Below are positions 1 through 64,000 of a DNA stretch of 64,000 nucleotides, in pieces. The translations under genes and the position numbers were made by a program. The stretch comes from Hydrogenophilales bacterium CG12_big_fil_rev_8_21_14_0_65_61_21 (GTDB taxonomy: Bacteria > Pseudomonadota > Gammaproteobacteria > Burkholderiales > Thiobacillaceae), in contig PFGT01000061.1 in the NCBI GenBank assembly GCA_002782005.1, positions 1 through 64,000 on the forward strand, given 5' to 3'. The notes below the pieces were generated by a model. That model searched no databases. It saw only the letters and a list, made by a program, of their open reading frames with translations, and had not been told where the DNA came from. Within the stretch, counting starts at the first letter, position 1. Each line of letters begins with the position of its first letter.

Positions 1-476
1 TCCTCGATGCTAATGGCCCGCCCGGTGGCATCGAACTCGACCACGCCATAGCGCTCCGGGTCGCGTACCCGGTAGGCGAATACCCGCGCGCCCGAGGTCA
101 TCACCGACGCCTCCTTCACCCGGTTGCCGAAGTCGTGACCGAAGAACAGGTTGTCGCCCAGCACCAAGGCGCAAGGCTGGTCGGCGATGAACTCGCGGTC
201 GAGCAGAAAGGCCTGGGCGATGCCCGCCGGCTTCGGCTGCTGGACGTATTTCAAGCTCAAGCCCCACTGACGGCCGTCGCCCAGCAAACGCTCGAACAAG
301 GGCGCGTCATGCGGCGTGGTAATGATGAGGATTTCCCGGATACCGGCCAGCATCAGGCTGGACAGCGGGTAATAGATCATCGGCTTGTCGTAGACCGGCA
401 GCAGTTGCTTCGACACGGCAATGGTCAACGGGTAAAGCCGGGTGCCGGAACCGCCGGCCAGGATGATGCCTTTCAT
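1..476 (-). CDS. rmlA: Glucose-1-phosphate thymidylyltransferase RmlA (3' end beyond window)
   Basis: First enzyme of dTDP-L-rhamnose synthesis; it makes dTDP-glucose from dTTP and glucose-1-phosphate in the cytoplasm. The reading frame is open from an ATG at 474-476 down to position 1, so about 158 residues of a roughly 290-residue protein are visible. The N-terminus [18 protein letters not shown] carries the GGSGTRL nucleotide-binding signature, followed by the [18 protein letters not shown] substrate loop, both characteristic of RmlA. It is the last visible gene of a minus-strand rmlC-rmlD-rmlB-(TA)-rmlA series. The 55 nt between its ATG and the toxin stop are the only upstream space, so it probably relies on readthrough from rmlB or on the TA promoter. 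Confidence 0.95.
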
Positions 477-530
477 GATGATTTCTTCGTCAAGTGGGAG
501 CCACTGCCAAATGGATAATCCAGGTCCACA

Positions 531-869
531 TTAACCCCCCAGCAAGCTGGCCAACCCAGCGCGAACAACGACGACATCGGTTGGCGAAAGCTTACCGAGT
601 TCTCCCCGTACCAGTCGATGATCGAGCGTGAATAGCTTGAAGCGCACCTTGGATGCGGCCGGCAACCCGGCGGCGGCAAGATCGGTGAGCGGGCAGTCGA
701 GCGGCCAGGGTGGGTTTGCCTGCGAGGTAATCATGGCCATGACCGAGTGACCAGCGGGGGTATTGAAAGCTACTGGATCGGAGAGCACTAGCGCGGGGCG
801 ATTTTTGCTGGTGTTGCGGTCGGTAAACGGAAATGGGACGCGCACCACGGCATAGCGCTCAAAGTCCAC
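531..869 (-). CDS. PemK/MazF-family toxin (mRNA interferase type)
   Basis: Likely endoribonuclease toxin of a type II TA pair. The protein (112 residues from the chosen start) begins with the MazF/PemK pattern RYAVVRVPFPFTD followed by KNRPALVLSD, the beta-barrel core of this family. I place the start at the GTG at 867-869, which overlaps the end of the antitoxin frame; a longer frame reaches back to 926 but would extend deep into the antitoxin gene and adds a non-homologous leader. It is cotranscribed with the upstream AbrB-type antitoxin. The pair sits between rmlB and rmlA, interrupting an otherwise standard rhamnose operon. Activity is inferred from the family. Confidence 0.82.
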   Translation of the reverse strand: MDFERYAVVRVPFPFTDRNTSKNRPALVLSDPVAFNTPAGHSVMAMITSQANPPWPLDCPLTDLAAAGLPAASKVRFKLFTLDHRLVRGELGKLSPTDVVVVRAGLASLLGG

Positions 870-1089
870 GGTAAGCCTCCTCGTCGGCGGCGCCGGCCCA
901 TTCGGAGAGCGTACCTTCGATGGCACGCAGATATTCGATATCCAGTGGCTGCACGCGGCGCACCGTCGCCGTGCCGTCGGCGCCGACTTCCCAGGCGATC
1001 AGGTCACCCGGCGTGACGTTCAGAGCAACACGCACATCCTGGGGGATGGTGGTCTGGCCTTTGGCCGTAATCTTGGCAACGGCTAACAT
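859..1089 (-). CDS. AbrB/MazE-type antitoxin
   Basis: A 76-residue protein with a SpoVT/AbrB swapped-hairpin DNA-binding N-terminus (VAKITAKGQTTIPQDVRVAL), the usual fold of MazE/VapB antitoxins. The C-terminus should be the toxin-binding tail. A strong ribosome binding site (GGAGGAG) lies 5-11 nt upstream of the ATG at 1089. Its stop codon (859-861) overlaps the GTG of the PemK-like toxin, the usual coupling in TA pairs. A perfect tandem octamer just upstream (1113-1128) could be its own operator. Confidence 0.85.
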   Translation of the reverse strand: MLAVAKITAKGQTTIPQDVRVALNVTPGDLIAWEVGADGTATVRRVQPLDIEYLRAIEGTLSEWAGAADEEAYRGL

Positions 1090-1112
1090 TATTTCTCCTC
1101 CGGTAATGCAGT

Positions 1113-1128
1113 CCTTACTTCCTTACTT
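1113..1128. repeat. Tandem 8-bp repeat upstream of MazE/PemK-like pair
   Basis: CCTTACTT occurs twice in direct succession in the 41-nt gap between rmlB and the antitoxin start. A direct repeat at this position is a plausible antitoxin binding site, and the gap must also hold any independent promoter for the TA pair. Operator function is inferred from position only. Confidence 0.45.
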
Positions 1129-1130
1129 TA

Positions 1131-2216
1131 CTACGGGTAGCCGGTAGCGTCTATCGATAACCCCAACCGTTCGCCCCTGTAGCTACCGTCGCGCACCCGG
1201 CGCCACCAGGCCGCGTTGTCCAGATACCAGCGCACGGTCTTGCGCATCCCGGTCTCGAAGGTTTCCGCCGGGCTCCAGCCGAGTTCGCGCTCGATCTTGC
1301 TGGCGTCGATGGCGTAACGCCGGTCATGGCCGGGCCGGTCGGCCACAAAGGTAATCAGGTCGCGGTAATGGCCAACGCCGGCCGGCTTGTCCGGGTGCAT
1401 CTCTTCCAGGAGGTCGCACAGTATGTGGACTACTTCCAGATTCTGGCGCTCGTTGTGGCCGCCGATGTTGTAGGTCTCGCCCGGCCGGCCTTCGAGCAGC
1501 ACCTGGACCAGGGCGCGGGCATGGTCCTCGACATAGAGCCAGTCGCGGATCTGGCCGCCCTTGCCATAGACCGGCAGCGGCTTGCCCTCCAGGGCGTTAA
1601 GTATGGTCAACGGGATCAGCTTCTCGGGGAAGTGGTAGGGGCCGTAGTTGTTGGAGCAATTGGTGGTAACCGTCGGCAAGCCGTAGGTGTGATGCCAGGC
1701 GCGCACCAGGTGATCGGACGCGGCCTTGCTGGCGGAATAGGGCGAGTTGGGCTGGTAGCAAGTCGTCTCGGTGAACAGGCCGGTGGCGTCCAGGCTGCCA
1801 TAGACCTCGTCGGTGGAGATATGGTGGAAGCGGAAGCCGGTCTTTTGCCCGTCGCTGAGACGATTCCAGTAATGGCGCGCCGCCTCCAGCAGGGTGTAGG
1901 TGCCGACGATGTTGGTCTGGATGAACTCGGCCGGGCCGTCGATGGAGCGGTCGACGTGGCTCTCGGCGGCCAGGTGCATGATGCCGTCCGGCCGGTGCTG
2001 GGCGAACAGGCGGCCGACCTCGGCGGCGTCGCGGATGTCCACTTTTTCAAAGGTATAACGCGGGTCGCTGGCGACGCTGGCGACCGAATCGAGGTTGCCG
2101 GCATAGGTCAGGCAATCGACGTTGACTACCCGGTGATCGGTGTTGGCGATCAGGTAGCGGATGACGGCGGAACCGATGAAACCGGCGCCGCCGGTGATGA
2201 GCAGGGTCTTGGGCAT
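1131..2216 (-). CDS. rmlB: dTDP-glucose 4,6-dehydratase RmlB
   Basis: Second step of dTDP-rhamnose synthesis: NAD-dependent dehydration of dTDP-glucose to the 4-keto-6-deoxy sugar. The 361-residue protein has the extended short-chain dehydrogenase layout: Rossmann motif GGAGFIGS near residue 8, the catalytic loop [11 protein letters not shown] (TDE), and the YSASK catalytic Tyr-Lys pair. Length is normal for RmlB. Its ATG is only 2 nt after the rmlD stop, so the two are translationally linked. Confidence 0.97.
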
Positions 2217-2218
2217 GG

Positions 2219-3142
2219 TCAGGGGTTCGGGTAGGTATCGAGGTCTTCCTGCACCTGGGCCAGTGCGTCGCGCCAGTCGGGCAGGCGGATGCCGAAGGTG
2301 GCGGCCAGTTTGCCGTTGTCGAGCACGGAATAGGCCGGGCGTTTGGCGGGCGTCGGGTAGTCGGCCGTGGCAATGGCGGTGACCTGCTGGCAGGCGATGG
2401 TTTCGTGCCGGCGCTGATGTTCGACGATGCGCTCGGCGAAGGCGTGCCAGGTCGCAGCGCCGGCCGAGGTCAGGTGGTAGAGGCCGCAGGCCCGATGCCA
2501 GGCGGCACGGTCGTCGCCCAGTTGCGCCAGAATCAGCGCCGTGGCCTCGGCGATATGGCGCGACCAGGTGGGCGCGCCATGCTGGTCAGCGACCACGGAG
2601 AGCGCCTCGCGCTCGCGCGCCAGCCGGCGCATGGTACGCATGAAGTTGCCGCCGCGCGCGCCATAGACCCAGGCGGTGCGCAGGATCAGCCAGTCGCAGC
2701 CAGCCTTCGCTATCGCCTCTTCGCCGGCCAGCTTGGTGCGGCCGTAGACGCCTTGCGGGTTGGGCGCGGCGTCTTCCTGGTAGGGTGTGGTCGCCGTGCC
2801 GTCGAACACATAGTCGGTGGAATAGTGCAGCAGTTGCGCGCCGACCCGGCCGGCGGCCTCGGCCAGCCATCCCGGCGCGACGGCATTGACGGCGGCGGCG
2901 AGGTCCGGCTCCTGTTCGGCCTTATCGACGGCGGTGTAGGCGGCGGCGTTGACGATCCAGGCGGGCCGGACCTGCTCCACCAGCGGCAGGATGGTCTCCG
3001 GTTGCATCAGGTCGAGACAGTAGGGTTGCGTACGGCGGCCGACGGCGACCACCTCGCCCAGGGTGGCGAGCGTGCGGCGCAACTCCCAGGCGACCTGACC
3101 GTCGCCGCCCAGGATCAGGATGCGACGTGGTTCAGTCGGCAT
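2219..3142 (-). CDS. rmlD: dTDP-4-dehydrorhamnose reductase RmlD
   Basis: Final NADPH-dependent step giving dTDP-L-rhamnose. The 307-residue protein shows [10 protein letters not shown] as the nucleotide-binding glycine motif, the YSTDYVFDG signature and the YGRTK catalytic motif, all typical of RmlD. Its start overlaps the end of rmlC by 11 nt and its stop lies 2 nt before rmlB, so rmlC-rmlD-rmlB form one transcription unit. The rhamnose is probably used for O-antigen or exopolysaccharide. Confidence 0.97.
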
Positions 3143-3689
3143 AGACCGGCAGCCGGTCGCGGGGGAAATCGGCCAGGGTCGGAGCCGCTGCGTCCTTGGC
3201 CGACAGCTCGGGCGCGTCCACCGGCCAGTCTATGCCCAGCGCCGGGTCGTTCCACAATAGGCTGGCCTCGGCCTTGGGGTCGTAGAACTCGGTGCATTTG
3301 TAGGCGAACAGCGCGGTCTCGCTGGTGACGCAAAAGCCGTGCGCGAAGCCGGGCGGGATGTAGAACTGGCGCTTGTTGTCCGAGGACAGGATAGCGCTTG
3401 CGACCTGGCCGAAGGTCGGCGAGCCGAGCCGGACATCCAGCGCCACGTCGAACACCTCGCCTTGCAACACATAGACCAGCTTGCCCTGACCGTTGGGGTT
3501 TTGAAAATGCAGGCCGCGCAGCACGCCCCGGCGCGAAAATGAGAGATTGTCCTGGACGAAACGTTCCGGCAGGCCGAGCGCGGCATAGCGGGCCTGGTTC
3601 CAGGTCTCCATGAAGAAGCCGCGTGAGTCGCCGTATACCTTGGGTTCGATGAGCTTGACCTCGGCGAGGTTCGTTTCCGTGATCTGCAT
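3132..3689 (-). CDS. rmlC: dTDP-4-dehydrorhamnose 3,5-epimerase RmlC
   Basis: Third step of the pathway: 3,5-epimerisation of dTDP-4-keto-6-deoxyglucose. The 185-residue cupin protein contains RGVLRGLHFQNPNGQGKLV, holding the catalytic His of RmlC, and IPPGFAHGFCV near residue 115. It is the promoter-proximal gene of the minus-strand rhamnose operon. The 170 nt separating it from the divergent diguanylate cyclase gene must hold promoters for both directions; I see no convincing -35/-10 pair there for rmlC. Confidence 0.97.
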   Translation of the reverse strand: MQITETNLAEVKLIEPKVYGDSRGFFMETWNQARYAALGLPERFVQDNLSFSRRGVLRGLHFQNPNGQGKLVYVLQGEVFDVALDVRLGSPTFGQVASAILSSDNKRQFYIPPGFAHGFCVTSETALFAYKCTEFYDPKAEASLLWNDPALGIDWPVDAPELSAKDAAAPTLADFPRDRLPVYAD

Positions 3690-3859
3690 TGCGCTGACTA
3701 TCCCTTGATGAGCAGTGCGAATTTTGACCGATTTGGCACGAATACGGAAACGGCCGGCGTCGAATTGGCGCGAATATCGAGATATTTGTATCTTGAATCT
3801 ATACTGAAGGCGTTCAAGCTGTGTCCCTGCTTGTGTTCGACCGGGTCTGGCAAATCTCG

Positions 3860-5782
3860 ATGAAACTGAAGCCTGCCGTCATTTTGTGTCAATTTATCGC
3901 CCTGCTCGCTATTGGGCTGCCGCCTTGGCCGGCGTTGGCGGCGGACAACGGCATCAGCCTGGGCGTGCTGGCCTTTCGGCCGCAGCCGGAGACCCAGGCG
4001 CGTTGGCAGCCGACCGCCGATTACCTGGCGGCAAAGATAGGTTGCCCGGTCAAGCTGATGGCCCTGGACTACCCGCAACTGGAGGCCGCCATCGCTCGCC
4101 GGCAGGTGGATTTTGTCCTCACCAACTCCGGCCATTATGTCCTGATGACCGAGCGCAACGGCCTGTCCTCGCCCCTGGCGACCTTGATCGGCGAGGAAAA
4201 CGGCCAGCCGCTCTCGCAGTTTGGCGGGGTGATCGTCACCCGCGCCGGGCGCACCGACATCGCCTCGCTGGCCGATCTGCGCGGCAAGACCGTGGCCACC
4301 CCAGAAACCGGCTCGCTGGGCGGTTATCAGGCAGAGGCCTATGAACTGACCCAGGCCGGGTTCGCGCTGCCGGGCGACATCAAGCTACAGGTGACCGGTA
4401 TGCCCCATGACCGCGCCCTGGCTGCGGTGCTGGCGGGCCGTGCCGACGTCGCGTTCGTGCGCACCGGGCTGATCGAGAGTCTGCAACGGGAAGGTCGCCT
4501 GACCCCAGGACGGTTCAAGATAGTGAATCGCCAGCAGGTCGCCGGTTTTCCATTCCTGCTCTCCACCCACCTGTATCCGGAATGGCCTATCGCCGCCCTG
4601 CCCCAGGTTGATGCGCGACTGGCCCGGCGGGTGGCCGCCGCGCTATACACGATGCCGCCCGATGATCCGGCGCTGCGGCTCGGCCACTACCGTGGCTGGG
4701 CCATACCGCCCGACTATCAGCCGGTTCGGACCGTACTCCAGGCGCTGCGCCTGCCGCCTTATGACCATGCGCCCGCCTTCACCTGGCGCGACATCGTCGA
4801 GAAAAACCGGTCCACGGTCGCCGTCGCCGGCGTCGGGGTCGTCCTGGTGGTGTTGTTGACCATTTTTCTGGAACTTGGCAATCGCCAACTACGCCAAGAA
4901 ACCAAAACCCGCCAACTGTTGCTCGCCGCCTTGGGCGAGGGGATTTACGGTGTCGGCCGCGCTGGCCGCTGCACCTTCGTCAATCCGGCCGCCCTGACCA
5001 TGCTGGGTTTCAGCGAAGCGGAGGTTCTGGATCAGGACCAGCACGCCTTGTTCCACCATCACCGGCCGGATGGTCAGGCCTACCCCAGCGCCGATTGTCC
5101 CATCCGTCTCACCTTGCTGGATGGCCAAACCCGACATCGGGAGGAATGGTTCTACAAAAAAGACGGCACCGGATTTCCCATAGAAATGACCGTGGCCGCC
5201 ATCGAAAAAGACGCTGTCCACAACGGCGCCGTTGTGGTCTTCCACGACATCAGCGAACGCAAGCGGTTGGAGGGGGAGCTTCAGGCCCTGGCCACCACCG
5301 ACTCGCTGACCGGACTGGCCAACCGGCGCTGTTTTCTCGGCCAACTGAAACAGGAATGGGAGCGGTTGCAACGCTTCGGGGAACCGGGCGCGGCGCTGCT
5401 GATGTTGGATATCGACCACTTCAAACGGGTCAACGACGATCACGGCCACGCTGCCGGCGACGCGGAGCTGCGCCGCTTCGCCGAGTTGGTGTTGGCCAGC
5501 CTGCGCAAGACCGACCAGGCCGGACGGCTGGGCGGCGAGGAATTCGCCATCCTGTTGCCGGGCGCCGATGGCCAGGGCGCGCTGGAGTTCGCAGAGCGGC
5601 TCCGGGCGCGGATCGCCGCCGAGGAGGTTGTGTATGACGACCGGAAACTACGGATCACGGTCAGCATCGGCGTGACCCAACTCGCCCAGGCCGATGCCTT
5701 GGCCGAGATCGCCTTGCGGCGTGCTGATGAAGCGCTCTATCAGGCCAAGGCGAATGGCCGCAATCGGGTGGAGTCGGCGTAA
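3860..5782 (+). CDS. Diguanylate cyclase with periplasmic PhnD-like sensor domain
   Basis: Membrane c-di-GMP synthase of 640 residues. Order: signal peptide (about 1-27, ending PALA), a PhnD/phosphonate-binding-like periplasmic domain (about 30-300; LRGKTVATPETGSLGGYQ is typical), one membrane helix (about 315-340), a PAS domain (LLAALGEGIYGVGRAGRC onward) and a C-terminal GGDEF domain. The active site is GGEEF at 558-562, with a matching RxxD inhibitory site (RKTD, 549-552), so it should be active and product-inhibited. I chose the ATG at 3860 because it starts the signal peptide; an in-frame GTG at 3821 would put 13 residues in front. The ligand is unknown. It stands alone, divergent from rmlC. 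Confidence 0.9.
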   Translation: MKLKPAVILCQFIALLAIGLPPWPALAADNGISLGVLAFRPQPETQARWQPTADYLAAKIGCPVKLMALDYPQLEAAIARRQVDFVLTNSGHYVLMTERNGLSSPLATLIGEENGQPLSQFGGVIVTRAGRTDIASLADLRGKTVATPETGSLGGYQAEAYELTQAGFALPGDIKLQVTGMPHDRALAAVLAGRADVAFVRTGLIESLQREGRLTPGRFKIVNRQQVAGFPFLLSTHLYPEWPIAALPQVDARLARRVAAALYTMPPDDPALRLGHYRGWAIPPDYQPVRTVLQALRLPPYDHAPAFTWRDIVEKNRSTVAVAGVGVVLVVLLTIFLELGNRQLRQETKTRQLLLAALGEGIYGVGRAGRCTFVNPAALTMLGFSEAEVLDQDQHALFHHHRPDGQAYPSADCPIRLTLLDGQTRHREEWFYKKDGTGFPIEMTVAAIEKDAVHNGAVVVFHDISERKRLEGELQALATTDSLTGLANRRCFLGQLKQEWERLQRFGEPGAALLMLDIDHFKRVNDDHGHAAGDAELRRFAELVLASLRKTDQAGRLGGEEFAILLPGADGQGALEFAERLRARIAAEEVVYDDRKLRITVSIGVTQLAQADALAEIALRRADEALYQAKANGRNRVESA

Positions 5783-5804
5783 GCCCGCCCCCGACGATAG
5801 CGGG

Positions 5805-7586
5805 TCAGACCCCGTCGACGTTACGTTGCAACCACAACTCCAGCAACGCCAAGTGCCACAGCTTGCTGCCCTGGATGCGGGTGTGATGACGCTCCGGCTC
5901 GGCCAATAATTTGGCGACATAGTCGCGCCGGAACAGGCCGCGCTCGCGGCAGGCGCGCGAATCCAGGATGGCGCGCATGAATTCGAGGAAATCGCCGCGC
6001 ACATATTTCAGCGCCGGCATTGGGAAATAGCCCTTCTTGCGGTCGATCACCGCATCCGGCAGCCGGCCGCGAGCGATCAGCTTGAGGATATGCTTGCCGC
6101 CCGAGGCCAGCTTCAGCTCCGGCGGCATCCGCGCCGCCAGCTCGACCACCTGGCGATCGAGGAACGGCACCCGCGCCTCCAGGCCCCAGGCCATGGTCAT
6201 ATTGTCCACCCGCTTGACCGGGTCGTCGGTAATCAACAGGGTTGCGTCCAGGCGCAGCACCTGGTCGATGAACTCGTCGGCCAGCGGTTCGGCCAGGCGT
6301 GCGGCGACCGTCGCGGCGGTGTGGTCGGGACCGTGATAGACGGGCATCACGGTGGTCAGATATTCGGCGTGGTCGCGGTCGAAATAGTGCCGGCGGAAGC
6401 GCTCGACCGCCGCGCCCTCGGTCTCGGCACGCATCTGCGGGTACCAGAAATAACCGCCGAACACCTCGTCCGCGCCCTGGCCGCTCTGCACCACCTTGAC
6501 CGTTTTCGAGACCTGTTCGGCGAGCAGGTAAAAGGCCACCGCGTCCTGGCCGACCATCGGCTCGGCCATATTATCGACGGCCTCCGGCAAGCGCCTCAGC
6601 ACCTCGCCGTTGGCGATGCGGTACTGGTGGTGGCGGGTGCCGAAATGGGCCGCCACCGCATCGGAATACTCGAATTCGTTGCCGGCCTCTTCCGGCTGGT
6701 CCTCAAAGCCGACCGAGAAGGTCATCAGGTCGCGCGCGCCCTGCTCCGCCAGCAAGGCCACCAGCAGGCTGGAATCGAGGCCGCCGGAGAGCAGCACGCC
6801 GACCTTGACGTCGGCCACCGCCAGGCGTTTTTGCACCGCCACCGACAGGGCATCGTGGATCGCGGCCTGCCATTCCGCCTCGGTCATGGCGCGCTCCGGG
6901 CGTTGCGCCGCCAGGCGCCAGTAGCGCCGCTCGGTCATTTGGCCGGCGCGGTCAAAGCTCAGGGTCGTGGCCGGCGCCACCTTGCGTACCCCGGCCAGCA
7001 GGGTATAGGGCGCCGGCACCACGGCATGAAGGGTGAAATGATGATGCAGGGCCACCGGGTCGATGGCAGTATCCACGCCGCCCGCCGCCAGCAGGGCCTG
7101 GGTCGTGGAGGCGAAGCGCAAATAGGCGCCGGTCAGGTTGTAGTAAAGCGGCTTGATGCCGAGCCGATCGCGGGCCAGAAACAGGCGGCCGCGAGACCGG
7201 TCCCAGAGGGCGAAGGCGAAGGCGCCATCCAGATGCTCGACACAGTCCTCGCCCCATTCGGCCCAGGCGCGCAGGAGCACCTCGGTGTCGCCGTCGGACT
7301 TGAACCGATGGCCCTTGCCGATCAGCTCGGCGCGCAGGCCGGGGTAGTTATAGATGGTGCCGTTGAATATCAGCGCCAGGCCCGCCGCCTCATCGACCAT
7401 CGGCTGGGCTGAAGCGAGGCTGAGGTCGATGATGGCCAGCCGGCGATGGCCGAAGGCGACCGGCCCGTCGAACCATGTGCCTTCGGCGTCCGGCCCGCGC
7501 CGGGCCAGGGTCGCGGTCATTTTCTGGATGACGGCGGGGTCCGGCCGCTGGTCGTCGAGGCGTAATTCGCCGGCTATACCGCACAT
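5805..7586 (-). CDS. Asparagine synthase-type amidotransferase (N-acetylglutaminylglutamine amidotransferase-like)
   Basis: Glutamine-dependent amidotransferase of 593 residues. Met1 is followed by Cys2 (MCGIAGELR), the class II glutaminase nucleophile, and the synthetase half has the ATP pyrophosphatase loop VLLSGGLDSSLL. Length and signature stretches such as PVALHHHFTLHAVVPAPYT resemble the enzyme that completes the osmolyte dipeptide N-acetylglutaminylglutamine amide more than AsnB, although exopolysaccharide-linked AsnB homologues are an alternative. The usual partner (an acetyltransferase/ATP-grasp protein) is not in this window. The ATG lies 4 nt after the stop of the GGDEF/EAL gene, so it is the last gene of a four-gene operon. 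Confidence 0.8.
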   Translation of the reverse strand: MCGIAGELRLDDQRPDPAVIQKMTATLARRGPDAEGTWFDGPVAFGHRRLAIIDLSLASAQPMVDEAAGLALIFNGTIYNYPGLRAELIGKGHRFKSDGDTEVLLRAWAEWGEDCVEHLDGAFAFALWDRSRGRLFLARDRLGIKPLYYNLTGAYLRFASTTQALLAAGGVDTAIDPVALHHHFTLHAVVPAPYTLLAGVRKVAPATTLSFDRAGQMTERRYWRLAAQRPERAMTEAEWQAAIHDALSVAVQKRLAVADVKVGVLLSGGLDSSLLVALLAEQGARDLMTFSVGFEDQPEEAGNEFEYSDAVAAHFGTRHHQYRIANGEVLRRLPEAVDNMAEPMVGQDAVAFYLLAEQVSKTVKVVQSGQGADEVFGGYFWYPQMRAETEGAAVERFRRHYFDRDHAEYLTTVMPVYHGPDHTAATVAARLAEPLADEFIDQVLRLDATLLITDDPVKRVDNMTMAWGLEARVPFLDRQVVELAARMPPELKLASGGKHILKLIARGRLPDAVIDRKKGYFPMPALKYVRGDFLEFMRAILDSRACRERGLFRRDYVAKLLAEPERHHTRIQGSKLWHLALLELWLQRNVDGV

Positions 7587-7590
7587 GGCT

Positions 7591-10500
7591 TCATGTGCCG
7601 GGTTGTTCCGGCCGGCTGTTCACGGCGGGCCGGCGTTTATCGTTGCTGCGTGCCTGGTGGAATAGTCGTAACTGGTCCAGCAGCTCCTGGTTCAGGGTAT
7701 CGAGTTCGGCCAGCCGCTGCCGCGCCTCGTCGGCCTGGCCGGTCTGTTTGAGGGCCAACAGATCATTGGCCAGGGTGACCAGGCGGCGCCAGATTGCCCG
7801 CGTCGCCTTATAGGCTTCTAGCTCACCATAGCGTTCCCGCGCGGCACCCTCCAGCCAGCGTCCAAACAGGCTGGCGTGCTGTTCCGGCTCGGTGGCGGCG
7901 GGACCCGTGTCGCGCAATAGCCGGTCGGTGACACGGTCGATCCAGTCCTGATAGTTGAATTCGGCCACCAGCAGGGGCAGTTCGCGCGGCGGCGACGGGT
8001 ATTGGCAGGCCTCGGCCCAGCGCGGGTCGGGTTGCCAGGCGGCGATCCAGTCCGGCATGGCGCTGGCGGGCATCGGCCGGGCGATGGCATAGCCTTGCGC
8101 CCGGTCGCAACCCAGGTGTAGCAGCAGTGTGCCATGGGCCACGGTTTCCACGCCTTCGGCCACGATCTGGCGCTGAAAGGCATTGGCCAGGCCGACGATG
8201 CCCCCAACGATGGCCAGGTCCTCGGTGTCGTGCAGCATGTCGCGAACGAAAGACTGGTCGATCTTCAGGGTCTCGGCCGGCAAGCGCTTGAAGTAGGTGA
8301 GCGAGGAATAGCCAGTGCCGAAATCGTCGAGCGCGAAGCGCACGCCAAGCCGCTGGCAGGACTCAATCAGTTCGGTGACATGGAGGATATCGTCCAGGGC
8401 GCTGGTTTCCAGTATCTCCAGTTCGAGGTCTTGCGGCGGAACCTCGGGATGTCTGGCCAACGCCGCTGCCAACTGTTCGGCCATATCGGTCCGCTGCATC
8501 TGGCGGGCGGAGACGTTGACGCTGACCGGTAGCTCGATGCCGGCGGCGCGCCAGGCCGCCATCTGGGCCAAGGCCTGCTCGATCACCCAGTCACCCAACT
8601 GGATCGAGAATTCGTGGCCTTCGACAAAGGGCAGGAACTCGGCCGGCGGCAGCAGACCGCGCAGCGGGTGGTTCCAGCGTATCAGCGCCTCGGCGCCGAT
8701 CGCCTTGCCCTGGCGCAGGTCCACCTTGGGTTGGTAGTAGAGGACGAATTCGCCGGCGCGCAGTCCTTGCTCAATCCGGGTCACGGCCTCGTGATGGGCG
8801 CGAGTTCGGCGGTCGCGCTCGGGGTCAAACAAATGGTAGCGATTGCGGCCGCTTTCCTTGGCCGTATACATGGCCTGGTCGGCGTGGCGCAACAAGGTAT
8901 CCGGATCGGCCTCGTCCTGCGGGAACAGCGATACGCCGATGCTGGCCGTGATGCGCACCGCCTGGTTATGTAACGGATAGGGTTCGGCAATCGCCTTGAG
9001 CAGCCGATCCAGGGTCTTACGGCACTCGTCGATGTTGGCCAGGCCCAGCAGCAATACGAATTCGTCGCCGCCCAGCCGGGCGACCGTGTCGCCGGCCCGC
9101 AGCGCCAGGGTCACCCGGTTCGATAGCGCCATCAGCAGGTTGTCGCCGGCCTCGTGGCCGAGTTCGTCGTTGACCTGTTTGAAGCCGTCCAGGTCCATAT
9201 AACAGACGGCCAGCACGCCGTTAACCCGCTGGGCCTGGGCCAGGGCCATATGCATCCGGTCGGCCAGCAACACCCGATTGGGCAACTGGGTCAGGGCGTC
9301 GTAGTGGGCGATGCGTTCCAGGCGCTGCTGTTGTTCCTTGATCTGCGATATGTCGCGGAAGATGCCAATGTAATGGCTCACCTGCCCAACCTCATCCTTC
9401 ATCGCGACGATGGCCAATTCCACTGGATAGAACTCGCCATTCTTGTGCCGGTTCCAGATTTCGCCGCGCCACTGTCCGGTGGCCCGAATCGCCGCCCACA
9501 TGGCGGCGTAGAAACCGGCCTCCTGGCGCCCGGAGGATAGCAGGCGCGGGGTCTGGCCCAGGATTTCTTCGCGGCTATAGCCGGTGAGCCGGGTAAAGGC
9601 GGGGTTGATCTCGACGATGCGTTGCCACGGGTCGGTGATGGCGACGCCGCTGGGGGCGTACTCGAACACCCTGGCGGCCAGCCGCAGCCGGTCGAGCGTG
9701 CGCCGCTCCTGGGTCTGGTCGCGGAACACCAGCACCGCGCCCACGATGCGGCCGTCATCATGGCGAATGGGCGCGGCGGAATCGGCGATGGGCCGCTCCG
9801 TGCCATCGCGGGCGATGAGCAGGGTATGGTTGGCCAGCCCTACCACCACACCTTCGCGTATAGCCCGGCCGACCGGACATTTGACCTTCTCGCGCGTGGT
9901 CTCGTTGATGATGGAGAATACGTCCCGCACCGAACGTCCTTCCGCCTCGGCGGCGGTCCAACCGGTCAGCGTTTCCGCCGCCGGGTTTATGAACTCGACC
10001 CGGCCTTCGCAGTCGGTGGCCATGACCGCGTCGCCGATCGATGAAAGGGTGACCTGTAGGCGCTCCTTTTCTACCATCAGCGCCTTGCGTGCTGCCTCAA
10101 TGGACTGGGCCATGCGGTTGAAAACGTCAATGGTATTGCGCAGCTCCCGACTGCCGGCCGCCTCAACATGGACCGACCAGTCGCCCCGCGCCATCGACTC
10201 AGCCGCCTGGTTGAGCGCCCGCAAGGGCCGCAGGCCAGAGCGCAGGATCAGCCAGATGCCGATGAAATCGAGCACTAGCGCCAGCGACAGGATAGCCAGG
10301 TGGGCGAGGAAAGCATTCCACAGCCGGTTGATCGCGGACGTGGCGGTCATCTCGATGGTGACCAGGCCGTAATCCCGGCTGCCGATGACCAGTGAGCGGC
10401 TTTGCTGTGGCGATGGGACGCTGGTAAAGCGCGCAAACCAGCCGGGCGCACTGGGCGCCGCATCCTTGTCGCTGGCCGCAAGCTGCTTGCCTCTGGCGTT

Positions 10501-10776
10501 GGTCCAGGCGATGCGCCGGATGTCATCGCGTTTAACCCGTCGCCGGATAACCTGTTCGATGCTGGCGTAATCGCCGATCACCGCCGATTCGGCGATGGCC
10601 GCCAACAACGAATCCTGCTCGATGACGAGATGCTCCTCGATCTCATGATGGGAAAAATCGGCCTCCTTGGTGGTGGAAACCAGGAGCAGCAAGCTCCCCG
10701 CTACGGCCAGCGCCAGACTCGCGGAAAGCATCACCCGGCCAACCAGGGGCAGCCGCGCCCACAGACCGGGTTTCAC
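7591..10776 (-). CDS. GGDEF-EAL c-di-GMP protein with HAMP, two PAS domains and a degenerate CZB-like tail
   Basis: Membrane protein of 1061 residues from the GTG at 10774-10776, preceded by a GGAGGG site; longer upstream frames run into the preceding gene. Order: membrane helix, periplasmic segment, second helix, HAMP, two PAS domains, GGDEF (GGDEF at 569-573 with an RxxD I-site), EAL (696-698; LDDFGTGYSS and AEGVE present) and a helical tail. Both catalytic cores look intact, so it may make or degrade c-di-GMP. The tail (about 935-1040) matches the CZB zinc-domain spacing (QDW at 943-945, SLFGRW at 969-974), but the His and Cys ligands are replaced. It sits 2 nt after the PhnD-like gene, which probably supplies its periplasmic signal. 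Confidence 0.9.
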   Translation of the reverse strand: MKPGLWARLPLVGRVMLSASLALAVAGSLLLLVSTTKEADFSHHEIEEHLVIEQDSLLAAIAESAVIGDYASIEQVIRRRVKRDDIRRIAWTNARGKQLAASDKDAAPSAPGWFARFTSVPSPQQSRSLVIGSRDYGLVTIEMTATSAINRLWNAFLAHLAILSLALVLDFIGIWLILRSGLRPLRALNQAAESMARGDWSVHVEAAGSRELRNTIDVFNRMAQSIEAARKALMVEKERLQVTLSSIGDAVMATDCEGRVEFINPAAETLTGWTAAEAEGRSVRDVFSIINETTREKVKCPVGRAIREGVVVGLANHTLLIARDGTERPIADSAAPIRHDDGRIVGAVLVFRDQTQERRTLDRLRLAARVFEYAPSGVAITDPWQRIVEINPAFTRLTGYSREEILGQTPRLLSSGRQEAGFYAAMWAAIRATGQWRGEIWNRHKNGEFYPVELAIVAMKDEVGQVSHYIGIFRDISQIKEQQQRLERIAHYDALTQLPNRVLLADRMHMALAQAQRVNGVLAVCYMDLDGFKQVNDELGHEAGDNLLMALSNRVTLALRAGDTVARLGGDEFVLLLGLANIDECRKTLDRLLKAIAEPYPLHNQAVRITASIGVSLFPQDEADPDTLLRHADQAMYTAKESGRNRYHLFDPERDRRTRAHHEAVTRIEQGLRAGEFVLYYQPKVDLRQGKAIGAEALIRWNHPLRGLLPPAEFLPFVEGHEFSIQLGDWVIEQALAQMAAWRAAGIELPVSVNVSARQMQRTDMAEQLAAALARHPEVPPQDLELEILETSALDDILHVTELIESCQRLGVRFALDDFGTGYSSLTYFKRLPAETLKIDQSFVRDMLHDTEDLAIVGGIVGLANAFQRQIVAEGVETVAHGTLLLHLGCDRAQGYAIARPMPASAMPDWIAAWQPDPRWAEACQYPSPPRELPLLVAEFNYQDWIDRVTDRLLRDTGPAATEPEQHASLFGRWLEGAARERYGELEAYKATRAIWRRLVTLANDLLALKQTGQADEARQRLAELDTLNQELLDQLRLFHQARSNDKRRPAVNSRPEQPGT

Positions 10777-10778
10777 GC

Positions 10779-11612
10779 TCAGCGTCCCTCCTGCTTCCAG
10801 ATCAGGCGATAGACCTCGCGCTGATTGCGGTACTCGGCGTCCTGCGCCGGAACGAAACCATAAGGCGGCTTCTGCTTGATGACGGCGGCGCTGGCCTTGA
10901 GTATTTTTAGTCCCTCGGGGTCTTGCGCCATGCCGATTAGCGCATCGCGCACCGCCTGCGCCGCGGCCGCTGGCACGCGCGGATGGGCGGCGATGGGCAG
11001 ATTGAGATAAGGTTCGGAGGTCCACAGCGCACGGTATTTGAAGCCTTCGCGCGCGGCGTATTCCTGCATCACCCTGGAATTGACGCTCGCCGCCTGAATC
11101 TGGCCGGCGCGCATCTGCGCCATGATGCCTTCCTGATTGCCGCCGAATGCCGGTTTGACCGTGATCCCGGTCAGAATCAGCGCGGTCATCGGCGCCATAT
11201 AGCCGACAAAAGCGTTCTTGTTTGGAAAGCCGACTTCCCTGCCCGCCAATTCGCGCAGCGAGCGCAAGGGGGAATCTTCCGGCGTCACGATCTGGCCGTG
11301 GATGGGTTTTCCCGCCGGTCGCGCAATGACCCGGTAACCTGCGGCGGCATGATTCGGGGCGAGGATATGATTGCTATAGACAAAATCGAAATCGCCCCGT
11401 GCTTCCGCGCCGGAATATTCCAAGGCGTCTTTTCTCGTCCCGAGTTCCAGCATCACGCCGCTCTTCTTGCCGGCGTAGTCGAGGATCGGGTTCCAGTATT
11501 GCGCGGTGAGCACGGCGCTTCTCTGTGGAAGTATGCCGAAGGTATAGGCCTGCACGGCCTGCGCCGCCAAGCCGAGCAACAGACCGGCGATCAAGGGAAG
11601 TGCGGGCTTCAT
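10779..11612 (-). CDS. PhnD-like periplasmic substrate-binding protein
   Basis: A 277-residue secreted protein with a signal peptide (MKPALPLIAGLLLGLAAQAV, cleavage after VQA). The mature part has the phosphate/phosphonate-binding fold seen in PhnD: FDFVYSNHILAPNHA and an LRELAGREVGFPNKNAF lobe-closing segment. No ABC permease or ATPase is adjacent. Instead it is packed between an MFS gene (2 nt upstream) and a GGDEF/EAL membrane protein (2 nt downstream), so a sensory role feeding the GGDEF/EAL protein is more likely than transport. The ligand is unknown. Its ribosome site GAGGAG overlaps the end of the MFS gene. Confidence 0.85.
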   Translation of the reverse strand: MKPALPLIAGLLLGLAAQAVQAYTFGILPQRSAVLTAQYWNPILDYAGKKSGVMLELGTRKDALEYSGAEARGDFDFVYSNHILAPNHAAAGYRVIARPAGKPIHGQIVTPEDSPLRSLRELAGREVGFPNKNAFVGYMAPMTALILTGITVKPAFGGNQEGIMAQMRAGQIQAASVNSRVMQEYAAREGFKYRALWTSEPYLNLPIAAHPRVPAAAAQAVRDALIGMAQDPEGLKILKASAAVIKQKPPYGFVPAQDAEYRNQREVYRLIWKQEGR

Positions 11613-11614
11613 CT

Positions 11615-12868
11615 TCAGGTCTCCTCGTTGTTGTTGTTTGATGGTACGAATTTAGCCTGCCGTATAGTACTCCGTAGCCGTTGGAAGTGCAGCAGCCCGG
11701 CCAGCAGCGTCAGCACGCCGCACAGGAATAATGTCGGGCGGATGCCGATGCCGTGCGCCAGGCTGCCGACCACCAGGCTGCCGAGCGGCGCAACGCCGAG
11801 GAAGGCCATCGAGAAGGTGGCCATGACCCGGCCCCGCATGTCGTCCCGCACCCAACTCTGCAACAGGGTGTTGCTGCCGGCGGCGACCAGCACCACGGAA
11901 AAGCCCAGCGCCATCAGGATTGGGTAGGCCAGCGCATGTTGGGTATTCAGGGCAAACAGGGCCAACGCCGCGCCGGCCGAGACGGCCGCTAATGAAACGC
12001 GCTGGGCCAGACCTGTGATGGAGCCGCGCGTGGCCAGGAACAGGCTGCCGCTGAGTGAACCGGCACCGGCGCTGCTGACCAGCAGGCCGAAGGTGCTGGC
12101 GTCGCCGTGGAAGATGGTCTTGACGTACACCGGCATCATGACCACATAAGGCGCGACCAGGAAGCTGACTGCGGCCACCAGCATCAGGAACAGGCGAATG
12201 TCGCGATGGCTGAAGGTATAGCTCAGCCCTTCGCGTAGCGCGTGCAGCGCCGGCTTGGAGCGGTCGCCGCCGGGCCGTGCCCGGATCGCCCACAGCGCCA
12301 GCAGCACCGCCAGGTAGGAGGTGGCGTTGAGGATGAAGCAAATCGCCTCGCCCAGCAGCGCGATGATGAAACCGGCCAAGGCCGGCGCGATGAACCGGGT
12401 GGCGTTCATGAGCAGCGAATTGAGGGCGATGGCGTTTTGCAGATGTGTTCGGTCCGACACCAGATGCACTACCAGCGACTGCCGGGCCGGCATGTCCAGG
12501 GCGTTGATGCAGCCCATGACGAAGGCCATGGTCAGGAGCAGGCTCGGGGTGATCCAGCCCTGCCAGGTCAGGATGGCCAAAATCATGGCTTGGCACATGG
12601 CCAGGGTCTGGGTCAGCATCATCAGGCGGCGGCGGTCCCAGCGGTCCGACCAGACCCCGCCCAGGGCGCCGAACAGCAGGATGGGCGCCTGGCTGGCAAA
12701 ACCGAGCAGTCCCAGCACCAGGGCCGAGTCGGTCAGCCGGTAGGCCAGCCAGCCCATGGCGATCTGCTGCATCCAGGTGCCGGCCACCGAAACGAGCTGA
12801 CCGGCAAAGTAGAGCCGGAAGTCGCGCGAGCGCAGGGCCTTGAGCGGATGGTGGATAATGGCGGACAT
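11615..12868 (-). CDS. MFS exporter (EntS-like, MFS_3 group)
   Basis: Inner-membrane transporter of 417 residues with about 12 hydrophobic segments. The N-terminus LRSRDFRLYFAGQLVSVAGTW and the loop DRWDRRRLMMLTQ (the motif A region) are typical of the EntS/transmembrane-secretion-effector branch of the major facilitator superfamily. I use the ATG at 12868; the frame is open upstream to 13180 but that stretch lies over the divergent fsr gene and has no homologous look. It is the first gene of a four-gene operon with a PhnD-like protein, a GGDEF/EAL protein and an amidotransferase. The substrate is unknown; export of the amidotransferase product is only a hypothesis. Confidence 0.85.
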   Translation of the reverse strand: MSAIIHHPLKALRSRDFRLYFAGQLVSVAGTWMQQIAMGWLAYRLTDSALVLGLLGFASQAPILLFGALGGVWSDRWDRRRLMMLTQTLAMCQAMILAILTWQGWITPSLLLTMAFVMGCINALDMPARQSLVVHLVSDRTHLQNAIALNSLLMNATRFIAPALAGFIIALLGEAICFILNATSYLAVLLALWAIRARPGGDRSKPALHALREGLSYTFSHRDIRLFLMLVAAVSFLVAPYVVMMPVYVKTIFHGDASTFGLLVSSAGAGSLSGSLFLATRGSITGLAQRVSLAAVSAGAALALFALNTQHALAYPILMALGFSVVLVAAGSNTLLQSWVRDDMRGRVMATFSMAFLGVAPLGSLVVGSLAHGIGIRPTLFLCGVLTLLAGLLHFQRLRSTIRQAKFVPSNNNNEET

Positions 12869-12932
12869 CAATTGACTCTGTGAACTCAGCTCGGCATTGG
12901 GTTGCTCGGATTTCAACCCGACCGACAGCCCA

Positions 12933-12949
12933 TATAGTGCAACACTATA
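12933..12949. promoter_or_regulatory. Palindromic operator candidate between divergent transporter genes
   Basis: Perfect inverted repeat TATAGTG-CAA-CACTATA in the 87-nt gap between the MFS operon (start 12868) and the fsr-like gene (start 12956). The arms also resemble -10 hexamers (TATAGT/TATACT), so a bound regulator could block both promoters. No regulator gene is adjacent. The palindrome is read directly; its function is inferred. Confidence 0.55.
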
Positions 12950-12955
12950 CTCATC

Positions 12956-14179
12956 ATGGAAAATAACCCCGCCGCCAACCCTACCGCCTTCAAGGTATTG
13001 GCGGCGATCAGCTTCTCGCATTTTCTCAACGACATCATGCAGTCGTTGATGCTCGCCAGCTATCCGCTGTTCAAGACCGGCTTCGGTCTCAGCTTCAGCC
13101 AGATCGGTATGCTGACCCTGGCCTTCCAGTTCACCGCCTCGCTGCTGCAACCGGCGGTCGGCGCCTATACCGACCGTCACCCCAAACCCTTCTCGCTGGC
13201 CTTGGGCATGGGTTGCACGCTGACCGGTCTGCTGGCGCTATCCGTGGCCTCGACCTTCCCCATGCTGCTCGCGGCCGCCGCCCTGGTCGGCAGCGGTTCG
13301 GCGGTGTTCCATCCGGAGGCCTCGCGGGTGGCGCGCATGGCCTCGGGCGGCCGGCATGGCCTGGCGCAGTCCATCTTCCAGGTCGGCGGCAACACCGGCG
13401 CGGCCTTTGGACCCCTATTGGCGGCCTGGATCGTGTTACCCAACGGCCAGCGCAGCATCGCCCTGTTCGGCCTGGTCGCCCTGCTGGCCATGATCGTGTT
13501 GACCGGCGTCGGCGTCTGGTACCGACGCCAGCACCGCAAACCGAGGCCGGCGGCCGCCGGAACCGGCCACGGGCTGCCTAGAAGCCGCGTCACGCAGACA
13601 CTGGCCGTGCTGCTGGCGCTGATGTTCTCCAAGTTCTTCTATCTGACCAGCATCACCAGCTACCTGATCTTTTACCTGATGGAGCACTACCGGATCGATG
13701 CCCTGGCAGCGCAATACCACCTGTTCTATTTCCTGTTCGCGGTCGCCGCAGGCACCCTGCTGGGTGGCCCCATCGGCGACCGTATCGGCCGCAAGCAGGT
13801 GATCTGGATGTCCATCCTCGGCGTCGCGCCGTTCACCCTGGCCCTGCCCTATGTCGGCCTGGGCGTCTCGGCGGTGCTGACCATGATAATCGGCTTCATG
13901 CTGGCCTCGGCCTTCCCGGCCATGGTGGTTTACGGCCAGGAATTGCTGCCCGGCAAGGTGGGCGCCATCTCCGGGCTATTCTTCGGGCTGGCCTTCGGTC
14001 TGGCCGGCATCGGCGCCGCCGTGCTCGGCCAGGCCGCCGACCACTGGGGCATTGTCACGGTCTACAAGCTGTGTTCATTCCTGCCGCTGATCGGTGTGCT
14101 GGCGGTGTTGTTGCCGGATTTGCACCAGCCGAAGATCGGAGCGGTTTGTCGGACAGAAGTCCAACCTACCAGGATGTAG
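12956..14179 (+). CDS. fsr: MFS transporter of the fosmidomycin-resistance (Fsr) family
   Basis: A 407-residue, 12-helix inner-membrane antiporter. The N-terminus FSHFLNDIMQSLMLASYPLF and the GSAVFHPEASRVARMASG stretch in helix 4 are hallmarks of Fsr-type drug exporters. The GDRIGRKQVIW loop begins the second half. It is transcribed divergently from the MFS/PhnD/GGDEF-EAL operon and begins 7 nt after the palindrome at 12933-12949. The native substrate is unknown, as for most members. Confidence 0.9.
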   Translation: MENNPAANPTAFKVLAAISFSHFLNDIMQSLMLASYPLFKTGFGLSFSQIGMLTLAFQFTASLLQPAVGAYTDRHPKPFSLALGMGCTLTGLLALSVASTFPMLLAAAALVGSGSAVFHPEASRVARMASGGRHGLAQSIFQVGGNTGAAFGPLLAAWIVLPNGQRSIALFGLVALLAMIVLTGVGVWYRRQHRKPRPAAAGTGHGLPRSRVTQTLAVLLALMFSKFFYLTSITSYLIFYLMEHYRIDALAAQYHLFYFLFAVAAGTLLGGPIGDRIGRKQVIWMSILGVAPFTLALPYVGLGVSAVLTMIIGFMLASAFPAMVVYGQELLPGKVGAISGLFFGLAFGLAGIGAAVLGQAADHWGIVTVYKLCSFLPLIGVLAVLLPDLHQPKIGAVCRTEVQPTRM

Positions 14180-14220
14180 CCCGACAGCCCGATGAATTGG
14201 ATTTATCGAACGAGGTCACC

Positions 14221-14586
14221 ATGGCAAAGGAAAACGAACGATTGGATCAAGCGGTTCTGGCCGCTCGACGCAACGCCGAGAAACGGGCGGAGGGCTATCG
14301 GGAACAGGCGCTGAAGTTATTTCCATGGGTGTGCGGCCGCTGCGCCCGGACCTTCACCCACAGTAATCTGCAATTGTTGGAGGTCCATCACAAGAACAAC
14401 AACCACAACGATAACCCTCCGGACGGCAGCAATTGGGAACTGCTCTGCACCTATTGCCACGAGAACGAGCATTCCAAGCTGAAGGACGGCGCCGGACGAA
14501 TCGATGCGGGAAACGCCACATCGCCCTCAACGTTTAACGCCTTCGCCGATCTCAAGGCGTTGATGGCGTCGAAGAAGCGGGACTAG
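14221..14586 (+). CDS. yajD: YajD-like HNH nuclease family protein
   Basis: A 121-residue protein with a zinc-bound HNH fold: CGRCARTF, then EVHHKNNNHNDNP (His/Asn active-site region) and LLCTYCHENEH, giving two CxxC pairs and the HNH core. This architecture and length match E. coli YajD, whose substrate is unknown. The start is an ATG preceded by a GAGGT site; an in-frame extension to 14071 overlaps fsr and is not used. The last 35 nt overlap the end of the convergent RlmN-like gene. Confidence 0.85.
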   Translation: MAKENERLDQAVLAARRNAEKRAEGYREQALKLFPWVCGRCARTFTHSNLQLLEVHHKNNNHNDNPPDGSNWELLCTYCHENEHSKLKDGAGRIDAGNATSPSTFNAFADLKALMASKKRD

Positions 14587-15583
14587 CCATGATGGCCCGC
14601 GCCCGCAACTGGCCGCAGCCGCCGTCGATGTCCTGGCCGGCGGAGTTGCGCAGCTTGGTCAGGATGCCGCGCCGGTGTAGTTGGCGCGCCATCTGAGCCG
14701 CCTGTTCCCAGAGCGGGCGCTGGTAAGGCAGGGCGGCGACCGTGTTGTAGGGGATCAGGTTCATCAGCGCGTACTTGCCGGTCAGCAGACGGACGATGCC
14801 GTCGATCTCGTCGGCGCTGTCGTTGACGCCTTCGATCAAGGTCCACTGATACTGGATCGGGTAGCCGGTGGCGCGGGCATAGCGCTCGCCCAGTTCGACC
14901 AATTCATCCGGGGCGATGCGCGGCGCCTTGGGCAACAGTTGCTCGCGCAGGTCGGCGCGGCTGGTGTGCAGAGACAGGGCCAGCGCCGGCTTGACCGTTT
15001 CGAGTGGCAAGCGCTCGAACACCCGCCGGTCGCCAACGGTGGAAAAGACCAGGTTCTTGTGGCCGATACCACCCGCCGTGCCCAGAAAATCAATCGCTTC
15101 GAGTACGTTGTCGAGGTTGTGGGCCGGCTCGCCCATGCCCATGAACACCACCTTTTTGACCGGCCGAAGCCGGCGCGCCAGCGCGACCTGGGCGACGATC
15201 TCGGCGCTGGCCAGTTGTCGTAGCAGACCGCCGCGCCCGGTCATGCAGAACACGCAGCCAACCGCGCAGCCGACCTGGGTGGAGACGCACAAACCGTCGC
15301 GCGGCAGTAGCACGCTCTCCACCGTCTGGCCGTCGGCCAATTCGACCAACAGGCGGGCGGAGCCATCGGCGGCCGGGTGTTCGGAACGCAACCGGGCCAG
15401 ACCATCCAGTTCGGCCAGCAGACCGGGCAGGGCATTGCGCAATGCCAGCGGCAGGAATGCCTCGGCCCGGCTGTGGCGCTTATCGAGCGAGCGTACCTGC
15501 GCCCAGGCGCGCAGCACCCGCAGTTCGTGGCCGGGTTTGGCGCCGAAGGCGCGTAGGCGTTGACGGAGGTGTTCGATGTGCAT
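14552..15583 (-). CDS. RlmN/Cfr-family radical SAM RNA methyltransferase paralogue
   Basis: A 343-residue radical-SAM protein. The cluster-binding motif CAVGCVFC lies within CVSTQVGCAVGCVFCMTG, the arrangement of RlmN, and the second catalytic cysteine is kept in the C-terminal DIDGGCGQL. KKVVFMGMGEPAHNLDNV is the family GEP motif. It is shorter than E. coli RlmN (384 residues), with CMTG where typical RlmN has CSTG, and it is not beside ndk or pilF where canonical betaproteobacterial rlmN usually lies. It is therefore probably a second paralogue. Methylation of 23S rRNA or tRNA adenosine at C2 is expected but the target is uncertain. Confidence 0.85.
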   Translation of the reverse strand: MHIEHLRQRLRAFGAKPGHELRVLRAWAQVRSLDKRHSRAEAFLPLALRNALPGLLAELDGLARLRSEHPAADGSARLLVELADGQTVESVLLPRDGLCVSTQVGCAVGCVFCMTGRGGLLRQLASAEIVAQVALARRLRPVKKVVFMGMGEPAHNLDNVLEAIDFLGTAGGIGHKNLVFSTVGDRRVFERLPLETVKPALALSLHTSRADLREQLLPKAPRIAPDELVELGERYARATGYPIQYQWTLIEGVNDSADEIDGIVRLLTGKYALMNLIPYNTVAALPYQRPLWEQAAQMARQLHRRGILTKLRNSAGQDIDGGCGQLRARAIMASPASSTPSTP

Positions 15584-15697
15584 GGCTCCTAGCAGCGTCG
15601 GTTTCGTGCGGGGTGGCGCGCATCTTTTGACCGCTCCGGCAGCAATTCAGCCGGCTCGGTCGGGCAGGCGACCATCAATGGTAGAGGCCCATCCATG

Positions 15698-16399
15698 TCA
15701 GAAGGGTATCCGCAGCCAGATCCGGCCGGCCTGCTTCTCGATCTCGATCTGCCCCTCGCCGACCCGATAGTTCAGATAGCAGGTATGGCGCGGATCGGAC
15801 AGCAGCGTGGGGTTGAGAACCACAAAATTGTCGCCCGCGCAGCGCGCCGATCGCGTGGCCAGGCCGGGGTGGCCTTCATGGTGGAGGCGGGCGCCGATGG
15901 CCTGGCAAAAATTGTAGTCCGTGCCATGCACGAGGTCGGGGTAGTTCGTTGTCAATGGCCTGAAATCGAGCAGGGCCGCGTCGCCGCGCACCCAGTACAC
16001 CTTGCGTTCCGCGATCACGCCTGGTGCGCAAAAACCGGCGTCGCCAAGCAGGCCTTGGTACCAGTGATGCACCGTCTCGTAGACGGTGGTTTCGATGCTG
16101 TCGGAACCGTACCAGATACCGAATCGGCCGTCAGAGAACCGGCTGGCCTGCCAGTTCCGGAAGGGGTAGCCAATGGCGTTGAACCATTCGGCATCCTCGA
16201 ACGGGCGGTGGATGACGGGCGTCGGCGAGACATAGAGCGGCGGCTTGACGTCGGCTTCGACGCCCTGCGCCAGTCGCCAGTCGTCGGGACTGTCGCTCAG
16301 GTCGTCGTACAAATCCTGCGCACCGCGCAGCGAAACGATGTTTCGGGCCAGATTCTGATGAATGTCGGCCAGCGTGACCCGGCTGAACAGGCCATCCAT
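15698..16399 (-). CDS. RES-domain toxin
   Basis: A 233-residue RES-family protein, the toxin class that degrades NAD+ in Xre-RES modules. The domain shows [19 protein letters not shown] with the conserved Arg and Trp-Tyr, [11 protein letters not shown] (family Tyr-Glu), and a C-terminal [11 protein letters not shown]. The ATG at 16397-16399 overlaps the antitoxin TAA by one base, so translation is coupled; a longer frame into the antitoxin gene is discounted. A 114-nt gap without a recognisable gene separates it from the RlmN-like gene. Confidence 0.88.
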
Positions 16400-16797
16400 T
16401 ACTGGCCCCGTGCCCGGTCGAGGTAGGCGCGCACCATCAGCAGGCCGGCGAAGCCGTAGTCCTTGATGACCTCCACCGGCGTGAGATTGTCGAAGGCCTT
16501 GTTGCGTGCCGACATCCACCGGTAGGCAAGATCGCGGTTTCGGGGAAACAGCAGGCGCAGGTTCTTGTGGATGCCGAGCAGGTGGCCGACCCGCTCATAC
16601 TGATCGCGGGTCGAACCGATCGGTTCACCCTTGCGGTAGCGGCTCAGGGCCGAGCGGTTGCGAGGCGCCAGACCGAGCAGGGCGGCCTGGTCGTCGGTGG
16701 GCAGGCCCCAGTGATCAAACAGCTTCATGGTCATCGTCGCCAGTGAGCCCCGGTCCTGGGGCGGTGAGGCGGGTTTTTCGACGGTAGCGGTCTTCAT
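16399..16797 (-). CDS. Xre/MbcA/ParS-type antitoxin
   Basis: A 132-residue partner of the RES toxin. The central part ([20 protein letters not shown] followed by RYRKGEP) is the helix-turn-helix of the DUF2384/MbcA group, and the C-terminal [20 protein letters not shown] is the toxin-binding antitoxin domain (NLTP...GL). It precedes the toxin and overlaps it by one base, the normal order for Xre-RES pairs. An AT-rich stretch with a CGTTA-T-TAACG inverted repeat 47 nt upstream may be its operator. Confidence 0.88.
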
Positions 16798-16843
16798 AGC
16801 GATGCATCCGTGGGGTCATCCAGATACGCCTACTATAGCAATC

Positions 16844-16911
16844 CGTTATTAACGATACAATAAAAGTTTCTAATATACAAAGACAGTCAAGCTGGGGCGA
16901 CGCTTTATAAT
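16844..16911. promoter_or_regulatory. AT-rich divergent promoter region of Xre-RES and dbpA
   Basis: Contains the inverted repeat CGTTATTAACG (16844-16854), a possible Xre operator. For dbpA there is a candidate -35 TTAACG (16849-16854), a 16-nt spacer and -10 TAATAT (16871-16876). A second -10-like TATAAT at 16906-16911 is only 5 nt before the dbpA ATG and lacks a good -35. Assignments are by eye. Confidence 0.4.
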
Positions 16912-16916
16912 CTGGT

Positions 16917-18386
16917 ATGCCCCATCGTCCATCCCCAACTTCGTCGTCATTCGAGCAACTGCCGCTGGCGCCGGCCGTCCTGGCCAATCTGCGCCAGCTT
17001 GGCTACCTGAACATGACCCCGATTCAGGTGGCCAGCCTGCCCATCGCCCTGGCTGGCCATGACCTGATCGCCCAGGCCAAGACCGGCAGCGGCAAGACCG
17101 CCGTCTTCGCCTTGACCTTGCTGGCGCGCCTCGATGTCAGCCGCTTCGAGGTCCAGGCCCTGGTGCTCTGCCCGACCCGCGAGCTGGCCGATCAGGTGGC
17201 GCGGGAGATTCGCCGTCTGGCGCGCAGCGAGGACAACATCAAGGTGCTGTCCCTGGTCGGCGGCAGCATCATGCGGCCGCAGATGGCCAGTCTGGCGCAT
17301 GGCGCCCACGTCGTCGTCGGCACCCCCGGACGGATCATGGATCACCTGCAACGCGAGAGCCTGAAACTCGATACGCTTAATACCCTGGTGCTCGACGAGG
17401 CCGATCGTATGCTCGACATGGGCTTCTTCGACGACATCGTCTACATCGCCAGACGCTGTCCGAAGCACCGCCAAACCCTGCTGTTTTCCGCGACCTACCC
17501 CGAAGGCATCGCCCAGTTGAGCCGGCAGTTCATGCGCCAGGCCAGGGAGGTGAAGCTGACCGAGCGGCCAGCGGCCGACCAGATACGCCAACGTTTTTAT
17601 CAGGTGGCGAACGAGGAACGGCTGGATGCGGTCGCCCGGCTCTTGAATCACTACCGGCCGGTCGGCGCCCTGGCCTTCTGCAATACCCGCCAGCAATGCC
17701 GCGATCTGCTCAAGTTGTTACGCGAGCAGGGTTTCGATGCCCTGGCGCTGCATGGCGAGCTGGAACAGCGGGAACGCGATCAGGTGCTGATCCAGTTCGC
17801 CAACCATAGTTGTTCGGTGCTGGTCGCCACCGACGTGGCGGCGCGCGGTCTGGACATCGCCCAGTTGGCAGCGGTCATCAACGTTGACGTGACGCCCGAT
17901 CCCGAGGTCTACATCCACCGCATCGGTCGCACCGGGCGGGTCGATCAGGCTGGCTGGGCCTTGAGCCTGGTCAGCGCCAACCAGATGCGGCGGGTTGACA
18001 ACATCACCAAGGAACTGGGCACCGAAGTGGAATGGCACCCCATCGACGAGATGACCGCCACCAGCGACCAGCCGTTGCGGGCGCCGATGGCGACCTTGCA
18101 GATACTCGGCGGCCGCAAGGACAAAATCCGGCCTGGCGACGTACTGGGCGCGCTCACCGGCGAGGCTGGCCTCAAGGCCGACCAGGTTGGCAAGATCGAT
18201 GTCACCGAGACCGTTACCTACGTGGCAGTGGCGCGCGCCATCGCCCAGGAGGCGCAACGCCGGCTGGCCGCCGGGAAGCTGAAGGGCAAGAGCGTGAAGG
18301 TGCGCGTCCTGGATATTTCCGGCGCCACACAGACCAATGCGCCTTCGCGCGCCAACGCCAGCATCCGGCGCCGACCCAAACCCTGA
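16917..18386 (+). CDS. dbpA: DEAD-box ATP-dependent RNA helicase DbpA
   Basis: A 489-residue helicase acting in late 50S ribosome assembly. Motifs in order: Q motif (MTPIQ), Walker A AKTGSGKTA, PTRELA, VLDEADRMLDMGF (DEAD box), SAT, and the C-terminal IHRIGRTGR. The tail from LQILGGRKDKIRPGDVLGAL is the DbpA RNA-recognition domain that binds 23S rRNA hairpin 92, which separates it from RhlE or SrmB. It is followed 16 nt later by a glutaredoxin-like gene and then an exonuclease gene, probably one transcript. Confidence 0.95.
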   Translation: MPHRPSPTSSSFEQLPLAPAVLANLRQLGYLNMTPIQVASLPIALAGHDLIAQAKTGSGKTAVFALTLLARLDVSRFEVQALVLCPTRELADQVAREIRRLARSEDNIKVLSLVGGSIMRPQMASLAHGAHVVVGTPGRIMDHLQRESLKLDTLNTLVLDEADRMLDMGFFDDIVYIARRCPKHRQTLLFSATYPEGIAQLSRQFMRQAREVKLTERPAADQIRQRFYQVANEERLDAVARLLNHYRPVGALAFCNTRQQCRDLLKLLREQGFDALALHGELEQRERDQVLIQFANHSCSVLVATDVAARGLDIAQLAAVINVDVTPDPEVYIHRIGRTGRVDQAGWALSLVSANQMRRVDNITKELGTEVEWHPIDEMTATSDQPLRAPMATLQILGGRKDKIRPGDVLGALTGEAGLKADQVGKIDVTETVTYVAVARAIAQEAQRRLAAGKLKGKSVKVRVLDISGATQTNAPSRANASIRRRPKP

Positions 18387-18402
18387 CCATCGAGGCCCGA
18401 CC

Positions 18403-18792
18403 ATGAAATTCCTGTTTAGAACCTTCTTCAAGACCGTGCGCCTGATCTTGGGTCCGGCGCTGCTGCTCAAGGAACGCTTGACCGCGCCGCAAGGCCTGGT
18501 GCGCGCGCCGGAGGCGCAGCAGGCGGTCGACCGGCAATGCCGCGATCTGGCCCTGTACCAGTTCAAGACCTGCCCGTTCTGCATCAAGGTGCGCCAGGAG
18601 ATGCGCCGCCTGTCGCTGAATATCGAGCAGCGCGATGCCCAGCATGAAGGCGAGCATCGCTCGGCGCTACTGGCCGGCGGCGGCAAGGCCATGGTGCCCT
18701 GCCTGTGCATACGCGATGGACAAGGCAACCGCCGCTGGCTGTACGAATCCGGCGACATCATCGCCTATCTGCGCGAGCGGTTCGGGTCTTGA
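18403..18792 (+). CDS. Glutaredoxin-fold protein
   Basis: A 129-residue protein with an N-terminal hydrophobic/amphipathic segment (about residues 5-20) followed by a glutaredoxin domain: LYQFKTCPFCIKVRQEM carries the CPFC redox motif, and MVPCLCI has the cis-proline before the strand. The C-terminal YESGDIIAYLRERF is the glutathione-transferase-like helix. It probably reduces glutathione mixed disulfides, perhaps at the membrane. Its TGA overlaps the proposed TTG start of the next gene. Confidence 0.85.
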   Translation: MKFLFRTFFKTVRLILGPALLLKERLTAPQGLVRAPEAQQAVDRQCRDLALYQFKTCPFCIKVRQEMRRLSLNIEQRDAQHEGEHRSALLAGGGKAMVPCLCIRDGQGNRRWLYESGDIIAYLRERFGS

Positions 18793-19421
18793 CCGGCGGC
18801 TTGCCGGTTTCAATAGCCAGGGAGGCGGTCGCGGAACTGCCGATCCGGCGTTATGAAGGCCCGGTTTACCTGGTTGCGACGGCACCGGACCTGGCACGGG
18901 CCATGGCCGACATCCGGCAAGAGCGGGTAGTCGGCATCGATACCGAGACCCGGCCCGCGTTCCGGAAAGGCGAAAGCTATCCGCCCGCACTGGTCCAGGT
19001 GGCCACCGCCCGCGTGGTGTATCTGTTCCGGCTCCATCAGGTTGATTGCGCCGCGGCGCTGGCCGAGTTGCTGGGTGCGCCAAGCATCGTCAAGGCAGGG
19101 GTGGCGCTGGCCGACGACCTGCGCCAACTCAAACGGGAGTTCCAGTTCGAACCCGCCGCCATCCTCGATCCGGGCCGCATCGCCCGCCGCCATGGTATCC
19201 GTCAAACCGGCTTGCGTAACCTGGCCGCCATCTTCCTGGGCTTCCGAATCACCAAGGGCGCGCGCACCTCCAACTGGGCGGCGGCGCATTTGACGGCGGC
19301 GCAGATCGCCTATGCGGCAACCGATGCCTGGGCCTGCCGCGAGTTGTACCTGCGCTTTCAGACATTAGGGTTATTGGCGGAGCAGCAGAAAAGCGTTCCG
19401 CCGACAACCGGCAACCAGTAG
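18789..19421 (+). CDS. RNase D-like 3'-5' exonuclease (DEDDy)
   Basis: A protein of about 210 residues containing one DEDD exonuclease domain: GIDTET (first Asp-Glu), VKAGVALADDLRQL (second Asp) and IAYAATDAWACREL (Tyr-Asp), the DEDDy set. It lacks the HRDC domains of full RNase D, like many short 3'-5' exonucleases acting on structured RNA or DNA ends. No ATG fits the upstream end; a TTG at 18789 overlapping the glutaredoxin stop (TTGA) is the best start, with another TTG at 18801 as an alternative. Confidence 0.82.
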   Translation: MTGGLPVSIAREAVAELPIRRYEGPVYLVATAPDLARAMADIRQERVVGIDTETRPAFRKGESYPPALVQVATARVVYLFRLHQVDCAAALAELLGAPSIVKAGVALADDLRQLKREFQFEPAAILDPGRIARRHGIRQTGLRNLAAIFLGFRITKGARTSNWAAAHLTAAQIAYAATDAWACRELYLRFQTLGLLAEQQKSVPPTTGNQ

Positions 19422-19435
19422 GTAGCCGCAGTAAA

Positions 19436-19609
19436 GGGGCCACCCATCAGATCGGCGCGTTCTTTGGCGTCTGGCTGGGCGGCGTCGCCTTCGCCCAAGG
19501 CGGAGACTACTCATGGATGTGGTACGCCGACGCGGCGCTGGCCACCATCGCCGCCATCCTCAACCTGCCGATTCGCGAGGCACGTATGCCTCGCTTCGCA
19601 CCCGCCTGA
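19436..19609 (+). pseudogene. C-terminal remnant of an MFS transporter
   Basis: In the 270-nt gap before the Phd antitoxin one frame reads GATHQIGAFFGVWLGG, then a DYSWMWYADAALA stretch and LPIREARMPRF, ending in TGA at 19607-19609. This is the last helix and tail of a major facilitator protein; the rest of the gene is missing and there is no start. The deletion may mark where DNA was lost or inserted between the exonuclease gene and the TA pair. Confidence 0.65.
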
Positions 19610-19633
19610 CATGGGTTTGCGGAACTCGGCTTC

Positions 19634-19667
19634 TTGACGCAAGCGGTTAGCCAGACTAGACTAAACT
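19634..19667 (+). promoter_or_regulatory. Promoter/operator of Phd-PIN pair
   Basis: TTGACG (19634-19639), a 17-nt spacer and TAGACT (19657-19662) form a good sigma-70 promoter. The stretch TTAGCCAGACTAGACTAAAC beginning at 19647 is nearly repeated upstream of the other Phd-PIN pair (27761-27781, opposite strand), so it may be the antitoxin binding site. An AGGAGG ribosome site follows at 19679-19684. Confidence 0.6.
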
Positions 19668-19691
19668 AAGTTCCTTCAAGGAGGCCAATCC

Positions 19692-19940
19692 ATGCAATCC
19701 GTCAATATGCTGCAAGCCAAGTCCACCTTGTCCCGGCTGGTGGACGCTATCGAACAAGGGGAAGAACGCGAAATCGTCATTGCCCGGAACGGCCGGCCGG
19801 CGGCCAGGCTGGTGCCTATGGAATCCTCGGCATCCGGGCCGCGCATCGGTGTCGCCAAAGGCGCTTTCACCATTCCGGACGATATCGACGCCAACAATGA
19901 CGAAGTGGCCCGCCTGTTTCTCAATGGAGACGCGGCTTGA
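19692..19940 (+). CDS. Phd/YefM-type antitoxin
   Basis: An 82-residue antitoxin. MLQAKSTLSRLVDAIEQGEE is the Phd/YefM N-terminal DNA-binding fold, followed by VIARNGRPAARLVP, and the C-terminal tail (about 55-82) would bind the PIN toxin. A strong AGGAGG site and a recognisable promoter precede it. Its TGA overlaps the TTG start of the toxin gene. Confidence 0.88.
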   Translation: MQSVNMLQAKSTLSRLVDAIEQGEEREIVIARNGRPAARLVPMESSASGPRIGVAKGAFTIPDDIDANNDEVARLFLNGDAA

Positions 19941-20323
19941 ACCTGCTGCTGGATACGCATATCGCGCTGTGGGCGATTGCCGATTCCCCGAAGCTTTCGG
20001 CCCAGGCGCGCGACCTGATTCTGGCGCCGCGCACCACGGTCTGGGTCAGCGCCGTCTGCCTGTGGGAAATCGCCATCAAGCACGGACTCAGCCGGGGCGA
20101 TATGCCGGTATCCGCGCAAGAGGCGCTACGCTATTTCCGTCAGGCAGGATACCGCCTGCTTGCCATCGAGCCGGAACATACTGTCGCCGTCGAAACACTG
20201 CCCGCGTATCACCAAGACCCGTTCGACCGCCTGCTCGTCGCGCAGGCCCTGGTCGAACCGATGCGCCTGATGACGCACGACGCGACGATGGCCCGCTACA
20301 GCGACACCATCATCCAGGTTTGA
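19937..20323 (+). CDS. PIN-domain toxin (VapC-like)
   Basis: A 128-residue PIN ribonuclease-type toxin. LLLDTHIALWAIAD carries the first catalytic Asp, CLWEIAIKHGL the Glu, and DPFDRLLVAQALVE plus MTHDATMARY the remaining acids. This DTH...WE...DPFDR pattern is the subgroup that pairs with Phd-type rather than AbrB-type antitoxins. Start is a TTG (19937-19939) within the antitoxin stop (TTGA). Closely related in plan to the pair at 27103-27725. Confidence 0.88.
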   Translation: MNLLLDTHIALWAIADSPKLSAQARDLILAPRTTVWVSAVCLWEIAIKHGLSRGDMPVSAQEALRYFRQAGYRLLAIEPEHTVAVETLPAYHQDPFDRLLVAQALVEPMRLMTHDATMARYSDTIIQV

Positions 20324-20370
20324 CAGCCAAGCTCCCGCGTCACCCCCGCCGCCGCAAGCCCAGCGCCGTC

Positions 20371-20390
20371 AAAGGGTCAGGTTCAATTTT
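20371..20390. repeat. RAYT-type repeat core (GGGTCAGGTTC)
   Basis: AAAGGGTCAGGTTCAATTTT lies at the 3' end of the FAD oxidoreductase gene and includes its stop codon (20383-20385). It resembles the GGGGTCAGGTCT ends of the RAYT element at 27867-28794. It is a single half-element without an obvious inverted partner, probably a REP-like remnant. Confidence 0.4.
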
Positions 20391-21603
20391 CAGCGTCGGG
20401 GCGTTGCTGTGCGAGCCCAGCCACCGCTCGGCCCGCCACATGGCCGCTGGCGAAGCAGGCGGTGAGCAGGTAGCCGCCGGTGGGCGCTTCCCAGTCGAGC
20501 ATCTCGCCGGCGCAGTACACGCCGGGCAGGTCGCGCAGCATCAGGTGTTCGTCCAGCGCCGCGAAGGCGACGCCGCCGGCGCTGCTGATGGCCTCGTCGA
20601 GCGGGCGCGGCCTGAGCAGCCGGATCGGCAGGGCCTTGATGGCCGCCGCCAGTTTTGCCGGATCGGCGAAGGCCTCTTGCGCCAGGCATTCCCGCAGCAG
20701 CCCGGTCTTGACGCCCTTCAGTCCGAGCCGGCTTTGCAGGTGGCTGGACAGAGAACGGCTGGCGCGCGGCCGAGCCACTTCTTTGGCGACCCGCTCAGGG
20801 CTCCAGTCGGGCAGTAGGTCGAGGTGAAAGGCGGTCGAGCCTTCGGCCTCGATGGCGTCACGCAGGTGGGCGGAAAAGGCGTAGATCAGGCTGCCCTCGA
20901 CACCGTGTTCGGTGACCATGAATTCACCCCGGCGGGTCTCGTCGGCGAAGCTGAGCGCCACCGATTTCAGCGGCTGGCCGGCAAAGCGTTCGCGGAAATG
21001 GGCGCTCCAGTCGCAATCGAAGCCGCAGTTGGTCGGGCGCAGCGGCGCAACCGCCACATTGCGTTGTTCGAGCAGCGGCACCCAGGCGCCATCGGAACCC
21101 AGCCGCGCCCAACTGCCGCCGCCCAAGGCCAGCACGGTAGTCTCGGCATTGACGATCCTCTCGCCCTCGGGCGTGGCGAAGCGCAAGGCACCGTGCTCAT
21201 CCCAACCCAACCAGCGATGGCGGACATGAAAGCGCACCCCGGCCGCGCGCAGCCGGTGCAGCCAGGCGCGCAGCAACGGCGCGGCCTTCATGTCGGTCGG
21301 AAAGACGCGGCCGGAGCTACCGACAAAGGTGTCGATGCCCAGCCCGCGCGCCCATTCGCGCAAGGCATCCGGGCCGAAGGCCGCCAGCAGCGGTTCGATG
21401 TCGGGACGGCGTGCGCCGTAGCGGGCCAGGAAGGCGGCTAGCGGCTCGGAATGGCTGAGGTTGAGGCCGCCCTTGCCGGCCATCAGCAACTTCCGCCCGA
21501 CCGAGGGCATGGCGTCGTAGAGATCGACCGTGATGTCGCTGCGGCTGAGTACTTCGGCGGCCATCAGTCCGGCCGGGCCGCCGCCGATGACGACCGTGCT
21601 CAA
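20383..21603 (-). CDS. HI0933-like NAD(P)/FAD-dependent oxidoreductase
   Basis: A 406-residue flavoprotein of the HI0933/BaiN family (close to the group exemplified by P. putida PP_4765). The N-terminus VVIGGGPAGLMAAEVLSRS binds FAD; GRKLLMAGKGGLNLSHSEP is the family signature; TTVLALGGGSWARLG is the second dinucleotide motif. The C-terminal GVYCAGEMLDWEAPTGGY is the FAD-contacting end. Biochemical function is not established for the family. Start is a TTG at 21601-21603 overlapping the stop of the upstream HTH gene (TTGA), so it may be cotranscribed with the TA-like pair before it. Confidence 0.85.
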   Translation of the reverse strand: MSTVVIGGGPAGLMAAEVLSRSDITVDLYDAMPSVGRKLLMAGKGGLNLSHSEPLAAFLARYGARRPDIEPLLAAFGPDALREWARGLGIDTFVGSSGRVFPTDMKAAPLLRAWLHRLRAAGVRFHVRHRWLGWDEHGALRFATPEGERIVNAETTVLALGGGSWARLGSDGAWVPLLEQRNVAVAPLRPTNCGFDCDWSAHFRERFAGQPLKSVALSFADETRRGEFMVTEHGVEGSLIYAFSAHLRDAIEAEGSTAFHLDLLPDWSPERVAKEVARPRASRSLSSHLQSRLGLKGVKTGLLRECLAQEAFADPAKLAAAIKALPIRLLRPRPLDEAISSAGGVAFAALDEHLMLRDLPGVYCAGEMLDWEAPTGGYLLTACFASGHVAGRAVAGLAQQRPDAEN

Positions 21604-22091
21604 GCCTGGCCGACCCTGCCCAGCGCCTCGTCCGCTATGGCCAGTTCAGTCGCCACCGTTGTCCAGCCTTCGTTGGTTGCTTCCAGGGTGATGTTCTGGT
21701 TCACCAGCCGGTCGACATCGTTGATGCGGGCGACGACGGACTGGATGGTCTCGTTGCCGTCGGCATGGGCGGCGTAGAGCAGGCGGACCAGTTTGTCGGC
21801 CCACTTGGGAACCTTACCGGTCTTCTCCCAGCGCGCCACGGTCTGGCCATCCACGCCCAGCAACTTGGCCAGGGATGGCTGCGACATAAGGAAACCGCTG
21901 GCGCGGATATAGCGGAATTCCACCCCGGTTAGCCGGCCCGCCTTGCGGGTCAGCGCGAGGCAGACGGCGCGGATCAGCCCATCGCCATCCTGGAAGGACA
22001 CGGCCTTGCCATAGGGCGTTTCGTGCAGTGCGTAGCCGTTGCGCAGCCGAACATTGCGCAGTCCGCCATCGGTGTAGTGGTACATCGTCAC
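21600..22091 (-). CDS. HTH protein, probable antitoxin of a DUF4258 pair
   Basis: A 163-residue protein with a C-proximal helix-turn-helix: RYIRASGFLMSQPSLAKLLG then DGQTVARWEKTGKVP, the arrangement of MqsA/HigA-like antitoxins. The N-terminal part (LRNVRLRNGYALHETPYGKA) is probably the toxin-contact region. It lies 3 nt downstream of a DUF4258 protein, with toxin before antitoxin as in MqsRA and HigBA. No zinc-binding CxxC is present, unlike MqsA. Antitoxin function is inferred from context. Confidence 0.7.
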   Translation of the reverse strand: MTMYHYTDGGLRNVRLRNGYALHETPYGKAVSFQDGDGLIRAVCLALTRKAGRLTGVEFRYIRASGFLMSQPSLAKLLGVDGQTVARWEKTGKVPKWADKLVRLLYAAHADGNETIQSVVARINDVDRLVNQNITLEATNEGWTTVATELAIADEALGRVGQA

Positions 22092-22094
22092 TCC

Positions 22095-22394
22095 TTAAAT
22101 ATCCATCACGGTGATAACCGGCAGGCCGGTGGTGTCCATTTCGAATGCGACTACCACAGCTATGTCGCGGCCTTCAACGTAGCGTTCCATCCGGCATTCC
22201 AGCGCTTCATGCCGAAGGCCGGGTTCCGGTTCCCGTACCAGGATGCCCTTGCGTAGTACGTCGTACACCACCGCCAAGGTGATCCGCCTCTCGCGCATTC
22301 GCTTGCGGGCGTGGTCGGTCAACAGGATGTTTGCCGTGTTCAGCGCACGCTCGCGGATTTGTTGCTCGATCTGTTTCTTAGATGACTTGGCCAT
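22095..22394 (-). CDS. DUF4258 family protein, probable toxin
   Basis: A 99-residue protein with the DUF4258 pattern: LLTDHARKRMRERRIT, VLRKGILV and then VVVAFEMDTTGLPVITVMDI. This family resembles small RelE/MqsR-like folds and is often paired with HTH antitoxins. I start at the ATG at 22392-22394 (MAKSSKKQ) rather than 22409, because the upstream ATG lies inside an 8-bp inverted repeat that looks like the operator. Toxicity is inferred. Confidence 0.68.
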   Translation of the reverse strand: MAKSSKKQIEQQIRERALNTANILLTDHARKRMRERRITLAVVYDVLRKGILVREPEPGLRHEALECRMERYVEGRDIAVVVAFEMDTTGLPVITVMDI

Positions 22395-22400
22395 GTCACG

Positions 22401-22419
22401 GCCTATCATTTTGATAGGC
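22401..22419. promoter_or_regulatory. Inverted-repeat operator of the DUF4258/HTH pair
   Basis: Perfect repeat GCCTATCA-TTT-TGATAGGC, 6 nt upstream of the chosen DUF4258 start. Position and symmetry fit a site for the HTH protein of the same pair. It could also act as a leader hairpin. Confidence 0.6.
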
Positions 22420-22521
22420 TAGCACTAATTCGGTTCCTTATCTCTACCTGCCAGGCCATGGCGTGTCATATTAGAGTGCGGGTCGCCTGACCAAAATCGT
22501 AGTGGCTGGGATCCAGTGTCT

Positions 22522-24156
22522 TTACCTCTCGACCATATCCAGCGCCACCGCTTCGGCGGCCTCGATGCCGTCGACTGCGGCCGAGAGTATGCCGCCGGCG
22601 TAGCCCGCGCCCTCGCCAGCCGGGTACAGGCCACGGGTGTTCAGGCTCTGGTAACTGGCGCGGTCGCGGGTGACGCGAATGGGCGAGGAGGTGCGGGTCT
22701 CGACGCCAGTCAACAGGGCGTCGGCCATGTCAAAGCCGTGAATCTGCTTGCCGAAGGCGGTGAGCGCTTCGCGGATCGCGGTGATGGCGAATTCGGGCAG
22801 GCAACTCGACAGATCGGTCAGGTGCACGCCCGGCGTGTATGACGGCGTCACCGAACCGAATTCGGTCGATGGCCGGCCGGCGATGAAATCGCCCACCTTC
22901 TGCGCCGGGGCGGCGTAGGTCTCGCCGCCGGCATTGAAGGCAGCGGCCTCCCAGCGGCGCTGGAATTCGATGCCGGCCAGCGCATCGCCCGGGTAATCGT
23001 CGGGGGTGATGCCGACCACCAGGGCGGCGTTGGCGTTGCGCTCGTTGCGCGAATACTGGCTCATGCCGTTGGTGACCACCCGGCCCGGCTCCGAGGCGGC
23101 GGCCACTACGGCGCCTCCGGGACACATGCAGAAGCTGTATACCGAGCGGCCGTTGGCGCAATGATGCACCAGCTTGTAGTCGGCCGCGCCCAATTGAGGA
23201 TGCCCGGCGAAGCGGCCGAAACGGGCCTTATCGATCAGCGACTGCGGATGCTCGACGCGCAGGCCGATCGAGAACGGCTTAGGCTCGATGTGGACGCCTC
23301 GCTCGTACAGTTGGTAGAAGGTGTCGCGGGCGCTATGGCCAACAGCTAGCACCACATGGCGGGTTGGCAAGCGCTCACCATTGGCCAATATCACGGCGCG
23401 CACCTGGCCCATGCCGTCGGGGTTGCTGCCCATAGGGTTACGCTCGATCTCGAAGTCCTCGACCCGGGCCTGGAAACGGACCTCGCCGCCCAGGGCGATG
23501 ATCTTGGCACGCATCTTTTCGACCATGCCAACCAGCTTGAAGGTGCCGATGTGCGGCTTGCTGACATACATGATCTCGGGCGGCGCGCCGGCCTCGACGA
23601 ACTCGGTCAGCACCTTGCGGCCGCGCCAGGCCGGGTCCTTGATCTGGCTATGCAGCTTGCCATCCGAGAAGGTACCGGCGCCGCCTTCGCCGAACTGCAC
23701 GTTGGATTCGGGATCGAGCTTGCCCTGGCGCCACAAGGCCCAGGTATCTTGCGTGCGCTCGCGCACCGCCTTGCCGCGCTCCAGGATGATCGGCCGAAAA
23801 CCCATCTGGGCCAGCACCAGCCCGGCGAACAGGCCGCACGGTCCCATGCCGATCACCACCGGGCGCTCTTCCAGATCGGCCGGCGCACGGGCGACGAAAC
23901 GGTAGTCCATATCCGGCGTGACCGAGACATGGCGCTCGTCACGCAAGCGCTTGAGTGTCGCCGGCTGGTCCTTCACTGCGCAATCGACGGTATAGACGAA
24001 CTGGATGTCGGATTTCTTGCGGGCATCGAACCCGCGCCGGAACACGGTAAAGCCAGTCAGATCACCATCGGTTATGCCCAGTCGTTGCAGCACCGCCGCT
24101 TTCAATGCGCCTTCGGGGTGGTCGAGCGGTAGCTTGATTTCGGTCAGGCGGAGCAT
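22522..24156 (-). CDS. Uncharacterised FAD-dependent dehydrogenase (COG2509 type)
   Basis: A 544-residue flavoprotein. After an N-terminal alpha/beta domain (about 1-95; KSDIQFVYTVDCAVKD) comes RPVVIGMGPCGLFAGLVLAQ, the FAD-binding glycine motif, then NVQFGEGGAGTFSDGKLHSQ, and the C-terminal GLYPAGEGAGYAGGILSAAV that closes the FAD site. CMCPGGAVVAAASEPGRVVT is a family signature. Physiological substrate is unknown. A 127-nt gap follows on the 3' side towards the DUF4258 gene, and the VapC gene lies 1 nt upstream of its start. Confidence 0.88.
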   Translation of the reverse strand: MLRLTEIKLPLDHPEGALKAAVLQRLGITDGDLTGFTVFRRGFDARKKSDIQFVYTVDCAVKDQPATLKRLRDERHVSVTPDMDYRFVARAPADLEERPVVIGMGPCGLFAGLVLAQMGFRPIILERGKAVRERTQDTWALWRQGKLDPESNVQFGEGGAGTFSDGKLHSQIKDPAWRGRKVLTEFVEAGAPPEIMYVSKPHIGTFKLVGMVEKMRAKIIALGGEVRFQARVEDFEIERNPMGSNPDGMGQVRAVILANGERLPTRHVVLAVGHSARDTFYQLYERGVHIEPKPFSIGLRVEHPQSLIDKARFGRFAGHPQLGAADYKLVHHCANGRSVYSFCMCPGGAVVAAASEPGRVVTNGMSQYSRNERNANAALVVGITPDDYPGDALAGIEFQRRWEAAAFNAGGETYAAPAQKVGDFIAGRPSTEFGSVTPSYTPGVHLTDLSSCLPEFAITAIREALTAFGKQIHGFDMADALLTGVETRTSSPIRVTRDRASYQSLNTRGLYPAGEGAGYAGGILSAAVDGIEAAEAVALDMVER

Positions 24157-24157
24157 G

Positions 24158-24598
24158 TCAGGGCTTGAAAATAGGGATCGCCAGGGTCATGCCATGGGCG
24201 GCGGCGTTGTTGGCAAGCGTCCGGTCCAGGGTCGCGAAATGGCTGGCTTGCAAACGTTGCGCGATAGCGAGGTGCAGGCCGCCGCCGGCACGCAATCCGG
24301 ACGGCGCATGGCGGCACAATTCACGGGCGCGCCGATAATCGACCTCGGTCGGTACCGCATGGGGAGCGAAATAGGCGGCGAATTCATCGATGTCCACGCT
24401 GGCCGCGAGCTGCCCAGCGGCATCCATCTCGCCGCGCCGGAGCTTGATCGCCAGCGCGCTCTCGCACTCCAGCCGCATCCAGGTCGACAGGATCAGTCCG
24501 CCGCCGCTTTGGCCGGCCAGCCATTCCTGGGCCATGGCGGTATACGTCTCACGGGTGTGGGCAGCCACTAGCACGCTGGTGTCGACATAGACGCGCAT
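24158..24598 (-). CDS. vapC: VapC-type PIN toxin
   Basis: A 146-residue PIN-domain ribonuclease toxin: MRVYVDTSVLVAA (first Asp), RLECESALAIKL (Glu), then GLHLAIAQRLQASHFATLDR with the later acidic positions. The ATG overlaps the VapB stop by one base. The next gene downstream, the COG2509 dehydrogenase, starts immediately after (24156), so the toxin gene could carry it on the same transcript. Confidence 0.88.
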   Translation of the reverse strand: MRVYVDTSVLVAAHTRETYTAMAQEWLAGQSGGGLILSTWMRLECESALAIKLRRGEMDAAGQLAASVDIDEFAAYFAPHAVPTEVDYRRARELCRHAPSGLRAGGGLHLAIAQRLQASHFATLDRTLANNAAAHGMTLAIPIFKP

Positions 24599-24858
24599 CA
24601 GTACCGTTCTTCCTCGCGCAGCAGTTGCGCCGCCGGCGTAGTCATGGCTTGGTCAGCCAGGTGCGCATTGACCTGGGCAAAATGGCCTTGCAGTTGCTCG
24701 GCTCGCGCCTTTTTGCCTGCCGGCACCAATTCGAGGGTACCGGCCGGCGTGGTCTCACAATCGACCAGTGCGCCTTCCTCAAGCGCCAAGTCGCGGGCGA
24801 CCTCGGCCGGGATGCGAACCGCCAGGCTGTTGCCCCACCGCGAAACAGTCAGTTGCAT
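24598..24858 (-). CDS. vapB: VapB-type AbrB antitoxin
   Basis: An 86-residue antitoxin. MQLTVSRWGNSLAVRIPAEV is the SpoVT/AbrB DNA-binding hairpin typical of VapB, and the tail from about residue 50 is the toxin-binding part. It precedes and overlaps vapC. A perfect 9-bp inverted repeat lies 12 nt upstream. Confidence 0.9.
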   Translation of the reverse strand: MQLTVSRWGNSLAVRIPAEVARDLALEEGALVDCETTPAGTLELVPAGKKARAEQLQGHFAQVNAHLADQAMTTPAAQLLREEERY

Positions 24859-24870
24859 GATGTTACCTCA

Positions 24871-24902
24871 TGGATATACATGTTGTTTTGATAGTATATC
24901 CA
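24871..24902. promoter_or_regulatory. 9-bp inverted-repeat operator of vapBC
   Basis: TGGATATAC (24871-24879) and GTATATCCA (24894-24902) form perfect arms separated by 14 nt in the 68-nt gap before vapB. VapBC complexes normally bind such palindromes to autoregulate. The AT-rich arms may also include the -10 element. Confidence 0.7.
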
Positions 24903-24926
24903 ACAAAGGCCAAACGCAATTTGATC

Positions 24927-25943
24927 TCAAGCCCGCAACAGCACCATCTTCAGCGGCGGGTTGCCGTCGGAACTTGGGAAATCCGCCTCCGGCATGATCC
25001 ACTCAGCCTCGCGTATCTCCCGGCCGGCCTTGCGGGCGCTGCGCTGCAACTGGTCCAGCCAGGTGTCGCGCTCGATCTCGGCGACGTTGTTGCAGCAGAT
25101 CAGCGCGCCACCCTCGGCGGTCGAGAGCAGCGCCGGCTTGAATAGGGCCGGGTAATCATTGACCAGATCGACCACGCCGAACGGACTCTTGGCGTAGCGC
25201 GGCGGGTCGAGAAAGACCAAGTCGAACTGCTGCGGCTCCAGTTTCGGGAACGGCGGCAGGCGCTTGCGCCGCACCACTTCCGGCTGGCCCAGTCCGGCGA
25301 ACTGGCGCAGGGCGGGGAAGACGTCGCTCTGGATGAAGCGCGGCCGGATTGGCAGGTCGTTCAGGCGGGCGTTGTCCTTGCCAACCTTCAGGCTCGACTC
25401 GGCGAAATCAACGTTGACCACGAAGCGCGCGCCGGCCTTGGCGGCGGCGATGCCGACCCCGCAGGTATAGGCAAACAGGTTGAGCGCCGACCGGCCCGCC
25501 GCCTCGGCCATCACCCGCCGGCGGCCGGCGCGCAGATCGAGGAACAGCCAGGGGTCCTGGCCGGCATGGCGGGCCTGGAAATGATAGGCGACGCCCAGCT
25601 CGTGGATCACGCGCGGGGCATGGGCGGCAACCTTCCTGTCGCCTTCGAGCGGGTTGGCGATACGTGAGTTACCCTGGCTGCGGTCGTTGTAGACCACGAC
25701 CAGGCCAGGCAGCGCCTCGCCATAAAAGGCATCCAGGGCGGCCAGGTCGTTCGCTGTCAGCGTGTTGTGAAAGCTCTGCGCCAGGATCAGGTCGCCATAA
25801 CGGTCGACGGTCAGGCCAGGTACGCCCTCGACGCTGCCGTGAAACAGCCGGTAGGCGTTGGTCTGCTCGGCATTAAGACGGGTCATCAGGTCGGCGCGCG
25901 CGGCAAAGGCGGCGGCCAACCGTGCAATCGGTAAATCGGACAC
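24927..25943 (-). CDS. RlmI-like class I SAM-dependent rRNA methyltransferase
   Basis: Methyltransferase of about 338 residues resembling RlmI/RlmK: YRLFHGSVEGVPGLTVDRYG at the N-terminal substrate domain, ALNLFAYTCGVGIAAAKAGA as the SAM-binding loop and FDLVFLDPPRYAKS as the catalytic DPPR motif. It lacks the N-terminal PUA domain of E. coli RlmI. Probable target is cytosine or guanine in 23S rRNA. The GTG at 25941-25943 is my preferred start; ATGs at 25976 and 26015 would add non-conserved residues. Confidence 0.82.
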   Translation of the reverse strand: MSDLPIARLAAAFAARADLMTRLNAEQTNAYRLFHGSVEGVPGLTVDRYGDLILAQSFHNTLTANDLAALDAFYGEALPGLVVVYNDRSQGNSRIANPLEGDRKVAAHAPRVIHELGVAYHFQARHAGQDPWLFLDLRAGRRRVMAEAAGRSALNLFAYTCGVGIAAAKAGARFVVNVDFAESSLKVGKDNARLNDLPIRPRFIQSDVFPALRQFAGLGQPEVVRRKRLPPFPKLEPQQFDLVFLDPPRYAKSPFGVVDLVNDYPALFKPALLSTAEGGALICCNNVAEIERDTWLDQLQRSARKAGREIREAEWIMPEADFPSSDGNPPLKMVLLRA

Positions 25944-26055
25944 GGCACATCCAGTATCAAGGGGCGGTGCCGGCATTCTACAGACATGGCTACGCTGGCC
26001 GGCCGATATGCTCACCTTGCTGGTCTATTGGCTGTTTCTTTGATAATTTCGCGGG

Positions 26056-26083
26056 AAAGGTCGGCTTGAGTCGGCCTTTATTT
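26056..26083 (+). terminator. Hairpin with T-rich tail before argB
   Basis: AAAGGTCG (26056-26063) can pair with CGGCCTTT (26072-26079, one G-T pair), followed by ATTTTG. It lies in the gap between two divergent genes and is thus not at the end of a gene on either strand. It may be an argB leader hairpin rather than a true terminator. Confidence 0.35.
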
Positions 26084-26088
26084 TGTAA

Positions 26089-27009
<921 letters not shown>

Positions 27010-27102
27010 GCGCAATACAACGGGACAGCGATTGAAGTCGGCGCGGCTCTGGTGCAGCCCGGCGGGGTGGGACGCCTTTGTGCCCACGCGGCATGCTTTT
27101 CG

Positions 27103-27483
27103 TCATCCCTTCACCACCCCATCCAACCCCATAGCCAGTATCGCAGCATCGCGTGTCAGCAGCGTCAATCGCTCATCCTGCGCCTGGGCGATGAGCAGCC
27201 GGTCGAATGGGTCGGCGTGTGTGCAAGTCAGACCGCGCACGGTCTCAATGTGGCGCGGCAAGATCGGCAGCAGGACAAAACCCTGTGCTTCGAGTTGTTC
27301 AGTGATCGCGCCTTGTGGCAAGGGTAATTTGCCCTTGGCATTTTTCAGCACCATTTCCCACACGCTGGCGGTGCTCACGATAATTTCTGACTTGGCGATG
27401 AGGCCTTGCGTGGCTTTGCCCAAACGGGCATCCGCTGTCATCCACCAATAGATCAGGTGGGTGTCGAGCAGGTATCGCCTCAT
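27103..27483 (-). CDS. PIN-domain toxin of a Phd-PIN pair
   Basis: A 126-residue PIN protein: RRYLLDTHLIYWWMTAD (first Asp), ASVWEMVLKN (Glu), and ADPFDRLLIAQAQDE then LLTRDAAILAMG. It shares the DTH...WE...DPFDR plan with the toxin at 19937-20323. The ATG (27481-27483) overlaps the antitoxin stop by 4 nt (ATGA). A longer frame to 27573 overlaps the antitoxin and is not used. Confidence 0.88.
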   Translation of the reverse strand: MRRYLLDTHLIYWWMTADARLGKATQGLIAKSEIIVSTASVWEMVLKNAKGKLPLPQGAITEQLEAQGFVLLPILPRHIETVRGLTCTHADPFDRLLIAQAQDERLTLLTRDAAILAMGLDGVVKG

Positions 27484-27725
27484 GGCAATTCGCCATCGGT
27501 GAGCGCATCGGCAATGGCGGCATTCGTCACGGGAGTATCCCAATCGGCTTTGGCCTTCGGCAACGCCGACCATGCGCCGGGCTTGCGCGAGAAATCCTGG
27601 GCGCCGATTCTAACCAGCCTGACGACCGGAACCCCCTTGTTGGCGATGACTACATCCTCGCCCGCCAGCGCGGCTTGCACCAGCTTGGAAAGCTGGCTCT
27701 TGGCTTCGAGCATGTTGCATTGCAT
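27480..27725 (-). CDS. Phd/YefM-type antitoxin
   Basis: An 81-residue antitoxin starting MQCNMLEAKSQLSKLVQAAL, the Phd/YefM fold, followed by VVIANKGVPVVRLV. A GTG at 27732-27734 is an alternative start. Its upstream region (27761-27789) contains a perfect TGGCTAA/TTAGCCA repeat and a stretch nearly identical to the promoter of the other Phd-PIN pair at 19647. Confidence 0.86.
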   Translation of the reverse strand: MQCNMLEAKSQLSKLVQAALAGEDVVIANKGVPVVRLVRIGAQDFSRKPGAWSALPKAKADWDTPVTNAAIADALTDGELP

Positions 27726-27760
27726 GTTTAACACCTTGATAAATTTCGCCGGATGTACGC

Positions 27761-27789
27761 AGTTTAGTGCTATCTGGCTAAGTTAGCCA
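27761..27789 (-). promoter_or_regulatory. Operator region of the second Phd-PIN pair
   Basis: TGGCTAA-G-TTAGCCA (27775-27789) is a perfect 7-bp inverted repeat. Read on the minus strand, TTAGCCAGATAGCACTAAAC starts here and matches, with two single-base gaps, the sequence at 19647-19667 upstream of the first pair. Shared antitoxin recognition is inferred. Confidence 0.6.
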
Positions 27790-27846
27790 ACACATTGAAA
27801 CACCCAGCAGAACGAATATGGAGTCAGCAGCAGCTTGGCACTACCT

Positions 27847-27870
27847 TCGTGCACGTGCACGCACGTGCAC
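27847..27870. repeat. Short CGTGCA-type tandem at left edge of the RAYT element
   Basis: An iterated GTGCAC/GTGC tract lies directly outside the left inverted repeat of the transposase element. It is a run of overlapping palindromes. A different short tandem (CGTGCTTC twice, 28790-28805) lies at the right edge. Confidence 0.55.
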
Positions 27871-28794
27871 GGGGTCAGGTCTATCAACATAGCATTCTTC
27901 TCCCGCACCCATCTCCCCGAACAATTCTTCCCACAGTCGTGAAATGCACGCCGAAGTAGTCTGCGATTTGCTGGTAAGAATAACCGCCCGTCGCGTGTGC
28001 CGCGACGATGGCGGCATTTCTGTCTGGCGCGCGTTCCGCGATTTCTGCCAGTGGCGGCGGCTCGGGGCGGCGCTGGGCGCGGGGGATTTGCACATCATCC
28101 TTGCCTGTCTGGATATGCGCTTGCATTCGAGTTACAAACCGTTCATCGCCCAGGAATACCTGCCCTTTGAGATGAGCCCAAGGCGAACCCACCTTGATGC
28201 CTTCCGACACGAATTGCGCATAACGTTGCTGTGCCGAGCTGCGCCGCTTGGCGAACATCGCCAGCAACCCATCTTCCGCTAACCAAGGGGGTGCAGGCTC
28301 CAAGCCCATGCTGGCCCGATAGCTGCTCCATGCCCAATCGTTCGGCTTTTTTACCCTGCCTGCGCGAACTGGATTGAGCACAATGTAACGCGCCAATTCC
28401 AGCAGGTAGGCGTCTTTGTCCACCAGGATGGCTTTGAAACGCCCTTGGAACAAATGCCCGACACGCTGGTGCCGCCGATTGCTGGCCTGGGTGTATACGC
28501 CGTTGAGCTGGCGCATCCCTTTGGATAAATTGCCGTCGGGTGTCTGGATCAGCAGGTGGTAGTGGTTGTCCATCAGGCACCATGCATAGCATGTCCAGTT
28601 GAACTGGTTGATGACCTGCTCCAGCGTCACCAGGAACGTCGACCGGTCCTGGTCATCCTCGAAAATAGCCTCGCGCCTATCCCCACGTGCGGTGACGTGG
28701 TAGAGCGCATCGGGAAACTCTATTCGGATTGGGCGGGACATGATGCGGGAAATATAACTGAAAACATGCTACTTCGCTAGACCTGACCCCGTGC
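27867..28794 (-). mobile_element. RAYT element bounded by 17-bp inverted repeats
   Basis: The transposase gene is enclosed by perfect 17-bp inverted repeats: GCACGGGGTCAGGTCTA at 27867-27883 and its complement at 28778-28794. TAGCAT is also shared 6 nt further in on both sides. The left repeat directly abuts the transposase stop codon. The repeat core GGGGTCAGGTCT recurs as half-elements elsewhere in the window (32780, and variants at 20371 and 35274), which fits a REP-associated tyrosine transposase and its dispersed repeats. Confidence 0.75.
27884..28741 (-). CDS. REP-associated tyrosine (Y1, IS200-like) transposase
   Basis: A 285-residue HUH single-strand transposase. MSRPIRIEFPDALYHVTARG is the typical RAYT N-terminus, WCLMDNHYHLLIQTP carries the HYH metal-binding pair, and GHLFQGRFKAILVDKDAYLL with the following YIVLNPVRAG is the family core containing the catalytic Tyr. 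The C-terminal part (TGGYSYQQIADYFGVHFTTV) is an added helix-turn-helix, as in the longer RAYT subgroup. The gene appears intact. It is inserted beside a truncated AlbA-type gene of a type I restriction locus. Confidence 0.9.
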   Translation of the reverse strand: MSRPIRIEFPDALYHVTARGDRREAIFEDDQDRSTFLVTLEQVINQFNWTCYAWCLMDNHYHLLIQTPDGNLSKGMRQLNGVYTQASNRRHQRVGHLFQGRFKAILVDKDAYLLELARYIVLNPVRAGRVKKPNDWAWSSYRASMGLEPAPPWLAEDGLLAMFAKRRSSAQQRYAQFVSEGIKVGSPWAHLKGQVFLGDERFVTRMQAHIQTGKDDVQIPRAQRRPEPPPLAEIAERAPDRNAAIVAAHATGGYSYQQIADYFGVHFTTVGRIVRGDGCGRRMLC

Positions 28795-28805
28795 TTCCGT
28801 GCTTC
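28790..28805. repeat. CGTGCTTC tandem duplication at right edge of the RAYT element
   Basis: CGTGCTTC occurs twice in direct succession, the first copy overlapping the last five bases of the right inverted repeat. Similar short duplications of unrelated sequence sit beside other copies of the same core motif in this window. Confidence 0.6.
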
Positions 28806-28806
28806 C

Positions 28807-29049
28807 GCGTTTGCCCAGATGCCACCAAGTGAACGGTTGGAGGCTTGTTATCAGCACGCTGTGCTTAAACATCTGTCTGGCAGTGTGATGACGAACAAGA
28901 TATTGCGTGAGCGTCTCAAAATGCCCGAAAAACAGCGCTCAATGGTTTCGACACTCATTCAGGAGGCGATTGACCGTAAGCTCATCAAAGCGGCAGACCC
29001 GGAAAACAAATCCAGGAAGTTTTCCGAGTATGTGCCGATGTGGGCGTAG
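28807..29049 (+). pseudogene. C-terminal fragment of an AlbA-type ATP-binding protein (restriction-locus accessory)
   Basis: The frame ending at the TAG at 29047-29049 reads MPPSERLEACYQHAVLKHLS, then KILRERLKMPEKQRSMVSTL and a KFSEYVPMWA end. As I recall it, this is the winged-helix tail of the large AlbA/RecG-like ATP-binding proteins found in type I restriction operons. Only about 80 residues remain, beginning at the edge of the RAYT element. The start ATG at 28819 could allow expression, but a remnant is more likely. Confidence 0.65.
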
Positions 29050-29130
29050 GCCATTTTGATGTCATGAACACGTACACCTGTACTGTGGATGGCTTGGTCG
29101 AGCAATCCACAATCCAGTGCTTCCCTTTTC

Positions 29131-29162
29131 TTGATGGGAAAAGTAGTATGTTTTTCCATCAA
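29131..29162. promoter_or_regulatory. Inverted repeat upstream of the AbiE pair
   Basis: TTGATGGGAAAA (29131-29142) and TTTTTCCATCAA (29151-29162) are complementary at 11 of 12 positions with an 8-nt spacer, 19 nt before the antitoxin start. AbiEi antitoxins are known to repress their own promoters by binding inverted repeats, so this is a good operator candidate. Confidence 0.62.
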
Positions 29163-29181
29163 ATCTGCCGGTGTGATTGTG

Positions 29182-29790
29182 ATGCAATCCATTAATAATA
29201 AAGCGATTTCAAGAATATACGGGCGCGGCATGGGTTGGGCGTTCTCGCCGAATGATTTCGTCGAGGGTTTCAGCCGCGATCAGATTGAAAATGCGCTGTC
29301 GAGGCTATGCCGCGAGGGGAAGATACGCCGTGTCTGCCGTGGAATTTACGACTATCCCAAATTCAGCGAGTTGTTGAAGCAGGACTTGAGCCCGGATTTC
29401 GACCAGGTGGCACAGGCGTTCGCGCGCAAGTTCAACTGGCGCATCCAGCCTTCGGGCGACGCGGCGCTGAATCTGCTGGGGCTTTCCACGCAGGTGCCCG
29501 GTCGGCTGGTGTATCTCTCCGATGGGCCGAACCGCCAGTACGAAATCGGTAATTACATGCTGGAATTCAAGAAATCCGCACTGAAGGATGTTGGCTTCAA
29601 ATACCGCGAAAGCGGGCTGATCGTGCAGGCGTTGAAGGCGCTGGGGCAGGAGCGGGTGGACGATACGGTGATCGCCACGCTGCGCAAACAACTGGATGAA
29701 ACGGCGTGCAAGCGGGTGCTGAAAGATGCGGTGACGGCGACCGGCTGGGTGTATGAGGCGATCAAGCGGGTGTGCGGGGAGCGCGGCTGA
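29182..29790 (+). CDS. AbiEi-like antitoxin (DUF6088 type)
   Basis: A 202-residue protein matching the type IV antitoxin/DUF6088 family: an N-terminal winged helix (GRGMGWAFSPNDFVEGF, then ALSRLCREGKIRRVCRGIYD) and a C-terminal domain (LLGLSTQVPGRLVYLSDGP). I start at the ATG at 29182; the frame is open to 29089 but the extra residues would read through the upstream inverted repeat. Its stop overlaps the toxin ATG (TGATG). The pair lies where AbiE modules commonly occur, inside type I restriction operons. Confidence 0.82.
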   Translation: MQSINNKAISRIYGRGMGWAFSPNDFVEGFSRDQIENALSRLCREGKIRRVCRGIYDYPKFSELLKQDLSPDFDQVAQAFARKFNWRIQPSGDAALNLLGLSTQVPGRLVYLSDGPNRQYEIGNYMLEFKKSALKDVGFKYRESGLIVQALKALGQERVDDTVIATLRKQLDETACKRVLKDAVTATGWVYEAIKRVCGERG

Positions 29791-30782
29791 TGGAGTCGGT
29801 CGCGCGTTTTTCACCCGCAGAGCGCCGCGAGCTGTTTGCCGAAACGGCGGCGCGCAAGGGCATGACGCCCGCCGTGGTGGAGAAAGATTTCTGGGTGTGC
29901 TGGACGCTGGGCAGGCTGTTCGCGCACCCCGATTTGTCGCGCTTGCTGATGTTCAAGGGTGGCACCAGCTTGTCCAAGGTGTTCCATCTAATCGAGCGGT
30001 TTTCCGAGGATATCGACCTGATCCTGGATTGGCGCGTGGTGGTCGGGGAGGATGATCCGTTGGCAGATCGTTCCGCCACCAAACAGGAAACGCTGAATAA
30101 AACGATAGACACCAAGGCGGTGGATTACATCGGGGGTGAGTTGCTGGCGCTGGTCTCGCAAGCTGTTGATCCAATCTGCCGTTGTGATCTGGCTGCCGAT
30201 GATCTTCATGCCTTGAATGTCCAATACCCGGCTGCCTTTTCTGATGCCTATCTGCGTCCGGAAGTGCGCCTTGAGATCGGGCCGCTGGCCGCCTGGATGC
30301 CCTACGGCCATTACCGAATCCAGCCTTATGCCGCCGAGGCATTCCCGCAGCTTTTCAAGCAAGCGGATTGTGCCGTGCAGGCCATCCGAGCCGAGCGTAC
30401 CTTCTGGGAAAAGGCGACGATACTGCATCACGAAGCCCATCGCCCTGAAGACAGCCCACAGCCGCTACGCTATTCGCGGCACTATTACGACCTGGCCATG
30501 ATGGCGGCTTCTCCGGTGAAAGATGCGGCGCTGGCCGATCTTGCCTTGCTGGAGGATGTGGTGGCGTTCAAGCAGCGGTTTTATCGGCGCGACTGGGCGC
30601 ATTACGATCTGGCAACGCCGGGAACGTTCAGACTGCTGCCTGCGGGACATGTGCTGGCGGTAGTCGAGAAGGATTATGTGCAGATGCGCAACATGATCTT
30701 CGGTCGCTATCCTGGCTTCGACGAAATCATGGAGGTATTGCGGACGCTGGAGGGGGAGATCAATGGGCTACACCGAGGATAG
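29790..30782 (+). CDS. AbiEii/AbiGii nucleotidyltransferase toxin
   Basis: A 330-residue nucleotidyltransferase-fold toxin. The motif LMFKGGTSLSKVFHLIERFS followed by EDIDL gives the GG(S/T) and DxD-like catalytic positions of AbiEii/MenT, and AIRAERTFWEKATILHHEAH is the conserved C-terminal motif. Family members transfer nucleotides to tRNA or other targets and can give phage protection by abortive infection. The start overlaps the antitoxin stop, and the last 20 nt overlap the hsdR start. Confidence 0.88.
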   Translation: MESVARFSPAERRELFAETAARKGMTPAVVEKDFWVCWTLGRLFAHPDLSRLLMFKGGTSLSKVFHLIERFSEDIDLILDWRVVVGEDDPLADRSATKQETLNKTIDTKAVDYIGGELLALVSQAVDPICRCDLAADDLHALNVQYPAAFSDAYLRPEVRLEIGPLAAWMPYGHYRIQPYAAEAFPQLFKQADCAVQAIRAERTFWEKATILHHEAHRPEDSPQPLRYSRHYYDLAMMAASPVKDAALADLALLEDVVAFKQRFYRRDWAHYDLATPGTFRLLPAGHVLAVVEKDYVQMRNMIFGRYPGFDEIMEVLRTLEGEINGLHRG

Positions 30783-31419
30783 TCTGGTCGAGCAACCTGC
30801 CATCCAGCTTTTCGCCGAGCTGGGCTGGGAGACGTTATCAGCTTCGGAAGAGGCGCTGGGCGCAGGCGGCTTGCTTGGCCGCGAGACCAAATCCGAGGTG
30901 GTGCTGGCGGTGCGCTTGCGCGCTGCCCTGGCTCGACTGAATCCATCCCTGCCGCCCGAAGCCATCAGCGCCGCCGTGGATGAGTTGTCGCGCGACCGCT
31001 CTGCCATGACACCTGCTGCCGCGAACCGTGAATTGTGGGCGTTGATGCGCGACGGGGTGAAGGTGTCCGTGCCTGATCTGGTGAAAGGCGGCCTGAAAAC
31101 CGAGCGAGTGCGGGTGGTGGATTGGGAGAATCCCGCCGCCAACGATTTCCTGCTGGTAAGCCAGATGACCATCGTCGGCCAGCTTTACACCTGCCGCCCG
31201 GATTTGATCGGTTTCGTGAATAGCTTGCCGTGGGTGGTGGTCGAGCTAAAAAAGCCGGGCTTGCCTGCCAGGCAAGCCTTCGACGGCAACCTCACCAGTT
31301 ACAAGCACGCGCAGAATGGCGTGCCCGCGCTGTTCTGGTCGAATGCCCTGCTGATCGCTTCCAACGGCACGGATAGCCGCGTCGGATCGCTGACTGCCGA
31401 TTGGGAGCGGTTCTTCGAG
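30763..31419 (+). pseudogene. hsdR: Type I restriction subunit HsdR, truncated by an ISL3-family element
   Basis: Only the N-terminal 219 residues or so of HsdR remain. They include the PD-(D/E)xK nuclease core: CRPDLIGFVNSLPWVVVELK gives the Asp and the ELK triad. Homologous sequence ends at about SLTADWERFFEW, where the IS left end begins; the open frame then runs on through IS sequence to a stop at 31498-31500. The helicase/translocase part is absent on the other side of the IS, so restriction activity is lost. No hsdM or hsdS gene is present in the window. Confidence 0.85.
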
Positions 31420-32757
31420 TGGGTAATGGTGCGTGACAAGCGCGGCAATTGCCGAACCGAGTGCGCGAGTAAGATGCGCGCCCCTGTGAAACGTGAGTGA
31501 CCGTGACATGACCGCCAAGTTGTTCGAAGCCGCCCTGGGCATTACCCCCCCGTGGTACATCAACGGGGTCGAGTTTGACGTAGCCAAGAAGACGCTGTCG
31601 ATTGCCGTCGACTTCATCGCCGGCAGCCGCTTTGCCGTGCCTGGCGTCGAGGGGTCGCACCCGGCACACGACACCGTGCCCAAGCGCTACCGGCATCTGA
31701 ACTTCTTTCAACATGAGTGCCACCTGGAGGTTCGTGTCCCGCGCGTGCGCGTGCCCGATGGTGGCATTCGGCAGGTCGAACCCGACTGGGCCGGACGGCT
31801 GGCCGGCTTTACCCTGCTCTTCGAGGCGTTGATCATGGCGATGTGCCGGGAAATGACCTTCGCGGCGGTGTCCCGTTTGGTGGGCTTGTCCTGGCATCAG
31901 GTCGTGGCGATCTGCAAGCGTTACGTCGAGCTGGGGCTGGAGCAGGCCGACTTCTCCGAGGTCAAGCGCCTGGCGGCGGATGAAACTTCCAAGGCGCGCG
32001 GGCATGACTACATCACGCTGGTGGCCGATGCCGACTTGCGCCGGGTGTTGTTCGTCACGGAAGGACGCGACGCCGACACGATCAAGGCCTTCGCCGCCGA
32101 CTTCACCGCCCACGGCAGCGATCCGAAGGCCGTCGAGTCCATTTCCATCGACATGTCGCCGGCCTTCATCAAGGGGGTCACCAAGCATCTGCCCAATGCC
32201 CGGATCACCTTCGACAAGTTCCATGTCATCGCCCACGCCAGCACCGCCGTCGACAAGACCCGGCGCATCGAGCAGAAGACCGATCCGAGCCTCAAGGGCT
32301 TGCGCTGGAAGCTTCTGCGGGATCGCGCCAGTCTTCTACCTGCCGCCCGCGCCGATCTGGATGCCCTCGTCACGCAAGTGACCACCAAACGCACGGCCCG
32401 CGCCTGGCTCTACAAGGAACAGTTGCGGGAGATTCTGGAGCGCAAGCAGATCAATGTCGTGCGTGACATGCTCACGCAATGGGCCACCAACGTGATGCGC
32501 TCGAAGGTCGAGCCGATGAAGGAAGTGGCGAAGATGATCCGCTCTCATCTCGACGGCATCATCGCCTGGACCCAGACGCGCCAGACCAACGGCTTCCTCG
32601 AAGCCATCAATGGCTTGTTTCAGGCCGCCAAACGCAAGGCGCGCGGCTATGGCCGTTTCTCTACCATGCGCACCGTCGTCTTCCTCCTCGCCGGCAAGCT
32701 CGATTTCAGCAAGATCAACCCCCATGCCGCTTAACCCACTCGTTTTTCAAAAGAGCC
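31409..32757 (+). mobile_element. ISL3-family insertion sequence (about 1.35 kb)
   Basis: The right end complement begins GGCTCTTTTG and continues with CGAGTGGGTTAAG after an 8-nt stretch; the left end reads GGTTCTTCGAGTGGGTAATG. The two ends share GGyTCTT and CGAGTGGGT, with 8 bases missing from the left one, so the left terminus may be trimmed or recombined with similar hsdR sequence. No matching 8-bp target duplication is visible (TTGGGAGC versus GGAAAGAG), so flanking DNA has probably been deleted. The transposase is intact. Confidence 0.75.
31493..32734 (+). CDS. ISL3-family transposase
   Basis: A DDE transposase of 413 residues (or 408 from the ATG at 31508). ISL3 hallmarks are visible: VKRLAADETSKARGHDYITL (first Asp), ESISIDMSPAFIKGV then ITFDKFHVI (second Asp region) and QTRQTNGFLEAINGLFQAAK (Glu) near the C-terminus. 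The frame is uninterrupted, so the element may be mobile. It is inserted into hsdR of the type I restriction locus. Confidence 0.92.
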   Translation: MSDRDMTAKLFEAALGITPPWYINGVEFDVAKKTLSIAVDFIAGSRFAVPGVEGSHPAHDTVPKRYRHLNFFQHECHLEVRVPRVRVPDGGIRQVEPDWAGRLAGFTLLFEALIMAMCREMTFAAVSRLVGLSWHQVVAICKRYVELGLEQADFSEVKRLAADETSKARGHDYITLVADADLRRVLFVTEGRDADTIKAFAADFTAHGSDPKAVESISIDMSPAFIKGVTKHLPNARITFDKFHVIAHASTAVDKTRRIEQKTDPSLKGLRWKLLRDRASLLPAARADLDALVTQVTTKRTARAWLYKEQLREILERKQINVVRDMLTQWATNVMRSKVEPMKEVAKMIRSHLDGIIAWTQTRQTNGFLEAINGLFQAAKRKARGYGRFSTMRTVVFLLAGKLDFSKINPHAA

Positions 32758-32779
32758 GGAAAGAGGATGCGTTAATGCA

Positions 32780-32811
32780 AGACCTGACCCCGTTGGTTCC
32801 TCCGTTGGTTC
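32780..32811. repeat. RAYT-type half-element with 9-bp tandem duplication
   Basis: AGACCTGACCCCG (32780-32792) equals one arm core of the RAYT inverted repeats. It runs directly into CGTTGGTTC repeated with a 12-bp period (32791-32799 and 32803-32811). It lies 23 nt beyond the ISL3 right end. Confidence 0.6.
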
Positions 32812-32815
32812 ATGC

Positions 32816-32890
32816 CTGCTCTGGACGATCTACGCCTTGTCGACCGGCGATCACCACCTGGTGAGCGAGCAGCTGGGCGAATCGACATGA
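32816..32890 (+). pseudogene. C-terminal remnant of an unidentified protein
   Basis: One frame reads LLWTIYALSTGDHHLVSEQL and four more residues before TGA at 32888-32890. The segment looks like a genuine protein end (hydrophobic, then polar tail), but I cannot name the family. It directly follows the tandem duplication of the RAYT-like half-element, which may have replaced the rest of the gene. Confidence 0.3.
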
Positions 32891-32982
32891 GTTCGGCTTG
32901 TTTTGTAGACAGGTCGTGGGGCGCATGATCGCTTCCAGCAACCACGCCACACAAGCAACGCAAGGAATACCCAGGAGGCGGC

Positions 32983-34977
32983 TTGATACAATCCCGACAT
33001 CTTTTTAACCAAACCATAACCACCTCAGTGATGCCCAAGCTGCCAACCAAGACCCTCATCGCCGCCGTACTTTTTGTCCTCTTCGGAGCCTGGATGGCCA
33101 GCATTGTGCCCAGCCCGGAAATCGCTGTGGTCATGTGCATCCTCCTGCTGACGGTGTTTCTCTTCGCCTTCGAAGTGGTGGGTGTGGACGTGGCGGCGGT
33201 GACCGTCATGGTGCTGCTGGGCCTGCTCAGTTCCTTCAACGACCTCCTGGGCCTGGCCCAGCCCCTGGTGCCCACCACCGAACTCTTTCGCGGCTTTTCC
33301 AGCAACGCGGTCATGTCCATCATCGCGGTGATGATCATCGGCGCCGGCCTCGACAAGACCGGGCTCATGGGCAAGGTTGCCGGCACCATCCTCAAGCTGG
33401 CCGGCCGGACCGAGGCCCGTGTCATCCCCGCCATTTCGGGCACCGTCGGCTTCATCTCCAGCTTCATGCAGAACGTAGGGGCCGCCGCTCTCTTTTTGCC
33501 CGTGGTGAGCCGCATCTCCGCCCGCACCGGCCTGCCCCTGTCACGTCTGCTGATGCCCATGGGCTTCTGCGCCATCCTGGGGGGCACCATCACCATGGTG
33601 GGTTCCAGCCCTCTCATCCTGCTCAACGACCTGATCCTCACCTCTAACAAGGCCTTGCCGGCTGAGCAGCAGATGGAAACCTGGTCGCTGTTCTCCGTCA
33701 CCCCCATCGGCATAGCCCTGCTCGCCACTGGCATCGCCTATTTTGTTTTCGCCGGCCGCTTCGTGCTGCCGGGCAAACAACACGAGGACATGACCCAAGG
33801 CGGCAATACCATGCAGTACTTCCAGGATCTCTATGGTCTGGACGAAGGACTGTTCGAGGTGGTGGTGCCGGCCGGAAGCCCGATGATCGGCCAGATGCTG
33901 GACGACGTGGAGCAGGGCAGCAAGGTGCGCATCATCGCCGCTCTACGCGGCACCGAGGATCTGCGCATCGGCCCCGGCAGCCTCGCCCGGGACATCGGTA
34001 TCGAGGCCAATACGGTGCTGGGCATCCTCGCCTCGCCGGAAAAGCTAGCCGCCCTGGCGGCAAGCAATGGCCTGCAAGTGCGCAATGATCTGGAGACCTT
34101 CTCCGAGGCACTCGCCGCCACCAAGGCCGGCATCGCCGAGGTGGTCATCCCGCCAGGCTCGGAACTCATCGGCCAGAGCGCGCGGGATGTCTGGCTGCGC
34201 AAGACCTATGGCCTTGCCATGGTGGCACTGCACCGGGGCGGCGAGACCTTGCGGGAAGACGAGGACATCCGCAACCTCCCGCTGCAAGCCGGCGACGTCC
34301 TCGTTGTCCACACCAGCTGGGATGCGCTTGCACAGCTGGAGCCGAACAGGAACTTCGTGGTGCTCACCACCGAGTATCCCCACGAGGAGACCCGCCCCCA
34401 CAAACTGGTGCCGGCTCTGGTTTTTTTTGGCATCGCCCTCTTCATGCTGCTTTTCACCGACGTGCGCCTGTCCATCGCCCTGATGACCGGCGCCATCGGC
34501 ATGATTCTCTCCGGCGTGCTACGCATCGAGGAGGCTTACCAAGCAGTGAGCTGGAAGTCGGTCTTCCTGCTGGCCAGCCTGATTCCCCTGGGGCTGGCGG
34601 TGGAAACCAGCGGCACCGCTGCCTGGATCGCCGAGCAGACCCTGTCCCTGCTGGGCGGTGTGCCCACTTGGGTGCTGCAGCTGGCCATCGCTGTCCTGGC
34701 CACTTTCTTCACCCTGGTGATGTCCAACGTGGGCGCCACCGTGCTGCTGGTACCCCTGGCGGTGAACATCGCAATCGGCGCTGGTGCCAACCCGGCGGTG
34801 TTCGCCCTGACCGTGGCCCTCGCCACCTCCAACGCCTTCTTCCTGCCCACCCATCAGGTCAACGCCCTCATCATGGGCCCGGCCGGTTACCGGGTCGTCG
34901 ACTTCATGAAGGCGGGGGGCATCATGACCGTGCTGTTCCTGGCCGTGATGATGCTGATGCTGAACCTGATCTACTGA
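32983..34977 (+). CDS. SLC13/DASS-family permease with two RCK_C domains
   Basis: A 664-residue inner-membrane transporter. Hydrophobic segments at about 20-290 and 470-664 enclose a cytoplasmic insert of two TrkA/RCK_C-like domains (LFEVVVPAGSPMIGQMLDD and IAEVVIPPGSELIGQSARD), the layout of bacterial sulfate/dicarboxylate SLC13 permeases. FISSFMQNVGAAALFLPVV and TLVMSNVGATVLLVPLAV are the paired transporter signatures (N-x-G-A). The TTG at 32983 is used because AGGAGG lies 4 nt before it; an ATG at 33031 is the alternative. Both flanks are accessory DNA, so it may have arrived with the island. Confidence 0.82.
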   Translation: MIQSRHLFNQTITTSVMPKLPTKTLIAAVLFVLFGAWMASIVPSPEIAVVMCILLLTVFLFAFEVVGVDVAAVTVMVLLGLLSSFNDLLGLAQPLVPTTELFRGFSSNAVMSIIAVMIIGAGLDKTGLMGKVAGTILKLAGRTEARVIPAISGTVGFISSFMQNVGAAALFLPVVSRISARTGLPLSRLLMPMGFCAILGGTITMVGSSPLILLNDLILTSNKALPAEQQMETWSLFSVTPIGIALLATGIAYFVFAGRFVLPGKQHEDMTQGGNTMQYFQDLYGLDEGLFEVVVPAGSPMIGQMLDDVEQGSKVRIIAALRGTEDLRIGPGSLARDIGIEANTVLGILASPEKLAALAASNGLQVRNDLETFSEALAATKAGIAEVVIPPGSELIGQSARDVWLRKTYGLAMVALHRGGETLREDEDIRNLPLQAGDVLVVHTSWDALAQLEPNRNFVVLTTEYPHEETRPHKLVPALVFFGIALFMLLFTDVRLSIALMTGAIGMILSGVLRIEEAYQAVSWKSVFLLASLIPLGLAVETSGTAAWIAEQTLSLLGGVPTWVLQLAIAVLATFFTLVMSNVGATVLLVPLAVNIAIGAGANPAVFALTVALATSNAFFLPTHQVNALIMGPAGYRVVDFMKAGGIMTVLFLAVMMLMLNLIY

Positions 34978-35362
34978 GCGCGTCCGAACGTAAGCGGCTG
35001 GGCAGGACTGATCCTGAGACCTCGGTCACTCCTTGCTTGAAATGTTCACAGGACTGGCTGCCTGACGGTTGCACAAGCTCGCATCGGCGGTAAACTTTTC
35101 GTTCGCGGTGCCGATCCCCATCACTCTTCAACGGCAAGCAGATCAAGCAGCTGACTTCGTTCGGCTCAGCCAGGCGCCGGACGAAGCTGGCCCGGATCAT
35201 TCATGGCTGCGGTAGTCGGACAGGATCGCAGCGAGTTCATCTTCCCATTCCTGAGAATCAAAGGAAATCAAAGGGGGCAGGTTCGAATATTCTTTTGGAT
35301 GGACACGATGAGCAGCGAAATTACAAAACATGATGTAAACGAAAAATAATTCGAGCCTGGCC
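34978..35362. other. Gap without a recognised complete gene; possible gene fragments
   Basis: On the minus strand one frame ends DSQEWEDELAAILSDYRSHE with TGA at 35197-35199. This overlaps (ATGA) an ATG at 35198-35200 that opens a 92-codon frame to 34922 (MIRASFVRRLAEPNEVSCLI...). The overlap looks like operon coupling, but the second frame runs into the end of the SLC13 gene and has no recognisable family. The first is a bare C-terminus cut by a RAYT-type repeat. I cannot assign functions. Confidence 0.3.
35254..35292. repeat. RAYT-like half-element with decamer tandem
   Basis: AGAATCAAAG and GAAATCAAAG (35254-35273) form an imperfect tandem decamer. Directly after it comes GGGGCAGGTTCGAATATTC, a variant of the GGGGTCAGGTCT core. 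The arrangement is the same as at 28790 and 32780, read in the opposite orientation. Confidence 0.5.
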
Positions 35363-36085
35363 GTACGCAGTAACAGCAGTAAATCTAGCGGGTTGAAGTC
35401 CCATCTGGGGAGTTGTCCGTACGCCCCGGTAGCATGAGGAAGCGGCGTCGCGGTAACGCGGGGTCGTGAGTTTCCACACAGCAAGAGAGCAGGCCGTAAC
35501 GCAAGTGAACCTAGACGTAGCCTCGTAAACGAATCGGAGAAGCCGACCCTGTGGTCAGAAGGGGAAGACCGCCGGATGTGCGCTGAAATAACGGAAGTGG
35601 CGCGCATCATCTCTCCCGGGGTAGCAGGGACGGCATGTTATCGATGATTTACTGCTCGGTGCGGCGGTGGGGAGGCCACCGACCGCTGCGTATAAGGAAA
35701 CGAAAACGCCGCAGGCCGTATCGGGAGTCGGAGGGGTTCATAGTACCGATCGAGTCCGCAGGACAACATAACCCCGGACAAGGGAAGGGACCCTGCTTTG
35801 TTCGTGCAACCGAAGAGCCGAGGATCAGGGGATTGCCGAAATGCTAACCACCCCGGAAACGATCAGGACGCTACAGAGGAAGCTGTATGCCAAGGCCAAG
35901 CAAGTGCCTTCTACTGTTACGCGCTCGATGATTGAGCACAGGTGCGACATCCTCAGTCGCGCTAGTAAACGTAGGGCGGGCAAATGTGCATGCCTTGGCG
36001 TGAAGAACATCGAAAGCCGTGTGCGTTAATAGCGCATGCACGGTTTGATGAGGGAGGGCAGGCGAGAGCCTGTTCTCTACTCTAC
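35363..36085 (+). mobile_element. Group II intron remnant with deleted reverse-transcriptase ORF
   Basis: The sequence resembles a bacterial group II ribozyme: a structured domain I-like stretch from about 35363, the start of an LtrA-type ORF at 35841, a domain V-like hairpin at 36013-36046 (AAAGCCGTGTGCG pairing with GCGCATGCACGGTTT) and a domain VI-like GGGCAGGCGAGAGCCTG stem ending in CTCTAC at 36085. The intron protein is cut to about 60 codons, so it cannot move by itself. The domain V loop is TTAATA rather than a GNRA tetraloop, suggesting decay. The 5' boundary is approximate. Confidence 0.7.
35841..36029 (+). pseudogene. N-terminal remnant of group II intron reverse transcriptase
   Basis: The frame begins MLTTPETIRTLQRKLYAKAK, the standard start of LtrA-type intron proteins, then decays. 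A shifted frame shows FYCYALDD, resembling the expected FYALYDK. The RT palm, maturase and nuclease regions are all missing. It lies in the position of intron domain IV. Confidence 0.7.
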
Positions 36086-36104
36086 CGTTTAGTCCTCTTG
36101 GTGC

Positions 36105-36521
36105 TCAAGTGGCTTCGTGCCAGTTCAGCCACTGCAAGCCTTGCACACGGGAAAATTCGCGCACGTTGCGCGTCACCAACGTAGCCTGATAACGCAATGC
36201 CGTGGCAGCGATCAGCGTATCGTGCGGGCCGATGGGTGTGCCAGCGGCTTCCAGTTCGACACGGATACGGGCAGCATGAGCCGCGCATTCGCTGTCAAAC
36301 GGTAAAACCTGCATCGGTCGCAGCAAAGCGGCCAATGCCGCCAGACGGGGATTAGCTGCCTCCGGTGGCAAACGCAAAAGACCGTAGCGCAGTTCGTATT
36401 CCACAATAGCGGGGACACCGACATCGGCAGGGGATAGGGCTTGCAGGCGCGGCACCACCTGCGGATCGCCGCGAAAATAGTAGCTGATAGTGTTGCTATC
36501 GAGAATCAGCATGGCAGGCAC
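36105..36521 (-). CDS. vapC: VapC-type PIN toxin (paired with CopG-like antitoxin)
   Basis: A 138-residue PIN ribonuclease toxin: MLILDSNTISYYFRGDPQVV (first Asp), VEYELRYGLLR (Glu), IGPHDTLIAATALRYQATLV (third Asp) and TRNVREFSRV (final acidic region), the full VapC pattern. The C-terminal VQGLQWLNW is a common family end. It directly follows the ribbon-helix-helix antitoxin gene. The group II intron remnant ends 19 nt downstream of its stop, on the opposite strand. Confidence 0.9.
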   Translation of the reverse strand: MPAMLILDSNTISYYFRGDPQVVPRLQALSPADVGVPAIVEYELRYGLLRLPPEAANPRLAALAALLRPMQVLPFDSECAAHAARIRVELEAAGTPIGPHDTLIAATALRYQATLVTRNVREFSRVQGLQWLNWHEAT

Positions 36522-36752
36522 TCAAAAACCAACGCGCGGCACATCGGCGGGCTGCGAGGTCGGACTTTCTTCGCGCAGGGGGAAATCGGCAAAACGCCCC
36601 GCCAAAGTTAAACAGTCTTGCGGCCACTCATGGGCGGCGTATTTGCGGATCATTTCGGCCACCCATCGGCTTTTCGATAGACCATTAGCCTGTGCGGCCT
36701 GATCTACCAGTGCCTGCGTGGCATCGTCCAGATATAGCGTGATTTGTGACAT
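36522..36752 (-). CDS. CopG/ribbon-helix-helix antitoxin
   Basis: A 76-residue protein with the RHH pattern ITLYLDDATQALVDQAAQAN followed by GLSKSRWVAEMIRKYA. The C-terminal region (about 50-76) would contact the VapC toxin. It starts at the ATG at 36750-36752, 23 nt from a perfect 13-bp inverted repeat that probably binds it. Confidence 0.88.
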   Translation of the reverse strand: MSQITLYLDDATQALVDQAAQANGLSKSRWVAEMIRKYAAHEWPQDCLTLAGRFADFPLREESPTSQPADVPRVGF

Positions 36753-36775
36753 GGCGAAATTCCTTACAATATGAG

Positions 36776-36809
36776 TTTAATAAGTATATTTCCAATTATA
36801 CTTATTAAA
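36776..36809. promoter_or_regulatory. 13-bp perfect inverted repeat, operator of CopG-VapC
   Basis: TTTAATAAGTATA (36776-36788) and TATACTTATTAAA (36797-36809) are exact complements with an 8-nt spacer. It is the longest perfect palindrome noticed in the window, is far more AT-rich than its surroundings, and lies just upstream of the RHH antitoxin gene. Confidence 0.72.
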
Positions 36810-36909
36810 GCAAGTTCGTCAAACCGGATGCCGCCAGATTGGCTTTCAGTGCCTCGGTGGCGCGGCGGCGATGATCGAACAGCTTGCCAATTAAACGGTC
36901 CAGGCTCGA
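36805..36909 (-). pseudogene. C-terminal gene remnant (unidentified)
   Basis: Between stops at 36910-36912 and 36805-36807 the minus strand reads SSLDRLIGKLFDHRRRATEA and then LKANLAASGLTNLL. The charged helical character suggests a true protein tail, possibly from a restriction-locus protein, but I cannot identify it. Its stop lies in the right arm of the palindrome. The rest of the gap up to 37088 shows nothing recognisable. Confidence 0.35.
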
Positions 36910-37088
36910 TTAAAATAGATTGGCTTCGATGCGCTATAGATCGGCGCGTGATGTGTTTCTGGTGTCGGGCGGAGCCTGACCAGGATGTTGTCGCGCAGCG
37001 ATCGTGCGTCAGCAGGGTCGCTGCGCGGACAACTCATATCCTGTACCGAAATGACGCACGCCCACATCAATTCTGCAACGGCTTTGCC

Positions 37089-37421
37089 CTACTTCCTAGT
37101 AGTTGGCCGGCCGGTCAATTCCACCGTGCAGTCGCAACCGCTGCCGGCGGAAATCCAGCGGGCCACCAGTGGGCGCGCCAGTTTCCCGGCTATGCGCGGC
37201 AGAAGCGCCAAGTGCTGGTCCGGGAGGGTCAGCAGACCGCATAGATAACGGCTCTGCCGTGGCGACCACAGTAGCGCCGGGCACGGGCCGCGCCGCCGCC
37301 AGTAGAGAAGGCACGCGACCGGACAGGTTTCCAGCGCGCAGCACACGCCACAGCCATTGCACGTGGCGCCCTCGGCCGGCTTGCAGGGCGCCTCGCGCTG
37401 GAGGTGGATGATTTCACGCAT
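37089..37421 (-). CDS. Small cysteine-rich protein, possible metal or Fe-S binding
   Basis: A 110-residue protein with nine cysteines: CNGCGVCCALETCPVACLL near residue 20, then single cysteines around 47, 61, 95 and 97 (SGCDC). The first cluster resembles ferredoxin-like or YkgJ-type zinc/iron-sulfur sites. Similar short hypothetical proteins occur in betaproteobacteria. It follows cusA on the same strand after an 18-nt gap, so it may be part of the copper operon and bind metal. No function is known. Confidence 0.6.
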   Translation of the reverse strand: MREIIHLQREAPCKPAEGATCNGCGVCCALETCPVACLLYWRRRGPCPALLWSPRQSRYLCGLLTLPDQHLALLPRIAGKLARPLVARWISAGSGCDCTVELTGRPTTRK

Positions 37422-37439
37422 AAGACGGTATCTGAATCC

Positions 37440-40400
37440 TTACTGCTGAGTCAGCCCGCGGCCGCGCCAGAGCAGGTAGGCGACCGGGATCACGAACATG
37501 GACAGGATCGGCGCGGTCATCATGCCGCCCAGCATGGGCGCGGCAATGCGCTGCATGACCTCGCTGCCGGCGCCGCTGCCGACCATGATCGGCAGCAGGC
37601 CGGCCAGGATCACCGCCACGGTCATGGCCTTGGGCCGGACTCGCAGCACAGCGCCTTCCATGATCGCTGCCGCTAGGTCGGCGCGGCTGTTCAGACGACC
37701 TTCGGCCTCGCGTTTCTTCACTGCCTGGTCCAGGTAGATCAGCATCACCACGCCGAATTCAGCCGCCACGCCGGCCAGGGCGATGAAGCCGACCGCCACC
37801 GCCACCGACATGTTGAAGCCCAACCAATAGAGCAGCCAGTAGCCGCCGACCAGGGCGAAGGGCAGGCTGAGCATGATCAGCGCCGGTTGCCAGAAGGTGC
37901 GAAAGGCCAGGTGCAGCAACAGGAAGATGAGCGTCAGGGCCAGCGGCACCACCAGCTTGAGCCGGGCCTCGGCGCGTTGCAGGTACTCGAACTGGCCGGA
38001 CCAGGTGATGGAATAGCCGGGCGGTAGCTTGACCTTGTCGGCGACCGCCTGTTGCGCCGTGCGCACATAGCCGCCCAGGTCGCCGCCCTTGATGTCGACG
38101 TAGAGCCAGCCATTGGGCCGAGCATTCTCGCTCTTCAGCATCGGCGGCCCCTCGGCGATTTCCAGTTGCGCCACGGCGGACAGCGGCACCGTCGCGCCCT
38201 GCCGGGTCAGCAGCGGCAGCCGCTCAAGATCGGCCAGGTTGTCGCGCTGCTCGCGCGGATAGCGGATGTTGATGGGATAGCGTTCCAGCCCTTCCACCGC
38301 CTCGCCGACGTTGCTGCCGCCCACGGCCATAGCCACCATGTCCTGGATGTCGGCCACGCTCAGGCCATAGCGGGCCGCCGCCGCACGGTCGATCTGGACA
38401 TTCAGGTAGCGCCCTGACGAGACCCTCTCCAGCATGGCGCTGGCGGTGCCGGGCAGGGTCTTCAGGACGCCTTCGACCTGGGTGCCGATGCGCTCGATCT
38501 GGTTCAGGTCCGGGCCGGCGATCTTGACCCCGACCGGGCTCTTGATACCGGTCGAGAGCATGTCCAGGCGGGTGCGGATGGGCGGCACCCACAGGTTGCT
38601 CAGGCCGGGGATTTGAACGGCCCGGTCGAGTTCCTGAACGATGCCGTCCAGGGTCATGCCTGGTCGCCATTGGGCGGGGTCTTGCAACTGGATGGTGGTC
38701 TCGATCATGGTCAGCGGCGCCGGATCGGTGGCGGTCTCGGCACGGCCGATCTTACCGAATACCGACTTCACCTCGGGCACCGTTTTTATCATCCGGTCGC
38801 TGAGCTGCAACAGTTCCGCCGCCTTGCCCGGACTCAAACCAGGCAGGGTGGTGGGCATGTAGAGCAGATCGCCCTCGTTGAGCGGCGGAATGAACTCGGA
38901 ACCGAGCCGGTGAATGGGCCAGGCGGTTAGCGCCAGGGCGATCAGCGCCAGGGCGATGACCTGCCGGGGGTGGCGCAAGGCGGCGTCGATCAGGGGCCGA
39001 TAGACGTGGATCAGAAACCGGTTGAGCGGGTTGGCGGTCTCGGCCCGGATGCGACCCCGGATGAGCCAGCCCATCAGCACCGGGATCAGGGTCACCGACA
39101 AGCCGGCCGCCGCCGCCATGGAGTAGGTCTTGGTGAACGCCAGGGGCGCAAACAAACGGCCTTCCTGAGCCTCTAGGGTGAATACCGGCAGGAAGCTGAC
39201 GGTGATGACCAACAGCGAGAAGAACAGGGCCGGCCCGACCTCGACCGCCGCCGCCTGTGCCAGGGTGAAATAGTCGGCGCTGCTCGGGTCGCTGTCCGGA
39301 TGCTGGTGACGCCAGGCCTCCAGGTGTTTGTGGGCGTTCTCGATCATGACCACGGCGCCGTCGACCATGGCGCCGACGGCGATGGCGATGCCGCCCAGGG
39401 ACATGATGTTGGCGTTGATGCCTTGCTGGTGCATGACGATAAAGGCGATCAGCACACCCAGGGGCAGCGACACGATAGCCACAAAGGCCGAGCGCAGGTG
39501 AAACAGGAAGAGGATGCAGACCGCCGCGACGACGATGAATTCCTCGATCAGGCGGTGGCTGAGGGTATCGACCGAGCGCTGGATCAGGCTCGAGCGATCA
39601 TAGCTGGGCACGATCTCGACGCCCTCGGGCAGGCCCTTTTGCAACTCCGCCAGCTTGGCCTTGACCGCCTGGATGGTGGCCATCGCGTTGCCGCCTTGGC
39701 GCATGACGACGACGCCGCCCACCACCTCGCCCTGGCCATCCAGTTCAGCCATGCCGGTCCTGAGCTGCGGGCCGAACTGGACCCGTGCGACATCGGCCAA
39801 CAACACCGGGGTACCGCCAGCGCCGAGCTTTATCGGCACCTGGCGCAGATCGTCCAGGGTCTTGACGTAGCCGCTGACCCGCACCATGTATTCCGCCTCG
39901 GCCAGCTCCACCACCGAGCCGCCGGCCTCCTGGTTAGCGCGCTGCACGGCCTGCTTGATATCGTCCAGGGTAATGTTCAGCGCCCGCATCCGGCCGGGCT
40001 CGGCGACGATCTGGTATTGCTTGACCATGCCGCCGATAGTGGCCACCTCGGCGACATTGGGCAGGGCCTGCAACTCGTATTTCAGGAACCAGTCCTGCAA
40101 CGAGCGCAACTGGGCCAGGTCATGGCGGCCGCGTTTGTCGGTGAGGGCGTATTCGTAGATCCAGCCGACCCCGGTGGCATCCGGGCCGATCGTCGGCTTG
40201 ACCCCGGCCGGCAGGCGCGACGCCGCGCCGTTGAGGTATTCCAGCACCCGCGAGCGGGCCCAATACAGGTCCGTGCCATCCTCGAACAGGATGTAGACGA
40301 ACGAGTCGCCAAACATGGAATAACCGCGCACCGCCTTGGCCCCCGGCACCGACATCATGGTCGTGGCCAAGGGGTAGGTGACCTGGTCCTCCACCACCTT

Positions 40401-40574
40401 GGGCGCCTGGCCCATGTAGGGCGTGCGGATGATGACCTGGACGTCGGACAGGTCGGGCAAGGCGTCAACCGGCGTCCGCAATATCGACGCCAAGCCCCAG
40501 GCCATCGCGAACAGCGAGGCCAGAACCACCAGAAAACGGTTCTGGATCGACCAGGCGATCAGCTTGGCGATCAT
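37440..40574 (-). CDS. cusA: Cu(I)/Ag(I) efflux RND pump CusA
   Basis: Inner-membrane proton-driven heavy-metal pump of 1044 residues, with the two six-helix bundles and periplasmic loops of the HME-RND family. The helix-4 acidic motif is [20 protein letters not shown]. The three methionines that carry Cu/Ag in E. coli CusA are conserved in context: [16 protein letters not shown] and [10 protein letters not shown]. Hence monovalent copper or silver, not zinc/cobalt, is the expected substrate. Its ATG overlaps the cusB stop (ATGA). Confidence 0.95.
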
Positions 40575-41815
40575 TTTTCACCTCCCGTCGCCGAACCCTT
40601 GAAGCGCTCCAGGGCGCCCTTCAGATTGGCCTCGGACTCGATCAGGAACTGGCTGGAGACGACGACCTTTTCGCCGCCCTTCAGACCGGCCAGGATCAAG
40701 GTCTTGCCGTTGCTCTCCATGCCCGGTGTGACCTCGACCGGGCTATAACGACCGTCGCCTTCGGCGGTCAGGACGATGGCCCGTTTGCCGGTCCGGATGA
40801 CCGCTTCGCTGGGCACGATGACGCCTGGGTCGCCCTTGCCGCCATATAGGGTGACGTTGCCATACATGCCGGGCTTGAAGCGCAATTTTGGGTTATCCAG
40901 GACCACGCGCACCTGCACCGTGCGGGTGGTGGCGTCGAGCTTGGGCGCGACGTAATCGACCCGGCCTGCAAAGGTCTCGCCGGGCAGGGCGTTCAGGGAG
41001 ACGTCGGCCGATTTGCCTTGGTTGATCCAGGCGGCCTGGTCCTCAGTCACCTCGGCCGTGACCCAGACCCTGGACAGGTCGGTGATCTCCAGCAGCGGCA
41101 TCCCGGTGCTGACGCTGGCGCCGGGATGCACCGCGATGCTGGAGACGATGCCGCCGGTCGGCGCGTAATAGGCGACCCGGCGCTGACTGTGGCCGGAGCG
41201 CTCCAGGCTGGCCACCTGGCGCTCGGTCAGGCCCAGGAACAACAGCTTCTGCCGCGCTGCCTCGGCCCAGGTTCGGTCGCCGGCCTGTTTAAGGGCCAGC
41301 AGGAATTCCTCCTGAGCGGCATATAGATCGGGACTGTAGACCTCGGCCAGCAACTGACCCTTGCGCACCGGGTCGTTCACGGCATGGATGGCCAATGCCT
41401 CGATCCAACCGCTGGCGCGGGTTTGCAGGACGCTGATCCGGTTGTCGTCGGGCCGCACATAACCGACCGTGTCGATCCGCCGCCATAACCGGCCGGTCTC
41501 GGCCACGGCGGTGCGCACGCCCAGGTTCTGCACTGTGCGCGGGTCGATTTTCACCCCGCCGCCGGCCGCTTGCTCCTCAGCATATTTAGGCGCCAGGTCC
41601 ATGTCCATGAACGGCGACTTGCCTGGCTTGTCGAAGTGCTGGTCCGGTACCATCGGGTCGTACCAATACAGGACCTTGGGCGTGGCCGGCGCGGGACCGG
41701 CGGCGACCTTCGTTTCGGCGCCCGGCTTATGGCCACGCTGGCCAAACCAGACGCCGCCAGCGCCGACAGTCAGCCCGGCAATCAGGGCCACGATAATCTT
41801 CAGCTTGCTATTCAT
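40571..41815 (-). CDS. cusB: Periplasmic adaptor CusB of the copper/silver pump
   Basis: Membrane-fusion protein of 414 residues anchored by an N-terminal helix ([20 protein letters not shown]). Residues about 48-80 form a heavy-metal-binding segment ([20 protein letters not shown] followed by FMDMDL), typical of CusB-like adaptors. Then come the hairpin, lipoyl-like and barrel domains ([40 protein letters not shown]). It links CusA with the outer-membrane channel CusC. Confidence 0.93.
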
Positions 41816-41821
41816 GGTTGC

Positions 41822-43099
41822 TCACTCCTCGGTCAGGTAGCGAATCTGCACGGCGGCGCGGGCGCGGGCCACCTGCTGGGCGATGCGGTTGATCCGGGCC
41901 TCCAGCCCGGCGCGGCGGGCCTCAAGCACCCGGTCATAACCGGCTTGATCGACGCGATAGGCGTTGAGCGCGCTAGAGGCGCGCTGGTCGCTCAAGGGGA
42001 TGATTTGCTGGTCATAGCGCCGGATGCGTTCATCGGCCGCCTGGCCGTCGGCATAGGCCATGCGCAGATCGGCCAACAGGGCGCGGCGGCGGTCCAGCCG
42101 CATCTGCTCGGCTTGCTCGACATCGGCCAGCTTGGCCGCCAGTCGGCGATCCTGGCGCTGGGCGTGAAAAACGGGCAGGTCCACGGCGACATTGACCGAA
42201 ATCAGACCGGGCATCCCGCCGCCCCGCAGACCATACTCCAGGCCCACGGTCCAGTCCGGCTTGACCGCCTCGCGCGCTTCGTCGGCCTCGGCTCGGCTCA
42301 CCGCGACCGCGTCGGCCAAACCGACCAGTTCCGGTTGCGCCTCCAGCCGATGTTCCAAATCTGTCAGCGGCGCGAATGGCCCACTATCGGACAGCGGCGC
42401 CAGCGCGCCCTGCGCGGCCTCGCCGAGCCACCGACTGAGCGCGGCGCGGGTCCGTTGCACCTGAAGTTCCAGTTCGGTTTGCCGGTCGCGGAGGGTCTCC
42501 AATTGGATTTGCGCGGCCAGCGCGTCGGCCTGGCTGAGCTTGCCGGTCCGATAAACCGACTGGCTCCAGGCTGCCTGGCGGGCATCTTCCGCTGCGATTT
42601 GCCGAACCAGGGCCAGGGCCGCCTCAGGCTCATAGACATCCAGCCAGGCCAGCCGGGCATCGCGCTCGATGCGCCGCCGCTCGGCGGTCAGCAGGTCACG
42701 GCCCTGGGTGATCTGACGTTCGGCGCGTTGCCCGGCCAAGCGTCGTTTGGCGCCGCCCGGAATGGTCTGGTTCACGCCCAGCACGGCCATGGTCATCGGC
42801 TCCTGGGTGAAATTGAAGGTATCGACCGGTAGGCTGGCGAGGCCGAAGTTCAGCATTGGATCGGGCAGTTGGCGCACCGCCACGGCGCTTTCGGTCAGCG
42901 ACCGGATGGCGGCCTCCTTGGCCTGTAACTGGGGCTGCTGGGTAATGGCCAGGTGGGCGGCCTGATCCAGACTTAAGGGTGGATCGGCCGCGAACGCGAC
43001 GCCGGTCAACGCCATAGGGCGGCCCACGGCCGCCATCAGCAGGACAGTGACAGCGAGCCGGCGCACCAAGACAAGCCTCATGCAATTGGGCTGGGTCAT
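41822..43099 (-). CDS. cusC: Outer-membrane efflux channel CusC (TolC family)
   Basis: A 425-residue outer-membrane factor with a signal peptide (after MRLVLVRRLAVTVLLMAAVG) and two long heptad-like repeats typical of the TolC/CusC alpha barrel. I place the start at the ATG at 43097-43099, which has GGAG 7 nt upstream; the frame continues to 43147 through intercistronic hairpins. The stop lies 6 nt before cusB. It would complete the tripartite pump. Confidence 0.88.
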   Translation of the reverse strand: MTQPNCMRLVLVRRLAVTVLLMAAVGRPMALTGVAFAADPPLSLDQAAHLAITQQPQLQAKEAAIRSLTESAVAVRQLPDPMLNFGLASLPVDTFNFTQEPMTMAVLGVNQTIPGGAKRRLAGQRAERQITQGRDLLTAERRRIERDARLAWLDVYEPEAALALVRQIAAEDARQAAWSQSVYRTGKLSQADALAAQIQLETLRDRQTELELQVQRTRAALSRWLGEAAQGALAPLSDSGPFAPLTDLEHRLEAQPELVGLADAVAVSRAEADEAREAVKPDWTVGLEYGLRGGGMPGLISVNVAVDLPVFHAQRQDRRLAAKLADVEQAEQMRLDRRRALLADLRMAYADGQAADERIRRYDQQIIPLSDQRASSALNAYRVDQAGYDRVLEARRAGLEARINRIAQQVARARAAVQIRYLTEE

Positions 43100-43116
43100 A
43101 TGAATCTCCACAGGAA

Positions 43117-43178
43117 ACGCCGGCGTATGCCGGCCGGACCGGCGCAAGGCCGGCGTCCTGTTCCCGCTCAGCGGGAAC
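43117..43178 (-). repeat. Consecutive hairpins between the CopL-like gene and cusC
   Basis: GTTCCCGCT-C-AGCGGGAAC (43160-43178) is a perfect 9-bp palindrome. It is followed in the transcript by a GACGCCGGC/GCCGGTC-type stem and by GCCGGC-ATAC-GCCGGC (43119-43134). All lie between the stop of the small gene and the cusC ribosome site. They could tune cusC expression or mRNA stability, or be REP-like. Confidence 0.5.
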
Positions 43179-43187
43179 GATGAAGAT

Positions 43188-43535
43188 TCAGGTTCGCGGC
43201 GGTGGGGGTTCGGGAGGGGACAGCGCGGCGACGATCATTGACCGGAACGAGGTCGGCCGGCTGAAGGTGGCGAGTTGCAGGTCGGTCAGGGAGGCGGCAA
43301 CGGGCAAGGCCGCCGCCATGGCGCAATGACAGGCGTGACCCTTGTTCCAACAGCAACCCCCGGATTCGGCCGGTTGCTGGCGGGCGTGATGACAGCCTGC
43401 CATCGTGGTCGTCGCCTGGCCCTGGGACAGCGGCGCGGCCAGGCTCATGGGTTGGGCAAGCGGCGTGAATACCAGCCCCAGCACCAGCATCTGGCGCAAT
43501 AAAAGATGAAAAAAAGTTCGGGCAAACCGTTTCAC
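43188..43535 (-). CDS. Small secreted Cys/His-rich protein (CopL-like)
   Basis: A 115-residue protein with a signal-like hydrophobic N-terminus (LLLRQMLVLGLVFTPLAQPM) and a metal-ligand-rich middle: MAGCHHARQQ, then GGCCWNKGHACHCAMA. The pattern resembles small periplasmic copper-responsive proteins such as CopL, which precede copper resistance genes. It heads the cusCBA genes on the same strand. Periplasmic Cu(I) binding or a leader-peptide role is inferred only from composition and position. Confidence 0.6.
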   Translation of the reverse strand: MKRFARTFFHLLLRQMLVLGLVFTPLAQPMSLAAPLSQGQATTTMAGCHHARQQPAESGGCCWNKGHACHCAMAAALPVAASLTDLQLATFSRPTSFRSMIVAALSPPEPPPPRT

Positions 43536-43563
43536 GCGCGTTCAATCCCGTTCAGGCTGAAAT

Positions 43564-44634
43564 TCATTTGGTCATTGTAGCCGCTTCACATGCCAGTCGC
43601 GTGGCCATTCTGGCCTCCACCGCCGGGCCGATGCCCTCGCCCAGTGCGCCATGCAAGGCCAGCAGGGCATCGACTTCAGTTTTCCAGAGTTGACCGCCTT
43701 CTGCAACCACCTCACGCAGATGGGCCAAGTCACCCTGTGCCAACCAATGCTGGTAGGCCACCAGCAATTCCGGCGCCAGCTTGCGCCGCATCCCGACCAG
43801 GTTGGCGAAATAGAAATGGATCGCGGCCGGGTCGCCCCGTTCGATCAAACCCGGTAGTGTCGATAGGCAATCGGCATACAGGTCGCGCACTGCCCGGACC
43901 ATGATCTCGGCCCGGCTACGCAGCACGGCCATCAGCAAGCCCTCCCAGGCCCCGCCGAGCTGAGCGCCGATCTGCGCCTCGCCCAGTTCATGCAGGATGA
44001 CCGATTCGGTTTCGGTCGCGGTCATGGCGTCGAGCGCGGCCTCCGGCGCGGAGTCGAACGGGTAACAGGCCACTGCCCGGCCCATGGCCTGGTTCTTCCG
44101 GCTCCAGTGCCACTCCTCATATTTCTCCCACAGCCAGCGCCGCAGTGCCTCGGTGCGGATAAACAGGGTGCGGTCCAGATACATGCCCGGCGGCGCATCC
44201 AGGTCGCGGGCCAGCTCCCGGCCGGAGACGTAGATGTCGAAACCATGACGGCTTTCCTTTCGGCTCAACTCGCCCAGGAAGAAATGCGGTTTGCAGTGCC
44301 GGCCATAGCCGCCGCCGTAGACGTAGCCATGCTCAAGTAATTCGCCATTGATGCGGCGTGACTCGAACGGGTCGGCATCGAAGCCCGGCAGCGGGATCGG
44401 CAAGTAGGGCGCCGACTCGATACCGTCCCAGAGCTGGCCGCGTGCGTTCATCCAGTCGCCCACCTCACTGCGCGGCATTTCTCCGGTCAGCGGGATGGCG
44501 TTCTCCCAGCGGTACAGCTCGCGCATCTTCAACAGGAAGGTACACAGCGTCAGGTCGCCAGCATACTGGGCATCGGAGCGGTGGCAGTTTTGTCGGACAG
44601 CCCCGACAATGGCATCCAGATCGAGATTGGACAT
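43564..44634 (-). CDS. Conserved hypothetical protein (possibly Sfum_1244-like)
   Basis: A soluble 356-residue protein without signal or membrane segments. Visible stretches are VGDWMNARGQLWDGIESAPY, HGYVYGGGYGRHCKPHFFLG and ESVILHELGEAQIGAQLG. The HELGE looks like part of a metalloprotease HExxH but no second His follows, so I do not infer a protease. The length and these stretches recall a hypothetical family I know as Sfum_1244. It is divergent from the EVE-domain gene across a 49-nt gap with an ATCCGA/TCGGAT inverted repeat. Confidence 0.6.
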   Translation of the reverse strand: MSNLDLDAIVGAVRQNCHRSDAQYAGDLTLCTFLLKMRELYRWENAIPLTGEMPRSEVGDWMNARGQLWDGIESAPYLPIPLPGFDADPFESRRINGELLEHGYVYGGGYGRHCKPHFFLGELSRKESRHGFDIYVSGRELARDLDAPPGMYLDRTLFIRTEALRRWLWEKYEEWHWSRKNQAMGRAVACYPFDSAPEAALDAMTATETESVILHELGEAQIGAQLGGAWEGLLMAVLRSRAEIMVRAVRDLYADCLSTLPGLIERGDPAAIHFYFANLVGMRRKLAPELLVAYQHWLAQGDLAHLREVVAEGGQLWKTEVDALLALHGALGEGIGPAVEARMATRLACEAATMTK

Positions 44635-44683
44635 GGCAGAATATCCGATTGATTTTGTCGGATTATAGGCTGGAGATAGACAA

Positions 44684-45133
44684 ATGCGTTACTGGCTGAT
44701 GAAGAGTGAACCCTCGGAATACGGCATCGACGACCTGGTGCGGGACGGCATGGTGGCCTGGTTCGGGGTGCGCAACTACCAGGCGCGTAACTTCATGCGC
44801 GACCAGATGCGGGTCGGCGATGGCGTGCTGTTCTACCATTCGTCCTGCGCTGAGCCGGGTATCGCCGGGCTGGCTGAGGTGGTTAAGTTAGCCTATCCGG
44901 ACGCCAGCCAGTTTGACCCGGCCAGCCCTTATTTCGACCCTAAGGCGACGCCGGACAGACCGCGCTGGTTCAACGTCGAGGTCAGGATCGTCCGTAAGAC
45001 CCGCTTGCTACGGCTGGCCGAGTTGCGGGACTATCCGGAACTGGCTGATATGCGGTTGCTGCAACGGGGCAACCGCTTGTCGATCACGCCGGTCGACCCG
45101 ATCGAGTGGCGCTTTATCGTGAGCAAACTATGA
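44684..45133 (+). CDS. EVE-domain protein
   Basis: A 149-residue single EVE (PUA/YTH-like) domain. MRYWLMKSEPSEYGIDDLVR, FGVRNYQARNFMRDQMRVGD and VLFYHSSCAEPGIAGLAEVV form the characteristic start, and DPKATPDRPRWFNVEVRIV the middle. EVE domains are thought to bind modified bases in DNA or RNA. Here it stands in a normal housekeeping setting, 20 nt before a serine-hydrolase-like gene, not in an obvious defence locus. Confidence 0.93.
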   Translation: MRYWLMKSEPSEYGIDDLVRDGMVAWFGVRNYQARNFMRDQMRVGDGVLFYHSSCAEPGIAGLAEVVKLAYPDASQFDPASPYFDPKATPDRPRWFNVEVRIVRKTRLLRLAELRDYPELADMRLLQRGNRLSITPVDPIEWRFIVSKL

Positions 45134-45153
45134 CGTTCCGCAAGGAGATGATG

Positions 45154-45888
45154 ATGCGTTTATTGCTGGCTTGTTTTGCGCTACTCTTCAGCCTTGGCGG
45201 CATGGCCGCCGATTACCAGCGCGAACAGCGTTGGGCCGACGAGGTCTTGCCCTCGGTGTTGGTCGGCGACCCGGTTTGGCTGGCCCAGACCAATGGCCAC
45301 AAGTTTCTCGGTCTGTACACCGCCGTGGCCAAGGTCAAGGTTGGTCTGGTGATCGTCCATGGCATCGGCGTCCATCCGGACTGGGGCCTGATCGGCACTT
45401 TGCGCCAGCAGTTGCCGGATGATGGCTATGCCACCCTGGCTATCCAGATGCCGGTACTTCAGGCCGACGCCCGGCCGGAGGATTACCCGCCGACCTTCGC
45501 TGAGTCCGCTGAACGGCTTCGCCTGGCGGTCGAGTTTCTGAAGGACCGGGGTTACGCCAGGGTGGCCATCGTTTCACACAGCCTGGGTACCTGGATGACC
45601 TATGACTATCTGATCCACCAGCCCGCCAGCCCGGTCGTCGCCTGGGTGGCGATCGGCGCTCCCAACCCGTTCGACCTGGCCAAACTCAAACTACCGATCC
45701 TCGACCTTTATGGCCAGAATGACCTGCCGCACGTCGCGCAGGGCGCTAAGCAACGTGCTATGGGGCTGAAACAGAAGGGTTCGACGCAGGTAATGGCGCC
45801 CGGCGCCGACCACTTTTTCACGGGCCAGGACGCGGCCTTGCGCGAACAGGTACGGGGCTGGCTAGACAAGACGCTGGCCCCGCAATAA
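45154..45888 (+). CDS. Secreted alpha/beta-hydrolase-like protein (DUF3530 type)
   Basis: A 244-residue exported protein with a signal peptide (MRLLLACFALLFSLGGMAA). VGLVIVHGIGVHPDWGLIGT holds the oxyanion loop, RVAIVSHSLGTWMTYDYLI the S-H-S-L-G nucleophile elbow, and GADHFF a possible catalytic His; DLYGQND has the acid. That gives a full Ser-Asp-His triad. The start at 45154 follows AAGGAG at proper distance; ATGs at 45148 and 45130 are alternatives. The substrate is unknown. Confidence 0.82.
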   Translation: MRLLLACFALLFSLGGMAADYQREQRWADEVLPSVLVGDPVWLAQTNGHKFLGLYTAVAKVKVGLVIVHGIGVHPDWGLIGTLRQQLPDDGYATLAIQMPVLQADARPEDYPPTFAESAERLRLAVEFLKDRGYARVAIVSHSLGTWMTYDYLIHQPASPVVAWVAIGAPNPFDLAKLKLPILDLYGQNDLPHVAQGAKQRAMGLKQKGSTQVMAPGADHFFTGQDAALREQVRGWLDKTLAPQ

Positions 45889-45921
45889 CCCGGCCCCCCG
45901 CCGGTATGGGGCAAGACCGAA

Positions 45922-47046
45922 TCAGACGATACCGAGCTGGTCCGGGGCCTTCAGTGAGTGGTCGTCCTGGTCATGGCCCTTCAGCTTGATCTTCAGGCGC
46001 AAGTCGTTGAAGGAATCGGCGTTGCGCAGCGCGTCCTCGCCGCTGATGGCGCCGATGTCGTAGAGATCGAATAGCGCCTGGTCGAAGGTCACCATACCCA
46101 GGTCGCGTGACTTGGCCATGATCGCCTTGACCTCGTCCAGGCGACCTTTAAAGATCAGGTCCGAGATCAGCGGTGAACCCAACATGACCTCGACTGCCGG
46201 AATCCGGCCCTTGCCGTCAGTACGCAATATCAGGCGCTGGGAGACGATGCCGCGCAGGTTCATCGACAGGTCGAGCAGCAACTGTTCGCGCCGATCCAGC
46301 GGGAAGAAGCTCATGATCCGTTCCAGCGCCTGATTGGTGTTGTTGGCATGCAGGGTGGACAGGCAGAGGTGGCCGGTCTCGGCGTAGGACAAGGCGAATT
46401 CCATGATCGAACGCTCGCGGATCTCGCCGATCAGGATGACGTCCGGGGCCTGGCGCAGCGAGTTCTTCAGGGCGGTGTGCCAATCCTCGGTATCGGAACC
46501 GACCTCGCGCTGGGTGACGATGCTGTGGCCGTGCTGGTGGACGAACTCGATCGGGTCTTCGACGGTCAGGATGTGTTCGGCCCGGCGCTGGTTACGGTAG
46601 CCCATCATGGCCGCCAGGGTGGTCGATTTGCCGCTACCGGTGGCGCCGACCAGCAGGACCAGGCCGCGCGGCATCATGGCCATATCCTTGAGGACCGGTG
46701 GCAGGTGCAGGTCGCCCAGTTCGGGTATCTGGGTATTGATAGCCCGGAACACGCAGCCTACCCGGCCCTGCTGCATGAAGGCGCTGACCCGGAAGCGGCC
46801 GATTTTCTCGTCGAAGATGGCGAAGTTGGCCTCCTTGGAGTTGACGAAGCCGTTCCATTGTTTTTCGGTCATCACCGATTTCGCCAGGCCCTGGGTGTCG
46901 GCGTTCGACAGCTTGTCACCGGGCAGCGGCACCACCTTGCCGTCCAGTTTCAGGGCCGGCGGGAAACCGGCGGTCAGGAACAGGTCGGACGCCTTGCGCT
47001 CGACCATAGTCTTTAGCCAATCGACGACCGGATTGCTGGCGTTCAT
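45922..47046 (-). CDS. pilU: Type IV pilus retraction ATPase PilU
   Basis: A 374-residue hexameric ATPase that works with PilT in pilus retraction. Walker A is VGATGSGKST, followed by the Asp box LTVEDPIEFVH, Walker B VILIGEIRER and the His box TGHLCLSTLHANN. The longer C-terminal tail (about 345-374) and SKEANFAIFD in the N-domain distinguish it from PilT. Its ATG overlaps the pilT stop by 4 nt. Confidence 0.94.
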   Translation of the reverse strand: MNASNPVVDWLKTMVERKASDLFLTAGFPPALKLDGKVVPLPGDKLSNADTQGLAKSVMTEKQWNGFVNSKEANFAIFDEKIGRFRVSAFMQQGRVGCVFRAINTQIPELGDLHLPPVLKDMAMMPRGLVLLVGATGSGKSTTLAAMMGYRNQRRAEHILTVEDPIEFVHQHGHSIVTQREVGSDTEDWHTALKNSLRQAPDVILIGEIRERSIMEFALSYAETGHLCLSTLHANNTNQALERIMSFFPLDRREQLLLDLSMNLRGIVSQRLILRTDGKGRIPAVEVMLGSPLISDLIFKGRLDEVKAIMAKSRDLGMVTFDQALFDLYDIGAISGEDALRNADSFNDLRLKIKLKGHDQDDHSLKAPDQLGIV

Positions 47047-48083
47047 CTGAACAGGTCCTTATTCACGGCGATGGCGCGGGCCTCGATCGGGGCGACCATG
47101 TTGCGCTTGACCAGATCGGTCAGACACTGGTCCAGGGTCTGCATACCGAGCGCTTGGCCGGTCTGGATCGAGGAATACATCTGGGCCACCTTGTTTTCCC
47201 GGATCAGGTTGCGGATGGCCGGGGTGCCGATCATGATCTCGTGTGCCGCGACCCGGCCACTGCCGTCCTTACGCTTGAGCAGGGCCTGGGAGATGACCGC
47301 GCGCAGCGACTCGGACAGCATGGAGCGGACCATGTCCTTCTCGGCCGCCGGGAACACGTCGATGATCCGGTCGATGGTCTTGGCGGCGGAACTGGTGTGC
47401 AGGGTGGCGAATACCAGGTGGCCGGTCTCGGCAGCGGTCAGGGCCAGGCGGATGGTTTCCAGGTCGCGCATTTCACCCACCAGGATGACGTCCGGGTCCT
47501 CCCGCAGGGCCGAGCGCAAGGCGTTTTCGAAGCTCTGGGTATGCGGCCCCAGCTCACGCTGGTTAATCAGGCACTTCTTACTCTGGTGAACGAATTCGAT
47601 CGGGTCCTCGATGGTGAGGATGTGGCCATGCAGGTTGTCGTTGACGAAGTCAATCATGGCGGCCTGGGTAGTTGACTTGCCCGAGCCGGTCGGGCCGGTC
47701 ACCAGGACGATGCCACGCGGCTGGTCGGCGATCTCCTTGAAGCTCTTCGGCGCTTCCAGGTCTTCCAGGGTCAGCACCTTGCTCGGCACCGTCCGGAAGG
47801 CCGCAGAGGCACCCCGTTCCTGGCTGTAGGCGTTGACCCGGAAACGGGCCACGCCAGGCAGGGCGAAGGAGAAGTCGGTTTCCAGAAACTCCTCGTAGGC
47901 CTTGCGCTGGGCATCGCTCATGACGTCGTAGATCATTGCCCGGGCCTGGGTGTTGTCCAGCGGCGGCACGTTGATGCGGCGGATCTCACCGTTCACCCGG
48001 ATCATGGGAGGCAGGCCTGAGGAGATGTGCAGGTCAGAGGCCTTGTTCTTTACTGCGAAGGTCAGTAGGTCGGAAATTTCCAT
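47043..48083 (-). CDS. pilT: Twitching motility ATPase PilT
   Basis: A 346-residue retraction motor at the pilus base. Walker A VTGPTGSGKSTT, Asp box LTIEDPIEFVHQSKKCLINQ, Walker B VILVGEMRDLETI, and the AIRNLIRE motif (here GTPAIRNLIRENK), which is essential for retraction in PilT. It is transcribed divergently from yggS across 50 nt, the usual betaproteobacterial arrangement, and is followed by pilU. Confidence 0.96.
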   Translation of the reverse strand: MEISDLLTFAVKNKASDLHISSGLPPMIRVNGEIRRINVPPLDNTQARAMIYDVMSDAQRKAYEEFLETDFSFALPGVARFRVNAYSQERGASAAFRTVPSKVLTLEDLEAPKSFKEIADQPRGIVLVTGPTGSGKSTTQAAMIDFVNDNLHGHILTIEDPIEFVHQSKKCLINQRELGPHTQSFENALRSALREDPDVILVGEMRDLETIRLALTAAETGHLVFATLHTSSAAKTIDRIIDVFPAAEKDMVRSMLSESLRAVISQALLKRKDGSGRVAAHEIMIGTPAIRNLIRENKVAQMYSSIQTGQALGMQTLDQCLTDLVKRNMVAPIEARAIAVNKDLFR

Positions 48084-48133
48084 TTATAATCCACAGAGCA
48101 GCAATGGCGGCAGTTCAAATATAGGATTTCATT

Positions 48134-48832
48134 ATGGGCGTAATCTCGGTGGGCTTGCAAGATTGCCGGGAACGGATCGATCGGGCCTGTCGCCTGGCCG
48201 GCCGGCGACCGGAATCGGTTGGCCTGCTGGCGGTCAGCAAGACCTACCCGGCGGCGGCCGTGCGCGAGGCTTATGGCGCCGGTCAGCGGCGGTTTGGCGA
48301 GAGCTATCTGCAAGAGGCCCTGGCCAAACAGACCGAGTTGATCGATCTGGAGCTGGAGTGGCATTTCATCGGCCCGATCCAGGGCAACAAGACCCGTCCC
48401 ATCGCCGGGCATTTCGCCTGGGCGCATGGCGTTGACCGGCTGAAGATCGCACAGCGCCTGGCCGAGGTCCGGCCGGCGAACCTGCCGCCGCTCAATGTCT
48501 GTATCCAGGTCAACGTCAGCGGCGAGGTCAGCAAGCACGGTGTCGCCCCGGATGAAGCCCTGGCGCTGGCCCGCGCGGTGGCCTGCCTGCCCCGGCTGAA
48601 ACTGCGTGGTTTCATGTGCATAGCGCAGGCCACCGGCGATCCGGCCGAACAACGCCGCCAATTCGCACGTCTGCGCGCGCTGCTCGAACAGGCCGCCGGG
48701 CTGGGCCTCGACACCTTGTCCATGGGCATGTCGAGCGACCTGGAGGCGGCGATCATGGAAGGCGCCACCATCGTGCGGGTCGGCACGGCCATCTTCGGTC
48801 AGCGCCAATACGACAAGGAAACGACATCATGA
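48134..48832 (+). CDS. yggS: YggS family PLP homeostasis protein
   Basis: A 232-residue PLP-binding barrel protein of the YggS/PROSC family, which buffers pyridoxal phosphate and affects amino-acid metabolism. AVSKTYPAAAVREAYGAGQR carries the PLP lysine (VSK), followed by FGESYLQEALAK, HFIGPIQGNKTR, and LSMGMSSDLEAAIMEGATIV at the phosphate-binding end. The stop overlaps the proC start (ATGA). Confidence 0.95.
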   Translation: MGVISVGLQDCRERIDRACRLAGRRPESVGLLAVSKTYPAAAVREAYGAGQRRFGESYLQEALAKQTELIDLELEWHFIGPIQGNKTRPIAGHFAWAHGVDRLKIAQRLAEVRPANLPPLNVCIQVNVSGEVSKHGVAPDEALALARAVACLPRLKLRGFMCIAQATGDPAEQRRQFARLRALLEQAAGLGLDTLSMGMSSDLEAAIMEGATIVRVGTAIFGQRQYDKETTS

Positions 48833-49638
48833 AAATCGGCTTTATCGGCGGTGGCAACATGGCCGGCGCCATGATCGGCGGTATGTTGAAGCGGGGCTAT
48901 GGTGCCGGCGATATAGGCGTGGCCGAACCCAGCGCGGAACGTCGCAGCACGTTGGCCACAGAGTTCGGCGTTTTCCTGGAGGCCAGCGCGGCCACTGTGC
49001 TGGCCAGCGACCTTTTGATCCTGGCGGTCAAGCCGCAGGTGCTGCGCGCGGTGCTGGCGTCATTGCCCAGGTTGGCCCAGACCACCTGTGTTTTGTCTAT
49101 CGCCGCTGGCGTCAGGGCCGGTGACATCGCCCGCTGGTTACAAGGCCATGGCGCCGTGGTGCGGGCGATGCCCAACACCCCGGCCCTGGTCGGCGCCGGC
49201 ATCGCCGGGCTGTATGCCCTACCCGGTGTTTCTATCGAACAGAAGGCCCGTGCCGAGCAGGCGCTAAAAGCCGTCGGCCAAGTGGTCTGGGTGGCTGACG
49301 AGGCCATGATCGACGCGGTCACCGCCATCTCCGGCAGCGGCCCGGCCTATGTCTTCCTGTTCATAGAGGCCCTGGAGGCGGCGGCCCTGGAACTGGGCTT
49401 CGCCCCCGGTGCGGCCAGAATGCTGGCGTTGCACACGGTCTACGGTTCGGCCGCCCTGGCGCTTCAGGACGGCGCCGACCCCGCCGTGTTGCGCGCCCGC
49501 GTCACCTCCAAGGGCGGCACCACTGAACGGGGCATCGCCGCACTGGAGGCGCATGGCCTGCCTCGGGCGGTGCTGGCCGCCGCACGGGCCGCCGCCGCAC
49601 GCGCCAAGGAACTGGGCGAGCTATTGGGGGCCGAGTGA
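48829..49638 (+). CDS. proC: Pyrroline-5-carboxylate reductase
   Basis: Last step of proline synthesis (NAD(P)H-dependent). The 269-residue protein starts MKIGFIGGGNMAGAMIGGML, a Rossmann motif; VVRAMPNTPALVGAGIAGLY and ITAISGSGPAYVF-like (VTAISGSGPAYVFLFIEAL) are the family signatures; VTSKGGTTERGIAALE is the C-terminal motif. It is translationally coupled to yggS upstream and yggT downstream. Confidence 0.96.
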   Translation: MKIGFIGGGNMAGAMIGGMLKRGYGAGDIGVAEPSAERRSTLATEFGVFLEASAATVLASDLLILAVKPQVLRAVLASLPRLAQTTCVLSIAAGVRAGDIARWLQGHGAVVRAMPNTPALVGAGIAGLYALPGVSIEQKARAEQALKAVGQVVWVADEAMIDAVTAISGSGPAYVFLFIEALEAAALELGFAPGAARMLALHTVYGSAALALQDGADPAVLRARVTSKGGTTERGIAALEAHGLPRAVLAAARAAAARAKELGELLGAE

Positions 49639-50216
49639 TGTTGCAGGACGCCTTGCAGTTTCTGCTACGCATCGTCTGCGAACTGGCGGCCACGGCCTTC
49701 TGGCTGCGTTTCTATATGCAATTGAACCGCGTGCCCTATGCCAATTCGTTTGCCCAGTTCATCGTCAAGGTGACCGATTTTGCGGTGCGCCCGGTGCGGC
49801 GGGTCATTCCTGGTTTTTTTGGCCTGGATTGGGCCAGCCTGTTGCTGTTTTTTCTCGCCGAATGGCTTTGGTCGCTGGCCAGCTACTGGTTGCTGGGTTA
49901 CCCATTCATGGCGGCCAGTGCCTCGGCGTGGCTGGGTTTCCTGCTCTACACCCTGGCGGCCGGCCTCAATCTGATCGCTTACGTCTTCATGGCCCTGGTG
50001 GCCGCGCAGGCGATCGTCAGTTGGGTCAATCCGTTCTCGCCCGCAGCGCCGGTGTTCTATGCCCTGGCCCGGCCGCTGCTGCGCCCGTTCCAGCGTGTCA
50101 TCCCGCCGATCGGCGGCATCGATCTGAGTCCCATGGCCGCCTTCATCGCGCTCCAGTTGCTGGTCATCGCCCCGGTCGCCGGCCTGGCACGCTACGGGCG
50201 CGGGCTGATAGGCTGA
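49638..50216 (+). CDS. yggT: YggT family membrane protein
   Basis: A 192-residue inner-membrane protein with two YGGT repeats, each with a pair of helices. Signatures are FAVRPVRRVIPGFFGLDWAS in the first half and VNPFSPAAPVFYALARPLLR, then PFQRVIPPIGGIDLSPM, in the second. YggT proteins have been linked to osmotic and potassium homeostasis. It overlaps the proC stop by one base; a GTG at 49635 is an alternative start. Confidence 0.92.
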   Translation: MLQDALQFLLRIVCELAATAFWLRFYMQLNRVPYANSFAQFIVKVTDFAVRPVRRVIPGFFGLDWASLLLFFLAEWLWSLASYWLLGYPFMAASASAWLGFLLYTLAAGLNLIAYVFMALVAAQAIVSWVNPFSPAAPVFYALARPLLRPFQRVIPPIGGIDLSPMAAFIALQLLVIAPVAGLARYGRGLIG

Positions 50217-50264
50217 TGTCGGCCCGGCTTGTCATCGTCTGCGGCTCGCCGGACAATCGCCGCC

Positions 50265-50726
50265 ATGCGCACCCGTCCCGCCTTGCTTAGAAAGACCTGC
50301 CCATTTTGCGGTGGCGGCAGCTATGCCCAGGCCAAACTACCGATCCCGGCCAACCTACCGGAGGTGGAATACAACCTGGACGAACTTGCCACGTTGGTTG
50401 AAAAAGAGAGCATCGGCCTGTTACTGGCCTTGGTCGAGTTGTTGCCCTACAAGAACTTCACCTGCAGTAAATGCCGGCGCGAATTCATGCTGGAAAGTCG
50501 CGCCGCCAAGGAACTGGCCCTCGCCATGCTGGCCAGCATGAAACCGGTGATTCAGAGCGCCGAGCCAAGACGTTCCGTGGCCCGACCCGTCAAGCCAACA
50601 ATAGCCCCCCCGTCATTACCGACCAAACCCCTGCTCAAGCCGGCAACACCCGAGCCCAAGGACGACTGGGAGGCCGAAAGCCTGGATGCGCTGTTTGATG
50701 ACATCGCCGAGGCGGACCGGGAATAG
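50265..50726 (+). CDS. Zinc-ribbon hypothetical protein
   Basis: A 153-residue protein with two Cys pairs, KTCPFCGGGSY and FTCSKCRREFM, about 60 residues apart, likely one zinc ribbon split by a helical insert (LDELATLVEKESIGLLLALV). A proline-rich linker (about 110-130) and an acidic C-terminus (ESLDALFDDIAEADRE) follow. It occupies the slot after yggT where yggU (DUF167) is common. The start is uncertain (a TTG at 50229 is possible). No function can be named. Confidence 0.6.
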   Translation: MRTRPALLRKTCPFCGGGSYAQAKLPIPANLPEVEYNLDELATLVEKESIGLLLALVELLPYKNFTCSKCRREFMLESRAAKELALAMLASMKPVIQSAEPRRSVARPVKPTIAPPSLPTKPLLKPATPEPKDDWEAESLDALFDDIAEADRE

Positions 50727-50738
50727 TATCGATCCGGC

Positions 50739-50744
50739 TATAAT
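50739..50744 (+). promoter_or_regulatory. -10 element of uppP
   Basis: A perfect TATAAT lies 26 nt upstream of the uppP start codon, and GGGAGG follows at 50758-50763 as ribosome site. No good -35 was found at the expected distance. The element also overlaps the gap after the zinc-ribbon gene. Confidence 0.5.
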
Positions 50745-50770
50745 CGCGGCTCTTCACGGGAGGTACCGGC

Positions 50771-51595
50771 TTGGATAACTTACTGATTTTGAAGGCCGCG
50801 ATACTGGGTATCGTCGAGGGCCTGACCGAATTCCTGCCGGTGTCGTCCACTGGCCACCTGATCGTTGCCGGCCAATTGCTGCATTTTAACGATGACAAAG
50901 GCAAGGTATTCGAGATCGCCATCCAGTTGGCGGCGATACTGGCGGTGGTCTGGGTCTATCGGCAGCGGCTTGGTCATGTCGTCGCCAGTTTGAAGCGGGA
51001 GCCGGCCGCACGCAAATTTACCTTGAACCTGATCGTCGCCTTCATGCCGGCGGCGGTGCTGGGGCTGTTGTTCCTCAAGGAGATCAAGGCTTATTTGTTC
51101 AACCCGCTGGTGGTCGCCACGGCCTTCATCGTCGGCGGCCTGCTGATCCTCTGGGCGGAGCGGCGCCAGCACGTGATAAGGGCCGAGACCGTGGACGACA
51201 TGACCTGGCAGGATGCACTCAAGGTTGGTTTCGCCCAGTCGTTGGCCATGATTCCCGGTACCTCGCGGTCCGGCGCCACCATCATCGGCGGGTTGTTCTT
51301 CGGTTTGAGCCGCCAGGCGGCGACCGAGTTTTCCTTCTTCCTGGCTATCCCCACGATGTTCGCGGCCACCCTGTATGACGTCTACAAGCATCGGGCGCTG
51401 TTCAGCGTTACCGACCTGCCGCTGTTCGCTGTTGGCAGTGCAGTCTCGTTCATCAGTGCCTTGATCTGCGTGCGCTGGTTGCTGCGCTACATCGCCAGCC
51501 ACGATTTCACGCCGTTCGCCTGGTACCGCATCGCCTTCGGCGCGATCGTCCTGGTGACCGACTATCTCGGCCTTATCGACTGGTCGGGCGGTTAG
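50771..51595 (+). CDS. uppP: Undecaprenyl-diphosphatase UppP (BacA)
   Basis: Membrane enzyme (274 residues, about 8 helices) that recycles undecaprenyl diphosphate for peptidoglycan and O-antigen synthesis; overexpression gives bacitracin resistance. The active-site motifs are present: [20 protein letters not shown] and [16 protein letters not shown]. Start is a TTG with a GGGAGG site 7 nt upstream. The last 23 nt overlap the end of the convergent chpA gene. Confidence 0.95.
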
Positions 51596-54500
51596 CCACG
51601 AATCCGGCGATCGCCGCCAGCAGCGCATCTTCCTGATAGGGTTTGCCCAAGTATTCGTTGACACCCAGATCGAAGGCGTGCTGGCGGTGTTTGTCGGCCG
51701 TGCGCGAGGTAATCATCACGATTGGCAAGTCGCGGCTATGGCTGCCGGCCCGGACATGACGAGCGACCTCGAAGCCATCCATACGCGGCATTTCGATATC
51801 CAGCAGCATGACCGCCGGCAACTCGTCTTGCAACGCCTCCAGCGCCTCGATGCCATCCTTGGCAGTTGTCACCCGGTAGCCCTCGCGGAGCAACAGTCGG
51901 CTGGTGACCTTGCGCACGGTTAGCGAATCGTCGACCACCAGGACCAATGGGGCGCGTTGCTCGGACTTGGCCTCCTCGGTCACTTCCTTGGCCCTGGAAG
52001 GCGCCTGCTCGATCAGTGCGTATGGGTTGAGTATCAGTGCCACCCGACCATCGGCCAGCACCGTCGCGCCGGCGATGCCGGGCGCCCGCGACAACTGCGG
52101 ACCGATGCCCTTGACCACCACTTCGGCATTGCCATTGAGTGCATCCACCCGCAGGGCGACGCGTTCGTCGCCGGACCGGAGCAAGAGCACGGTGCGGTAC
52201 TTGCCCTCGACCGGGTTAGGTTGTTGCCCGGTTAGCTCGGCCAGCGAGTGTAAGGGGAATGACTGGCCATCCAGTTCCAGCCTGGACGCGGTCAGCGCGT
52301 CATGCCAGCCGGCGGCGCGCATCTCCTTGACCAGCACCACCATACCGGCGGGGATGGCATAAATCTGGTCGCCAGCCTTGGCCAGCACCACCTGGGCGAG
52401 CGCCAGTGTGGCCGGCAGACGGATGGTGAAACGCGTACCCTGGCCCGGCTCGCTCTCGATCCGGACCCGGCCGCCGACTGAGGCGATCTCGCTACGCACC
52501 ACGTCGAGGCCGATGCCTCGGCCGGCCACCTGAGTGACCTCGGTCGAAGTCGAAAAACCCGACATGAACAGGAGGGCATACAGCCGTTCCCGCTCGGCCG
52601 ACTCGCCGGGTCCGAGCAGGCCAAGCGCCTCGGCGCGGGCCCGGACCAGGCTCAGGTTGATGCCGGCGCCATCGTCGCTCAAGGTCAGAACAACCTCCGT
52701 GCCTTCTTGTCGGGCCGACAGGGTGATGGTGCCGTGTTCCGGCTTGCCAGCGGCCTGTCTGACCGCCACCGGTTCGATGCCATGCGCAACCGCGTTGCGC
52801 AACAGGTGCTCGAACGGCGCCATGGCCTTGTCGAGCAAGGCCCGGTCGAGTTCAATGTCGCCGCCCTCGATGTGCAGCCGGGCACTGCGCTGTAAGTCCT
52901 TGGCGGCCTGACGGACGATACGATGCAGACGCTCGGCCTGGCTGTTGAGGCGCACCATGCGGATGTGCATCAGTTCCTGTTGCAGGTTGCGGGTGGTGCG
53001 GGATTGCTGCAAGAGCGCGTACTCGGCGTCGGACAGGCCGGCCAGCAGGTTTTCCTGAGCAGTCGAGACGTCGTTCACGCTCTCGGCCATGAGCCGGGTG
53101 AGTTCTTGAAGACGGGTGTAACGGTCAAATTCCAGCGGGTCGAAATGGCTCTCGTCGAGCACCGACATGCGTGCGCCGATTTGGGCCTCGGCCTGGATTT
53201 CGAGCTCCCGCAGTTGGCTGCGCAGGCGCTCGACGTTGACGGTCAATTCCTGGGTGGTCAGCCGATAGTGGTTCAGGGCCGCCTCGATGCGGGAGCGGGC
53301 GATACTGACCTCGCCGGCCTCGTTGATCAGGTTGTCAATGATGCCGGCCTTGGCCCGGAAGTCTTGTCGGACGTCCTCTGCGGCTTTGATCGGTGGGACC
53401 GCAGCCAGCGGCACGGCAACGGCACCCTTGGCGGCGGTCGGCGCAGGGGCGGCGGGGGCGACCGGACTGGCGGCTGGACGCAGACCGTCGACCCGCTCGG
53501 CTAAGCCGTCGTAGCGGCCTTCCAGCTGATCCAGAAAGGCATTGTCCGGGGTGGCGGCCGCCAATTCGGCGATGGCCGTCTCCATTGCATGCGCGTCGTC
53601 GCCCAAGGCCATCGCCCCGGCCATGCGGGCGCTGCCCTTGAGTGTATGTAGCGACCGTTGCAAGGCTTGCCGGGCCTCGACGTCGTCAGGCTGGGCGCGC
53701 CAGTGGCGCAGGCCTTCGCCGATCCGGGGCAGCAGATCGTCGGCCTCGGTCAGGAAGATGGGCAACAACTGCGGATCGCATGCGTCCGTGGCTGGCGGCA
53801 CTAAGGCCGATGGCGCCAGCTCGGCCGATTGTGGATGGCGTTCGACGACCGGTTCGGCCTCCGGCATTATCGTGGCTTCAGTGACTTCAGGTCGCAGCGC
53901 GGCCAGGCGTTGCGCCAGATCGGGCAAGTCCTTCGGCCAACGTCGTTCGAGTATGGCCTGCAACTGGTCGGCTATTTTGTCCAGTACCCCCGACACTGTG
54001 TCGCGGTGCGCCTCGGCCAGTGGCCGGGCGACCTCCGGCCAGCCCAGCGCCCAATTCTCCAGCGCATGGGCCGCCTCGGCCAGCGGCGTGAGCCCGGTGG
54101 TGCGGGCAATGCCGGCCAGGGTATGGGCTGCCCTGGCAAAGCCATCCCACGGCGCTGTCTCGGCCTCCTCGGCCATCTCGGCCAGATGGTTGCGCAGGTC
54201 GGCGAGCCGCTGGGCTGATTCATCGGTGAAGATGGCGAACAGCGGCGCCGCGACTTCATGGCGGCCTACCATGACCCTATCCGGCTCGGAGGCCAGGGTC
54301 TCCGGGACCGGGGCAGGCGCCACCGGCTCCGCGGGTTTGACTGCGGTCACTGCCTCGCCGCGTAACTGCCGGGCCTGAGTCGTGAGCGCCTCGGCCTGGA
54401 CCTGGACCGCGCCCTTGGTCGCCAGCTCGGTCACCCAGCCGCGAAACGCCGTGGCGGCCAGATCGATAAAATCGAGTATCGCGTGATTGATGGCCCGCTC

Positions 54501-56738
54501 GTCGCGTAGCCAGAGGTTCAGTGTCTGCTCGACCTCCCAGGCGGCTTCGGCCAGAGCGGTCAGACCGACCATGCGGCCGCTGCCCTTGAGGGTGTGGAAA
54601 CCGCGCCGGATATCGACGAATGCGTCGTGCTCCTGGGCCGAGGCCCGCAAACGGCCAAGTCCGGCCGCCATGTCGGCCAGCACCGTCTTCGCCTCCTCGA
54701 CATAGATTTGCAACAGCTCGGCATCAACCTCTTGTTCGCTAGCGGTTGGGGCCGCCTGGGGCGGTGCGGTTGGGCCGGCGACGGGACTACCGGAAAGGGT
54801 CTGGACGGCGTTCTGAATAGTCTCCGCCGATGCCCCTTGATCGATCAGATGCAGGACCTCGCTGGCCTGGCCGGAGAGGCCGCTATCGCCGACCAGATCG
54901 GCATCCTCGGCAATGCGGGAAAGTTCACGCTTGATCTCGCCCCGTGCCTCGGCCTGGTCGGTCGCGTTGCTCAGTTGGTCGGCGGTCGCCTGCACTCGGG
55001 CGGCGCTGGCCGCCAGCTCCTGCTCGACGCTGGCCTCTTGCGGTGCGGTCTCGGCCGGCGGCGCCAGCAAGGCGCGCAGCCCGGCGGGGTTGTCCTGACC
55101 GTTGCGCAGGGCATCGATATATAGCCCCAGGGTGGAAATGGCCTCGGCGATCCAGTTCAGTTCGTGGTCATCGACCTCGCCCTCGACCTCGACCAGGCGA
55201 GCGACATGGTCCAGTGTGGCCTCGACCAACTGCCCGGCGGTATCCAGTTGCAACAGATCGAGCGCACCCTGTATCTGTTTCAGCAGGCCTGGCGCCAGTG
55301 GCAGGTCGGCGCGCTCGTTCTGGTCGCGGAAGAACTTGTCGAGTATCTCTTCCAAGCGATTCAGGTTGGTCTGAATCTCGCGCGCCACCTGTGCAACGAG
55401 CAGTTTTTCCTGAGCCTGGCGGGCGATCTCGTCGAGCAGATGGACGTCCGACGGGAGTGGTGGCATGGCCTGACCGGTTAGCGCGTCCCGCAAGCGGCGC
55501 GCTTGCACAGCCGCCAGGTCGGCGAAATCGTGGCCCAGTTCGAAGTAGTTTTCCGCCGCATGTTGAAGCAGCAACAGGGCGGTCGCCATTTCCAGTTGCA
55601 GGGCCTCGTTCTGTGCCGCCGCTACACTGCCTGGCGTGCCGTCGGCGGCCGCCATGACGGCCTCGGCCAGGTCTGACAACGGTCCTTCGGGCAACCGGCG
55701 AACACTGTCCAGCAGGCGCATCGAGGCGGCCCTGAGCGCCTCCGGACCTTCCTGTCGGCCGGCGCAAAGACGCAGCCACTGGTCCTTGGCGACGCCTATC
55801 ATATCGAGCAATACCTTGAGTCGCGGTTGTAGCGACTCGGACTGTTTTTTGTCCGTGCTGTCGGCATGGCTTGGCTGGTAGCGGCCCAACTCGAACAGCT
55901 CGCGTGCCTCGGCGGCACGGCCGACGGTCGTGCTGTCCTGGGCCAGGGAAAAGAGCACGTTGCTGAACAGGCGGTCGGCCAGTTGCCTGGAGCCTTCGGT
56001 CAGGCGACGCATTTGCAGGTCGAGCCGGGCGAGCAGGCGTTTGGTCCAGATATCCGGCGTCAGCCGGCCGCATAACAGGGCATCCAGCACGCCGCCGGCG
56101 GCCCACCAGAAGGTGTACTGAGCCGCGCCCGGCGCCAGCCGTTCGATCTCCCGCACTGCCTGGCCCATCAGTTGCAAGCCGGACTGGCCGCCGCGGTTTT
56201 GCAGGAAGTGGAGCAGACCTTTCTCGTAGCGAGCCCGCACCGGACGTGTGGCGCGGGCCAGCGCCGGGCCGTCGAGGGGCAATTCCGGACTGTCGCGTTT
56301 GACCCGCGCGCTCAGGTCGGGGTGAAACAGGTCGCTGGGCGACGGCGCTTCGCCGCGTCGGCCCTGGACCTCGGCATAGACCGGATTGAGCAGCAGTTCG
56401 TTGTTGACGCCGCCCGCCATCAGGCCATCCAGATAGCCGCGCAGGGCCTCGATCGCGCTTAGTACGATCCGGCTGGAGCCCGTGTTGCGTAGGCCCGTTT
56501 TCGCCTGCATGTCGGCCAGCAGGTCTTCGATGGCATTGCAGACCTGGCATACGCCCTGCAGATCGACGATCTGCAGGGCGCCGGAGACCTGATGCAGATG
56601 AGTGGCGGCCTCCCGTAGCGGTGTCGCGTCCTGACCGTTCCAGGCATCCAGGGCGGTCGCTGCCGCCTGGATCGCGTTGTCGATTTCTGTCTTGACCCAG
56701 GTCAGAGGGCCGATGTCGAAATTGTTCAGGTTCTCCAC
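51573..56738 (-). CDS. chpA: Pilus chemosensory hybrid histidine kinase ChpA/PilL
   Basis: CheA-type kinase of 1721 residues controlling type IV pili. Candidate phosphotransfer sites run along the N-terminal two thirds: HLHQVSGAL near 48, [11 protein letters not shown] near 712, [11 protein letters not shown] near 870 and [11 protein letters not shown] near 1030. Then come a dimerisation helix, the ATPase ([13 protein letters not shown] near 1300; [13 protein letters not shown] near 1409), a CheW-like domain and a C-terminal receiver ([12 protein letters not shown] near 1598; [11 protein letters not shown]). It is shorter than Pseudomonas ChpA (about 2470 residues), so has fewer Hpt modules. 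It ends the pilG-H-I-J-chpA operon. Confidence 0.93.
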
Positions 56739-56759
56739 GTGCGGCGTTCCCGTTGTCGA

Positions 56760-58769
56760 CTAGAGGGTGAAGCCGGCCACCGACGCGTGCAACTCGTCGG
56801 CCAGCTCAGTGAGCTGGCCGATCGATTCGGTGCTCTTACGCGTGTCTTCGGAGGTGCGCCGGGTCTGTTCGAGAATCTGCCGCATGTTGTCGGCGATTCG
56901 AGACGCCGCGTCGGCCTGCTCACGAGTGGCGCCGGAAATGTTCTGGCTCAGGCGCGCCAGTTCCGCCGACACCGATTCGATATCCAGCAGGGCATGACCT
57001 GCGGCATCGGACAGTGCCGCCCCTTCGACCACGCCCCGGGTGCTGGTTTCCATGGCGTTGACGGTGTCCTGGGTGTCGGTCTGAATGGTCTTGACAATGG
57101 CGCCTATGCGGCGGGTGGCCTGACCGGACCGTTCGGCCAACCGCTGCACTTCCTCCGCCACCACCGAGAAGCCGCGCCCCGCGTCGCCGGCCGCCGCCGC
57201 CTGGATGGCTGCGTTGAGGGCCAGGACGTTGGTCTGTTCGGTGATGTCCGAAATCAGCTCGACGATCTCGCCGATCTCCTGGGACGATTCGCCCAGTCGC
57301 TTGATCCGCTTGGAGGTTTCCTGAATCTGATCGCGCAGGGCGTTCATGCCGGCGATGGCGTCGCGTACCGAGTCGCCGCCCTTTTTGGCGAATTCCAGCG
57401 ATTGTTCGGCCACGCGCGCTGATTCGGCGGCGTCCTGGGATGCCTTGTTGACCGATTCGGACATGAAGTTGACCGCATCGGTCGTCTGGCCGATGTCGTC
57501 CGCTTGCCGTTCCGACGCGCTCAGCGTTTCCTGGGACAGGCGCTTGGCATCGTCGGTGGCCTGGGTCACCTCGGCCACCGCACGGGTTACGTTGCCGACC
57601 AGGGTACGCAATTCCTCGATGGCGAAGTTGACCGAGTCGGCGATGGCCCCTGTGATGTCCTCGGTCACTGTGGCGCGCACGGTCAGGTTGCCTTCGGCCA
57701 GGTCGCCCATCTCGTTCAGCAGGCGAAGAATGGCTTCCTGGTTCCGCTGGTTTTCCAGTGCTGCGGAATCTTGCTCCTTGGTCGCCCGCTCGGCCTGTTC
57801 CTTCGACTCGGCCGCGTTGACCAGGCTCAACATCACCAGGCTGACCAGGGTCAAAAGACCGAAGATCAGGGTCAGAGTCAGATATAACCAGGGACTCGAT
57901 GCCTTGAAGCCGTCGGTCAGCTTGCCGGTTGCGGTCAGCATCGGTTCGCTCTGGCCGGATAATTCGTGCCCAGCACGTTTGATCTCGATCAATTGGGGCA
58001 AGGCCTTTAGCAGGCTGTCGGCGGCCGTTTGAAACTTGTTGAAGATGCTTTTCAGCGGGTCGGTGCTGGCTCGGCCCTTGATCGCCCCGGCCAGGCTTTG
58101 CAGGTCCTGGCTGAGCTGGTAGGCAGCTTGCGGCTTGATGGTCTCGCTGGTTGCCAGGGTGTTGGCATTGCGGGTCATCCGTTCGGCATAGGCATCCAGT
58201 CCGCCGCCGGCCTCCTCGGCCAACTCATAGAGTTCGCTTGCCTCGTCGTTGATCTGGCTGATCGACTGGTGCAGGGACAACAGGGCATCCTGTTTGGCCA
58301 GTAACGTGTCGATGTCCTTGCGTGCAATGTCCCAATGCTGCTTGACATTATTCAGTTCGCCGCGCATGGATAGCGGGGCGGAAGGCAAGCCGCCGCCGCC
58401 TTCGGTGAGGGTCTTCATGCCGTTGGCGAAGGACTGCTGGCTCAGTTGCAATTGGCCGAAGGCCGCCTTGTCGCCCAAGACCGCCAACTGAGCAAACTTG
58501 GAATAACGCTGGGATTGCACCTGAAGGCTGGAGCCGATCTCGATGTAGCTCGACTTGTGGTTCAGTTGCACCACGTACAGCACAATCGCCACCACGGTAA
58601 TCAGTGCCGATACGACCAGGGCCAGCGCCCAAAAGCGGTAGCGCTGCTCGACCGACATGCCCTTGAACATAGGCGCTTTGGCCGGATCGAGCGCCAATAG
58701 GCCATCCCGCAAGCCCGATAGCCCGGCCCACTGTTTCTTCGCTGCACCGCCAAGCCGGTCTTTATCCAT
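56760..58769 (-). CDS. pilJ: Methyl-accepting chemotaxis protein PilJ
   Basis: Pilus chemoreceptor of 669 residues. An N-terminal helix (about 45-65), a periplasmic PilJ/NIT-like four-helix domain with repeated QL.L..LA patterns (about 70-300), a second membrane helix ([20 protein letters not shown]), HAMP and the cytoplasmic signalling hairpin. The tip region reads [20 protein letters not shown] followed by [20 protein letters not shown]. It would control the ChpA kinase through PilI. Lies 21 nt upstream of chpA. Confidence 0.94.
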
Positions 58770-58804
58770 TGTTTCTCTCCTGATCCAGATTGTTCATCGT
58801 TCAT

Positions 58805-59317
58805 TCAGGCCGCTACCTGGAGGAACCGGGGTTCCGCCAGCAGACGACCGAAGTTGACTTCTCGCCAAATTAGGCCTTCACCGTCCTCGAAACGGGCGAT
58901 TTCCCAGGGCGCGGCGGTTTCGGCCACCGGCAGACGACGCATGCCGGCGGCGTTTCTCAAGCCCAACGCCCGATCGATGCGAAAGCCCGCGTAGGCCCCG
59001 AATCGGGGATTGGCCAATAATAATCGGATTTCATTGCCTGGCACGCCAGCCGGCAAGGCCATGAACGCTGCCCAGTCGGTGCAGGCGTAGATCGTGCCAT
59101 GGATGCCGGCCACGCCCAGGAACCAGGGCTGTGTCCAGGGCGCCGGCGTCAGCCGTGGGACCGTCACTACCTCGCTGACCTGATCGAGATCGACCAGCCA
59201 ATGCTGGCCAGCCGCCATGAAGCCCAGTTTGGCCGCCTCGCCGGGCTGTTCGGCAACCGCTTTCAGGCGCTCGGCCAGCTTGGCCTGGAATTCCCGCAGA
59301 CTAACTCGTTCTTCCAT
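58805..59317 (-). CDS. pilI: CheW-like adaptor PilI
   Basis: A 170-residue CheW-domain adaptor coupling PilJ to the ChpA kinase. QHWLVDLDQVSEVVTVPRLT and WFLGVAGIHGTIYACTDWAA are the beta-barrel core with the receptor/kinase contact strands (compare the GV.NLRG.I..V.DL pattern of CheW). It follows pilH by 7 nt. Confidence 0.9.
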   Translation of the reverse strand: MEERVSLREFQAKLAERLKAVAEQPGEAAKLGFMAAGQHWLVDLDQVSEVVTVPRLTPAPWTQPWFLGVAGIHGTIYACTDWAAFMALPAGVPGNEIRLLLANPRFGAYAGFRIDRALGLRNAAGMRRLPVAETAAPWEIARFEDGEGLIWREVNFGRLLAEPRFLQVAA

Positions 59318-59324
59318 CCGGATG

Positions 59325-59690
59325 TCACCCCAGCCCTTGAATCTTGTTGATCAGGTCATCAGCCGCGATGGGCTTCACCAGATAGGCCGCCGCCCCTTGT
59401 CGCATGCCCCAGACCCGGTCGGTCTCCTGACCCTTGGAGGTGCACATGATGACTGGAATATCCTTGGTCGCCGCGTCCCTGGAAAGCATGCGGGTGACCT
59501 GGAAACCGTTGATTCCCGGCATCACCACATCCATCAGGATCAGGTCCGGACGCAGCGCCTTGGCCTTGGCGATACCTTCATCGCCGTTTTCGGCGACCTC
59601 GGTCTCGAAGCCTTGTTTGCGCAGTATGTCAACCAGGTAGAACCGTTCGGTGGCCGAGTCATCCACAACCAGCACTTTTTTAATGGGCAT
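59325..59690 (-). CDS. pilH: Response regulator PilH
   Basis: A 121-residue single receiver domain. KKVLVVDDSATERFYLVDIL gives the acidic pocket, LILMDVVMPGINGFQVTRML the phosphoacceptor Asp, CTSKGQETD the Thr/Ser switch region and YLVKPI the Lys. In Pseudomonas PilH opposes PilG in regulating pilus retraction and cAMP. It is CheY-like without an output domain. Confidence 0.92.
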   Translation of the reverse strand: MPIKKVLVVDDSATERFYLVDILRKQGFETEVAENGDEGIAKAKALRPDLILMDVVMPGINGFQVTRMLSRDAATKDIPVIMCTSKGQETDRVWGMRQGAAAYLVKPIAADDLINKIQGLG

Positions 59691-59708
59691 TTCGCGTGCT
59701 CCCGGGCA

Positions 59709-60125
59709 TCAGGCCGGCTGACCGTGGTGACGTTTCACCGCTGCCAGCAGGGCGTCTTTGGAAAAGGGTTTGGTCAGGTATTCGTCGGAGCCGACCAGCC
59801 GGCCGCGCGCGCGGTCGAACAGGCCGTCCTTGGAGGACAGCATGATGACCGGGGTATCCCGATAGCGGCTGTTTTTCTTGATTAGTGCGCAGGTCTGATA
59901 ACCGTCCAGACGGGGCATCATGATGTCGACGAAGATCAGGTCGGGACGGCGGTCGGCGATCTTGGCCAGGGCGTCGAAACCGTCCTCGGCCAGAATCACC
60001 TCGCAGCCTGCCTGCTGGAGAAATATCTCCGCGCTGCGCCGGATGGTGTTGCTGTCGTCGATCACCATCACCTTGGCGCCGTTCAGGTTTTTACCGGGTG
60101 TGTTCAATGCTGCCACCGTCTCCAT
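59709..60125 (-). CDS. pilG: Response regulator PilG
   Basis: A 138-residue single receiver domain, first gene of the Pil-Chp operon. MVIDDSNTIRRSAEIFLQQA holds the acidic pocket, LIFVDIMMPRLDGYQTCALI the phosphoacceptor Asp, and MLSSKDGLFDRARG and YLTKPFSKD the remaining switch residues. PilG promotes pilus extension. It is divergent from thiD across a 100-nt gap, which should hold both promoters. Confidence 0.93.
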   Translation of the reverse strand: METVAALNTPGKNLNGAKVMVIDDSNTIRRSAEIFLQQAGCEVILAEDGFDALAKIADRRPDLIFVDIMMPRLDGYQTCALIKKNSRYRDTPVIMLSSKDGLFDRARGRLVGSDEYLTKPFSKDALLAAVKRHHGQPA

Positions 60126-60225
60126 GCTCGAAATGTAAGTCCGTTAGTCACGTTCCGCAACCCGTGACGGACCCTACTTATGGGATAATGAAACATCTTA
60201 TGTTTGTACCACAAGACGTCATTCA

Positions 60226-61053
60226 ATGTCTGCACAATTACCCACCGTTCTGATCTTCGCCGCCACCGACCCGACGGGCGGCGCCGGCTTGCAGGCGGAC
60301 CTGCTGACCGTGGCCAGCCTGGGTTGCCATCCGCTGTCGGTGGTTACGGCGATCACCGTGCAGGACACCGTCGGGGTGGAGGACTTCCTGCCGCTCGATG
60401 CCGGCTGGATCGCCGACCAGGCGCGCTGCGTCCTGGAGGACATGCCGGTGGCGGCATTCAAGATCGGCATGTTGGGCAGCGTCGAGATCGCCGCCGCCAT
60501 CGCCGAGATCGTGTCCGATTACCCGGATATTCCCTTGGTGCTGGACCCGGTCCTGGCCTCAGGTCGGGGCGATGAACTGGCTACCGATGATCTGATTTAC
60601 GCCATGCGCGACTTGTTGTTGCCGCAAACCACCCTGATCACGCCCAACGGCATGGAGGCCCGCCGCCTGGCTGAGGACGACGAGGACGAAGACGAGGACG
60701 CCCCGGACCTGGACGAATGCGCCGCCCGGCTCATCGACCTGGGCTGCGAGTATGTCCTGATTACCGGCTCCCACGAGCAGACTGCCCAAGTCACCAACAT
60801 ACTGTACGCAGAGAGCGGTCGGCTGCAGAACCTGGATTGGGATCGTCTGCCCGGCAGTTATCACGGCTCCGGCTGCACCCTGGCCTCGGCCATCGCCGCC
60901 CTGCTGACCCAGGGCCTGAGCCTCGAAGAGGCGGTCAAGTCGGCCCAGGAATATACCTATGAGGCCCTGCGCGCCGGCTATCGGCTGGGCATGGGCCAGC
61001 ATATTCCCGACCGGCTGTTCTGGGCGCGGGAAGGGGCCGATGGCAAAGCTTGA
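60226..61053 (+). CDS. thiD: Hydroxymethylpyrimidine/phosphomethylpyrimidine kinase ThiD
   Basis: Kinase of thiamine pyrimidine synthesis (HMP to HMP-PP). The 275-residue ribokinase-fold protein has FAATDPTGGAGLQADLLTVA for substrate binding and LPGSYHGSGCTLASAIAALL with the GSGC catalytic loop. An unusual run of acidic residues (EDDEDEDEDAPDLDE) sits after RRLA at about residue 145. It overlaps thiE by 14 nt. Confidence 0.94.
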   Translation: MSAQLPTVLIFAATDPTGGAGLQADLLTVASLGCHPLSVVTAITVQDTVGVEDFLPLDAGWIADQARCVLEDMPVAAFKIGMLGSVEIAAAIAEIVSDYPDIPLVLDPVLASGRGDELATDDLIYAMRDLLLPQTTLITPNGMEARRLAEDDEDEDEDAPDLDECAARLIDLGCEYVLITGSHEQTAQVTNILYAESGRLQNLDWDRLPGSYHGSGCTLASAIAALLTQGLSLEEAVKSAQEYTYEALRAGYRLGMGQHIPDRLFWAREGADGKA

Positions 61054-61669
61054 AGGGCTATACGCGATCACCCCCGATTGGGGCGATACGGCCAGACTGA
61101 TCGTCGTCACCGAGGCCATCCTGCGCGGCGGCTGTCGCATTATCCAGTACCGCAACAAGACCGCTACGTCGAGCCGCCGAGACGAGCAGGCGGGCGCCCT
61201 GCGCGACCTGACCCGGCGTTTCGGGGTTTGGCTGATCGTCAATGACGACCTCGACCTGGCCCTGGCTATCGACGCAGATGGGGCCCATCTGGGCAGCGAG
61301 GATGGCGACCTGGCGGCCGCGCGTGGCCGTCTGGGCCCGGGCAGGATACTGGGCGCGTCATGCTATCAAAGCCTCGATACAGCCGGTCTAGCGGTTCTGG
61401 CCGGCGCCGATTATCTGGCCTTCGGCAGCTTCTTCGCCTCGTCGACCAAGCCCCAGGCCGGTCGTGTTGAAGCCGCCCTGATTGGCGCGGCGAAACAGGC
61501 CTGGACCCTGCCGGTCTGCGCCATCGGCGGCATCACCCCGGAAAACGCCGGGGCGCCAATCGCCGCTGGCACCGACCTGCTCGCCGCCAGCGGAGCCGTT
61601 TACAATAGCAGTGACCCGGAGCGCGCCAGCCGCGCCTTTAGCCAACTTTTCGAAAGCAGACGACCATGA
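61040..61669 (+). CDS. thiE: Thiamine phosphate synthase ThiE
   Basis: Couples HMP-PP and thiazole phosphate to thiamine phosphate. The 209-residue TIM barrel shows GLYAITPDW at the start, IIQYRNKT (phosphate-binding Arg/Lys), [20 protein letters not shown] (metal Asp), [13 protein letters not shown] and [20 protein letters not shown] at the thiazole site. The start is the ATG at 61040 inside thiD; its stop overlaps hemL (ATGA). Confidence 0.93.
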
Positions 61670-62952
61670 CCTCCCGCAACGACCAGTTATTCGAACAATC
61701 GCAAAAATGCATCCCCGGCGGCGTCAACTCGCCGGTCCGCGCCTTTCGCTCGGTGGGCGGCACACCGCGCTTTTTCGCCAAGGGTGAAGGCAGCCGGGTT
61801 TGGGACGCCGACGGCAAGGTCTACCTCGATTACGTCGGTTCCTGGGGCCCGCTGATCCTGGGCCACGCTGACCCGGACACCGTGCGCGCGGTGCAGGAAA
61901 CGGCTGCGCTGGGCCTGACCTTCGGCGCGCCCACCGCCAAGGAGCTGGAGATCGCCGAATTCCTCACCGGCTGGCTGCCCGGCCTGGAAAAGGTGCGCCT
62001 GGTTTCCTCCGGCACCGAGGCCACCATGAGCGCCATCCGCCTGGCCCGGGGTCACACCGGACGCGACCTGCTGATCAAGTTCGAGGGTTGCTATCACGGC
62101 CATGCCGACAGTCTGCTGATCAAGGCCGGCTCCGGCCTGCTCACCTTCGGTTCGCCCAGTTCCGCCGGCGTGCCGGCCGACACCTCCAAACACACCCTGG
62201 TGCTCGATTACAACAATATCGAACAGGTCAACGCCGTCTTCGCCGAGCGCGGCAACGAGATCGCTTGCGTCATCGTCGAGCCGGTGGCCGGTAACATGAA
62301 CCTGGTCAAGCCCGCGCCCGGTTTCCTGCAATGCCTGCGCGAGAATTGCACCAAGCACGGCGCGGTGCTGATCCTGGATGAGGTGATGACCGGTTTCCGG
62401 GTCGGCCCCAAGTGCGCCCAGGGGCTTTATGGCATCGTCCCGGACCTGACCACCCTGGGCAAGGTCATCGGCGGCGGGATGCCGGTCGGCGCCTTTGGCG
62501 GCAAGGCCGAAATCATGGATAAGCTGGCTCCGAACGGCCCGGTCTATCAAGCCGGCACTTTATCCGGCAATCCGGTGGCGGTGGCGGCAGGCCTGGTGAC
62601 CCTGAGAAAGGTCACCGCGCCCGGTTTTTTCGATGCCCTGGGTGCCAAGACCCGGCGCCTGGTCGAGGGTCTCGCGGCGGCCGCCAAAGCGGCTGGCGTG
62701 GTGTTTTCAGCCCAATCGGTGGGCGGCATGTTCGGAATCTATTTCAGCGCCAAGGCGCCCACCGGCTACGCTGAGGTGATGGCCTGCGACAAGGAGGCCT
62801 TCAACCGCTTCTATCACCTGATGTTGCTGGAAGGCGTCTACCTCGCCCCGTCCGCCTTCGAGGCCGGCTTCGTGTCGGCGGCCCATAGCGATGCCGACAT
62901 CGATGCCACCATCGCCGCCGCGCGCAGGTGCTTTGTCAAGCTGGCTGGCTGA
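61666..62952 (+). CDS. hemL: Glutamate-1-semialdehyde 2,1-aminomutase
   Basis: PLP enzyme making 5-aminolevulinate in the C5 tetrapyrrole pathway. The 428-residue protein starts [20 protein letters not shown] and has [32 protein letters not shown] (PLP Asp) and [20 protein letters not shown] with the Schiff-base Lys. Coupled to thiE upstream and to the DsrS-like gene downstream, so thiD-thiE-hemL-dsrS are probably one operon. Confidence 0.97.
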
Positions 62953-63860
62953 TGGATGAACTGAGTTCCGAAGACCTGTTCCGGCTCAATGTCCTGCTGG
63001 CTGAGAATCTGAAGGCCATCCGGATCGACGAGACGGCGCAGGCGCTCCATGCCCTGACCAGCCAGGGCGAGGCATCGATGCCGTTGCACCCGAATTGCCG
63101 GCCGGACACGTATTTCCGTCTACTGCGCGAACACCTGTCGGGCCATGTCTTGGGCTCGCCGGGTGGCTACCCGGTCTATCTTTCCCGGTGGACCCGGCAC
63201 GGTCAGTTGGCAAGTGACGACCTGGGGCAGTTGCTGCTGATCGGTGAACCGGAGGCGGTGACTGCCGTGGCCTATTCGCCGGCCCTCACCGATGAGTTGG
63301 CCGGCTATGCCTGGTGGGCCATGCCAACAATCGAGAACGCCAGGTTGATGCTGGCCCGCGAGGCGGTTGCCAAGGGCCGCATGGGCGCGGTGCTGACGGA
63401 TTTTCTGCTGGAACACCTGCCCTTTCTGCAGCAAGACCATCTGGCCATCATGGACACCGTGACGGCCTTGCTCCAAGCCGGCACGCTCAGTCAGGCCCAG
63501 CGGGAGGCGATCTGGCGGCGGGGTAAGCAGCAAAATAGTTATTATGTGGCGTTTCTGGAGCGTTGCCCGAATGAACTCCTGGGCATGGACTTCGTCGAGG
63601 CTTGCATCGACATCCTAGGCCGACCTGAAACTCAAGAGGTCGTCAGCCGCACCCTGGATGCCATCGGCCGGCATTTCACCGCGACCGTCGGCGCCGCGCC
63701 GGAGGAAACGCCGGCGAGCCTGAATCGTCTGGCTCGGGTCAGCGCGGCCCTGACCGATCCCATATTTGCCCGCAGCAGCGCGATCGGCTCGCTGATGCGG
63801 CGCAAGATCGATCCCGTTACCACCTCAATTCTGGCCGACCTTGAACTATTGAAAAAATAA
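62952..63860 (+). CDS. DsrS-like protein
   Basis: A soluble 302-residue protein of unknown biochemistry. SSEDLFRLNVLLAENLKAIR at the start, LHPNCRPDTYFRLLREHLSG, and a helical rest with SGHVLGSPGGYPVYLSRWTR. It resembles the proteins annotated as DsrS, encoded at the end of the dsr operon of purple sulfur bacteria, as I recall. No other dsr genes are in the window. The start ATG overlaps the hemL stop (TGATG). A hairpin terminator follows at once. Confidence 0.6.
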   Translation: MDELSSEDLFRLNVLLAENLKAIRIDETAQALHALTSQGEASMPLHPNCRPDTYFRLLREHLSGHVLGSPGGYPVYLSRWTRHGQLASDDLGQLLLIGEPEAVTAVAYSPALTDELAGYAWWAMPTIENARLMLAREAVAKGRMGAVLTDFLLEHLPFLQQDHLAIMDTVTALLQAGTLSQAQREAIWRRGKQQNSYYVAFLERCPNELLGMDFVEACIDILGRPETQEVVSRTLDAIGRHFTATVGAAPEETPASLNRLARVSAALTDPIFARSSAIGSLMRRKIDPVTTSILADLELLKK

Positions 63861-63861
63861 A

Positions 63862-63888
63862 AAAAGAGCGGCTTGAGGTCGCTCTTTT
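63862..63888. terminator. Bidirectional terminator between dsrS-like and cytochrome c genes
   Basis: AAAAGAGCG pairs with CGCTCTTTT across a GC-TTGAG-GT top, with A-runs before and T-runs after. It therefore suits transcription from both sides: the thiD-thiE-hemL-dsrS operon on plus and the cytochrome gene on minus. Confidence 0.85.
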
Positions 63889-63906
63889 CTACTGGCCTAT
63901 GCTGAA

Positions 63907-64000
63907 TCAGCGCAGACCAGAGATGTACTCGGCCACAGCGCGTATTTCCTGATCGGTCAGTTTGCGGGCGATGACCTGCATCATCTTGCCGCCATCGTTG
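63907..64000 (-). CDS. C-terminal end of a class I cytochrome c (partial)
   Basis: The last 30 codons run from the window edge to TGA at 63907-63909: DGGKMMQVIARKLTDQEIRA then VAEYISGLR. The pattern LTDQEI.AVAEYISGL is the C-terminal helix of small soluble monohaem cytochromes c; a Met before it (KMM) may be the haem ligand. The haem CxxCH lies outside the window. Confidence 0.8.
   Translation of the reverse strand, partial: NDGGKMMQVIARKLTDQEIRAVAEYISGLR

Follow-up and report, generated by a model that had tools for sequence, protein, structure and literature searches.

We describe here a locus that is very probably what remains of a type I restriction operon, in which both flanks have been lost and a self-contained AbiE cassette is left whole. 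It lies in a 64,000-nt stretch of the draft genome of Hydrogenophilales bacterium CG12_big_fil_rev_8_21_14_0_65_61_21 (contig PFGT01000061.1), hereafter the window. The anatomy of the locus, its breaks, a conserved palindrome and the catalytic motifs of the toxin are direct observations, and the case is mostly an ordinary but well documented one. An earlier sequence-only reading had placed an intact AbiE module beside a broken restriction locus, and this description holds: the AbiE pair is full-length, hsdR is a stub, and hsdM and hsdS are gone from the locus. The features are as follows.

27867-28794, minus strand: RAYT element with a 29-nt terminal inverted repeat (arms 27867-27895 and 28766-28794); transposase gene at 27884-28741
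28810-29049, plus strand: C-terminal remnant (~79 aa) of an AlbA_2/MloB-type ATP-binding protein, its upstream side cut beside the RAYT end
29131-29162, no strand: inverted repeat TTGATGGGAAAA-GTAGTATG-TTTTTCCATCAA, 11/12 matched, centred 35 nt before abiEi; presumed AbiEi operator
29182-29790, plus strand: abiEi, antitoxin, 202 aa, DUF6088/AbiEi type; open, full length
29790-30782, plus strand: abiEii, toxin, 330 aa, PF08843; open, full length
30763-31422, plus strand: hsdR stub, first 220 codons (660 nt), HSDR_N nuclease domain only
31416-31424, plus strand: joint CGAGTGGGT at which hsdR meets the inner portion of the left inverted repeat of ISL3; GAGTGG also occurs in the hsdR of relatives
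31423-32757, plus strand: ISL3-family element lacking its outer left inverted repeat; transposase 31493-32734, right inverted repeat 32735-32757
32777-32793, plus strand: RAYT-type end motif GCAAGACCTGACCCCGT, direct repeat of 28776-28792

Results

The two AbiE genes, previously read as intact, are indeed open and full length, with a 1-nt overlap between the abiEi stop and the abiEii start. In Pfam profile searches the abiEii product matches PF08843 (1.9e-36), and it carries KGG followed, 15 residues after GG, by DID; it thus has the hG[G/S]x15DhD motifs of AbiEii/DUF1814 proteins, as defined in PMC3985639, together with the arginine in motif II. The catalytic residues as a whole are invariant or nearly so across the 87 rows of the AbiEii alignment, with R70, D74, D76, K208 and D234 present in 87/87. 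Immediately upstream lies the antitoxin gene of the AbiEi family. Its product matches DUF6088 (4.1e-37) and the PADLOC AbiEi profile (2.1e-64), and scores barely below the cut-off for Pfam AbiEi_4 (24.6 bits vs 25) and well below that for NCBIfam TAA_AbiEi (24.9 against 150); these matches place it as AbiEi-like, of the DUF6088 branch. A search by sequence for solved structures found no relative of either protein. Relative to locus L011, dN/dS is low for both abiEi (0.082) and abiEii (0.074).

The 11/12 inverted repeat reported before the pair is present, its 12-nt arms separated by 8 nt (shuffle p 0.005). Of the 81 loci analysed, 71 have an inverted repeat at shuffle p <= 0.05 (57 at p <= 0.01), and the palindrome is kept across loci while the sequences of its arms vary from locus to locus. 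Among hsdR-adjacent loci it stands directly before abiEi in 17 of the 18 analysed. A scan of 28760-33050 for sigma-70-like promoters scored nothing.

Upstream of the palindrome, the AlbA-like piece corresponds to the last ~79 residues of ~490-aa proteins of the 'ATP-binding protein/MloB' kind (33-51% identity to their C-termini), complete relatives of which combine SLFN_AlbA_2 and HATPase_c_4 domains. The tail alone is left, and it matched neither AlbA_2 nor HATPase_c_4, nor anything else in Pfam. As the earlier reading had it, the gene is cut at the RAYT side: the match starts at about base 28810 and the RAYT end at 28766-28794 adjoins it. The RAYT gene encodes an NCBIfam REP-associated tyrosine transposase (NF047646, 94.7 bits vs a cut-off of 80), a Y1 transposase flanked by inverted ends of 29 nt that are 86% complementary. 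None of 88 other loci (L003-L090) matched the tail. With a profile built from whole MloB proteins, members were detected in L067 and L045, in both cases over 4 kb away from abiE.

Related loci point to what the operon may have been. In L011, L015, L016 and L017, abiEi-abiEii-hsdR is continuous, with genes touching or overlapping, and a stop/start overlap of abiEii and hsdR is recurrent; the HsdR of L011 is over the TIGR00348 cut-off (488.8 vs 284.55 bits). L045 is ordered hsdM-hsdS-SLFN_AlbA_2-abiEi-abiEii-hsdR, and 4 of 19 MloB-type loci are ordered hsdM-hsdS-MloB-hsdR. Together these make plausible the ancestral order implied earlier, hsdM-hsdS-AlbA_2/MloB-abiEi-abiEii-hsdR, of which no relative carries the full form with the same AlbA sub-type. 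The guest defence genes found here in the hsdS-hsdR interval are HerA-like, AriAB-like, PrrC-like, AlbA_2, Abi_C and AbiE. In L011, the gene that precedes abiEi was considered as a candidate hsdS, but its family matches show a HerA-like ATPase.

AbiE mostly occurs without hsdR, and was present in 0 of 40 regions upstream of related hsdR genes. In our survey, which was seeded with AbiEii and is hence biased, 20 AbiE loci had an hsdR trace: hsdR was intact in 8, broken beside a full-length AbiEii in 7 and off the contig in 5. L081, with a frame only weakly HsdR-like, was excluded from this tally, and L012 showed no hsdR trace. L013 was rejected as a proven hsdR remnant; its likeness extends at most about 10 nt beyond the abiEii stop, and its tblastn match lies mostly in the abiEii overlap. 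AbiE behaves as optional cargo in the slot between hsdS and hsdR, sitting directly against hsdR where it occurs, and as a travelling passenger of restriction operons that is often whole when the neighbouring hsdR breaks. The earlier wording, of a restriction system that carried AbiE, therefore goes too far for what is an occasional guest.

A passenger of this kind could also have arrived at the site by itself. If an AbiE cassette with a little flanking hsdR moved in from an intact operon, the site never had working restriction in this lineage. This would fit the varied surroundings of AbiE, and the homology of L011, L013, L014 and L015 to the window, which begins near 29112-29120 whatever lies upstream; the entire block also sits between two RAYT-type end motifs (28776-28792 and 32777-32793), and the genus relative G001 keeps the downstream transporter with no related neighbourhood around it. 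An empty-site comparison with genus relatives yielded no usable synteny, the transporter alone matching at length. However, the window retains 660 nt of hsdR and the AlbA_2/MloB tail on the expected sides, and a moved cassette need not carry both; moreover, the MloB gene type does occur between hsdS and hsdR, in the 4 of 19 loci above. We consider such a transfer improbable, if the most serious of the alternatives, and favor a restriction operon that decayed in place.

The hsdR stub begins with an ATG 20 nt inside abiEii. Its HSDR_N match (2.9e-38) ends at residue 215 of 220, and the DNA homology of three among L011, L015, L016 and L017 to the window ends at base 31422. Beyond this point the frame runs through foreign sequence to 31500, giving an hsdR' frame of 245 aa. 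With 220 hsdR codons only, no hsdM and no hsdS, the locus lacks the set (hsdM, hsdS and full-length hsdR) that makes a type I system. Neither stop nor frameshift interrupts the stub, and amino-acid changes in it are few; on the window branch there are 28 synonymous vs 17 non-synonymous changes, far from neutral, and D, E and K are retained at the residues aligned to EcoR124I positions 151, 165 and 167, which we take to be catalytic. Since the stub still looks constrained, the break seems young. That AbiE outlived the restriction system is, for the same reason, too strong a claim, and its survival so far may be short.

The state of the stub would also be expected if the 245-aa frame were alive, a small gene retained for a solitary HSDR_N nuclease domain that the abiE transcript still yields, and it is suggestive that the break falls just past the end of that domain. 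Yet a recent break yields the same signal, and no other locus surveyed has a stub of such length, those of L037 (~135 residues) and L042 (~64) being shorter. Furthermore, no HsdR nuclease domain is known to act in the absence of motor and methylase, and a living stub is in our view very unlikely.

On the downstream side, hsdR had been described as cut by an ISL3-family element. The transposase of the element is of the ISL3 DDE type (DDE_Tnp_ISL3, 9.8e-62), and its right repeat is whole. The outer part of the left repeat is missing, as is any target duplication, whereas L117, an intact relative, has both the left tip and an 8-bp duplication. Because the left end is incomplete, a clean insertion into hsdR is ruled out; instead, the joint lies within the left inverted repeat of the element, in common bases (GAGTGG), and looks like a later deletion.

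The rest of the restriction system was sought in the organism's own genome, a 2.27 Mb draft. The complete HsdR of L011 matched this draft solely at 30763-31437, with no second piece, and so no continuation of hsdR in an intact operon, which the sequence-only reading had named as the observation that would overturn it, was found there. The HsdS profile PF01420 had no match in the draft, and PF02384 had one weak match, inside a 305-aa frame, with no typical hsdM. Close to their starts, contigs C51 and C62 carry two more partial HSDR_N frames; the earlier statement that hsdM and hsdS are gone thus stands for the locus and is less certain genome-wide. That the hsdR/ISL3 joint is an assembly artefact is the least likely alternative of all: the draft is in 126 contigs, and both of the other hsdR-like frames break off close to where a contig begins, but the ISL3 element is single copy in the genome, which makes repeat-driven misjoining unlikely, the joint has common bases, as deletions often do, and the genome holds no further piece of this hsdR.

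Discussion

PrrC-type genes occur within type I operons, and L043 carries, in the slot occupied by AbiE elsewhere, a protein with a PrrC-like part. Like AbiE these are guest defence genes of hsd operons, but PrrC does not form a toxin-antitoxin pair under an operator of its own. Unlike type I operons with a TIGR00348 HsdR, the window keeps the N-terminal domain alone, without hsdM and hsdS. A published precedent for a toxin-antitoxin pair inside the hsdS-hsdR slot is DarTG2 of enteropathogenic E. coli, with its repressor RptR, at a site that the authors call a potential recombination hotspot (PMC12255303). DarTG2 belongs to another toxin-antitoxin family and is under a distinct repressor located upstream of the operon, whereas the AbiE pair is immediately preceded by a presumed operator of its own, and its toxin gene is overlapped by hsdR.

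With the type IV AbiE systems described in PMC3985639 and PMC7319586 (Streptococcus agalactiae AbiEi/AbiEii; Rv2827c/Rv2826c), the window shares an antitoxin-toxin bicistron, a DUF1814 toxin with hG[G/S]x15DhD, an AbiEi-like antitoxin and an inverted repeat in the promoter region. It differs in having one palindrome (12-nt arms, 8-nt spacer) where published AbiEi binds two 23-bp inverted repeats, in an antitoxin of the DUF6088 kind, and in the packing of the pair against hsdR in several relatives. The portions seen of the literature surveyed (including PMC11514479 and PMC7251935) do not describe hsdR being controlled by AbiE, nor the decay of loci like this one; we do not claim that none exists in print.

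In our model, what is left of the operon upstream ends at the RAYT element, and a deletion would have taken downstream hsdR, with its joint in six to seven bases common to hsdR and the neighbouring ISL3 left inverted repeat. The AbiE module would have remained intact by virtue of being self-contained, a cassette with its own promoter region, its own palindromic operator and the antitoxin gene ahead of the toxin gene. By analogy with published AbiE work, from which we infer repression, toxicity and phage defence in the window, AbiEi most likely represses its own promoter via the inverted repeat and counteracts AbiEii, a presumed nucleotidyltransferase toxin; growth would stop if the antitoxin fails, for example during phage infection, and, as expected of a type IV pair, rescue by the antitoxin would involve no direct complex of the two. 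Weighing against the model are the empty promoter scan, the lack of solved relatives for either protein, the low TAA_AbiEi score and the AlbA tail unmatched in the 88 loci.

We tentatively propose, as a possibility short of an expectation, that in intact relatives AbiEi is a restriction control protein as well as an antitoxin. If abiEi-abiEii-hsdR is one translationally coupled transcription unit, AbiEi would therefore also control restriction, a reading that fits both the recurrent abiEii/hsdR overlap and the palindrome in 17/18 hsdR-adjacent loci. Were this true, toxin and HsdR would be set free at the same time whenever AbiEi failed, and the window would represent the stage after restriction loss, with a lone HSDR_N domain still under AbiEi control.

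Altogether, this locus provides a broken multi-gene defence operon with relatives at several stages, in which a unit with a presumed operator persists and the large nuclease gene is lost. It also suggests that guest defence genes turn over in the stretch between hsdS and hsdR, and it raises the testable idea that an antitoxin repressor may be tied to the expression of a restriction subunit.

Results

Arrangement of the locus

The window spans bases 1-64,000 of contig C90 (71,950 bases), one of the 126 contigs that make up a draft genome of 2,265,232 bases with 99.5% completeness. The locus lies in a block bounded by end motifs of the type associated with REP-associated tyrosine transposases (RAYT).

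Features of the locus, in window coordinates
27884-28741, minus strand, RAYT gene, within a 29-nt inverted repeat
28810-29049, AlbA_2/MloB-type ATP-binding protein, tail only
29131-29162, palindrome before abiEi
29182-29790, abiEi
29790-30782, abiEii
30763-31422, hsdR, first 220 codons
up to 32757, ISL3-family element, right repeat at 32735-32757
32777-32793, second RAYT-type end motif

The sequence-only reading described a decayed type I restriction locus with a surviving AbiE module, and much of that description stands: the abiEi (antitoxin) and abiEii (toxin) frames are both intact and overlap by one base, and the AlbA-like gene is cut on its RAYT side, leaving only its tail after the RAYT gene. 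The end motif, AGACCTGACCCCG, has only seven copies genome-wide, three of them around the block; on another contig (C88, 2042-2104) three copies are spaced exactly 25 bases. Small toxin-antitoxin-like pairs lie at 27103-27734 (Phd/PIN, by Pfam) and at 24158-24858 and 36105-36752 (both judged by eye), all within 13 kb.

The proposed loss of hsdM and hsdS holds at the locus, where neither was found beside the block and the sequence passes into the RAYT gene, the Phd/PIN pair and an ORF that we take to be argB. A search of the whole draft genome for HsdS (PF01420) found nothing, and PF02384 gave a single weak hit, lying in a frame of 305 aa. The remainder of hsdR was also sought there, and the complete HsdR of L011, a relative with abiEi-abiEii followed by hsdR, gave no second match. 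Two further partial HSDR_N frames lie near contig starts (C51, 161-376; C62, 1565-1762, a piece that contains Ns); the genes that go with them may have escaped assembly, and we therefore make no claim that the organism is without type I methylation.

A probable deletion joint between hsdR and the ISL3-family element

Comparison with relatives carrying the operon located the break. In L011, L015, L016 and L017, abiEi-abiEii is followed by an hsdR that continues, while in the window foreign residues follow WERFFEW, and DNA likeness to L011, L015 and L016 ends at base 31422. Starting at the break is CGAGTGGGTAATGG, which represents the inner portion of the element's left inverted repeat. A relative with an intact element, on a Paraburkholderia plasmid (L117), has CGAGTGGGTAATG at the matching place, preceded by the outer repeat and, before it, an 8-bp duplication repeated on the right side of the element. 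In the window the right repeat is whole and has no second copy with three or fewer mismatches; the element is single-copy in the genome. A plain insertion into hsdR, as first read, is ruled out, since the repeat tip and the duplication would remain and both are missing. Their absence argues instead for a deletion that joined hsdR to an adjoining ISL3 element, which would have stood beside hsdR, the joint falling within GAGTGG.

This truncation looks young. Between the window and L011, dN/dS is 0.082 for abiEi, 0.074 for abiEii and 0.091 for the hsdR stub, and the stub holds no stop or frameshift; its divergence therefore probably built up mostly under constraint.

Synonymous/non-synonymous changes by branch
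Window branch: abiEi 18/11, abiEii 62/21, hsdR stub 28/17
L011 branch: abiEi 18/3, abiEii 33/13, hsdR stub 33/9

The non-synonymous share in the stub is greater on the window branch, a weak signal because intact abiEi shows the same. That the toxin-antitoxin module outlived its restriction system is thus borne out insofar as AbiE is intact beside a broken hsdR, but with a break that looks young, its survival here is a weak test of the idea.

hsdR fate in other abiE loci

We compared 87 AbiEii rows from one AbiEii-seeded scan (80 loci kept), which hides loci where AbiE was lost, and from the loci of another search. Twenty accepted loci, the window counted and L013 and L081 excluded, carry hsdR or a trace of it after abiEii. 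L013 was excluded because its likeness extends no more than about 10 nt beyond the abiEii stop, and L081 because its frame resembles HsdR only weakly.

State of hsdR after abiEii
Intact, 8/20: L011, L015, L021, L031, L034, L043, L045, L059
Broken, 7/20: window, L014, L017, L028, L037, L041, L042
Running off the contig, 5/20: L016, L029, L033, L036, L040

The AbiEii frame is full length in all seven broken-hsdR loci and AbiEi in six (the contig ends within it in L041), a count to be read knowing that hsdR is a three times longer target and that the L028 and L041 frameshifts may be sequencing errors in draft genomes. L014 is the clearest parallel, with ~54 bases of hsdR left and an in-frame stop. 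On a complete betaproteobacterial chromosome (L017, 10999-13182), HsdR lacks ~330 internal residues (template 545-873), yet is open. The window falls in a well-supported clade of eight rows (99), with L011, L015, L016 and L017, which have hsdR, and L012-L014, which do not.

AbiEii is split in one of the eight intact-hsdR loci (L045, 9968-10978). There hsdM, hsdS, the AlbA_2 gene and hsdR are open, the reverse order of decay. In L043 (10999-11411) a small ORF between abiEii and hsdR (11046-11411) appears to have split the first codons off hsdR.

Palindrome and gene overlap

The window palindrome, presumed to be an operator, is kept in relatives. Among 81 loci analysed (from L003-L090, plus the window; five were removed because a contig edge interfered or the N-terminus did not align, and others never reached the E-value limit), the best inverted repeat had a shuffle p <= 0.05 in 71 (~4 expected) and p <= 0.01 in 57 (~1 expected). 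The median repeat centre in those 71 lies 34 bases before the abiEi start, and arm sequence varies by locus with complementarity kept. Across phyla, palindromes of quite different sequence thus stand at nearly equal distance before abiEi, which suggests that operator and antitoxin specificity may change together. Eighteen of 19 hsdR-adjacent loci were analysed (not L041), and 17 reached p <= 0.05 (not L040).

In most hsdR-adjacent loci the abiEii stop and hsdR start overlap or lie within ~25 bases, so that the genes are likely to be expressed together and AbiEi may thereby control hsdR as well.

abiEii/hsdR junctions
hsdR ATG 20 bases inside abiEii: window, L011, L015
ATGA/GTGA-type overlap: L017, L028, L029, L037
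TAATG: L016, L031, L033
hsdR start 2-7 bases from the abiEii stop: L034, L045, L040
Other sequence between, no close start: L021, L036

AbiE as a guest of hsd operons

The L011 HsdR matched 57 of 369 class genomes (E <= 1e-90). Upstream sides were taken for 40 of the listed matches, chosen by score among those with the N-terminus (34 pieces exceed 2 kb); hsdM and/or hsdS occurred in 32 and AbiEi/AbiEii, by profile or tblastn, in none. AbiE therefore turns up in such operons only rarely, as an optional guest and not as a standing component. The hsdS-hsdR slot admits a variety of guests; those next to or near abiE are HerA-like (L011), AriAB-like (L034), PrrC-like (L043), SLFN_AlbA_2 (L045) and Abi_C (L017). 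Among 19 class loci with MloB-type relatives of the window's AlbA_2/MloB tail, four have the order hsdM-hsdS-MloB-hsdR (L149, L151, L152, L155) and a fifth (L161) has the MloB-type gene with hsdM-hsdS. None of four plasmid loci examined, out of 63 matching records, had an hsd operon around the MloB-type gene; one lay in another defence cluster. In L158 (3-3919), two AbiE pairs stand in tandem near an MloB-type gene.

Discussion

AbiE itself is a familiar system, and restriction genes commonly decay. The catalytic motifs of AbiEii are conserved: K56, G57, G58, D74, D76, K208 and D234 each occur in no fewer than 86 of the 87 rows. Published accounts describe AbiEi as repressing through inverted repeats and neutralising AbiEii, whose toxicity depends on its catalytic motifs (PMC7319586, PMC3985639). 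The window module would still work as an autoregulated toxin-antitoxin pair, its effect being perhaps phage defence or self-maintenance. A toxin-antitoxin pair between hsdS and hsdR has already been reported for DarTG2/RptR (PMC12255303). In the literature searched we found no description of abiE-hsdR coupling across several phyla; the rest of the locus follows known patterns, and this coupling is the part that may be new.
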